A stretch of DNA of 39,569 nt, from positions 1-39,569 of the forward strand of contig NCEV01000036.1 in assembly GCA_002280875.1 (NCBI GenBank), read 5' to 3'. The notes beneath the pieces are model-generated. The model made no database searches, was not told where the DNA came from, and saw only the letters and a list, made by a program, of their open reading frames with translations. Of the stretch, positions 1-39,569 are shown piece by piece; the first letter of the stretch is position 1, and the number at the start of each line of letters is the position of its first letter. Both the position numbers and the translations under genes were made by a program. The DNA is from Caulobacter sp. 32-67-35 (GTDB lineage: Bacteria > Pseudomonadota > Alphaproteobacteria > Caulobacterales > Caulobacteraceae).

Positions 1-3000
1 TCGGTCGACCGCGAAAACGGCGAAGGCCGCACCATCACCGTCCGCGGCCTGGGCAGCGACTTCACCCGGGTGCGCCTGAACGGTCTTGAAGCCCTGTCCA
101 CCGCCGGTCCGTCGATCGCGGGCGACGCGGCCAACCGCTCGCGCGGCTTTGACTTCAACACCTTCGCCTCGGAACTGTTCAACTCGCTGAAGGTCCAGAA
201 GACCGCCTCGGCCGAGACCGATGAAGGCTCGCTAGGCGCGACCGTCGATCTGGAAACCGGCCGCCCGCTGAGCTTCAAGGGCCGTCGCCTGGCCCTGTCC
301 CTGCAGAACGCCTACTACGAAAACGGCGGCACCAACTCCCCGCGTTTCGCCGGCCTGGTCTCGGACCGCTGGGAAACCAACTGGGGTGATTTCGGAGCCC
401 TGTTCTCGGTCGCCTACAACAAGCGCAACCAGATCATCGACAGCTATCAGCGTCAGGCGGGCCAGTCGGAATACACCTATCGCGGTTCGACCTTCGCCAC
501 GACGCCCAACCCGACCTCGGGCACATACAGGCTGACCCGCCAGGGCTTCGCGACGCCGATCGGCACGGCCTGCAACAACGGGATCCTCACCGGCGTCAAC
601 ATCTCCAACGCCGCCTATTGCGCCACGCTGACCGGCTCGAACCCGACGGCCTACGACCTGATCAACAACCCGCGCGGCTCGACCCTGACCAATGCGGGCG
701 GCACCAGCACCACCGCGCCCGGCCCTCTGGCCCGGATCCCGGCCCTGGCCACCCTCAACCAGCAGGACCTGACGCAGGAGCGCACCGGCCTGACCGGCGC
801 CCTGCAATGGCGCCCCACCAGCCGCACCACCGTCAGCCTGGACTGGGTCTATTCCGAGCTTGAGCAGGAATCGATCAACTATCAGGTCCAGACCGTCGGC
901 CTGAACCGCAACAACACCAATAACGGCCTCAATACCGCCACGGCCAAAACCGCCGCTTCCACCAAGCGCGGCCTGTACGCCACCTGTACCGCGCGGGCGG
1001 CGACAGCGATCGCCGATGCGATCGACTGCGGCCAGTCCCTGAACGGCGGCGCCCTGGTCGCCGGCACCCAGTTCAGCTACAACCCGTTCAACCTCGAGCC
1101 CTATGACTATTACAACGCCGCGGGCTCGGTGGGCTTCGTCTCCGACCCGCTGGGCCTGGGCATGCGCAACGCCTTCGTGGGTCGCCCCAGCGTTCGCCTG
1201 ATCGACGCCGCCCTGTCGCCCTCCGGCGCCAATGCCGACTATCTGAAGCTGGGCAATGTCGACCTGCGCTCGGCGGCCGACTCCGCCACCTTCACGACCT
1301 ACTTCCGCCAGACATCGCTGAAGCTGGATCACGAGTTCAACGACAACTTCTCGATGACCGGCGTCTACGGCAAGTCCTCGTCGAAGAACAAGACCCAGGG
1401 CCTGCTCGCCGACTTTATCCGCCTGGACTCGGGCCAGGGCGTGACCGGCAATGACTACCTCGTTTATGACGCCCGCGGCGGCGGCGACATGCCGGTGCTG
1501 AATCTGGGCTTCGACGCCACCCAGACCTCGGCCTGGGACTTCGTGAAGGGCTATTCGGCCCTGCGCCACTACCAGCGCTTCACCACCAACGAGTACGAAA
1601 CCCTGCGTCTGGACTTCAAGTACGCGGTCAGTGACAACCTGGACGTCAAGTTCGGCCTCAACCAGCGCAAGTACGGCTTCTCCACGGCCGAGTATCGCCG
1701 CCTGACCGGCGAGACCCTGAACCCCAGCCTGAAGGAAGCCGGCACCAATGTCGGCGCCGTCAGCCAGGTGGTCAACTGGGGCACGGGCCTGGACGTTCCG
1801 GCCGGCACCACCACCGCCTTCCTGGTCCCCGACCTGCAGAAGATGGTCGACCTGTTCAAGTTCGACTGCAACTGCGTCAACAAGTACGGCGACTGGCGCC
1901 TGTCCTACCTGGCCAGCGCCCCCAACCGCTATTCGGTCGAGGAAAAGGACACCGGCGCCTACGTCCAGTTCGACTACAACACCGAGCTGTTCGGTCGCGA
2001 ACTGCGCGGCAATATCGGCACCCGCTACGCCATCACCGACGTGCAGTCGGACGGCCTGACCAACACCGCACGGCCGATCTCGGGCGAGAACAAGTACACC
2101 GACCTGCTGCCCTCGCTGAACGCCGCCTATGAAGTCGCCGACAACATGATCCTGCGCTTCGGCGCCGCCAAGGTCATGGCCCGTCCGCTGCTGGGCAACC
2201 TGGCGCCGAACGTGACGTCGATCAGTGTTCCCACCAACGGCAACACCGTTGGCGGCTCGCTGACGGTCGGCAACCCGAAGCTGGATCCGTTCCGCGCGGT
2301 GAACCTGGACCTGAGCCTGGAGTGGTACTTCGCCCCCGGCGCCCTGATCTCGGTGGCCGTGTTCGACAAGGACATCTCCAGCTTCCCGCAAACCCTGATC
2401 AATTCGACCAGCCTGAGCGCGTTCCTGGACGCCGACGGTGTCGCGGCCCTTCGTGCGGCCCAGACCAATGTCAATGCGATCGCCTATATCGACGCCAACA
2501 ATCCGTTCGACGTTCGCCAGTTCGGCAATGCGCCGGGCGGCTACATCCGCGGCATCGAGTTCAACTATCAGCAGGACCTGACCTTCCTGCCCTGGCACTT
2601 CAAGAACCTGGGCGTTCAGTTCAACGCCACGCACCTTGAATCGGAACTCGAATACATCGTCACTCCGGCCAATGCCCGCTTGGGCAAGGCCGCGATCACC
2701 GCCAAGGGTCCTTTCACGGGTGCCTCGCCGGACGCCTTCAACTTCACCGTCTATTACGAGGTCGAGAAGTTCACCGCCCGCGTGTCGAGCGCCTATCGCA
2801 CCGAGTATCGGACCCAGTATCCGATCGCCACGGGCACCTGCGAACCCGGCTTCTGCGACTCGCCGCTGGTCAACGACTTCCTGGGCAATGACAGCACTTT
2901 CAACATGGACGCCTCGGCGACCTACAAGTTCAGCAAGAACATCACGCTGACGCTTGAGGCCCTGAACCTCACCGACCAGACCGAGAACCGCTGGGCCTAT

Positions 3001-3075
3001 CAGGATGACCCGGTCGTGACCCGCTATGCGGCGGTGGGTCGCTCGTTCTTCGCGGGTATCCGGTTCGTCTACTAG
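1..3075 (+). CDS. TonB-dependent receptor, 5'-truncated by window edge
   Basis: Outer-membrane receptor that would import a ligand using TonB energy. The reading frame is open from base 1, so the gene starts upstream; 1024 codons are visible. The first visible residues belong to the plug domain, with a TVRGLGSDFTRVRLNG stretch followed by FDFNTFASELFNSLKVQKT and GSLGATVDLETGRP. This is the pattern of the Xanthomonas/Caulobacter class of TonB receptors (TIGR01782-like). The rest is a long beta-barrel rich in aromatic and Asn/Thr residues. It ends in Phe-Val-Tyr, the C-terminal aromatic signature expected for BAM insertion. The ligand cannot be read from the sequence. The gene is followed at once by a strong terminator and then a convergent gene, so it ends its transcription unit. 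Family call is secure; substrate unknown. Confidence 0.93.
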   Translation, partial: SVDRENGEGRTITVRGLGSDFTRVRLNGLEALSTAGPSIAGDAANRSRGFDFNTFASELFNSLKVQKTASAETDEGSLGATVDLETGRPLSFKGRRLALSLQNAYYENGGTNSPRFAGLVSDRWETNWGDFGALFSVAYNKRNQIIDSYQRQAGQSEYTYRGSTFATTPNPTSGTYRLTRQGFATPIGTACNNGILTGVNISNAAYCATLTGSNPTAYDLINNPRGSTLTNAGGTSTTAPGPLARIPALATLNQQDLTQERTGLTGALQWRPTSRTTVSLDWVYSELEQESINYQVQTVGLNRNNTNNGLNTATAKTAASTKRGLYATCTARAATAIADAIDCGQSLNGGALVAGTQFSYNPFNLEPYDYYNAAGSVGFVSDPLGLGMRNAFVGRPSVRLIDAALSPSGANADYLKLGNVDLRSAADSATFTTYFRQTSLKLDHEFNDNFSMTGVYGKSSSKNKTQGLLADFIRLDSGQGVTGNDYLVYDARGGGDMPVLNLGFDATQTSAWDFVKGYSALRHYQRFTTNEYETLRLDFKYAVSDNLDVKFGLNQRKYGFSTAEYRRLTGETLNPSLKEAGTNVGAVSQVVNWGTGLDVPAGTTTAFLVPDLQKMVDLFKFDCNCVNKYGDWRLSYLASAPNRYSVEEKDTGAYVQFDYNTELFGRELRGNIGTRYAITDVQSDGLTNTARPISGENKYTDLLPSLNAAYEVADNMILRFGAAKVMARPLLGNLAPNVTSISVPTNGNTVGGSLTVGNPKLDPFRAVNLDLSLEWYFAPGALISVAVFDKDISSFPQTLINSTSLSAFLDADGVAALRAAQTNVNAIAYIDANNPFDVRQFGNAPGGYIRGIEFNYQQDLTFLPWHFKNLGVQFNATHLESELEYIVTPANARLGKAAITAKGPFTGASPDAFNFTVYYEVEKFTARVSSAYRTEYRTQYPIATGTCEPGFCDSPLVNDFLGNDSTFNMDASATYKFSKNITLTLEALNLTDQTENRWAYQDDPVVTRYAAVGRSFFAGIRFVY

Positions 3076-3103
3076 ACGGTCTTCCTCCCCGATCTAGACG
3101 ACT

Positions 3104-3137
3104 GGCGGCGCTGGCTTATCCAGCGCCGCCTTTTTCT
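3104..3137 (+). terminator. Rho-independent terminator of the TonB receptor gene
   Basis: A perfect 11-bp stem (GGCGGCGCTGG, 3104-3114, with CCAGCGCCGCC, 3120-3130) has a 5-base loop and is followed by TTTTTCTT on the plus strand. It begins 29 bases after the receptor stop codon. It overlaps the last codons of the convergent DUF1365 gene; the minus-strand reading lacks a T-run, so it looks one-directional. Confidence 0.9.
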
Positions 3138-3901
3138 TGCGGCAAGGGCAAGACCCCCGAGGGCGAGGGCGAGCCGAACAGGCCAAAACCCTTCAGCGCC
3201 ATCTTCAGCGCCTCCCAATGAATGCCCACCAGAACACCCAGCATCTGCAGCGGATGGCTCAATACGGCGTGGGTCAGGGCCCTGTCGGTCATCTCGACCC
3301 GTCGTCCGATGAAATTGGCCGCCAGCGCCAGGCCTTCGGCGTCAAAGACGTCGATCCCCACATGCACCGCCGGGCCGGGCGGCGCGATCTCGAACACATA
3401 GCGCAGGTCCATGGGCATGAACGGCGAGACGTGAAAGATCTTGGCGCTGGACTGACGCACCCACCCGCCCTGCTCGCGGCGCGCGGGCAGAACATAGTCG
3501 TGGCGCTGACCAAAGGTGTTGCGCACGGCATGGACGATCGCCGCCAGCCGTCCCTCGCCGTCGTGACAGAAATAGACGCTCAGCGGATTGAAGCCGTGGC
3601 CCAGCACGCGGGGCATGCATAGCAGCGAGATCCTGGCGTCCGGCAGCTCGATCCCCTCGGCGGCCAGCTTGGCCAGCACGCTTTGCTTGAGGCTCTGGCC
3701 CTCGGCCACCCCGTGGTCGCGCTCGTGGAAGGACAGCAGATTGAACCGACCCAGCGAGAACCGCTTCAACCGCTGGTCCAGCGCCTGAAGCTCATCGAGA
3801 TCCAGCAAGAGCATGAAGACGCGGTAGCGCAGGCGATGCCGGCGCGGCCGCGCCCGTTCGTGCGCCACCTCGCCGACATAGATCGCCGAGGCCTGGGTCA
3901 C
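3116..3901 (-). CDS. DUF1365 domain-containing protein
   Basis: A 261-residue protein starting at GTG 3901, where GTG overlaps the TGA of the upstream FAD oxidoreductase (GTGA), a coupling typical of an operon. An upstream in-frame ATG at 4099 would add 66 residues of low-complexity Arg/Gly-rich sequence and is rejected. The N-terminus reads VTQASAIYVGEVAHERARP and is followed by RHRLRYRVFMLLLDLDEL, the characteristic DUF1365 opening; the block GHGFNPLSVYFCHD is also present. The family has no proven reaction. It repeatedly sits with a FAD-binding amine-oxidase-like protein and a cyclopropane-fatty-acid-synthase-like methyltransferase, as here, and genes of this kind occur in some alphaproteobacterial ECF sigma regulons linked to oxidative stress and modified fatty acids. 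A role in membrane fatty acid modification is therefore inferred. Confidence 0.88.
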   Translation of the reverse strand: MTQASAIYVGEVAHERARPRRHRLRYRVFMLLLDLDELQALDQRLKRFSLGRFNLLSFHERDHGVAEGQSLKQSVLAKLAAEGIELPDARISLLCMPRVLGHGFNPLSVYFCHDGEGRLAAIVHAVRNTFGQRHDYVLPARREQGGWVRQSSAKIFHVSPFMPMDLRYVFEIAPPGPAVHVGIDVFDAEGLALAANFIGRRVEMTDRALTHAVLSHPLQMLGVLVGIHWEALKMALKGFGLFGSPSPSGVLPLPQEKGGAG

Positions 3902-5259
3902 GCCGCCTGCTCGCGGCGTTCGCCCAGGGCGCCCGTATCCACGAAGATCCGCCCCGAGGGGTTGGGCGTCATCCAGGGCCGCGCCAAGCCGCCCAGTTGC
4001 TCGGCCACCGCAAGGCCAGCCTGCAGGCCGTCCTCGTGGAAACCCGAGCCGAAATAGGCGCCGCAGAACCAGATGCGGTCGCGCCCCTGCAGCGACCACA
4101 GCCGCTGTTGGGCCAGCATGGCCGGGCCGTCGAACAGGGGGTGCTCATACATCTGATCGCACAGAACCTCATCGGCCAGAGGCGTGCGCTCGGGGTTCAG
4201 CGACAGGAAGAACGGATCGGCGCTGGCCAAAGGCTGCAGCTTGTTCATCCAATAGGTCACCCCGCCCTCGCCGCCCCCCGCGCGGCGGCCGACATGGTTC
4301 CAGCTGGCCCAGGCGGCCTTGCGGCGCGGCATCAGGCCCGGATCGCGGTGCAGAACAGCGCGGTTGCGGCTGTAGCGGAAGGCGCCCAGCACCTCGGTTT
4401 CCTCTGCGGTAGGCAGCAGCAGCATGCGCAGGGCCTGATCGGCATGGGCGCCGATGACCACCTGGTCGAACGACTGCCGCTGGCCCGTCAGGTCTTCAAC
4501 GATCACGCCGTCCGACGTTCGCACCACGTGCCGCACCGGACGGCGAAGCAGCACCTCGCCCTCGAAATCCGCCGCCAGCCGCGACACGTAGGACCGGCTG
4601 CCGCCCACCACCGTGCGCCAGGTCGGGCGCTTGTCGATCGGCAGCATCAGGCCGTGATTGTCGAAGAACCGCAGCAGGGCGGCGGCGGGAAACTCGCGGA
4701 TGTCCTTCATCGAGGCCGACCAGATCGCGGCGGCCTGCGGCAACAGGTGATCCTCGGCGAAGGCCTTGCCGAAGCCCTGCTGGCGAAGATAGTCGTCCAG
4801 CCGGCACAGCCCGCCCTTCTCCAGTTCCAGCACATCACGCGTGCCCGCCTTGTAGAAGCGGGTGACGTCCAGCAGCATCTTCAGGAAGCGCGGGTTCACC
4901 GCGTTGCGTTTCTGGGCCAGCAGATTGTTACTGCTGTACTCCAGCGCGCCATTGTCCAGCGAGACGCCGAACGACATGTCGCTGTCGACGGTCGGCACGT
5001 CCAGATGCCGGAACAGCGCCACCAGATTGGGATAGTTAGGCTCGTTGTAGACGATGAAGCCGGTATCGACCGGCACGCCACCGACCTCGACCGTATTGGC
5101 GTGACCGCCCAGCCGGTCATCGGCCTCGTACAGGGTGACGTCGTGGCGCTTGGACAGCAGCCAGGCAGCAGACAGTCCGGAGATCCCGGAGCCGATCACG
5201 GCGATCTTCAGGCGCGGAGTGAAGTGAGGCGCGGGCAAATTGATCTTCCCTGGAAGCAT
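3898..5259 (-). CDS. FAD-dependent amine-oxidase-like oxidoreductase (COG2907 type)
   Basis: A 453-residue protein. The N-terminus carries an FAD-binding Rossmann motif (AVIGSGISGLSAAWLL) followed by YEADDRLGGHANT, the usual second FAD element, then DTGFIVYNEPNYPNL. This matches the NAD/FAD-binding proteins that accompany DUF1365 and cyclopropane-synthase-like genes. The substrate is not established; by context it may oxidise or desaturate a lipid acyl chain. The start at ATG 5259 has no strong Shine-Dalgarno. An internal TTG seven codons later, preceded by GGGAAG, is an alternative. It is transcribed away from the methyltransferase gene at 5372 across a 112-base gap and overlaps the DUF1365 gene by four bases. 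The C-terminal Gly-Leu-Gln-Ala-Gly-Leu block fits the FAD-binding tail of this family. Confidence 0.88.
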   Translation of the reverse strand: MLPGKINLPAPHFTPRLKIAVIGSGISGLSAAWLLSKRHDVTLYEADDRLGGHANTVEVGGVPVDTGFIVYNEPNYPNLVALFRHLDVPTVDSDMSFGVSLDNGALEYSSNNLLAQKRNAVNPRFLKMLLDVTRFYKAGTRDVLELEKGGLCRLDDYLRQQGFGKAFAEDHLLPQAAAIWSASMKDIREFPAAALLRFFDNHGLMLPIDKRPTWRTVVGGSRSYVSRLAADFEGEVLLRRPVRHVVRTSDGVIVEDLTGQRQSFDQVVIGAHADQALRMLLLPTAEETEVLGAFRYSRNRAVLHRDPGLMPRRKAAWASWNHVGRRAGGGEGGVTYWMNKLQPLASADPFFLSLNPERTPLADEVLCDQMYEHPLFDGPAMLAQQRLWSLQGRDRIWFCGAYFGSGFHEDGLQAGLAVAEQLGGLARPWMTPNPSGRIFVDTGALGERREQAA

Positions 5260-5371
5260 CTTGGCGAAGGCGTGCTCCAGCTACGGAGCTTCGGAAGATT
5301 TGGACGCGCGCGCATCCGGCGGGTGCGGCCGCGCGTAGCTGCGCACGTTCTGTAACGCGCGAGGAGCTCTC

Positions 5372-6409
5372 ATGAGCCTGGTCAAGGCCGCCATTCACGC
5401 CTTCGAGGACGCGCCCATGCCCGACGTGGTCTCGCGGGCCGCGATCCACTTCCTGGTCGGCGACGCGCGTCGCCGACTGGCCAAGGCCCCTGCCGACGCC
5501 AGCGCGGACTTTGCCCGGACCATGGGCGAGCATCCTATCGCCGCCCACACCGATGCGGCCAACGCCCAGCACTACGAGCTGCCTGCGGCGTTCTTCGAGG
5601 CTGTGCTGGGCCCCAATCTGAAATATTCCAGTGGCCTGTATCCGCCCGGCGCCGCCACCCTGGCCGAAGGCGAACGGGCGGCCCTGCGCGAGACCGACGC
5701 CCACGCCGACCTGCGCGATGGCCAGGCGGTTCTGGAGCTGGGCTGCGGCTGGGGGTCGCTCTCGCTGTGGATGGCCGCCCGCTTCCCCAATTCCAGCATC
5801 ACCTCGGTTTCGAACTCGGCCTCGCAGCGCGACTATATCGAGAGCCGCGCGGCCGAGCTGGGCCTGGCGAACCTGACGGTCATCACCGCCGACATGAACG
5901 ACTTCCAGACCGACCAGCGCTTTGACCGCGTGGTTTCGGTAGAGATGTTCGAGCACATGTCCAACTGGCGGGCCCTGCTGACGCGGGTGAAGGGCTGGCT
6001 GAAGCCCGACGGCCTGCTGTTCATCCATATCTTCACCAACAGAAATGCGCCCTATCGGTTCGACGTGGACGATCCGGCCGACTGGATCGCCCAGTATTTC
6101 TTCACCGGCGGCGTCATGCCCAGCCACGACCTGCCGCGCCAGTTTCCCGATCTCTTCACCGTCGAGCAGGACTGGCGATGGAGTGGCGCGCATTACGCCC
6201 GCACCGCCGAGCAGTGGCTCGAGAATTTCGACGCCAACCGCGCCCGAATCGATCCGGTGCTGGAGGACGTTTACGGCAAGCACGCCGTCGTCTGGCGTCG
6301 CCGCTGGCGCTTGTTCTTCCTGGCCACTTCGGGTCTGTTCGGGCATCGCGGCGGCGACGAGTGGGGCGTCAGCCACTATCGGATGCGACCCGTAGACCAG
6401 GGACACTGA
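5372..6409 (+). CDS. Cyclopropane-fatty-acyl-phospholipid synthase-like SAM methyltransferase
   Basis: A 345-residue SAM-dependent methyltransferase. The SAM-binding motif I is VLELGCGWGSLSLWMA at about residues 120-135, followed by SSITSVSNSASQRDYI and a post-motif EMFEHMSNW. Members act on unsaturated acyl chains of membrane phospholipids. It is somewhat shorter than classical Cfa (about 380 residues), lacking much of the N-terminal domain, and resembles the class found next to DUF1365/FAD oxidoreductase genes. The start is clear: GAGGAG lies about 7 bases before ATG 5372. It is divergent from the oxidoreductase and followed one base later by the DUF2177 gene. The product could be a cyclopropane, methyl-branched or further oxidised fatty acid; the sequence does not decide. 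Confidence 0.88.
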   Translation: MSLVKAAIHAFEDAPMPDVVSRAAIHFLVGDARRRLAKAPADASADFARTMGEHPIAAHTDAANAQHYELPAAFFEAVLGPNLKYSSGLYPPGAATLAEGERAALRETDAHADLRDGQAVLELGCGWGSLSLWMAARFPNSSITSVSNSASQRDYIESRAAELGLANLTVITADMNDFQTDQRFDRVVSVEMFEHMSNWRALLTRVKGWLKPDGLLFIHIFTNRNAPYRFDVDDPADWIAQYFFTGGVMPSHDLPRQFPDLFTVEQDWRWSGAHYARTAEQWLENFDANRARIDPVLEDVYGKHAVVWRRRWRLFFLATSGLFGHRGGDEWGVSHYRMRPVDQGH

Positions 6410-6410
6410 G

Positions 6411-6812
6411 ATGAAGCGCTATCTTTACGGATATCTCGCCACGGGCGGCGCCTTCCTGGTGCTGGACATGATCTGGCTGACCTTCTCGGCCTCGCGCCTG
6501 TACCGCCCGGTGATCGGCGAGATCATGGCCGACACGGTCAATCTGGCGCCGGCCGTGGCCTTCTATCTGATTTACCTCACCGGGGTCTTTGTCCTGGCGA
6601 TCCTGCCGGCGGCAGAGGCCAACAGCTGGAAGCGCCTGCTCATCCATGCCGCGGTGTTCGGCTTCTGCGCCTATGCCACCTATGACCTGACCAACCAGGC
6701 GACGCTGAAGGTGTGGTCCACCACCATCACCCTCATCGACCTGGCCTGGGGGACGTTCGTGACCACCGCGGCGGCCTCGATCGGGTTCTGGGTCATGCGA
6801 TCCGTGCGTTGA
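6411..6812 (+). CDS. DUF2177 family membrane protein
   Basis: A small integral membrane protein of 133 residues with about four hydrophobic helices (residues 6-25, 47-65, 76-95, 108-128). It contains the DUF2177 features LDMIWL near the first helix and CAYATYDLTNQATLK, with ITLIDLAWGT before the last helix. Its function is unknown. The ATG at 6411 is one base after the methyltransferase stop, so the two are cotranscribed. Family members are common beside cyclopropane-synthase-like genes and ECF sigma factors, which is the arrangement here and suggests a role in the same envelope response. Confidence 0.9.
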   Translation: MKRYLYGYLATGGAFLVLDMIWLTFSASRLYRPVIGEIMADTVNLAPAVAFYLIYLTGVFVLAILPAAEANSWKRLLIHAAVFGFCAYATYDLTNQATLKVWSTTITLIDLAWGTFVTTAAASIGFWVMRSVR

Positions 6813-6885
6813 CGCGAGGCCGATTGCGCGCTTGATCGCCGCGTGCCACCGTCATGCGACAACGCACCGCAGGAACGTCTGATAG

Positions 6886-7440
6886 ATGGATGCTGATACC
6901 AGTCGCGCCTTGCTTTCGCGCGCCATCGCCCGCGTGGCCAATCGTGATTCTGACGCCCTGAAATACGTGTATCGCCACACGTCGGCGAAACTGTTTGGCG
7001 TCTGCCTCCGTATCTTGAATGACCGCGAGGAGGCGGAAGACGTGCTTCAGGATGTGTATCTCAACGTCTGGAACAAGGCCGACCGATTCGATCCGGAAAA
7101 GGCCAGTCCAATCACCTGGCTGGTCGCCATGGCGCGCAACCGGTCCATCGACAAGCTGCGCTCGCGCGGCAGTCGGGTGATGGCCGGGGTCGAGGAGGCT
7201 GAGGCCGTTCCCGACGCCGCGCCCCTGGCATCGGCCGTGGTCGAGGCCGACGAGGATCGCCAGCGCCTCGACGGTTGCCTGGACCAGCTGGACCCCAAGC
7301 ATGCCGGCGCCGTGCGCACTGCCTTCTTCGAGGGCGTGACCTATGACGCCCTGGCCCAGATGATCGGCGTGCCGCTGGGCACCATGAAAAGCTGGATCCG
7401 GCGCAGCCTGCTCAGCCTTCGCCTGTGTCTCGAAGCATGA
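6886..7440 (+). CDS. ECF-family RNA polymerase sigma factor (SigK-like)
   Basis: A 184-residue group 4 (ECF) sigma factor. Region 2 spans about residues 25-90 and includes YRHTSAKLFGVCLRIL, DREEAEDVLQDVYLNVW and ITWLVAMARNRSIDKLR. Region 4 spans about 128-182 and includes YDALAQMIGVPLGTMKSWIRR, the helix-turn-helix for the -35 element. The pairing with an RskA-type anti-sigma factor and the sequence resemble the SigK/RpoE-like group. Start ATG 6886 has AGGAA ten bases upstream. The final codons overlap the anti-sigma gene (ATGA). It probably controls this island, but I could not pick out a convincing matched pair of ECF promoters in the 5260-5371 or 6813-6885 gaps. Confidence 0.93.
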   Translation: MDADTSRALLSRAIARVANRDSDALKYVYRHTSAKLFGVCLRILNDREEAEDVLQDVYLNVWNKADRFDPEKASPITWLVAMARNRSIDKLRSRGSRVMAGVEEAEAVPDAAPLASAVVEADEDRQRLDGCLDQLDPKHAGAVRTAFFEGVTYDALAQMIGVPLGTMKSWIRRSLLSLRLCLEA

Positions 7441-8159
7441 CCGACGCCTTGCCCCCCGTTTCCGACGAAGACCGTCCCCTGGCCGGCGAATATGTGCTGG
7501 GCGTGCTGGACGCAGCCGAGCGCGCCGCTGTTCAGTCCCGCATTGCCGCCGAGCCCAGCTTTGCCCGCGCCGTGGAGTGGTGGGAAAACCGGCTCACCCC
7601 CTTGGCCTCCGACATCCGGGGCGTCGAGCCCTCGGCTGGCCTCTGGCCGCGGATCGCCAACCTGATCGGCGGGGCCAGCAAGCCCACGCTCTGGAACAAC
7701 GCCCGGGTCTGGCGCGGCGTCTCGGTGGGCGCGGTGGCCCTGGCTGCGGCCAGCGTGGCCGCCCTGGTGCTGACGCCGCGAGCGCCCTCTCCGTCGGTCA
7801 TCGCGCCCGCCGCGCCCGCGCCGGCCGAGGTCGCCCTGATCAAGGATCCGGGCACCAACCAGGCCGCCCTGGTCGCCACCCTGGATCACGCCACCGACAC
7901 CCTGATCCTGACTCCCGTGGCCATGACGATGCCAGAAGGGCGCGAGCCGGAGCTGTGGATCATCCCCGAGGGTCAGAAGGCCATATCGCTGGGCATGTTG
8001 CCCACCGACGCCCCGCGGGCCATCCCCCTGCCCAAGGACCTGCGCGGCGCGGGCGCCTACACCGCCCTGCTGGCGGTCACCGACGAGCCGCCAGGCGGCG
8101 CGCCGACCGGCGTGGCGACGGGCTCTGTCCGCGCGGCGGGCAAGTTCGCCAAGACATAG
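7437..8159 (+). CDS. RskA-type anti-sigma factor, membrane-anchored
   Basis: A 240-residue single-pass membrane protein. The ATG at 7437 overlaps the sigma factor stop codon (ATGA); the GTG four codons earlier is less likely. The cytoplasmic N-terminus (about 1-90) contains LAGEYVLGVLDAAERAAV, which matches the anti-sigma domain of RskA homologues. One hydrophobic helix lies at about residues 94-113. The C-terminal periplasmic domain includes PEGREPELWIIPEG and LPKDLRG, typical of the RskA C-terminal domain. It would hold the neighbouring sigma factor inactive until an envelope signal triggers release, normally by proteolysis; the signal is unknown. No zinc-binding HxxxCxxC motif is seen. Confidence 0.9.
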   Translation: MTDALPPVSDEDRPLAGEYVLGVLDAAERAAVQSRIAAEPSFARAVEWWENRLTPLASDIRGVEPSAGLWPRIANLIGGASKPTLWNNARVWRGVSVGAVALAAASVAALVLTPRAPSPSVIAPAAPAPAEVALIKDPGTNQAALVATLDHATDTLILTPVAMTMPEGREPELWIIPEGQKAISLGMLPTDAPRAIPLPKDLRGAGAYTALLAVTDEPPGGAPTGVATGSVRAAGKFAKT

Positions 8160-8165
8160 CCGGCG

Positions 8166-8182
8166 CTAAGTAAGTGGTTTAT
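8166..8182 (-). promoter_or_regulatory. Candidate purine-regulon operator, site A
   Basis: Read on the minus strand this is ATAAACCACTTACTTAG. It matches site C at 17963 in 14 of 17 positions and lies in the gap before the allantoate amidohydrolase operon, about 155 bases upstream of the chosen start. Four such sites occur, all before purine-related transcription units. The binding protein is inferred to be the TetR regulator at 13396; this is not shown. Confidence 0.5.
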
Positions 8183-8337
8183 GACTTATCCGCAGGCGCC
8201 GGTTGCGAGAACTGGCGCCTGTCGAGGCATCGGCGCGCGGATCGCGGCGCGACCGGGCTTGGCCAGCGCGTCTGACACCAGCCTGCGCTACCAAGAGAGC
8301 CAAGACAGGCAAGGTTGCGGATCGGGGCCAGGACGGG

Positions 8338-9594
8338 GTGACAGGGGATTTCGAGATCGGCGCCAGGGCCAGGGCCCGCTGCGACCTGCTGGGCGCCCCG
8401 CCCTATAGCGAGGTCGAGGGCCAGCTGACCCGCCGGTTCCTGACCCCCGCCCATAACGCCGCGCTCGAACGCCTGACCCTGTGGATGACGTCAGCCGGCA
8501 TGACCGTCCGTCGCGACGCCGCCGGCAATCTGGTCGGCCGCTACGAGGGCGAGACTCCAAACGCCCCGGCCCTGATGATCGGCTCTCATATCGACAGCGT
8601 CCGCAATGGCGGGCGCTATGACGGCCCGCTGGGGATCATGCTGGGCATCGACGTGGTCGAGGCCCAGCGCGACGCCAGCCGCCGCCTGCCGTTCGCCATC
8701 GAGGTGATCGCGTTTGGCGATGAGGAAGGCTCGCGCTTCCCGGCCTCGATGAGCTGCAGCCGCGCCATTGCCGGGACGCTGGACCCGGCGGCCGTGCTGG
8801 GCATGACCGACGCGGAGGGCGTGACCCTGGCCGATGCGTTCACCGCCTTTGGCCTGGACCCAGACCGGATCACCGACGCGGCCCGCAAGCCCGTCGAAGC
8901 GCTCGCTTTCCTCGAAGCGCACATCGAGCAAGGCCCGGTGCTGGAGGCCGAAGGCCTGGCCCTGGGCGTCGTCACCGCCATCGCCGCCCAGAAGCGCCTG
9001 ATGGTGCGGATCACCGGCATGGCCGGTCACGCGGGCACCACACCCATGGCCCTGCGCAAGGATCCCGGCCCCGCCGCCGCCGAGTGCATCCTGGCCCTGG
9101 AGCGCCTCTGCCAGGCCGGGACCGACAACCTGGTCGGCACCGTAGGCCGCCTCACCGCCCTTCCCGGCGCCTTCAACGTCATCCCCGGCGCGGTCGAGTT
9201 CTCGATGGACATCCGCGCCGAGACCTCGGCGACGCGCGACGCGGCCGTCGAAGCCGTCACCGCCGAGATCCACGCCATCGCCGCCCGACGCGGCCTGAGC
9301 GCGTCGGTCACGCTGATGCAGGCGCTTTCCGAAAGCCCCTGCGATCCCGGCCTCACCGCCATGCTGGAAGCGGCAGTCGGCCACCTCGGTCTGCCGCCCC
9401 GCCGCCTGCCCAGCGGCGCGGGCCACGACGCCATGGTGATGGCCGCCCTGTGCCCCACCGCCATGCTGTTCATCCGCTGCGAGGGCGGGATCAGCCACAA
9501 CCCGGCCGAGTCCGTGACAGAGGCCGATTGCGCCCTCGCTGCCCAGGCCATGCTCCATTTCATCGACAAGCTAGAACGACGCGAACGCGCATGA
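8338..9594 (+). CDS. allC: Allantoate amidohydrolase (M20 family, AllC-like)
   Basis: Zinc-type M20 amidohydrolase that would convert allantoate to ureidoglycine, CO2 and ammonia. Motifs are GSHIDSVRNGGRYDGPLGI (His 84 and Asp 95 as metal ligands by family), FGDEEGSRF (catalytic and metal Glu), AHIEQGP, and a C-terminal SGAGHDAMVM block with the last metal His. I place the start at GTG 8338, giving 418 residues, close to the family length of about 410. An ATG at 8203 would add 45 Arg/Ala-rich residues unlike the family. The N-terminus then reads TGDFEIGARARARCDLLG. The family also includes N-carbamoyl-amino-acid hydrolases and ureidoglycolate hydrolases; allantoate is chosen because of neighbouring pucG, puuE and uraD. 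Its stop overlaps the pucG start (ATGA). The exact start is uncertain. Confidence 0.85.
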   Translation: MTGDFEIGARARARCDLLGAPPYSEVEGQLTRRFLTPAHNAALERLTLWMTSAGMTVRRDAAGNLVGRYEGETPNAPALMIGSHIDSVRNGGRYDGPLGIMLGIDVVEAQRDASRRLPFAIEVIAFGDEEGSRFPASMSCSRAIAGTLDPAAVLGMTDAEGVTLADAFTAFGLDPDRITDAARKPVEALAFLEAHIEQGPVLEAEGLALGVVTAIAAQKRLMVRITGMAGHAGTTPMALRKDPGPAAAECILALERLCQAGTDNLVGTVGRLTALPGAFNVIPGAVEFSMDIRAETSATRDAAVEAVTAEIHAIAARRGLSASVTLMQALSESPCDPGLTAMLEAAVGHLGLPPRRLPSGAGHDAMVMAALCPTAMLFIRCEGGISHNPAESVTEADCALAAQAMLHFIDKLERRERA

Positions 9595-10838
9595 CCCAGA
9601 TCCCCGTCCAGCCCCCCATCCAGACCTTCGGCGAGCTCGACCACCCGCCCCGCCTGCTGATGGGCCCAGGCCCGATCAACGTGCATCCGCGCGTGCTGCG
9701 CGCGATGTCCGTCCAGCTGCTGGGCCAGTTCGACCCGGAATTCACCGGCTACATGAACGAGACCATGGCGCTGTATCGCCAGGTCTTCGAAACCCAGAAC
9801 CGCTGGACCTTCCTGATCGACGGCACCTCGCGCGCCGGGATTGAGGCGGCGATGGTTTCGGTGCTGGCGCCGGGCGACGACGTGGTGATCCTCAATGCCG
9901 GCCGCTTTGGCCTGTTGCTGTCGGAGATCGCCGAGCGCTGCGACGCCCGCGTCACCCTGGTCGAGGGCGAATGGGGCAAGGTCATCGACGCGCAGGCGGT
10001 CGAAGACGCCGTGGCCCGGGTCAAGCCACGCCTGGTGGCCTGCGTGCATGGCGACACCTCCACCACCATGGCCCAGCCGATCGAGGCCATCGGCGAGATC
10101 TGCCGCCGCCACGACGCCCTGCTGTATGTCGACGCCACCGCCACCCTCTCAGGCATGGCCTGCCCAGCCGATCAATGGCAGGCCGATATCGTCACCGCCG
10201 GCCTGCAGAAATGCCTGGGTGGTCCCTCGGGCTCGGCCCCGATCACGATCAGCGACCGCGCCGCCGAGCACATCGCCGGCCGCAAGCATGTGGAACGCGG
10301 CATCGCCACGGCGGGGTCGGTCAGCGGCGCAGGTCGCCGCATCGCTTCCAACTATTTCGACCTGGCGATGATCATGGATTACTGGTCCGACAAGCGCCTG
10401 AACCACCACACCGAGGCGGCGTCGATGCTCTATGCGGCCCGCGAATGCGCCCGCGTGGCGCTGGAGGAAGGCCTGGAAGCCCGCTTCGCCCGCCACACGG
10501 CGGCCGGCGCCGCCGTGGTCGCCGGGGTAGAGGCGATGGGCCTGCAGGTCTATGGCGACAAGGCCCACAAGATGACCAACGTCACCGGCATCTGGATCCC
10601 GGCCGGCGTCGACGGCGACCGCGTGCGGGCCCGCATGCGCACCGAGTTCGAGATCGAGATCGGCACCGCCTTCGGGCCGCTGACCGGCAAGATCTGGCGG
10701 ATCGGCGCGATGGGGGTCAATGCGCGCAAGCACGCGGTGCTGACGACGCTGGCGGCGCTGGAGGCCGTGCTGCGCTGGGAGGGCTTCACGGCGACGCCGG
10801 GGGCTGGCGTGGATGCGGCGGCGAAGGTGTTTGGATGA
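9591..10838 (+). CDS. pucG: (S)-ureidoglycine--glyoxylate aminotransferase
   Basis: A 415-residue class V PLP aminotransferase. It should transfer the amino group of ureidoglycine to glyoxylate, giving glycine and oxalurate. Features are LLMGPGPINVHPRVL near the N-terminus, YVDATATLSGM with PLP-binding Asp 181, and the PLP lysine Lys 207 in TAGLQKCLGGPSG. Serine-pyruvate and alanine-glyoxylate aminotransferases share this fold, so specificity rests on context: allantoate amidohydrolase directly upstream and allantoinase downstream. ATG 9591 overlaps the upstream stop. The open frame continues far upstream in an alternative frame of the hydrolase, which is a GC-rich shadow. The downstream gap to puuE is filled by a palindromic repeat. 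Confidence 0.88.
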   Translation: MTQIPVQPPIQTFGELDHPPRLLMGPGPINVHPRVLRAMSVQLLGQFDPEFTGYMNETMALYRQVFETQNRWTFLIDGTSRAGIEAAMVSVLAPGDDVVILNAGRFGLLLSEIAERCDARVTLVEGEWGKVIDAQAVEDAVARVKPRLVACVHGDTSTTMAQPIEAIGEICRRHDALLYVDATATLSGMACPADQWQADIVTAGLQKCLGGPSGSAPITISDRAAEHIAGRKHVERGIATAGSVSGAGRRIASNYFDLAMIMDYWSDKRLNHHTEAASMLYAARECARVALEEGLEARFARHTAAGAAVVAGVEAMGLQVYGDKAHKMTNVTGIWIPAGVDGDRVRARMRTEFEIEIGTAFGPLTGKIWRIGAMGVNARKHAVLTTLAALEAVLRWEGFTATPGAGVDAAAKVFG

Positions 10839-10856
10839 CCTCACCCCAAACATGCC

Positions 10857-10970
10857 TGTCATCCCGGACGAGCCCCGGCGAAAGCCGGGGGGAAGATCCG
10901 GGACCGCCGGAAGCGCGGCGCTCAGGCGTCGGTCCCGGATCGGCGCGCTACGCGCTTGTCCGGGATGACA
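10857..10970. repeat. Palindromic intergenic repeat, family 1
   Basis: A 114-bp imperfect palindrome. The ends are a perfect 13-bp inverted repeat (TGTCATCCCGGAC, 10857-10869, with its complement at 10958-10970). Inside lie a second 12-bp inverted pair (10895-10906 with 10930-10941) and a side hairpin CCCCGGC-GAAA-GCCGGGG (10873-10890). It occupies the pucG-puuE gap and would fold strongly in RNA. Elements opening with TGTCATCCCGGAC are widespread in alphaproteobacterial genomes, from general knowledge. It contains no gene. Confidence 0.9.
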
Positions 10971-10988
10971 GCCAAAGGAAATGGGCTC

Positions 10989-11903
10989 GTGGATAGATAC
11001 CCCCGCGACCTCATCGGCTACGGCGCCACCCCGCCCCACGCCAACTGGCCCAACGGCGCCCGGATCGCCGTGCAGTTCGTCCTCAACTACGAGGAAGGCG
11101 CCGAGCGGTCGATCCTGCATGGCGACCCCGCTTCCGAGTTCTTCCTGTCGGAAATGGTCGGCGCCCAGCCCATCGAGGGCATGCGCAACATGTCGATGGA
11201 GAGCCTGTACGAATACGGCTCGCGCGCCGGGTTCTGGCGCATCCGTCGATTGTTTGACGAGCTGGGTCTGCCCCTGACCGTGTTCGGCGTCGCCCAGGCG
11301 ATGGAACGCCACCCAGACGCCGTCGAGGCGATGATGGAGTCCGGCTGGGAGATCGCCAGCCATGGCTATCGCTGGATCGACTATCAGCATTTCACGCCCG
11401 ATCAGGAGCTGGAGCATATCCAGAAGGCCATCGAGATCCAGGCCCGCCTGACCGGCGAGCGGCCGCTGGGCTGGTACCAGGGCCGCACCAGCCCCAACAC
11501 CGCCCGGCTGATCGCCCAGGAAGGCGGCTTTGTTTATGACGCCGACAGCTATGCCGACGACCTGCCCTATTATGACGACCAGCACGGCCGCCCGCAGCTG
11601 ATCGTGCCCTACACGCTGGACGCCAACGACATGCGCTTCACGGCGGCCCAGGGGTTCAACACCGGCGAGCACTTTTTCACCTATCTGCGCGACGCCTTCG
11701 ACGCCCTCTACGCCGAGGGCGAGACCGCGCCGAAGATGATGAGCATCGGCCTGCACTGCCGCGTGGTCGGCAAGCCCGGCCGCATCCTGGGCCTCAAGCG
11801 CTTCCTTGAGCACGTGATGAGCCACGACAGGGTCTGGGTGGCGCGGCGGATCGATATCGCCCGGCACTGGCTGGCGACGCATCCGTATGAGGTGAAGGCA
11901 TGA
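10989..11903 (+). CDS. puuE: Allantoinase PuuE (polysaccharide-deacetylase fold)
   Basis: A 304-residue cofactor-independent allantoinase of the PuuE type, hydrolysing allantoin to allantoate. It is unrelated to the metal-dependent amidohydrolase allantoinase AllB. Family blocks include RYPRDLIGYGATPPHANWP at the N-terminus, VQFVLNYEEGAE, EYGSRAGFWR, ASHGYRWIDYQ, QGRTSPNT and DADSYADDLPYY. I chose GTG 10989, preceded by AAAGGA about 10 bases upstream. ATG 10965 lies inside the palindromic repeat and would add eight unconserved residues. The stop overlaps uraD (ATGA). This places the allantoin-to-allantoate step within the same operon. Confidence 0.92.
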   Translation: MDRYPRDLIGYGATPPHANWPNGARIAVQFVLNYEEGAERSILHGDPASEFFLSEMVGAQPIEGMRNMSMESLYEYGSRAGFWRIRRLFDELGLPLTVFGVAQAMERHPDAVEAMMESGWEIASHGYRWIDYQHFTPDQELEHIQKAIEIQARLTGERPLGWYQGRTSPNTARLIAQEGGFVYDADSYADDLPYYDDQHGRPQLIVPYTLDANDMRFTAAQGFNTGEHFFTYLRDAFDALYAEGETAPKMMSIGLHCRVVGKPGRILGLKRFLEHVMSHDRVWVARRIDIARHWLATHPYEVKA

Positions 11904-12424
11904 GCGGCGCCCCTCCCCTGACGCTCGCGCGCCTCAACAGCATGAACCAGACCGGCTTCACCACCGCCCTGGGCTTTGCGTTCGAGCTGTCGCCCTGGGT
12001 GGTGCAACGGGCCTGGGACGAGCGGCCATTCGACACCGTCGAGGGCCTGCACGCCGCGATGATGCGGGTGCTCGACGCCTCGACTACCGCCGACAAGCTG
12101 GCCCTGATCCGCGCCCACCCCGAACTGGCCGGCAAGGCCGCCATCGCCAAGGCCCTGACCGCCGAGAGCAACGCCGAACAGGCCAGCGCCGGCCTCGACA
12201 GGCTGACGGCCGAGGAGTTCGAGCGCTTCCACGCCCTGAACGCCGCCTATGCGATGCGCTTCGGCTTTCCGTTCATCATCGCCGTACGGCTGAACGACAA
12301 GACCTCGATCCTGGCCGCCATGCAGTCCCGGCTGGCCAACGATGAAGCCCAGGAGATCGCCGAGGCGATCACACAGATCGGCCACATCTCCCGGCTCCGC
12401 CTTCTCGACGCGGTGAGCGCCTGA
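11900..12424 (+). CDS. uraD: OHCU decarboxylase UraD
   Basis: A 174-residue 2-oxo-4-hydroxy-4-carboxy-5-ureidoimidazoline decarboxylase, producing (S)-allantoin from the product of UraH. Characteristic blocks are LNSMNQTGFTTALG, IRAHPELAGKAAI (containing the catalytic His of the family), and NAAYAMRFGFPFIIAVR. Length agrees with stand-alone UraD proteins. ATG overlaps the puuE stop by four bases, and its own stop TGA shares its A with the ATG of the next gene, so puuE-uraD-puuD are translationally linked. Confidence 0.93.
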   Translation: MSGAPPLTLARLNSMNQTGFTTALGFAFELSPWVVQRAWDERPFDTVEGLHAAMMRVLDASTTADKLALIRAHPELAGKAAIAKALTAESNAEQASAGLDRLTAEEFERFHALNAAYAMRFGFPFIIAVRLNDKTSILAAMQSRLANDEAQEIAEAITQIGHISRLRLLDAVSA

Positions 12425-13399
12425 TGGACTATGATTTCGCCACCTGGGGCAGCCTGGTCCTGCGCTGGCTGCATGTGATCACCGGCGTCGCCTGGATCGG
12501 CGCGTCGTTCTACTTCGTCTGGCTGGACAACAATCTGCGCCGCCAAGCACGCCTTCACGCAAGGCCAGGCCATCGGCGTCGGCCTGGCCTTCATCTTCGG
12601 CGGCCTTGCAGTCTATGAGGCCCTGTGCCGCTCGCCGCTGGGCCAGCGCCCGCGCCTGTTCGGGATCGTCTGGTTCGCCGCCCTGACGGCGGCGACCTGG
12701 GCCCTGACCCAGATCTTCACCGACCGGGGCGCCTTCATCCATGTGGGCGCGATCATCGGCACCTGCATGGTCGGCAACGTGTTCCTGATCATCATTCCCA
12801 ACCAGCGCAAGATCGTCGCCGACATGCTGGCCGGCCGCCCGGTGGACCCGCGCCTGGGGGCGATGGGCAAGCAGCGGTCGGTGCACAACACCCACATGAC
12901 CCTGCCGGTCATCTTCATCATGATCAGCGGCCACTATCCGATGGTGACGGGCCACCCGCTGGCCTGGCTGCTGCTGGCCCTGATCAGCGCCGGCGGGGTG
13001 TCGATCCGCTACTTCTTCATCCTCAAGCACTCGGGCCAGATCCGGCACGAGTTCCTGTTCTACGGGGCCATGCTGGTCTTCGCCGTCAGCGTGATCGCCA
13101 GCAGCAAGCCCAAGAAGGACGTCGCTGCGATGTCGCCCGTGCCGTTTTCGACCGCCCAGGCCATCGTCGACAGGCACTGCGCCACCTGTCACGCCGCTAC
13201 GCCCAGCCACAAGGGCTTCGCCGCCGCACCGTTGGGCGCCGCCTTCGATACGCCCCAGCAGATCCAGAAATATGCGTCGAAAATTCACGAACGCACGGTA
13301 GCCACCACAAGCATGCCGCTTGGCAACGAGACGGGCATGACCGACGACGAACGCGCCCAGCTGGGCGCCTGGATCCAGCAAGGAGCCAAGATCCCGTGA
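12424..13399 (+). pseudogene. puuD: Urate hydroxylase PuuD, internally deleted and frameshifted
   Basis: PuuD is a membrane urate oxidase fused to a C-terminal cytochrome c, oxidising urate to 5-hydroxyisourate. The normal start is present (MDYDFATWGSLVLRWLHVI, then TGVAWIGASFYFVWLDNNLR). Near 12541 the frame breaks. Matching sequence resumes one frame over at KHAFTQGQAIGVGLAF and runs through RGAFIHVGAIIGT, KQRSVHNTHMTLP and a CATCH haem motif to the stop at 13399. Compared with family members as I remember them, about 75-85 residues between the first and third membrane helices are missing as well. As read, translation would stop at 12618. An internal ATG at 12743 could give a shorter product that still includes the cytochrome domain. 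Either the gene is decaying or this is a sequence/assembly fault. The rest of the operon is intact, so the second is quite possible. Confidence 0.85.
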
Positions 13400-14082
13400 C
13401 CGACGCCCTGCCTCTGGAAGCCCCCGCCCCTGGCGGCGAACTCGCCGCCAGGCCCCGCAAGCGCGACGCCGAACGCACCCGCAAATCCATCCTGGCGGCG
13501 GCCCTGAAGGAGTTCTCGCAGGCCGGTTTCGCCGGGGCCCGGATCGAGCGGATCGTCAAGGCCGCCAAGTGCAATATCCGGATGCTCTATCACTATTTCG
13601 GCGACAAGAAGGGTCTGTACCTGGCCGTCCTGGAGGCCGCCTATGTGGACCTGCGCGCCCGCGAGGCCGAGCTGAAGATCGACTTCGACAAGCCGCTCGA
13701 GGGGTTCCTGGAACTGCAGCGCTTCACCTTCGACTACTTCGAAAAGCACCCGCGGTTTGAGGGCCTGCTGCGCAACGAAAACCTGATGCACGGCAAGTTC
13801 GCCGCCCAGTCACGCGTGGTCACCGAGACCGCCTTCCCGCTGCGCCGGACGATCGAGGGACTGATCGCAAGCGGCCAGAAACAGGGGGTGTTCGGCCCCG
13901 ATCTCGACCCCGTGCAGATCTATGTGACCATCGCGGCGATGAGCCGGTTCCACCTGGCCAACGGCTATTCGCTGTCGGCGACGCTCGACACCGACATGAC
14001 CACCGCCGAGTGGCGCCAGGCGCGGCTGACGCACGCCCTGGCCCTGCTCGAAGGCTATCTGACGGCTGGCGCGCGCGGTTAG
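13396..14082 (+). CDS. TetR-family transcriptional regulator (RutR-like)
   Basis: A 228-residue repressor. The N-terminal helix-turn-helix is at about residues 27-75: RTRKSILAAALKEFSQAGF, then ARIERIVKAAKCNIRMLYHYF and GDKKGLYLAVLE. The C-terminal ligand domain has FTFDYFEKHPRFEGLLRNENL and DPVQIYVTIAAMSRFHLAN, which resemble the RutR group of pyrimidine/purine-responsive TetR proteins. GTG 13396 overlaps the puuD stop (GTGA); no other start fits the family. As the last gene of the purine operon it is the obvious candidate to bind the repeated 17-bp motif found before four purine transcription units. The effector may be a ureide or purine intermediate, which is inference. Confidence 0.88.
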   Translation: MTDALPLEAPAPGGELAARPRKRDAERTRKSILAAALKEFSQAGFAGARIERIVKAAKCNIRMLYHYFGDKKGLYLAVLEAAYVDLRAREAELKIDFDKPLEGFLELQRFTFDYFEKHPRFEGLLRNENLMHGKFAAQSRVVTETAFPLRRTIEGLIASGQKQGVFGPDLDPVQIYVTIAAMSRFHLANGYSLSATLDTDMTTAEWRQARLTHALALLEGYLTAGARG

Positions 14083-14083
14083 G

Positions 14084-14767
14084 CTAGGCGGGCTTCTGGA
14101 CCAGAGGCGGGCCGCTGAACTCGGTCTCGATGACCACGGATACCTCGTCGCCAACGCCCATGGTCGTGCCGGGCGCCGGCACGCCATAGGCAATCCCGAA
14201 GTCCGACCGCTTGAACACGCCGGTCGCCGAGAAGCCGATCCGGGCGTTCGGATCCATAGGATGGCCGGCATAGCCGCCATTGAAGGTCACCTCCAGCACC
14301 ACCGGCTTGGTCACGCCATGCAGGGTGAAATCGCCGGTGACCCTGGCCGTGTTGACGCCGGTCACATCCACCTTCGTCGACTTGAAGGTGATGGCCGGAT
14401 ATTGCGCCGCGTTCAGCCATTGCGGCCCGACCAGCTCGTCCTTGAACCCGGCCGGCGGGGACGGCAGCGTGAGGGAGCGCGGATCGATCGTCGCCTCCAG
14501 CGTTGTCAGCTCAGGCCTGGCCGGATCGAAGATCAGCCTGGCGTCGAAGTCGGCGAAGGCGGCGGTGTAGTTGGAAAAGCCCAGGTGGTTGACGGTAAAC
14601 ACCAGCGAGGCGTGTGTCTTGTCGAGCCTATAGGCGCCGGCCGGCACATTGGCTGGCGCAGGCTTGGCGGCGGGGGCGGCCGCTGGCGCGTCGGCTTTTT
14701 CAGCGACCGGCTTGGGAGAACAGGCGGCAAGGCCCAGGAAAACCGTGGCGAGGAGGATCTTCTGCAT
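14084..14767 (-). CDS. YceI-family lipoprotein
   Basis: A 227-residue secreted protein with a lipoprotein signal, MQKILLATVFLGLAAC, the lipobox being Leu-Ala-Ala-Cys at residue 16. A Pro/Ala-rich linker (about 20-50) leads to a YceI lipocalin-like barrel beginning YRLDKTHASLVFTVNHLGFS and containing FTLHGVTKPVVLEVTFNG. YceI domains bind isoprenoid-like or amphipathic molecules; the role here is unknown. The ATG at 14767 has AAGGGA eight bases upstream; longer upstream frames lack a signal peptide. It is convergent with the TetR gene, one base between the two stops, and has no evident link to purine metabolism. Confidence 0.9.
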   Translation of the reverse strand: MQKILLATVFLGLAACSPKPVAEKADAPAAAPAAKPAPANVPAGAYRLDKTHASLVFTVNHLGFSNYTAAFADFDARLIFDPARPELTTLEATIDPRSLTLPSPPAGFKDELVGPQWLNAAQYPAITFKSTKVDVTGVNTARVTGDFTLHGVTKPVVLEVTFNGGYAGHPMDPNARIGFSATGVFKRSDFGIAYGVPAPGTTMGVGDEVSVVIETEFSGPPLVQKPA

Positions 14768-14873
14768 GGCGTGTCCCTTGGCGGCGCTAGACGAACTTCG
14801 CGCTTTTTTTGTCGGTCGATAAGCCAGGAACGTTCTAAACCGCCATCGGCAGACTCCGACTCGCAAATAAGTG

Positions 14874-14903
14874 GCGCCGGACCGTCTCCAGACGATCCGG
14901 CGC
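14874..14903 (-). terminator. Probable terminator of the RTX gene
   Basis: A 13-bp stem (14874-14886 with 14891-14903, one G-U pair in the minus-strand RNA) has a TCCA loop. On the minus strand it is followed by CACTTATTTG, a weak T-rich tail. It starts just downstream of the RTX stop codon at 14911. Confidence 0.6.
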
Positions 14904-14910
14904 AAGACCA

Positions 14911-16669
14911 CTACAGGAAGCTGTCGTAGCTGACGGCGTCGAGATTGACGCCCGCCAGCAGGATGACGTTTTCGAGCCCCGCCCCACCCGCGTCGGGGTG
15001 GCCGCTGAACACATAGACGTCCGCGTCGACCTGGAAGGCGATGTATTCGTGGAAGGTGCTGGGATAGGTCAGCATGGAATTCACCGTCGCCAGGGCGGAG
15101 GCGAAGCTGCCCGCGCTGCCCTCGACATAGCTGAAGCCGGCCGGGGCGTCAGAGAACCTCAGCTCGTCGCCAGCCTGGAAGTCGCTGATGACATCCACGC
15201 CCGAACCCGTGACGTCGATGTTGATCGCGCCCTTGGCCGCCGATCAGGGTGTCAGCTCCCTCCCGGCCCTCGATAAGGTTGGCGCCGACGTCACCTTTCA
15301 GAAGGTCATTGCCGGGGCCGCCGACGAGGTTCTCCACTCCGCTGATATCCAGAACCTGTCCGGCGCCGATGTCCTGAGGACCGATGATCGAGAGATCGAC
15401 CATCGCGCCGCCGATCGGTATGTAGCCGCTGGAGAGGTCCAACGTGTCGGTCCCGGCGCCGCCATTGACGACCGTCGTACCGATCATTCCGGGCGCGCGC
15501 AGGACATAGAACAGGTCGGCGCCGTCGCCGCCATCCAGCGTGACTGCGCCCCACATCGTGAAGAAGGTGTCGGCGCCGGCGCCGCCGGACATATAGTCAC
15601 CTGAGCCGACCTTGCTGGCTCTAAGAAAGTCGTCGCCCTCGCCGCCATCCAGAACGTCACCGCCGCCCACCGCGTACAGAAAGTCACTGCCGCCCTTGCC
15701 GGCCAGATAGTTCTCGGCGGCGTTGCCCGCCAAACTGTCCCGGCCGTCCGAGCCGATGACTCCTTCGATGGAGATCAGAGTGTCGAGGCCGTAGTTGCTG
15801 AAGTCCTGAATGGCGACGGATAGATCGATCCGGCCGTCACGGTCTCCAACCAGGGCGATGGTGTCGAAACCTTCGCCGCCGTCGATAACGTCATCGCCGG
15901 CGCCACCGACCAGGAAGTCATCACCCATGCCGCCGCTCAGGCTGTCGTCGCCAAGATCGCCGATCAGCGTGTTGTTGTTGGCGTCCCCCGTCAGCACATC
16001 AGCAAACGCCGAACCGTAAACATATTCGACGCCGACCAGCGTATCGACGCCGCCGCCGCCCGTGTTCTGCGCAGCCGTCAGGGTCAGGTTCACCGTCACG
16101 CCGGCCGTCGCGTCGTCATAAGCCGACCAGTCTATGCCCACGCCGCCGTCGATCAGGTCGTTGCCCGCCCCGCCCTGCATGTAGTCGTCGTTCTGGCCGC
16201 CCAGCAGCGTATCGGCGCCGGCGCCGCCGAACAGATTGTCCTCGCCCTTGCCGCCCGACAGGCTGTCATGGCCGTCGCCGCCGGCCAGGTAGTTGACGCC
16301 GGCGTCGCCGATCAGGGTGTCGTTGAAGGCCGAGCCATAGACGTTCTCGATCGAGATCAGCCTGTCGCTGCCGCCGCCCAGGGTATTCTGCGAACCGGTC
16401 AGGTTCAGGTCGACCTTCACGCCCGCCGCCGCATCCTCATAGGCGGCCCAGTCGGCGCCCGCGCCGCCGTCGATCGTGTCGGCGCCCGCGCCGCCGAGGA
16501 TATAGTCTTCGCCCTCGCCGCCCAGCAGCGTGTCGTTGCCCGCCATCCCGGCCAGGACATCGTCGCCCGCGCCGCCGGTCAGCTTGTCGTTGCCGCCATA
16601 GCCGTAAAGCGTATCCGCATCGGCGCCGCCCGTCAGGGTGTCGGCCTTTTCGCTACCGTTCAACAACAT
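14911..16669 (-). pseudogene. RTX (hemolysin-type calcium-binding repeat) protein with one frameshift
   Basis: A glycine/aspartate-rich protein with many GGxGxDxL nonapeptide repeats, such as GGAGDDVLAGMAGNDTLLGG, that fold into calcium-bound beta-rolls. Such proteins usually leave the cell by a type I secretion system through an uncleaved C-terminal signal. No secretion genes are nearby. Repeat blocks alternate with spacers of the type DWAAYEDAAAGVKVDLNLTG and DWSAYDDATAGVTVNLTLTA. The frame from ATG 16669 runs to a stop at 15149. At 15230-15232 a CCC (GGG on the coding strand) appears one base too long: with two bases it would continue as GQGAINIDVTGSGVDVISDF and reach the natural end at 14911 (AVSYDSFL). 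The C-terminal tail, probably the secretion signal, is therefore out of frame. This could be a real mutation or a base-call error. Total length if repaired is about 585 residues. Confidence 0.85.
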
Positions 16670-16808
16670 CTGCTCGCCCCGCACTCGCCCCAAACGGGCA
16701 CGCGGGAAGGTTTAGTCAGGGGCGGATCACACCAGAATTGGTTTCACTTGGTGAGGGAATATTAAGGGTAAACATTGAGCGCCCTACAAAGTAATCCACA
16801 GAACTGTT

Positions 16809-17756
16809 TCAGAATAGAACACCCTTCTCCAGCATTCCGTGTACGCCCTTCTCACCATTGACAGTCTGGGTGACGCGGAAGTCCACGGCCAGCGAACAGA
16901 ACTGGTAGGCCTGCACCGGCGTCAGGGCGCTGCGGGCGGTGATGAAGTTAATCATGCCGCGCAGGGCCTGCTTCATGGCGAGGTCGAGATCCTCGTTGAA
17001 GCCCATGACGATGTAGTGGGTCGGGGTCTCGGCGCGCGGCCAGGTTGCTGCGCCCAGATCGGCGGCCTTGTGCAGGATGAAGGTAAAGGTCCCGGTCAGT
17101 CCCATCTCCAGCGCGTTGACGCAGACCTCGCCGTCGCCCTGCCGTCCGTGGCCGTCGCCGACCGAGAAGTTCGCGCCCGGAACCCAGACCGGGAGGAACA
17201 GGGTCGCGCCGGCGCCCAGCTCCTTGTTGTCCATATTGCCGCCGTGCTCGCGCGGTTCGCGGCTGGAGAGGCGGCCATATCGGGCCGGCGGGGCGACGCC
17301 CATGGTGCCGAAGAACGGCTTCAGCGGCAGGGTCGGGCCCCAGCTGGGCTTGCAGGTTCCCGCCGCGCGATCCACGGCGATGTGGCTGACATAGCGCTGC
17401 GGGAAATCCTCCGGCAGGGTTCCAGCAAGGGGGCGCACGGCGCAATAGCCCCAGTCATTGTTAGGCTCGACCGCCTCGATCCGCACCTCAAGCGTATCGC
17501 CTGGCTCGGCCCCGGCGATGGCGACGGGACCAGTCAGGATATGGGGGCCGATCCGTTCGGGCCTGGAGTCATGGATCGCCTGCAGGGCGGGCGGGATCGT
17601 CAGGCCGCTGCCCTCATCCGGCATCACCTCCACCCCGCCCGACACGCAGTCAAAGGTCACACTGTCGCCCGACGCAATCGTCAGCACCGGATCGAAGGCG
17701 GCGTCGAACATGCCAAAGCGGATGGTGTCGGGGGTCGAGGCGAGGTGGTGACGCAT
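16809..17756 (-). CDS. Acetamidase/formamidase family protein (FmdA/AmdA)
   Basis: A 315-residue amidase of the FmdA/AmdA family (COG2421), which hydrolyses small amides such as formamide or acetamide to ammonia and the acid. Family features include ETGD-like GAEPGDTLEVRI, VEPNNDWGYC, GTMGVAPP, EHGGNMDNKELGAGATLFLPV and GDGHGRQGDGEVC. The start is ATG 17756 with AGAGAAGG about 8 bases upstream; the in-frame TTG before it is ignored. A copy of the purine operator motif (site B) overlaps this ribosome binding site. It is divergent from the hpxXYZ-like trio. In Klebsiella the fourth partner of that trio is HpxW, an unrelated oxamate amidohydrolase, so this enzyme might fill that slot. That substrate guess is inference; formamide remains the default. 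Confidence 0.85.
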   Translation of the reverse strand: MRHHLASTPDTIRFGMFDAAFDPVLTIASGDSVTFDCVSGGVEVMPDEGSGLTIPPALQAIHDSRPERIGPHILTGPVAIAGAEPGDTLEVRIEAVEPNNDWGYCAVRPLAGTLPEDFPQRYVSHIAVDRAAGTCKPSWGPTLPLKPFFGTMGVAPPARYGRLSSREPREHGGNMDNKELGAGATLFLPVWVPGANFSVGDGHGRQGDGEVCVNALEMGLTGTFTFILHKAADLGAATWPRAETPTHYIVMGFNEDLDLAMKQALRGMINFITARSALTPVQAYQFCSLAVDFRVTQTVNGEKGVHGMLEKGVLF

Positions 17757-17772
17757 CAAGTAAGCCTTCTCT
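17756..17772 (-). promoter_or_regulatory. Candidate purine-regulon operator, site B
   Basis: Minus-strand reading AGAGAAGGCTTACTTGA, the weakest match of the four to ATARAnnnnTTACTTA. It forms part of a perfect interrupted palindrome GTAAG-N6-CTTAC (17760-17775). It spans the ribosome binding site and the base before the start codon of the formamidase-family gene, so a bound repressor could block expression directly. Confidence 0.45.
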
Positions 17773-17962
17773 TACAAGCGGCCACTTCGACGCCGTTCCG
17801 GCGTTCGGCCCAAGTGTCGGCGGCCGTCCGCCGCGCTGATTGCCGTGAGGCGCCCATCCAGCGAGCGTTTGGCGGCGCGGCTGTCTTTCTGGCGAGCGCG
17901 CCAACCAAGCCGGACAGCAAAGCGCGGCCGCACTAGCCTCAAGCGGCGACGCAGGTATATGA

Positions 17963-17979
17963 ATAAATTTCTTACTTAG
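17963..17979 (+). promoter_or_regulatory. Candidate purine-regulon operator, site C
   Basis: ATAAATTTCTTACTTAG, ending in the AGGAGA Shine-Dalgarno of the hpxX-like gene (start 17994). It is the closest match to sites A and D. With site B it brackets the 237-base divergent gap between the formamidase-family gene and the hpxXYZ-like trio. Confidence 0.5.
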
Positions 17980-17993
17980 GAGACCGCCCCACG

Positions 17994-18212
17994 ATGGCGA
18001 CCGACGCGGCGCTGAAGGCCTTTCTCGACCTTACCGACCAGGACCTTGCGACCTATGCCGCCGCCCGGGCGGCCGAAATCGGCCTGATCCTGCCCGAGAC
18101 CACCCTGCCGGCGGTTTGCGAGAATCTGGCCCTGCTGCGCGCCCAGACGGCCCTCTTCGTCGCAGCGCTGGGCGCGCGCGCCGGCGAGTCGCCCCAAAGC
18201 TTCGAGCCATGA
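17994..18212 (+). CDS. hpxX: DUF4089/AtzG-like small subunit (HpxX-like)
   Basis: A 72-residue helical protein, mostly alpha with AATYAAARAAEIGL-like spacing (actual: LATYAAARAAEIGLILPE), matching DUF4089. AtzG, a member, is a GatC-like partner that stabilises the AtzE amidase in cyanuric acid breakdown. The Klebsiella hpxWXYZ purine cluster has the same small gene before its amidase. The gene has AGGAGA upstream and ends overlapping the amidase start (ATGA). Order hpxX-hpxY-hpxZ is conserved here, supporting a complex with the next gene product. The symbol is by synteny. Confidence 0.75.
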   Translation: MATDAALKAFLDLTDQDLATYAAARAAEIGLILPETTLPAVCENLALLRAQTALFVAALGARAGESPQSFEP

Positions 18213-19427
18213 GCTTTCCCAGCGTGGTCGAGATCGCCGGCGAGGTTCGGGCCGGCCGGGTCACCGCCCGCGCGGTGACCGAAGCGACCCTGTCGCGTAT
18301 CGCCCGCCACAACCCCGCGATCAACGCCTTCACCGCCGTGCTCAACGCGCGGGCCCTGGCTCAGGCCGACAAGGTCGACGCCGCAATCGCCGCCGGCCAG
18401 CCTGCTGGACTGCTGGCCGGCGCGCCCTTTGCGGTGAAGAACCTGTTCGACATCCAGGGCCTGCCCACCCTGGCCGGCTCGAAGATCCGGCGCGGCGCCG
18501 CGCCGCCGTCCCGCGACGCCACCCTGGTCCCCCCTGACCCTGGGCTCCGACACCAACGGCTCGATCCGTATCCCCGCCAGCCTGTGCGGCGTGTTTGGCC
18601 TGAAACCCACCTATGGCCGCCTGTCGCGCCAGGGCGTGTTCCCGTTCGTCGAGAGCCTGGACCATGCCGGCGCCTTCGCCCGTTCGGTCGAGGATCTGGC
18701 CTTGGCCTATGACGTGATGCAGGGACCCGATGTCGAGGGCGACGCGATCTGCGCCCGCGCGGCCGAACCGGTGTCGGGCAAGCTGGCCGCCCTGGCCGAG
18801 ACTCCGCTGCGGGTTGGCGTGTTGGGGGGCTGGTTCGCGCAGGACGCCTTTCCTGAAGTCCTGGAGGCGCTTGACACCGTCGCCCAAGCGCTTGGCGCCA
18901 GAGACCGCGTGATCCTGCCCGGCGCCCAGGCCGCTCGCGCCGCCGCCTTCTGCCTGACGCCGGTCGAGGCGGCGCATCTGCACCTGCCCGACCTGAAGAC
19001 CTCGGCGATGGACTATGACCCCGCCGTCCGCGACCGCCTGCTGGCCGGCGCCTTGCTGCCCGCCAGCGTCGCCGAGGCGGCCCAGCGCTATCGCACGATC
19101 TTCCGCGACGAGGTCGCCCGGGCGTTCGAGCGGTTCGACATTCTGCTGGCCCCGTCTTCGGTCTGCCCCGCCCCTGGCATCGGCCAGGCGACGATGGAGA
19201 TGGGCGGCCAGCAGGTTTCCGTCCGCAGGAACCTCGGCGCCTTCACCCAGCCGATCAGCTATATCGGCCTGCCGGTGCTGGCCGCGCCGGTGAACCGGCC
19301 GGGCCAGCTGCCGATCGGCGTGCAGATCATCGCCCCGGCCTGGCGCGAGGACCTGGCGCTGGCCGCCGGTCTGAAGCTGCAGCGCCTGGGCGTGGTCGCG
19401 GCTCATGCGCCGGGAGGCCCGCTGTGA
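18209..19427 (+). pseudogene. hpxY: AtzE/HpxY-like amidase, internally deleted and frameshifted
   Basis: Amidase-signature enzyme, probably acting on a carboxylated urea or oxalurate-type ureide with its HpxX partner. The start (MSFPSVVEIAGEVRAGRVTA) and the catalytic Lys block (GAPFAVKNLFDIQGLPT) are intact up to RDATLV at about 18529. Sequence then jumps to PLTLGSDTNGSIRIPASLCG in the next frame and continues to the normal end at 19427. About 55-60 family residues are absent, including the GGSSGGS loop with the cis-serine of the Ser-cisSer-Lys triad; the nucleophile Ser in the GSDTNGSIR block remains. The junction is a run of six C (18529-18534), and five would restore frame but not the lost loop. 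The protein as read cannot be active. Decay or an assembly deletion are both possible. Confidence 0.85.
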
Positions 19428-19840
19428 TCGTCAATGATCCCGCCGCACTGGCCGAGGTGACCGCCGCCGTCGAGGCCTATGAGACCGCGCTGATGGACAA
19501 CGACGTCGAGGCTCTGGACGGCGCGTTCTGGAACTCGCCGCACACCGTGCGCATGGGCGTCACCGAAAACCTCTGGGGCTTTGACCAGATCGCCGCCTTC
19601 CGCGTCGGCCGGGCCGGCGGCTCGCCGCCCCGCACCCGGCTCAGGACCGAAATCACCACCTTCGGCGCCGACTTCGCCATCGCCAATGTCGCGTTCCAGC
19701 GCGACGGCTCTGACAAGATCGGCCGTCAGAGCCAGACCTGGATCCGCACCGGCGACGGCTGGAAGGTCGCCTCCGCCCACGTCTCGATCCTGCAGGCCGG
19801 GGCCGACCAACGCCTCGCGCCAACGACAGAAAGCCGCTAG
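19424..19840 (+). CDS. hpxZ: AtzH-like / HpxZ-like DUF3225 protein (NTF2 fold)
   Basis: A 138-residue SnoaL/NTF2-fold protein. Features are VEAYETALMDNDVEALDGAFW, RMGVTENLWGFDQIAAFR and SQTWIRTGDGWKVASAHVS. AtzH of the cyanuric acid pathway, from the same family, is reported as a decarboxylating amidohydrolase forming allophanate from 1,3-dicarboxyurea. HpxZ of Klebsiella oxalurate metabolism is the purine-context homologue. GTG 19424 overlaps the amidase stop (GTGA), and no other start precedes the conserved N-terminus. Nine bases separate it from the nucleoside hydrolase. The exact reaction in this pathway is not established. Confidence 0.82.
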   Translation: MIVNDPAALAEVTAAVEAYETALMDNDVEALDGAFWNSPHTVRMGVTENLWGFDQIAAFRVGRAGGSPPRTRLRTEITTFGADFAIANVAFQRDGSDKIGRQSQTWIRTGDGWKVASAHVSILQAGADQRLAPTTESR

Positions 19841-19849
19841 AGCCCGCAC

Positions 19850-20806
19850 ATGACGCAAAAGATCATTTTCGACACCGATCCCGGCATCGACGACGCCATG
19901 GCCCTGCTGTTCATCGAGGCCAGCCCGGCGCTGGACCTGCTGGCCATCACCACGATCTTCGGCAATGCCGACATCGAAACCACCACCCGCAACGCGCTCT
20001 ATCTGAAGCAGCGCTTTGGCCTGTCAGCGCCGGTCTATAAGGGAACCGACAAGCCCCTGACCCGCCCGCGCAACCCCTCGCCCACCTTCGTGCATGGCGA
20101 GAACGGCCTGGGCGATGTGGAACTGACGGGTCTGGTCCCGGCCCAGCCCGAGGCCAAGCCGGCCTATCAGGCGATCATCGACATCGCCCGCCAGCATCCC
20201 GGTGAGGTGACCCTGGTCGCCGTTGGCCCGCTGACCAATCTGGCCCTGGCGCTGAAGGCCGATCCCGAGGTCGCCACCCTGCTGAAGGCCGTGGTGATCA
20301 TGGGCGGCGCGTTCGGCGTGGCCGGCAAGCCGGGCAATGTGACCCCCGTCGCCGAGGCCAATATCTGGAACGATCCGGAAGCCGCTGATCTGGTCTTTAC
20401 CGCGCCGTGGGCCCTGACTGCGGTCAGCCTTGACGTCACCACCCAGGTGGTGATGTCGCCGGCCTATATGGACGCGCTGGAAGCCTCGGCCGGACCGGCT
20501 GGCGCGTTCCTGAACGCGATTTCCAAGCCCTATGCGGCCTTCTACGGCAGCCGCGACGGCGTCAGCGGCTGTTGCGTGCACGACGCGGCGGCGGTGGCGT
20601 TCGTGATCGCCCCGTCGCTCTTTGAGGTGCGTCGCGGGTCGGTGCGGGTGGTGACCGAGGGCATCACCCTGGGCCAGACCTGCCAGAAGGCCGAGGGCGA
20701 ACTGTTTGGCCCCAGCGCCTGGGACGACCAGCCGATCCAGGCGGTGACCGTGGCGGTGGATGAGGCGGGGCTGTTGAAGTTGTATGCGGAGACGATGAGG
20801 GCGTAG
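19850..20806 (+). CDS. Nucleoside hydrolase (IunH/URH family)
   Basis: A 318-residue calcium-dependent N-ribosyl hydrolase releasing a free base and ribose from nucleosides. The diagnostic motif is DTDPGIDDAMAL at residues 8-19, with FGNADIETTTRNAL and the distal metal Asp in CCVHDAAAVAFVI. The preference between purine and pyrimidine nucleosides is not determined by these motifs; the neighbours (guanine deaminase, xanthine dehydrogenase) favour purines. It is the last gene of the hpxXYZ-like operon and is followed by a palindromic repeat that separates it from the convergent guaD. Confidence 0.92.
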   Translation: MTQKIIFDTDPGIDDAMALLFIEASPALDLLAITTIFGNADIETTTRNALYLKQRFGLSAPVYKGTDKPLTRPRNPSPTFVHGENGLGDVELTGLVPAQPEAKPAYQAIIDIARQHPGEVTLVAVGPLTNLALALKADPEVATLLKAVVIMGGAFGVAGKPGNVTPVAEANIWNDPEAADLVFTAPWALTAVSLDVTTQVVMSPAYMDALEASAGPAGAFLNAISKPYAAFYGSRDGVSGCCVHDAAAVAFVIAPSLFEVRRGSVRVVTEGITLGQTCQKAEGELFGPSAWDDQPIQAVTVAVDEAGLLKLYAETMRA

Positions 20807-20819
20807 CTCTTGTTAGATC

Positions 20820-20923
20820 CTCCCCTTCTGGGGGAGGTGGCCCAGAGGGCCGGAGGGGGCCAGCTCGGCCTAAGCCGCATTAGCCCCCTCAGTCGCTCCG
20901 CGACTGCTCCCCCAAAAGGGGAG
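20820..20923. repeat. Palindromic intergenic repeat, family 2
   Basis: A 104-bp element in the gap between convergent genes (nucleoside hydrolase and guanine deaminase). The terminal arms CTCCCCTTCTGGGGGAG (20820-20836) and CTCCCCCAAAAGGGGAG (20907-20923) are inverted copies differing at one position, and each arm is itself a small hairpin. Inner arms around GGAGGGGGC and GCCCCCTC also pair. It may act as a two-way terminator for both genes. No coding potential was seen. Confidence 0.85.
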
Positions 20924-20933
20924 CAGCTTGCAA

Positions 20934-22235
20934 CTACCGCCGATGCTGCTCGACGCCGGCCAAATAGGTCCGCTGCACCACCCGGTCATCGCCCAGCACG
21001 GTCAGGGCAAACAATCGGTTCTCCAGACTGCGATCGCCCGCCAGACGCCGCGCCAGCAGCGGCGTGGCGGCCAGATCCAGCACCAGGAAGTCAGCCTCCT
21101 TGCCGGGCGCCAGATTGCCGATCCTGTCGCCCAAATCCAGCGCCCGCGCACCGCCCAGGGTGGCCAGATACAGCGCATGGAACGGATCCAGCGCCGCGCC
21201 GCGCAGCTGGCCGACCTTGTAAGCCTCGCCCAGGGTATGAAGGATCGAGAAGCTCGTTCCCGCCCCGACATCGGTGCCGATGCCCACCTTCACCCCATGG
21301 GCGCAGGCGGTCTCCAGCGGGAACAGGCCTGAACCCAGGAACAGGTTCGATGTCGGGCAAAAAGCCACCGCCCCGCCCTTGGCCGCCAGCCGCCCGAACG
21401 CCTCGCCCTGCAGGTGGACGCAGTGGGCGAAGACCGAGCGTTGGCCCAGCAGGCCAAAGCGGTCATAGACGTCCAGATAGTCGCGGGCCTCAGGGAACAA
21501 CGCCGCCGTCTCGTCGATCTCGCGCGGGTTCTCCGACAGGTGGGTCTGCATCCAGACGCCGGGGTGCTGGGCCAGCACCTCGCCGGCCATGGCCAGTTGC
21601 GCGTCGCTGCAGCTGATCGCAAAGCGCGGGGTGACGGCGTAGCCCAGGCGCCCCTTGCCATGCCAGTCGGCGATCAGGCTTTCCATGTCAGCGCGGCTGG
21701 TCTCGACCGTGTCGGTCAGGCCGTCGGGCGCGTTGCGGTCCATCAGCGCCTTGCCGGCGATCAGGCGCATGTCGCGCGCCAGCGCCGCGCGGAACAGGGC
21801 CTCGACCGAGCCCTTGTGCACCGAGCCAAACACCAGTGCCGTGGTCGTACCGTTGCGCAGCAGCTCGTCGACAAAGAAAGTCGCGGCCTCGGCGGCGTGT
21901 TCCGGATCGGCGAACGCCGCCTCCGCCGGGAAGGTGTGCTGCTCCAGCCAGTCCAGCAGCTGCGCGCCATGGGCGGCGATGATATCGACCTGCGGGAAGT
22001 GGATGTGGGTGTCGATGAAGCCGGAGGTGATCAGCTTGCCGCTCAGGTCCTCGACCGGCGCGTCGCCCAGCAGCTCATGCAGCGACGCGTAGTCACCACA
22101 GGCCACGACATGGCCATCCTCCACGAGCAGCAGGCCGTCCTCGTGGAAGGCCACGGCCTCCTCGGTCTTCGTCGGATCGTCCAGCAGGTGGAGGATCGAC
22201 GCCCTATAGGCTTGCAACGGCGGCGCCCTCGTCAT
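20934..22235 (-). CDS. guaD: Guanine deaminase
   Basis: A 433-residue zinc amidohydrolase converting guanine to xanthine and ammonia. Metal-site motifs are SGFIDTHIHFPQVD, HLSENPREI, FAHCVHLQGE and GIGTDVGAGTS. The FPQVD after the HIH motif is typical of guanine deaminases rather than other amidohydrolases. The ATG at 22235 lies 32 bases inside the end of xdhC, so it is the last gene of the minus-strand uraH-xdhA-xdhB-xdhC-guaD set. Its product xanthine feeds the xanthine dehydrogenase encoded just upstream. Confidence 0.94.
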   Translation of the reverse strand: MTRAPPLQAYRASILHLLDDPTKTEEAVAFHEDGLLLVEDGHVVACGDYASLHELLGDAPVEDLSGKLITSGFIDTHIHFPQVDIIAAHGAQLLDWLEQHTFPAEAAFADPEHAAEAATFFVDELLRNGTTTALVFGSVHKGSVEALFRAALARDMRLIAGKALMDRNAPDGLTDTVETSRADMESLIADWHGKGRLGYAVTPRFAISCSDAQLAMAGEVLAQHPGVWMQTHLSENPREIDETAALFPEARDYLDVYDRFGLLGQRSVFAHCVHLQGEAFGRLAAKGGAVAFCPTSNLFLGSGLFPLETACAHGVKVGIGTDVGAGTSFSILHTLGEAYKVGQLRGAALDPFHALYLATLGGARALDLGDRIGNLAPGKEADFLVLDLAATPLLARRLAGDRSLENRLFALTVLGDDRVVQRTYLAGVEQHRR

Positions 22236-23211
22236 TGGAAATCCGCGCCGCCTCCAGGCGCATCAGCAGGTCGGCGGCCACCGAGACGGCGATCACCTCG
22301 GGGGCCTTGCTCTTTAGGTGCGGCAGGCCGATCGGGCAGGTCAGGCGGGTGAGCGCCGCCTCCGAGAAGCCGTCGTCGCGCAGCCGGCTCATGAACCGGG
22401 CGCGCTTGGTCTTCGAGCCGATCAGGCCCAGATAGCCGGCGCAGCCGGCCAGGCCGGCCGAGGTCAGGGCGTAATCCAGGCCGTGGTCGTGGGTTAGGAT
22501 CAGGCTGTAGGCTTCCCGCGTCGCGCCCATGGCGGCGGCGGCCATCTCGGCCGGCTCAGCCACAGTGACCCCGGGAATTTCAGCCGTCTCGGGCCGGCTG
22601 TCGTACCAGAACAGTCGGAACGGCAACGGCGCGAAGGCCCTCGCGATGGCCTGACCCACATGGCCGGCGCCGAACAGCAGCAGCGGCGGACGCGGCGCGT
22701 CATTGCGCTCGACCAGCTCGTCGCCCAGCTCCGGCCGCGCCCCGCGCGCCGAGGCGGCGGCGCCGGACAGGCTGACCGGCGGCGCATCTGACAGGGCGGC
22801 GATCGGGACAATGGTCTTGACCAGCAGGCCCGGCTCAAAGCGGGTGCGCACCTCGAACGGCTGGGCGGCGTCCATCCGCCGGGCGGCGTCGGTCAGCCAG
22901 TCGCGGCTGGCGGCCTCGATCCGCTCGATCAGCAGCCGCACGCGGCCGCCGCAGCACTGGGCCAGCAGCGGACCCAGCGGATAGTCCTGGATGGCGAAGC
23001 TGGCCTGCGAGCCGGTCAGCATTTTGCGGGCCTGGTCGGCGGCCTGATGCTCCAGATTGCCGCCGCCGATGGTGCCCGACTGGCCGCCCTGCCAGACCAC
23101 CATCTTGGTCCCGGCCTCGCGCGGCGCCGAGCCTTCGGTGGCCAGAACGGTGACCAGGGCGGCGGGTTGGTCTTCGCTGATCCGGGCCAGCGCGGAACGA
23201 GCCCAATTCAT
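22204..23211 (-). CDS. xdhC: Xanthine dehydrogenase accessory protein XdhC
   Basis: A 335-residue molybdenum-cofactor maturation factor that sulfurates and delivers the cofactor to XdhB. The N-terminal XdhC/CoxI domain carries LVTVLATEGSAPREAGTKM and GTIGGGNLEHQA. A C-terminal Rossmann domain carries LLFGAGHVGQAIARA. Both domains are complete. The ATG at 23211 has GGGAGAGGG just upstream; this Shine-Dalgarno is the end of the palindromic repeat that fills the xdhB-xdhC gap. It overlaps guaD by 32 bases. Confidence 0.93.
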   Translation of the reverse strand: MNWARSALARISEDQPAALVTVLATEGSAPREAGTKMVVWQGGQSGTIGGGNLEHQAADQARKMLTGSQASFAIQDYPLGPLLAQCCGGRVRLLIERIEAASRDWLTDAARRMDAAQPFEVRTRFEPGLLVKTIVPIAALSDAPPVSLSGAAASARGARPELGDELVERNDAPRPPLLLFGAGHVGQAIARAFAPLPFRLFWYDSRPETAEIPGVTVAEPAEMAAAAMGATREAYSLILTHDHGLDYALTSAGLAGCAGYLGLIGSKTKRARFMSRLRDDGFSEAALTRLTCPIGLPHLKSKAPEVIAVSVAADLLMRLEAARISNDEGAAVASL

Positions 23212-23214
23212 AAA

Positions 23215-23368
23215 CCCTCTCCCAGAGGGAGAGGGAGGGGCCCATGCGCAGCATGGGAGGGTGAGGGGTTAAGGAGCATGACGGCGTGCCGGCACGCCGG
23301 TTGAGGGCGTAACCCCTCACCCTCCCAGCGCTTCGCGCCGGGCCCCACCCTCTCCCTCTGGGAGAGGG
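23215..23368. repeat. Palindromic intergenic repeat, family 3, filling the xdhB-xdhC gap
   Basis: A 154-bp near-symmetric palindrome. The outer arms are perfect 21-bp inverted copies (23215-23235 and 23348-23368), each itself a hairpin of the CCCTCTCCC/GGGAGAGGG kind. An inner perfect 17-bp pair lies at 23255-23271 and 23310-23326. The centre is the 16-bp palindrome GGCGTGCCGGCACGCC (23283-23298). It runs from two bases after the xdhB stop to three bases before the xdhC start codon. Confidence 0.95.
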
Positions 23369-23370
23369 AC

Positions 23371-25702
23371 TTAAACACGGGCCCTCGCCTTCACATCCTC
23401 GACCGCCATCAGGATCCGCTCCGGCGTCGCCGGCGCATCCAGGTTCGGCATGATCCGATGATCCGCCACGCTAGCCACCGCCCGGGTGATGGCGCTGAAC
23501 ACCGAGATCGCCAGCATCAGCGGCGGCTCGCCCACGGCCTTGGAGCGGTGAACGGTGGCCTCGACATTACGGCCGGCCTCCCAGAGCTTGACCGCCAGAT
23601 GGGCCGGACGGTCACCGATGGTCGGGATCTTGTAGGTCGAAGGCGCGTGGGTGCGCAGGCGGCCCTGATCGTCGAACACCAGCTCTTCGGTGGTCAGCCA
23701 GCCCATGCCCTGGATGAAGCCGCCCTCGATCTGACCCAGGTCGATGGCCGGGTTCAGGGATTTGCCCACGTCGTGCAGGATGTCGGCGCGGGTCACCTTC
23801 ATCTCGCCGGTCAGGGTGTCGATGATCACCTCGCTGCAGGCCGCGCCATAGGCGAAGTAGTAGAACGGCCGGCCGCTGTGGCTGGCCCGGTCGTAGTGAA
23901 TCTTGGGCGTGGCGTAGAAGCCGGTCGAGGACAGCGACACCCGGCCCAGATGGGCTTGACGGCACAGATCGTTGAACGGGATCAGCTCGGCGCCGGCCTT
24001 CAGGCCCCGGGGCGTGAAGGCGACCTCGGCCTCAGCGCAGCCCCACTTCTTTGCGGCGAACTCGACCAGCCGGGCCTTGAGGGTGTTGGCCGCATTGAGC
24101 GCCGCCATGCCGTTCAGGTCGGTGCCCGACGAGGCGGCCGTGGCCGAAGTGTTGGGCACCTTGTCGGTGACGGTAGCAGTGGCTTTCACCAGCGACACAT
24201 CCACCTGGAAAGCCTCGGCGACGATCTGGGCGACCTTGGTGAACAGGCCCTGCCCCATCTCCGTCCCGCCATGGTTCAGCAGGATCGAGCCGTCGGCATA
24301 GAGGTGGATCAGGGCGCCGGCCTGGTTCAGGTGCGTGGTCGTGAACGAGATGCCGAACTTCACCGGCGTCAGGGCCAGGCCCTTTTTCAGGATCGGGCTG
24401 GCGGCGTTGAACGCGTCGATCTCGCGCTGACGGGCCTCGTAGTCGCAGGAGGCGGCCAGCTCGGCCAGCAGCTGCGGCGCGACATTGTCCTCGACGGTCT
24501 GGTGATAGGGCGTCAGGTCGCGGCCAGGCTCGCCGTATAGATTGCGCTGACGCACCTCCAGCGGATCAAGACCGGTGGCCTGGGCCACGGCGTCCATCAC
24601 CCGCTCGATGGCGATCATGCCCTGCGGTCCGCCAAAGCCTCGGAACGCCGTGTTCGACACCGTATGGGTGCGGAAGCGGTGCGACAGGATCTCGACCGCC
24701 GGCAGGAAATAGCAGTTGTCGGCGTGGAACATCGCCCGGTCGTTGATCGCCATCGACAGGTCGGTGGTCGCCCCGCAGCGCGAGGCCAGTTCCAGAGCGA
24801 TGCCGGTCAGGCGGCCGTCGTCGTCAAAGCCGACATCATAGCCGACCTCGAAGTCATGCCGCTTGCCGGTCATGATCATGTCTTCGTCGCGGTCGGGCCG
24901 GCATTTGGCGGCGCGGCCGGTCTTCACCGCCACCAGGGCGGCGGCGGCGGCGAACAGCGAGGCCTGGGTTTCCTTGCCCCCGAACCCGCCGCCCATCCGG
25001 CGCACCTCGATGGTCACCGAAGTGTGCGGCCGGTCCAGCACGCGGGCCACCAGATGCTGTACCTCGCTGGGATGCTGGGTGGACGACCAGACGTGGACGT
25101 CGCCGTCCTCGCCCGGGATGGCCAGGGCGATTTGCCCCTCGAGATAGAAGTGGTCCTGTCCCCCGATGGCGAACTGGCCCTGCAGACGTCGGGGCGATTC
25201 CGCCAGCGCGGCGGCCGCGTCGCCTCGCGCCATCCGCTGGCTGTTCTCGATCTTCAGATCGGCCTCACGCGCGGCGGAAATATCGATGGCGGCCGGCAGC
25301 TCGGCATAGGCGATCACCGCCTTGGCGGCGGCGGCGCGGGCGGCGGCGATCGAGGTGGCGGCCACCGCGAACAGGCTCTGGCCGACATAGGTCACGGTGT
25401 CGGTGGCGAATAACTTGTCGTCGTGGATCACCGGACTGACGTCGTTCTCGCCGGGGATGTCGGCGGCGGTCAGCACCAGCACCACACCGGGCGCGACGCG
25501 GACGGCCGACAGGTCCATCGCGGTGATGCGCGCATGAGCCCTGGTGCTGAGGCCGAAATGCACGTGCAGCATCCCCGCCGGCTCGGGCAGGTCGTCGATA
25601 TAGACGGCCGAGCCCGCGACATGGCGCGCGGCGCTGTCATGCGGCAGCGAGGCATGCACGCCCTGGAACGCGTCGGTCATCGGAGGCGCTGTCGCGGCGG
25701 AG

Positions 25703-25710
<8 letters not shown>
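23371..25710 (-). CDS. xdhB: Xanthine dehydrogenase, molybdopterin-binding subunit XdhB
   Basis: A 779-residue molybdenum subunit that oxidises hypoxanthine and xanthine to urate. It has the hammerhead domain near the N-terminus ([20 protein letters not shown]), then molybdopterin motifs [37 protein letters not shown], and the catalytic glutamate at about residue 728 in [10 protein letters not shown]. Length fits XdhB of two-subunit bacterial enzymes. The start ATG 25710 has GGAAAG close upstream and overlaps the end of xdhA; the in-frame TTG at 25728 is rejected. Confidence 0.95.
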
Positions 25711-27159
<1,449 letters not shown>

Positions 27160-27160
<1 letters not shown>

Positions 27161-27498
27161 CAGCTGCCTCGATAGGTGGAATAGCCATAGGGCGAGACCA
27201 GCAGCGGCACGTGCCAGTGCTGTTCCACGTTCGAAACGGCGAAGTCGATGACCACCACGTCCAGGAACGGCGGGTCGGTGACCGCCGCGCCCGTCGTTCT
27301 GAAATACTCGCCGATGGAGAACTCCAGTCGATAGCCGCCGATGGCGATGTCCTCGCCGGCGATTAGCCGCGCGCGGCCGTCTTCATCCGTGCGGAATTCC
27401 GCCGCCACCCCGCCGTTGCGCCGCGACACCCGCACCAGGACTCCGGCGGCCGGCCCCCCGACCGCCTGGTCGAGGATATGAGTCGTCAGTCCGCTCAT
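27160..27498 (-). CDS. uraH: 5-hydroxyisourate hydrolase UraH
   Basis: A 112-residue transthyretin-related protein that hydrolyses 5-hydroxyisourate to OHCU. The N-terminus [20 protein letters not shown] and the C-terminal YSTYRGS signature with [13 protein letters not shown] are diagnostic. No signal peptide is seen, so it is cytoplasmic. The ATG at 27498 fits the family length; a longer open frame to 27630 is not conserved in character. It heads the minus-strand purine operon, and the next gene xdhA starts on its stop codon. Confidence 0.94.
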
Positions 27499-27821
27499 GC
27501 CGTACCCTTCAAAACTCGCCCGCCGATGCTCGGCCCGCCCGCGCGCGCTGTCCAGAGCCCCGCGCCGAAACGGATCATCTCCGCCCGCCACGCTAGAGAA
27601 CACAGCGGTCGGCGCCCGTTCACCAGGCATTATATAATAGATTTATTACTTACTAGAGCTCGTCTGCGCACAGCTAAATGTGACCGCTACCAGAAAAATC
27701 GGCTCCATGCGGCGCATAGGGTTGGCAATGGCGGTCCATCCCCGGTAGCTAGACCCTGACGCCCGCGAGCAAGACAGGGCGCGCCAAGATGCTCCGCGCA
27801 GACGCCCAAGAGGAAAAGTCC
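27499..27821. other. Divergent intergenic region uraH / maeB
   Basis: A 323-base gap between divergent genes. It holds candidate operator site D inside an unusually AT-rich patch (about 27628-27656, including TATATAATAG), which could contain a -10 element for the uraH operon. The maeB Shine-Dalgarno AGAGGAAA lies at 27810-27817. I see no small gene or RNA. Confidence 0.6.
27637..27653 (+). promoter_or_regulatory. Candidate purine-regulon operator, site D
   Basis: ATAGATTTATTACTTAC, matching site C in 14 of 17 positions, set in an AT-rich patch about 140 bases before the uraH start. It would control the uraH-xdhABC-guaD operon. Orientation is opposite to that gene set, as with site A. Confidence 0.5.
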
Positions 27822-30107
<2,286 letters not shown>

Positions 30108-30140
30108 TCCCAAGACCCAGGGCTGACCCCAAGACAAAGA

Positions 30141-30199
30141 AGGCCCCACGCGAAGTCGCCGCCATCCAAAAAGGATGAAAGCCACTTCACGCGGGGCCT
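30141..30199. terminator. Long hairpin after maeB, probable terminator
   Basis: A 16-bp stem with two mismatches (30141-30156 with 30184-30199, AGGCCCC paired with GGGGCCT at its base) has a 27-base loop. It is followed by GATCTTTAG on the plus strand. It sits between the convergent maeB and cold-shock genes and may serve both. Confidence 0.6.
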
Positions 30200-30255
30200 G
30201 ATCTTTAGACCAAAGTTCGGGAAGACGCGTCGCGCGCCTGCCCGGTCCTTGATGC

Positions 30256-30804
30256 TTAGAGGATGCGCAGGTTGCCGGCCGAGGTCTTGCCCGAGCGACG
30301 GTCCTGTTCCAGTTCGTAACCGACCTGCTGGCCTTCGTTCAGGCCCCGCAGACCGGCGCGCTCAACGGCAGAGATGTGCACGAAGATGTCGCCGCCGCCG
30401 TTGTCGGGCTGGATGAAACCAAAGCCCTTGGTGGTGTTGAACCACTTCACGACGCCCGTGCCGGCTTCGCCGCCACCGCCGCCGCCACCACCGCCGCCGT
30501 AGCCGCCGCCCCGGGGAGCGTCATAGCCGCCGCCGCGCGGGGCGTCGAAGCCGCGGGGAGCCGGGCGACGGGCAGCGGCGGGAGCCGCGCCTTGACCGGT
30601 TACGCGCAGGTTGCCGGCCGAGGTCTTGCCCGAGCGACGATCTTCTTCGAGTTCATAGGCGACCAGGTCGCCTTCGTTCAGGCCCGAAAGGCCCGACCGC
30701 TCAACCGCGGCGATATGGACGAACACGTCCTCGCCGCCGTTTTCGGGCTGGATAAAGCCAAAGCCCTTGGCCGGGTTGAACCACTTAACGACACCGTTCG
30801 CCAT
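30256..30804 (-). CDS. Cold-shock protein with two CSD domains
   Basis: A 182-residue nucleic-acid-binding protein of two cold-shock domains. CSD1 is residues 1-68 ([17 protein letters not shown], then [10 protein letters not shown]) and CSD2 is 116-182 ([17 protein letters not shown], then [10 protein letters not shown]). Both carry the RNP1 and RNP2 aromatic residues. They are joined by a linker of about 47 residues rich in Arg/Pro and Gly, with duplicated [18 protein letters not shown] and a run of ten glycines. Double-CSD proteins of this layout are known in Caulobacter as CspC and CspD, the former linked to stationary phase; I cannot say which this is. The start has GAGGATAAG upstream. 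Confidence 0.95.
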
Positions 30805-31279
30805 CTTATCCTCAAAAACCTATTCCGTGGGCCAGTTGCCGACCCGCGCCTTCCATAGCATCTCATGACGCAAATCAAAGGATCGCGCCATGGGCTTTGG
30901 ATGGAGATTCTCGAAGAACGATGTGCGAAGTGCAGAAAATTTCGCTTCCGGGGCGATCTGGCGCCGGTCGCGCAGGCTATTTCAGCGACCAATGATGACC
31001 CGTTCAGCGTGTGAAACAAGTCACCATGGTCAAGTCTAGGGCGCCGGATCCCGATTTTGTCGAGACCCAATAGCCATACGCGTCGACTTCAGCGCAGGGC
31101 CAAGGCTAGGAACTTGAGGCAGAAATAGAAGGAAGAGGCTTTGAAGGAGGGCGGCTTCTATCAGGCTACACCGGGAAAGCAAGCCCCAACTGAGCACATC
31201 CAAGCGCCTGCCCCGCCCACCTTGTCGAGAGTCGATCAGCGCCATCCAAGGTTTCGCACAGGACGCGCCGGAATCGACG
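30805..31279. other. Intergenic region upstream of the cold-shock gene
   Basis: 475 bases between the cold-shock gene start and the end of the permease gene, both on the minus strand. I find no supported gene, tRNA or strong terminator. It presumably holds the cold-shock promoter and a leader; such leaders are often long and structured, but no specific structure is claimed here. Confidence 0.5.
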
Positions 31280-32599
31280 TCAGGCGAGCGCATCCGCAGC
31301 GTTGACCGTCGGGGCGGACGCCGAGGATGTCGGACGACGACGCAGGAAATATAGGCCCGCCAGGATCGTGCAGACAGCGCCGACGATGCTGGTGGCATAG
31401 ACGCTGGCGATGAAGAAGCCGAGCCAGTCCAGGTTGACCATCGCGAAGTTGCGCCAGAGCAGCAGGGCGACGCTGCCCAGATAGCCAGAGGCGTCGGCAA
31501 CATAGATCAGGAAACCCGCCGTGCCGACCTGACCGCTGAAGGCGATCATGCGGTCAAACAGCATGGCGTTGAAGGGCGTGTAGGCCATGTAGAGGCCAGC
31601 GCCGGTCAGGATCATCCAGGTCAGCGGCGTCAGCAGATCAGCCTGGAAGGCCAGGGTCGACAGGCCCAGCAACAGGAAGCCGGCCAGGATGACGCCGTGC
31701 ATCACCAGAAGCGCCCGCAGATTGTCGCGCACCAGCATGACCGCGCCCATTACCGCCAGGGCGACTGCGGCGACCGGCAGTTCGCTGGTGGTGAAGACGC
31801 CAGAGGCCTCGCCGAAGCCCAGGGCGATCCAGATCTCGGCGGCGAAATTATCCCGGAAGTCCCGCAGGGCGGTCAGCAACACATAGGCCATCACCAGCAG
31901 CACGACGCCCGGCGCATAGGCGGCCAGAAAGGCGCGGCGCCGGGCGCGGTCCATTGGCTGGCGACGCACGCGCGCGGCTTCGTCGGCGAGGCTGGGCGGC
32001 GGCAGCTGGACCAGGGCCCAGACCGAGAAGGCCAGCAGCGGCAGAAACAGCGCGCCGGTGGCGGCCGGCATCCAGAACGGCGAGACGTCCAGATCGACCA
32101 TCAGCCACTTTCCGACCGATTTGACGACGCCCGACGACAGGATGAAGCTGGCGCAGAGGATGGCGCCCAGCACCTCGGACGTGCGCCGCCCCTCCATGAA
32201 GCCGAACACCAGCCCCCAGATCATGCCCAGGGGCAGGCCGTTCAGCACCAGGGCCACGACATTCCAGGGCGCGGGAACGACGGCGAAGGCCAGCAGGGCC
32301 AGCCAGGACATACCGATCAAGCCCAGGATGGCCACGCCGCGATGGGCCGGCGCAATCTCGGAAATGACCTTGACCCCGATCAGCTTTGAGGCGGCGTAGC
32401 CGGCGACCTGGGCCAGCACGAGGGCGATCTTATAGTCGATGGCGAAGGTCCAGCCCTCGACCTCGCCGAAGGTCGCCGCCGCGAACGGCTTGCGGAAAGC
32501 GTACATCGAGAAATAGGCGCAAAAGCCGGCCAGGCCCGCGAACAGGGTGAAGACCAGAGGATTGGCTCGCTCCAGCCAGAGCCGCGGACCTGAACTCAT
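31280..32599 (-). CDS. DUF5690 family membrane transporter, MFS-like
   Basis: A 439-residue integral membrane protein with about 12 hydrophobic helices and an Arg/Lys-rich central loop near residue 210 (RVRRQPMDRARRRAF), the layout of a major facilitator. The N-terminus TLFAGLAGFCAYFSMYAFRKPFAAATF is typical of DUF5690 and resembles the start of organophosphate/phosphate antiporters (GlpT/UhpT type). The substrate is unknown. A copy of the TTTGGTCTATACCA operator lies 21 bases upstream of the ATG at 32599. The same sequence lies before the HD-oxygenase gene, so import of that enzyme's substrate, perhaps a phosphonate, is a reasonable inference. It follows the GntR gene on the same strand. Confidence 0.8.
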   Translation of the reverse strand: MSSGPRLWLERANPLVFTLFAGLAGFCAYFSMYAFRKPFAAATFGEVEGWTFAIDYKIALVLAQVAGYAASKLIGVKVISEIAPAHRGVAILGLIGMSWLALLAFAVVPAPWNVVALVLNGLPLGMIWGLVFGFMEGRRTSEVLGAILCASFILSSGVVKSVGKWLMVDLDVSPFWMPAATGALFLPLLAFSVWALVQLPPPSLADEAARVRRQPMDRARRRAFLAAYAPGVVLLVMAYVLLTALRDFRDNFAAEIWIALGFGEASGVFTTSELPVAAVALAVMGAVMLVRDNLRALLVMHGVILAGFLLLGLSTLAFQADLLTPLTWMILTGAGLYMAYTPFNAMLFDRMIAFSGQVGTAGFLIYVADASGYLGSVALLLWRNFAMVNLDWLGFFIASVYATSIVGAVCTILAGLYFLRRRPTSSASAPTVNAADALA

Positions 32600-32620
32600 C
32601 GAAACGCCCCTTTTGAGGCC

Positions 32621-32634
32621 TTTGGTCTATACCA
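32621..32634. promoter_or_regulatory. GntR-type operator, copy 1
   Basis: TTTGGTCTATACCA, a TGGT-N4-ACCA near-palindrome of the GntTAnAC kind bound by HutC/UTRA-class GntR proteins. It sits between the GntR gene and the permease start codon. An identical 14-mer occurs at 33584-33597. Confidence 0.7.
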
Positions 32635-32718
32635 CTCGCATGGCGTTTCGATGACGTGGAAGGGATACCGAAAAGTGGCGCTTCACAGCCTTGGGCGCCC
32701 AGCGACAGGCGCGTGATT

Positions 32719-33438
32719 TCAGCGGACGCGGATGTCGACGCTGATCTTCAGGGCGTCGTGGCGCCAGTATTCGCGGTCGAACTCGACCACGCGTCCCTGG
32801 GCGTCATAGCACGTGCGCTCGACGCTCAATCCGGGCAGACCCGACTTCACCCGAAGGGCTTCGGCCTCGCCGCGCGTCAGGGCGCAGGGCCGCATGTCGA
32901 CCTTGTTGCGCGCAACACCGATCCCATAGACCGACTTCAGGACGCTGGTCAGCGAGCCATCCAGATCGTGCTCTATCAGGCCCGGCGCCAGGGAGGCGTC
33001 GACCACGATGCTCTCGATCAACACGGCCCGGTCGTCGATCGATCGCCGGCGGCGGATCCAGTACAGCGGTGCGCCGATGGGGCGGGAAAAGATCTGGCTC
33101 AGCATGGCGTCGCAGGTGATCACGGTCTTGCTCAGCGTCTCGGTCGCCGGCCGCCGGCCCTGCGCTTCGACATACGACATGAAGCCTTCCCAGCGCGTCG
33201 GATCATAGACCACAGGCGGGGGAGAGACATACCAGCCGCTGCGATTGCGGCGATAGACCAGGCCCTCGGCCTCAAGCTGGAAAAGCGCCTCGCGGATCGT
33301 GCCACGCGCCACCCCGCCGCCGACCTGTAGCTGACGTTCCGACGGCAGACGTTCGCCGGCCTTCAGTTCCCCACTGTCGATCCGATCGGCAATGTCGTTG
33401 CGAACTCCAAGATAGTGGAGGTGATCTGGCTGCTGCAT
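32719..33438 (-). CDS. GntR-family regulator with UTRA domain (HutC subfamily)
   Basis: A 239-residue transcription factor. The winged helix-turn-helix is at about residues 8-75: YLGVRNDIADRI, GERLPSERQLQ, ARGTIREALFQLEAEGLVYRR. The UTRA effector domain follows at about 90-235, with IESIVVDASLAPGL and EFDREYWRHDALKISVDI. Proteins of this subfamily near phosphonate genes are known as PhnR/PhnF-like. The start is placed at ATG 33438, since the upstream extension to 33534 is not family-like. It is divergent from the HD-oxygenase gene and upstream of the permease, with an identical operator before each. Confidence 0.9.
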   Translation of the reverse strand: MQQPDHLHYLGVRNDIADRIDSGELKAGERLPSERQLQVGGGVARGTIREALFQLEAEGLVYRRNRSGWYVSPPPVVYDPTRWEGFMSYVEAQGRRPATETLSKTVITCDAMLSQIFSRPIGAPLYWIRRRRSIDDRAVLIESIVVDASLAPGLIEHDLDGSLTSVLKSVYGIGVARNKVDMRPCALTRGEAEALRVKSGLPGLSVERTCYDAQGRVVEFDREYWRHDALKISVDIRVR

Positions 33439-33583
33439 CGTGGGGACCTGTCGGCGGTCAGAGCGCCGCTTTGCGCGAGGATGGGAGTGCGCTACGCCAA
33501 GGTCAAGAAACGGGATCCGAGCCCTGGCGAGCAATGTGGACAGGATGAGCGCGTCACGAAAGATTCGCGCAGCGATAGCTTAT

Positions 33584-33597
33584 TTTGGTCTATACCA
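33584..33597. promoter_or_regulatory. GntR-type operator, copy 2
   Basis: TTTGGTCTATACCA, identical in all 14 bases to the copy before the permease, 66 bases upstream of the HD-oxygenase ATG. It lies in an AT-richer stretch (about 33575-33612) likely to hold the promoter. Confidence 0.7.
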
Positions 33598-33663
33598 GTA
33601 ATCCCAATTTTAAACCCTGCCCGCGCTTGCCGGCGCGAACAGGGCAGTGATCCCGGATTGTCT

Positions 33664-34245
33664 ATGATCTCTCAGCCTGCGGCCGACGCTTTCGTGGCCG
33701 AACTTGTCGATCTCTTCGCCCGACTGGGCGACCTCCGGTACGGAGAGGATGTCAGCCAGCTGGAGCACGCGCTGCAGACGGCCCATCACGCCAGGGTCGA
33801 TGACGCGCCGCCCGCCCTGATCGTCGCCGCCCTGCTGCATGATATCGGCCACCTGATGCAGAAGACCGGGGAGAACGCCGCGGACCTGGGCATCGACACC
33901 CGCCACGAGCATATTGGTGGCGGCTATCTGGCCCGGGCGTTCGGCCCAGACGTGACCGAGCCCATCCGCCTGCACGTGGCGGCCAAGCGCTACCGGGTGG
34001 CTGTGGACCCCGCCTATTTCGAGCGCCTCAGCGCGGCGTCATTGCAGAGTCTGGCGCTGCAGGGCGGCCCGATGAGTCCGGACGAGATCACTGCGTTCCT
34101 GGCCGAGCCAGCGGCGCAGGACGCCCTTCGACTGCGCGGTTATGACGAGGCTGGCAAGGCCCCCGACGCGGACGTGGCTGGCCTTGACGCCTATCATGAC
34201 CTGCTTCGCGATCAGATTTATCGCGCGGGCCGGCTGTCGGCCTGA
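33664..34245 (+). CDS. PhnZ-like HD-domain mixed-valent diiron oxygenase
   Basis: A 193-residue HD-domain protein. It aligns by eye with PhnZ, which oxidatively cleaves 2-amino-1-hydroxyethylphosphonate to glycine and phosphate. The diiron ligands are in place: His 35 (SQLEHALQTA), His 59 and Asp 60 (LLHDIGHL), His 83 (HEHIGGGYL), His 104 (LHVAAKRY) and Asp 161 (RGYDEAGK). The substrate-side Lys 108 and the LALQGGPMS block are also present. PhnZ, as I recall it, has Tyr-x-x-Glu in its N-terminal lid; here it is Tyr 26-Gly-Glu 28, one residue shorter, so the substrate may differ. The start ATG 33664 fits family length but lacks a good Shine-Dalgarno. No PhnY* or TmpA partner is in the window. 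An identical operator links it to the permease. Confidence 0.85.
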   Translation: MISQPAADAFVAELVDLFARLGDLRYGEDVSQLEHALQTAHHARVDDAPPALIVAALLHDIGHLMQKTGENAADLGIDTRHEHIGGGYLARAFGPDVTEPIRLHVAAKRYRVAVDPAYFERLSAASLQSLALQGGPMSPDEITAFLAEPAAQDALRLRGYDEAGKAPDADVAGLDAYHDLLRDQIYRAGRLSA

Positions 34246-34263
34246 TCCGCAACTTACGGCTTG

Positions 34264-35214
34264 CTAGGGCGCCGCCTCATCCGAGACCAGGTGCTGCAAA
34301 ACGCGCTTTTCCAGCACCAGCAGCGCGCTGGCCTGGTTGGTGCGCATGATCAGACCCGTCGCCAGCGCCTTGGCGGCCTGATGGACGGCCTGGGCCAGAC
34401 GCAGGAATTCGGGCCGCCCTCGCCCCCCGGTCCCATGCAGCGCGCAGAGCTGGCGCCAGTCCTGCACGAAACTGTCCAGCACGCCGTCGAAACGCGCGGC
34501 GCGCTCATAGGCTTCGGCGGTCTCGACGGCGACCGCCAGTTCGGCGCGCAGGTCGTCGATCAGCCCCTGCACCTCGGCGGCGGGCATGATGGGCGCGCGC
34601 TGATCGGCCTCCGTGAGAAGTTGCGGACGGGCCTTGGGATCCCAGACGATGGTCCGCCACTGATCGCGTGGCGGCGCCTGCCCGCAGGCGAAGCGCCAGA
34701 ACGCCGCTGTGCCTGTCGTGTCGGCGACCAGATGGATACGGTCGGCGCTGGCCCTGTTCTCCACATGGTGGCGCCGCCAGTTGTCGAAGATCCAGGCCTC
34801 GCCTGCGCCCATGTGCACGGCCTGGCCGTCGCAGTGAAAGCGCACTTCGGGCCGGGTGAAGACCGGGATGTGAAGCCGCACCCGCGTATGCCAGTGATAG
34901 TTGATGTCGGCATGCTCGGGCACGCCCACGCCCGGCGCCAGGCGCATCAGCCGCGAGCGGCTCCAGACCACGCCAAAGCCCGCCAGGGCCTGGCGAAGAT
35001 AGGGCATGGCCTCAAGCCAGGGCGTCGGCAGCATCTGTCCGTGCACGGAATCGGTCTCGCGCCCGCCGGCGCTGATCAGGCGGGCGGCGCTGTTGCCGGG
35101 CACGCCGTCCGGGTGCGCCACCCAGGCCTCGGGCGGCAGGGCCGCGACCTCGGCCTGCAGACACGCCACGTCGAACAGTACGGGGAGCTGGAAAAAGGGC
35201 TGTGACAGTCGCAT
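34264..35214 (-). CDS. Aspartyl/asparaginyl beta-hydroxylase-fold Fe(II)/2-oxoglutarate oxygenase (1)
   Basis: A 316-residue protein. The beta-hydroxylase domain (about residues 40-190) has the Fe ligand motif HADINYHWH (His 101, Asp 103) and the distal His in WRRHHVENRASADRIHLVAD with a 2-oxoglutarate-type Arg 159. The GVGVPEHADINYHWHTRVR block is typical of the PF05118 family. A C-terminal helical part of about 110 residues has no domain I recognise. The substrate is unknown. It lies three bases after the TPR-sulfotransferase stop, last in the minus-strand cassette, and converges with the HD-oxygenase gene. Hydroxylation of a protein or small molecule before sulfation is possible. Confidence 0.85.
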   Translation of the reverse strand: MRLSQPFFQLPVLFDVACLQAEVAALPPEAWVAHPDGVPGNSAARLISAGGRETDSVHGQMLPTPWLEAMPYLRQALAGFGVVWSRSRLMRLAPGVGVPEHADINYHWHTRVRLHIPVFTRPEVRFHCDGQAVHMGAGEAWIFDNWRRHHVENRASADRIHLVADTTGTAAFWRFACGQAPPRDQWRTIVWDPKARPQLLTEADQRAPIMPAAEVQGLIDDLRAELAVAVETAEAYERAARFDGVLDSFVQDWRQLCALHGTGGRGRPEFLRLAQAVHQAAKALATGLIMRTNQASALLVLEKRVLQHLVSDEAAP

Positions 35215-35217
35215 CGT

Positions 35218-37125
35218 TCAGTCCCTGTAGCCGGTCAGGGCATCGCCAAGAGCGTCGTGCAGCGGCGCAAGCCAGGGCGCGTAGTGACGCCACTGGGTGA
35301 GACCCTCGCGGCCGATGGGCTGGCGCACCTGTTCGGAACTGGGCGTGCGCACACTGCGCCGGGTCTGGTGGAACGCCAGGCAGGCCGGCTCGAAAGCCAG
35401 ACCGGAATGGCGGAGCATACGCCGCACGCCGCCTTCAAGGTCGTCGACCAGATCCTCGTAGGGCGCCCTCAGCACCCTCCCCGGCAGCACCTCGTCCCAG
35501 TGCCGCATCAGATCCAGATAGGTGCGATAGTGGCGGGCGATGTCGTCGACGCCATAGGTGAATTCCTGATTGGCGGAGCCAAACAGCTGCTTGAGATTGC
35601 CGAAGCAGCAGGCCATCGGCTCGCGTCGCACATCGATGATTGTCGCTCTCGGCAGCATCAGGTGGATCAGGCCGATATGCCAGAAATTGTTGGGCATCTT
35701 GTCGATGAAGAACGGCCGGCCAAGCCTGCGATAGGTGAGCGTCTCGGCCAGAAAGCGCTCGCCCAGCGCCCGCGCGTCGGCGGCCGTCAGTCTCAGCATG
35801 GCCTCGGGGTCGAGCGGCAGGCCGCAATCGGGATCGCGACCGCAGAGCTCGCCGGCGTAGCGGCCGATCTCGGTCAATTCCTGCGTGCCCTCCACGCTGG
35901 AATGCGAGGCCAGGATCTGCTCGATCAGGGTGGAGCCCGAGCGCGGCAGGCCCAGGATGAAGATCGGGGCCGGATCCTCCAGTCCCCAGCCGGCCCGGGC
36001 GGCGAAGACCTCGGCGGTGAAGACCTGCTTCAGCCGGACGGCGCAGGCCTCCGCGACCTCCGGGCGATAGCGGCTGGAGGCGCGCCGCACGGCATTGCCG
36101 CGCTCGTAATATGACCACGAGGTCTTGTAGTCGCCCTGGTCCTCCAGCGCCTTGCCCAGGGCGAAACACAGATAGACGCGATCCATGTCCTGAAGGATGG
36201 GCTGGGCCTCCGCGGCGCGCATCCGCGCGATGTCGTCGTCGGTGAAGCGATAGGTCTTGAGGTTGGCCAGGCTGAACCAGGCCACGCCGTAGTCCGGCCG
36301 CGCCGTCAGGGCGGCGTGATAGTCGGCGATGGCCTCGGCCTGCCGGCCCGTGATCTTCAGGGCGTTGGCCCGCCACAGGCGCAGGTCGGCGACCTCGGCC
36401 CCGGACTGAGCAGTATCGGCCAGCAGCCGCTGATAGAGATCGACCACCGGCTCATGGTCACCCAGCCCGACACAGGCTGCGGCGTAGTGTTTGAGATAGT
36501 CGCGGTTGACCGGGTCGTGCTCGAGCAGTCGCTCAGCCTGCTGCCGAGCCTGAAGGTGCTTCTGCTGCTGCAACAGCAGCATGGCGTAATCGAAGCGGGC
36601 CGCGTGGTAGTCCGGCGCGCGCTCAAGCACCGACTTCAGCAAGGCCTCGGCCTCGTCCGGCGCATCCTGCATCTGGCGTATCCGCGCCAGCAGGCGCTGG
36701 GCGCCGACATTGTCGCCGTCCTTGCGCAGATAATCCCGAAGCCCCTTCTCGGCCGGCGACAGGTCGCCATCGGCCAGCAGGCTGTTGGCCGCCACAATCT
36801 CCGGCGGCAATTGCTTGAGCACGGCCAGCCGCCGCCCCGCCTCGGACGCCTGAACGGTGTCGCCCGTCATACGGTGAAGCTGTTCCAGCATGTCCCAGCT
36901 GGCCGGCAGGGTCGGATTGAGGCTCACCGCCTCGCCCAGGGCCCGGATCGCCGCCGGCCCCTCGCCCAACAGGATATGGCAGTGACCGCGCTCCTGATGC
37001 AGGCGGCTGAACTGCGGATGCAGCGCCTGCAATCGCGCCAGGACGTTCAGCGCCTCCGCCGGCCGTTGCTCCGCACGCAGGGCCATCGCCTCACGCAACA
37101 GCGTGTCGCGATCATGGGTAGTCAT
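35218..37125 (-). CDS. TPR-repeat sulfotransferase
   Basis: A 635-residue fusion. The N-terminal half (about residues 1-350) is tetratricopeptide repeats, for example PAEALNVLARLQALHPQ and DEAEALLKSVLERAPDYHAARFDYA. The C-terminal half is a PAPS-dependent sulfotransferase: the 5'-phosphosulfate loop IFILGLPRSGSTLIEQIL has PRSGST at 394-399, and the region IIDVRREPMACCFGNLKQLF corresponds to the 3'-phosphate binding segment. The TPR part probably recognises a protein or peptide partner. No signal peptide is seen. The ATG overlaps the stop of the upstream beta-hydroxylase gene (ATGA) and the downstream beta-hydroxylase is three bases away, so it is sandwiched between two oxygenases. Confidence 0.92.
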   Translation of the reverse strand: MTTHDRDTLLREAMALRAEQRPAEALNVLARLQALHPQFSRLHQERGHCHILLGEGPAAIRALGEAVSLNPTLPASWDMLEQLHRMTGDTVQASEAGRRLAVLKQLPPEIVAANSLLADGDLSPAEKGLRDYLRKDGDNVGAQRLLARIRQMQDAPDEAEALLKSVLERAPDYHAARFDYAMLLLQQQKHLQARQQAERLLEHDPVNRDYLKHYAAACVGLGDHEPVVDLYQRLLADTAQSGAEVADLRLWRANALKITGRQAEAIADYHAALTARPDYGVAWFSLANLKTYRFTDDDIARMRAAEAQPILQDMDRVYLCFALGKALEDQGDYKTSWSYYERGNAVRRASSRYRPEVAEACAVRLKQVFTAEVFAARAGWGLEDPAPIFILGLPRSGSTLIEQILASHSSVEGTQELTEIGRYAGELCGRDPDCGLPLDPEAMLRLTAADARALGERFLAETLTYRRLGRPFFIDKMPNNFWHIGLIHLMLPRATIIDVRREPMACCFGNLKQLFGSANQEFTYGVDDIARHYRTYLDLMRHWDEVLPGRVLRAPYEDLVDDLEGGVRRMLRHSGLAFEPACLAFHQTRRSVRTPSSEQVRQPIGREGLTQWRHYAPWLAPLHDALGDALTGYRD

Positions 37126-37751
37126 CGCGCCAGGCCCGCCCCCAGGAATGGCTCCAGCCAGTCCGGATCCGGCTGATCGGCATCGTAATATTCGAAGATC
37201 AGATGCACGCGGTCAGTATCGCCGTTGTTGCGCACCCAGTGCGGGCCCAGATTGTCGACCTCCACCGCTTCGCCCGGTGGGAAATGGTGCTCCTCGCCCC
37301 CGAAGAACGACACCACCCCGGGATTGGTCGACAGTGGCACATGGATCTTGTGCGGCCACTTGGCTGCGGGGTTGGCGTCGATATGAGGGTGGATCACCCC
37401 GCCCGGCGGCATTCTCGCCAGCATCACGCGCGGGAATACGCCGCGCGCATAGCCGTAGGCGCGGACGGCCTGGGCCAACACAGGCTCAAGAAGGCCGCGC
37501 CACGCCGGCCAGCCCGCGCGATCGTGCGAGGCGCGCCAGTCGCGGGGGTTGTCGATGAAGCGAAAAACGATGTGGCGCGTCGCGTCCAGCACCTCGAAAC
37601 GGTTGGGCTTGCCGGCGTTCTCGGCGTTCCAGACCGTCTCGGGGATCGCCGCCACAGCCGTCTGCAGAGCCGAGACCTCGACCGCACCCAGCTTGCGGAT
37701 GCCGGTAGTCTTGCGCGGATTGGCGGCGGGGCTGAAGACGGCGTCGCTCAT
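37122..37751 (-). CDS. Aspartyl/asparaginyl beta-hydroxylase-fold Fe(II)/2-oxoglutarate oxygenase (2)
   Basis: A 209-residue compact member of the family. The Fe ligands fall in GGVIHPHIDANPAAKWPHKIH (His 121 or His 123, Asp 125) and His 171 in LGPHWVRNNGDTDRVHLIFEYYD, with Arg 181 for 2-oxoglutarate. It lacks the extra C-terminal helical part of the other copy, so they are paralogous rather than a recent duplicate. It overlaps both neighbours by four bases (ATGA), the small sulfotransferase before it and the TPR-sulfotransferase after it, showing a tight operon. Substrate unknown. Confidence 0.9.
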   Translation of the reverse strand: MSDAVFSPAANPRKTTGIRKLGAVEVSALQTAVAAIPETVWNAENAGKPNRFEVLDATRHIVFRFIDNPRDWRASHDRAGWPAWRGLLEPVLAQAVRAYGYARGVFPRVMLARMPPGGVIHPHIDANPAAKWPHKIHVPLSTNPGVVSFFGGEEHHFPPGEAVEVDNLGPHWVRNNGDTDRVHLIFEYYDADQPDPDWLEPFLGAGLAR

Positions 37752-38398
37752 CTGAGGCCTTCAAAGGTGTAGCCGAACAGATCCAGGTCCTGGGCGTAGC
37801 GTCTGGTGACGCCATCGATCAGGGCCTGATCGTAGTAGCGACGATAGTCGCCATGTCGGCTGCCATTGACCCGGTCCAGCGGACGGGAGGGAATGCCGAG
37901 ACGCGCGCAGATCGCCTCATACGAGCCCTGCATGTCCTCGACGCGCCCCACGCCGTCGGTCAACAGGGTCTGGCCGTCCTCGTCGACCAGCAGCGAGGCC
38001 TGAGGCTGGAACAGGATGTGCTGCTCCGGCGGTTCGGCGAACAGAAAATGGCGCATCGCCTCGCGCGGCTGCTGCTGGAAGACCTCGCCGCCGCGCAGCA
38101 TGAAGGCGCAGTAGGAGACAAAGCGGTCGAACGGATTGCGCACGAAGGCAAACTTGAAATAGCCGCTGAAGGCCTCTTCGCCGAGGTAGGGACGCACCTG
38201 CCGCAGGGACAGGTGACCATGTCGGATCGCCGCCAGTTCCTCCCACGGGAAGCGCTTGTCGACGAACAGGCCCACCTGCTCAACGTCTTCTTCGCCGAGC
38301 TGTTCACGCAGGGCCTGACGCACGGCATGCGTGCCGGTCTTGGGCACGGCCGCGAAGATGAACCGGTGGCGATGGGAAACGATCATGTTTCGGGACAC
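37748..38398 (-). CDS. Sulfotransferase family 2 protein
   Basis: A 216-residue PAPS-dependent sulfotransferase of the Sulfotransfer_2 type. Near the N-terminus FIFAAVPKTGTHAVRQAL gives the 5'-phosphosulfate loop, and FKFAFVRNPFDRFVSYCAF gives the 3'-phosphate binding Arg and Ser region. There is no transmembrane anchor, unlike Golgi homologues. The start is GTG 38398 or ATG 38386; GTG is kept because the purine-rich GGAGGGGG upstream could act for it, although that sequence is also one arm of the preceding terminator. It is the first gene of the four-gene hydroxylase/sulfotransferase cassette. Confidence 0.88.
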   Translation of the reverse strand: MSRNMIVSHRHRFIFAAVPKTGTHAVRQALREQLGEEDVEQVGLFVDKRFPWEELAAIRHGHLSLRQVRPYLGEEAFSGYFKFAFVRNPFDRFVSYCAFMLRGGEVFQQQPREAMRHFLFAEPPEQHILFQPQASLLVDEDGQTLLTDGVGRVEDMQGSYEAICARLGIPSRPLDRVNGSRHGDYRRYYDQALIDGVTRRYAQDLDLFGYTFEGLR

Positions 38399-38402
38399 AC
38401 GG

Positions 38403-38431
38403 AAAAGCGCCCCCTCCTGAGGAGGGGGCGC
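38403..38431 (-). terminator. Rho-independent terminator of the second TonB receptor gene
   Basis: A perfect 11-bp GC stem (38407-38417 with 38421-38431, GCGCCCCCTCC on the plus strand) has a TGA loop and is followed by TTTT on the minus strand. It lies just after the receptor stop codon and its last bases are five from the sulfotransferase GTG. Confidence 0.85.
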
Positions 38432-38451
38432 GGTCTGGACATAGGGTCGTC

Positions 38452-39569
38452 CTAGAACTTGTAGCTGAGCCCGACCATGTAGGTCGCGCCGCTCTGGTTC
38501 TGGTTATAGAGATAGCGGTTCTGGCCCCAGAACTGCGTATCCTCCTGGTTGGTCAGGTTGATCGCGTCCAAGGACAGCTGCAGTCCATCGGCAATGTTGA
38601 AGAAGGCCGCTGCGTCGATATAGGTGCCGCCCTCGAAGCCCCGCGTGCTGGCGCTCATGACGGAGTCGTTGACGCCACTGTACCAGCGCGCGCGATGGCT
38701 CAGCGAACCCCGTACGCCCCAGCGGCTGGTTTCATAGTAGAGCGTGGCGTTGTAGCTGGTCTTGGACACGCCGGTGAGCGCCTCCTCGGCGTCCACATAG
38801 GTATAGTTGGCCACCGCGCCGATGTTGTCGAACGGCGCCGGCAGGAACGAGAACTGGGTCTGCGCCGCCAGTTCCACGCCGGTCAGGCGGTTGGAGCCTT
38901 CCACATTGATCGGCATCGAGAACTCGGAAACGATGGTGTCAGCCGTCGCGCCGGGGATGGTCGTGAACGGAACCCCCGTCTGGCTGAAGGGGACGTTCTC
39001 AAGCGTCTGCGAGCCGATATAGTTGGTGATCTTCTTCTGGAAGACGCTGGCCGACAGCAGGCCGACCTCGCCGAAGTAGTATTCCACCGCCAGGTCGAGG
39101 GTGGTGTCCTTGTAGGGCTTGAGGTTGGGATTGCCGCGCGAGGCGGTGATCTCGCCAGAGTCGGAGTCCTGGAACGCCGAGCCCTCGGCCGCCATCGAGC
39201 CCAGGCCCGGACGGTTCAGGTTCTTGGTGGCCGAGAAGCGCACCAGCAGGTCCGGGGCCAGTTCCAGCACCGTGTTCAGGGCCGGCAGCACGCCCGAATA
39301 GCTGCCTTCAACATCCGTCGTGCCCAGATAGGCGTAGCTGTCGCCCTGGATCCAGCCGGTGCTGTGGGTGTCGGTCTGGTAGCCGCGCAGGCCGATATTG
39401 CCGCGGAAGCGCTTGCCGGCCAGTTCGCTGTCCCAGTCCATCTGGACATATTCGGAGATCGTTTCCTCCGTGGTCTCATAGACGTTCTCGATGTCCTGGA
39501 GCGCGCCGCCGGTGCCGTCCGTGTTGGGTCCGAAGCGGTGGTACTCGTTGTACTTCTTGAAGGCCTTGT
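38452..39569 (-). CDS. TonB-dependent receptor, 5'-truncated by window edge
   Basis: The C-terminal 372 residues of a TonB-dependent outer-membrane receptor. The frame is open through base 39569, so the N-terminal plug lies outside; the first methionine at 39441 is internal. Barrel features include VRFSATKNLNRPGLGSMAAEG, NPNLKPYKDTTLDLAVEYYFGE and LSLDAINLTNQEDTQFWGQ, and the protein ends YMVGLSYKF with the terminal Phe needed for barrel assembly. It resembles the Xanthomonas/Caulobacter receptor class. It lies upstream of the hydroxylase/sulfotransferase cassette on the same strand, but a strong terminator separates them. Receptors of this class often adjoin genes for handling their ligand; ligand unknown. 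Confidence 0.93.
   Translation of the reverse strand, partial: KAFKKYNEYHRFGPNTDGTGGALQDIENVYETTEETISEYVQMDWDSELAGKRFRGNIGLRGYQTDTHSTGWIQGDSYAYLGTTDVEGSYSGVLPALNTVLELAPDLLVRFSATKNLNRPGLGSMAAEGSAFQDSDSGEITASRGNPNLKPYKDTTLDLAVEYYFGEVGLLSASVFQKKITNYIGSQTLENVPFSQTGVPFTTIPGATADTIVSEFSMPINVEGSNRLTGVELAAQTQFSFLPAPFDNIGAVANYTYVDAEEALTGVSKTSYNATLYYETSRWGVRGSLSHRARWYSGVNDSVMSASTRGFEGGTYIDAAAFFNIADGLQLSLDAINLTNQEDTQFWGQNRYLYNQNQSGATYMVGLSYKF

Follow-up and report, generated by a model that had tools for sequence, protein, structure and literature searches.

Few carriers of phosphonates outside the ABC class are known; a 2023 review names AepP, a putative sodium symporter, GltT and GltP (PMC10574752). 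AepP of Pseudomonas putida BIRD-1 is an MFS-fold carrier that has been proposed to import aminoethylphosphonate (AEP) and that is linked to its catabolism (PMC8316502, PMC10574752); it is a relative of GlpT, with 27.75% identity (PMC8316502). In the Salmonella phnRSTUVWX cluster, a PhnR-type regulator accompanies the genes for AEP uptake (the phnSTUV transporter) and degradation, while in Achromobacter an operon of HpnW (TIGR03364) and PhnX, together with PhnHD, is under a LysR-type regulator; R-HAEP was proposed as the substrate of this PhnHD (PMC11203657). PbfD enzymes convert N-methyl-AEP and AEP by oxidation to phosphonoacetaldehyde (PMC10590968). Finally, the TmpA/TmpB and PhnY*/PhnZ pairs include HD oxygenases with the diiron ligands H...HD...H...H...D, and a YxxE substrate loop is a feature of both PhnZ and TmpB (PMC8177086).

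The locus described here lies in a 39,569-nucleotide stretch of DNA from Caulobacter sp. 32-67-35, the whole of which was analysed (the window; contig C143), and it resembles each of these systems in part. As in Salmonella, a PhnR-type regulator stands with genes for uptake and degradation, but the transporter is replaced by DUF5690 and the regulator scores below the cut-off of the PhnR equivalog. As in Achromobacter, a TIGR03364 oxidase, a phosphonatase and an HD protein of the TIGR03276 clade occur without PhnW; however, regulation involves a GntR/UTRA protein and palindromic operators rather than a LysR-type protein, and the available part of the Achromobacter account (PMC11203657) does not mention DUF5690. 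The HD protein has the diiron ligands of the TmpB and PhnZ enzymes, whereas the genome has no TmpA and the loop is one residue shorter (Y-G-E). DUF5690 itself shares with AepP the fold of an MFS carrier but is set apart from it by description: it misses the MFS_1 cut-off, its profile match to GlpT, UhpT and UhpC is weak, and it matches no PDB chain at E <= 10.

We consider it highly probable that the locus is an inducible aminoethylphosphonate regulon, in which DUF5690 is an MFS-fold permease repressed by the GntR protein and acting with the HD oxygenase and a PbfD–PhnX pair. Natural aminoethylphosphonates would be a phosphorus source for the cell. DUF5690, in the inner membrane and similar to the organophosphate:phosphate antiporters, would import AEP together with related N-methyl or hydroxy compounds. 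The GntR/UTRA repressor, PhnR-like and bound to TGGTMTAKACCA, would cover the permease promoter at its -10 region as well as the promoter of the regulator and HD genes, and would leave the DNA once a phosphonate or a breakdown product occupied its UTRA domain; during phosphate starvation, PhoB would in addition activate via a Pho-box-like repeat. PbfD and PhnX, which are encoded on contig C95, would take AEP and N-methyl-AEP to phosphonoacetaldehyde and then to phosphate, and the HD oxygenase would cleave alpha-hydroxylated aminoethylphosphonates. The sequence, neighbourhood, operators, co-occurrence and fold on which this reading is based were computed; from them we infer the direction and substrate of transport, the binding of the repressor, the control by PhoB and the substrate of the HD enzyme.

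The Locus and Its Relatives

The features of the window that matter here are the following.

31280–32599, minus strand: DUF5690 (PF18943) gene, predicted MFS-fold permease of 439 aa (Pfam, 531 bits)
32621–32634, palindromic core 32623–32634: operator 1, TTTGGTCTATACCA, exact match, between the GntR and DUF5690 genes
32640–32656, minus strand: Pho-box-like tandem repeat CGTCAT-N5-CGCCAT, repeating every 11 bp and adjoining operator 1 on its upstream side
32719–33438, minus strand: GntR/UTRA (HutC-subfamily) regulator, PhnR-like, 239 aa (Pfam and NCBIfam)
33584–33597: operator 2, TTTGGTCTATACCA, exact match, in the divergent stretch between the GntR and HD genes
33664–34245, plus strand: HD-domain diiron oxygenase resembling PhnZ, TmpB and PhnHD, 193 aa, its loop shortened to Y-G-E (TIGR03276, PDB matches)
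34264–38398, minus strand: probable TonB-receptor operon with two Asp_Arg_Hydrox proteins, a TPR-sulfotransferase and a sulfotransferase (Pfam)
38452–39567, minus strand: 3' portion of a TonB-dependent receptor gene, truncated at the contig end (match to an intact relative in L004)

The order of the DUF5690, GntR/UTRA and HD genes is that given in a preliminary description of this DNA.

A genome collection contained 230 relatives of DUF5690, and the closest 80, which favour close kin, were taken as loci; markers were counted by tblastn, excluding hits with less than 40% query coverage or below the score limits, and representative neighbours were named by NCBIfam and Pfam. In 67 of these 80 closest loci a phosphonate catabolic gene lies within 10 kb: PbfD in 51, PhnX in 46, HD in 32, TmpA in 8, PhnY in 7, and PhnA and PhnW in 6 each, although one PhnY hit, that in L025, has only 37% identity and could represent a different aldehyde dehydrogenase. 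PbfD1 carries the annotation TIGR03364. PbfD is within 500 bp of DUF5690 in 42 of 51 cases, and TmpA is in all 8 cases the next gene downstream, on the strand of DUF5690. Other lineages have TmpA, PhnW/PhnY/PhnA or phnX-phnW beside DUF5690 in place of PbfD and PhnX. Among the 13 loci of the 80 without a marker, some are cut by a contig end (L027, L042, L047, L053); in others the flanks are long to either side. Near DUF5690 there also occur a PF12831 FAD oxidoreductase (13 of the closest 80 loci) and an MFS_1 transporter (14 of them; e.g., L014, L055, L073), perhaps a further phosphonate-linked pair.

The preliminary description had given DUF5690 a regulator and one probable partner, the HD oxygenase. 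The link to the GntR protein and its operator is supported, and the set of partners has become wider, with PbfD and PhnX. The HD gene does accompany DUF5690 elsewhere (32 of the closest 80 of 230 loci; 13 of 61 genomes, see below), contrary to the lack of co-occurrence that would have spoken against this pairing, but it is not the commonest partner: HD as the main partner was rejected, with 32 of these 80 loci against 51 for PbfD.

The association was also followed across whole genomes. In a set made of the window's genome and 60 relatives, DUF5690 was found in 24 of 61. PbfD exceeds its cut-off in 17 of the 61 and PhnX in the same 17, all of which have DUF5690; both are absent from the 37 genomes that lack it (p 6e-10, not corrected for kinship), and in 7 of the 24 DUF5690 genomes neither exceeds its cut-off. 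Matches to Phn-HD above 100 bits, none of them over the curated cut-off, occur in 13 of the 61, again all with DUF5690. A phylum-wide draw shows how sparse the family is, with DUF5690 in 10 of 398 genomes. A phosphonate gene adjoins it in five (G000, G406, G149, G446, G042) and no marker lies beside it in the other five (G038, G186, G206, G345, G360). Two of the former, G149 and G446, belong to one family outside the class and have a phosphonatase-like hydrolase, DUF5690 and a TIGR03364 oxidase on one strand; both oxidases are over the cut-off, and the G149 hydrolase reaches 208.8 bits against the TIGR03351 cut-off of 218.9.

A plasmid collection contributed four DUF5690 records. That from Novosphingobium has the order DUF5690-TIGR03364-phnX, and its UTRA regulator shares 63% identity with that of the window; TGGTCCATACCA lies 84 bp upstream of the DUF5690 start as annotated. 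The other three are from Bacteroidota: the order DUF5690-phnX-phnW is annotated in Bacteroides finegoldii and Parabacteroides distasonis, and was found by tblastn in an unannotated Phocaeicola record, where PhnX exceeds its cut-off. All three of these DUF5690 proteins, each with phnX-phnW, are 32-37% identical to the window protein. Their hosts presumably include gut commensals. This order points to the use of AEP by Bacteroidota through an unrecognised carrier. A domain of this kind, present in two phyla, would thus gain a substrate class, a regulator, an operator and partner enzymes, and could help in recognising phosphonate users in genomes. The Bacteroides record, 45 kb long and listed as a plasmid, encodes a glycine--tRNA ligase (L147, 1-585) and other housekeeping functions, and may therefore be a misfiled chromosomal fragment.

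Not every branch of the family has such neighbours. In a tree of 102 DUF5690 rows, 75 have phosphonate genes and 27 have no marker in the stretch read; the window's row is counted among the 75 by name, not by marker search, and two rows are repeats (L142 of L081, L115 of L008). Ten of the 27 belong to a second branch of 11 rows, mostly from Caulobacter, and four make up a Maricaulis/Aquidulcibacter branch; the others are L126, L127 and 11 scattered rows, of which some are cut by a contig end. The neighbours of the marker-less groups include uroporphyrinogen methyltransferase with molybdopterin oxidoreductase (L133), LptF/LptG (L129), an M28 peptidase (L079), a sensor kinase (L132) and NhaA. 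Within the second Caulobacter branch, L132-L138 and L141 have no phosphonate neighbours, and some lie beside the NhaA gene or the uroporphyrinogen methyltransferase and molybdopterin oxidoreductase genes. In L035 (10001-13465), DUF5690 is followed on the same strand by the ethanolamine ammonia-lyase gene EutB and a further gene, a pairing that suggests a C2-amine as cargo in that lineage. This pairing, and a GlpR-like (DeoR) regulator beside DUF5690 in L126, are the reasons for thinking that some copies may carry other substrates.

A more general explanation would be that DUF5690 is a broader carrier of small phosphorylated or C2-amine compounds (phosphoethanolamine, glycerophospho-compounds, ethanolamine) for which phosphonates are one use. 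The branches without phosphonate genes, the half of the phylum-draw copies in the same state, the EutB and GlpR-like neighbours, a fold nearest to that of the sugar-phosphate carrier G6PT, and the phosphocholine-specific PLC found in 17 of the closest 80 loci (and kept outside the count of 67) are all in keeping with this; against it, phosphonate genes are present in 67 of those 80 loci and in a second phylum, and where partners are exchanged, the substitutes stay among phosphonate routes. We therefore consider a broader carrier unlikely and DUF5690 probably a family of aminophosphonate permeases.

Regulator, Operators and Promoter

Both the GntR domain (65 bits) and the UTRA domain (114 bits) of the regulator exceed their Pfam cut-offs, which places the protein in the HutC subfamily by its domains. 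Its best NCBIfam match is TIGR03337, PhnR, at 243.1 bits; since the cut-off is 296.75, the regulator is PhnR-like and not a member of the PhnR equivalog. HutC itself was rejected as an identity (84 bits against a cut-off of 220). A relative of the gene is present in 22 of the closest 80 of 230 loci; L044 and L065 are scored as GntR-negative in the marker count, where the PDE14 marker overlaps the GntR hit, and as GntR-positive in the operator counts.

As the preliminary description had claimed, the 14-mer is unchanged in front of the permease and of the HD gene. The only other match in the window with up to three mismatches is one with three at 20389, and in 100 shuffles of the window there were 0.35 such matches on average and 2 at most. 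Genome-wide (4.1 Mb), the palindrome TGGTNTANACCA occurs at three places, and a reversed control pattern also at three, so the number of sites by itself shows no enrichment; the third place lies within a gene that we take to be ctaB-like, and it was set aside. The excess is in position and conservation. In the 22 GntR-positive loci among the closest 80 of 230 (413 kb), exact TGGTMTAKACCA occurs 39 times, against twice in the 58 GntR-negative ones (902 kb), these operator-bearing loci being kin and not independent; 30 shuffles of either locus set gave none. The two GntR-negative exceptions (L047, L063) have the operator directly before DUF5690, near a contig end.

The 26 GntR-positive records (the 22 loci plus the window and three other stretches of genome, with one duplicate, L115, equal to the L008 contig stretch) have the site before DUF5690 exactly in 24 and with at most one mismatch in all 26. 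The core of operator 1 is 24 bp before the DUF5690 start codon in the window, and the site is at 24-26 bp in these records, with the start extrapolated from the window protein. A site also lies upstream of the GntR gene (exact in 19 of 26 records, at most one mismatch in 25), and exact sites precede 10 of 22 PbfD genes, 9 of 24 HD genes and 1 of 11 TonB genes, whereas none was found in the 350 bp upstream of genes within operons (PhnX, 0 of 21; TPR-sulfotransferase, 0 of 12). It is extremely unlikely that the two palindromes repeat by chance or serve another GntR protein: the absence of a genome-wide excess over the reversed control would fit such a reading, but the conserved position and the tie to this GntR gene in 22 loci argue against it.

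The site also fits the pattern expected of the subfamily, TGGTCTATACCA matching the HutC operator consensus NyGTMTAKACNy (PMC4494728). A literature search for TGGTATAGACCA as printed found nothing related. Around operator 1 (window 32597-32653) there is a 12-bp inverted repeat, CATCGAAACGCC, that encloses the operator and could pair over the start codon; it was found in 0 of 21 relatives.

In many Caulobacter-type loci, the gene directly behind operator 2 is not that of HD but that of a phosphocholine-specific PLC (TIGR03396), which lies upstream of HD in L005, L010 and relatives; the site precedes 13 of 18 PLC genes, at 7-16 bp. Where the PLC gene intervenes, the HD gene is farther from the operator. 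A PLC in this position could release the headgroups of phosphonolipids.

The DUF5690 promoter may have a second input. In 23 related DUF5690 promoters, GTCA is invariant at a fixed distance upstream of the operator, with the second half of a repeat 11 bp on. The Pho box consensus is TGTCAT-N5-TGTCAT, against which these promoters have a mean best score of 8.6 of 12 (shuffles, 5.6), and TGTCAC occupies this position in the promoter from Novosphingobium. These related promoters suggest that the repeat beside operator 1 is a Pho box bound by PhoB. A search of 32560-33720 for a sigma-70-type promoter or a terminator found none; the TATAGA centre of operator 1 could be a -10 element, and we infer that either TATAGA or CTAGAC, inside the operator, is the -10 region of the DUF5690 promoter. 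Given such a Pho box and a -10 region inside the operator, PhoB would activate and GntR would block.

The DUF5690 Protein and Its Cargo

The window protein matches PF18943 over positions 1-382 of 382, far above the cut-off of 25 bits. Its AlphaFold2 model (pLDDT 87, pTM 0.86) has the MFS fold, the best PDB fold match being human G6PT/SLC37A4, with which the sugar-acid transporter DgoT is tied in Z. By sequence, MFS_1 is matched at 15.6 bits, below its cut-off of 33.4, the profile match to E. coli GlpT/UhpT/UhpC has a probability of 11%, phmmer and profile searches against PDB sequences gave no hit at E <= 10, and an NCBIfam search with eight DUF5690 proteins gave no useful match. A search of a literature collection with few subscription journals found no paper naming DUF5690 or PF18943.

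In the GlpT/UhpT/G6PT antiporters, an Arg-Lys pair in TM1, a Lys in TM2 and an Arg in TM7 bind the phosphate moiety. R36-K37, K72 and R246 are invariant in 106 DUF5690 sequences, and hhalign puts the TM1 Arg-Lys pair and the TM2 Lys opposite those of GlpT, at a match probability of only 11%. Alignment A1 took 60 of the 80 loci, minus six with in-frame stops (L022, L039, L048, L055, L067, L070). All eight TmpA-linked proteins have Y132, N341 and I343, a set found in 0 of 96 others; L038 and L046, set aside from the 96, lie within the TmpA-linked clade; their loci contain PbfD and PhnX, and their residues at these positions are F132, S341 and I343. The substitutions would so represent one event with a partial return. 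Because they belong to one clade, residues 132, 341 and 343 are a hint at cargo that is suggestive at most.

An extension of the regulon reading, possible but tentative, would be that DUF5690 proteins are aminophosphonate permeases in both Pseudomonadota and Bacteroidota, that residues F/Y132, T/N341 and F/I343 set AEP-like against trimethylated cargo, and that in the Caulobacter and Brevundimonas kin PLC and a short-loop HD enzyme without a hydroxylase strip AEP and hydroxy-AEP headgroups from phosphonolipids.

DUF5690 might also be, instead of a carrier, a transporter-like sensor of phosphonates; a precedent is UhpC, which is related to GlpT, belongs to the OPA type and carries the annotation of a glucose-6-phosphate sensor. 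This seems very improbable: there is no histidine kinase among the annotated recurring neighbour families (about ten of 32), the one sensor kinase seen lies beside second-branch copies (L132, L141), the regulon already has a one-component regulator in GntR, and the only other recurrent annotated permease, MFS11, is present in 14 of the closest 80 of 230 loci.

The HD Oxygenase and the Genes beyond the Window

The HD protein reaches 210.1 bits against TIGR03276 (Phn-HD/PhnHD), just below the curated cut-off of 214.6, and its best PDB matches are TmpB (6npa) and PhnZ (4n71), which agrees with the PhnZ-like character first assigned to it. All six diiron ligands are kept, as they are in 36 of 37 aligned HD rows (the exception, L071, is a fragment), and so are the lysine of HVAAKRY and the motif QGGPM. 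The Y-G-E loop is shared with 27 other sequences; TmpA is in the locus of none of these 28 short-loop rows. Of the remaining rows, six have Y-x-G-E or a close form, with TmpA in four of the six loci, and two (L025, L140) belong to neither loop class. A profile search found TmpA over its cut-off in 0 of the 61 genomes, the window's included. The HD enzyme is not TmpB itself, an identity that was rejected on its score (161.4 bits against the NF049941 equivalog cut-off of 300), the lack of TmpA and the shortened loop.

From the short loop without TmpA it follows that the likely substrate is a ready-made hydroxy-phosphonate such as R-HAEP, as for Achromobacter PhnHD. An alternative is that the HD enzyme follows a PhnY/TmpA-like alpha-hydroxylase encoded elsewhere, in a PhnY*-PhnZ-like pathway. 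The two Asp_Arg_Hydrox proteins near the HD gene are the candidates that this calls to mind, but the lack of TmpA from all 61 genomes and from the loci of the 28 short-loop proteins makes such a pathway somewhat unlikely.

In the window's genome, PbfD and PhnX are encoded on contig C95 (L131), with TGGTCTGTACCA 106 bp before PbfD. The window ends with residues 564-934 of a TonB receptor and C95 starts with residues 1-562, as judged from the intact 934-aa relative in L004; as these are consecutive parts of one receptor, C143 and C95 probably abut. On C95, pbfD-phnX comes after the 5' part of the TonB gene and is divergent from it, and the regulon probably extends past the end of the window. A type I phosphodiesterase-like gene (L131, 3990-4958) comes after pbfD-phnX, and a relative of it is near HD in some Brevundimonas-type loci.

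Between the HD gene and this junction, the TonB receptor, the two Asp_Arg_Hydrox proteins, the TPR-sulfotransferase and the sulfotransferase (window 34264-39567 and L131 2-1657) form a probable operon, and the genes at 34264-38398 may have a part in the regulon. A TPR-sulfotransferase is present in 25 of the closest 80 of 230 DUF5690 loci, often with TonB receptors alongside; we know of no link between these proteins and phosphonates. On the other side of DUF5690, the open reading frame at 30256-30804 encodes what we take to be a cold-shock-like protein, whose two halves resemble each other and are connected by a linker rich in glycine.
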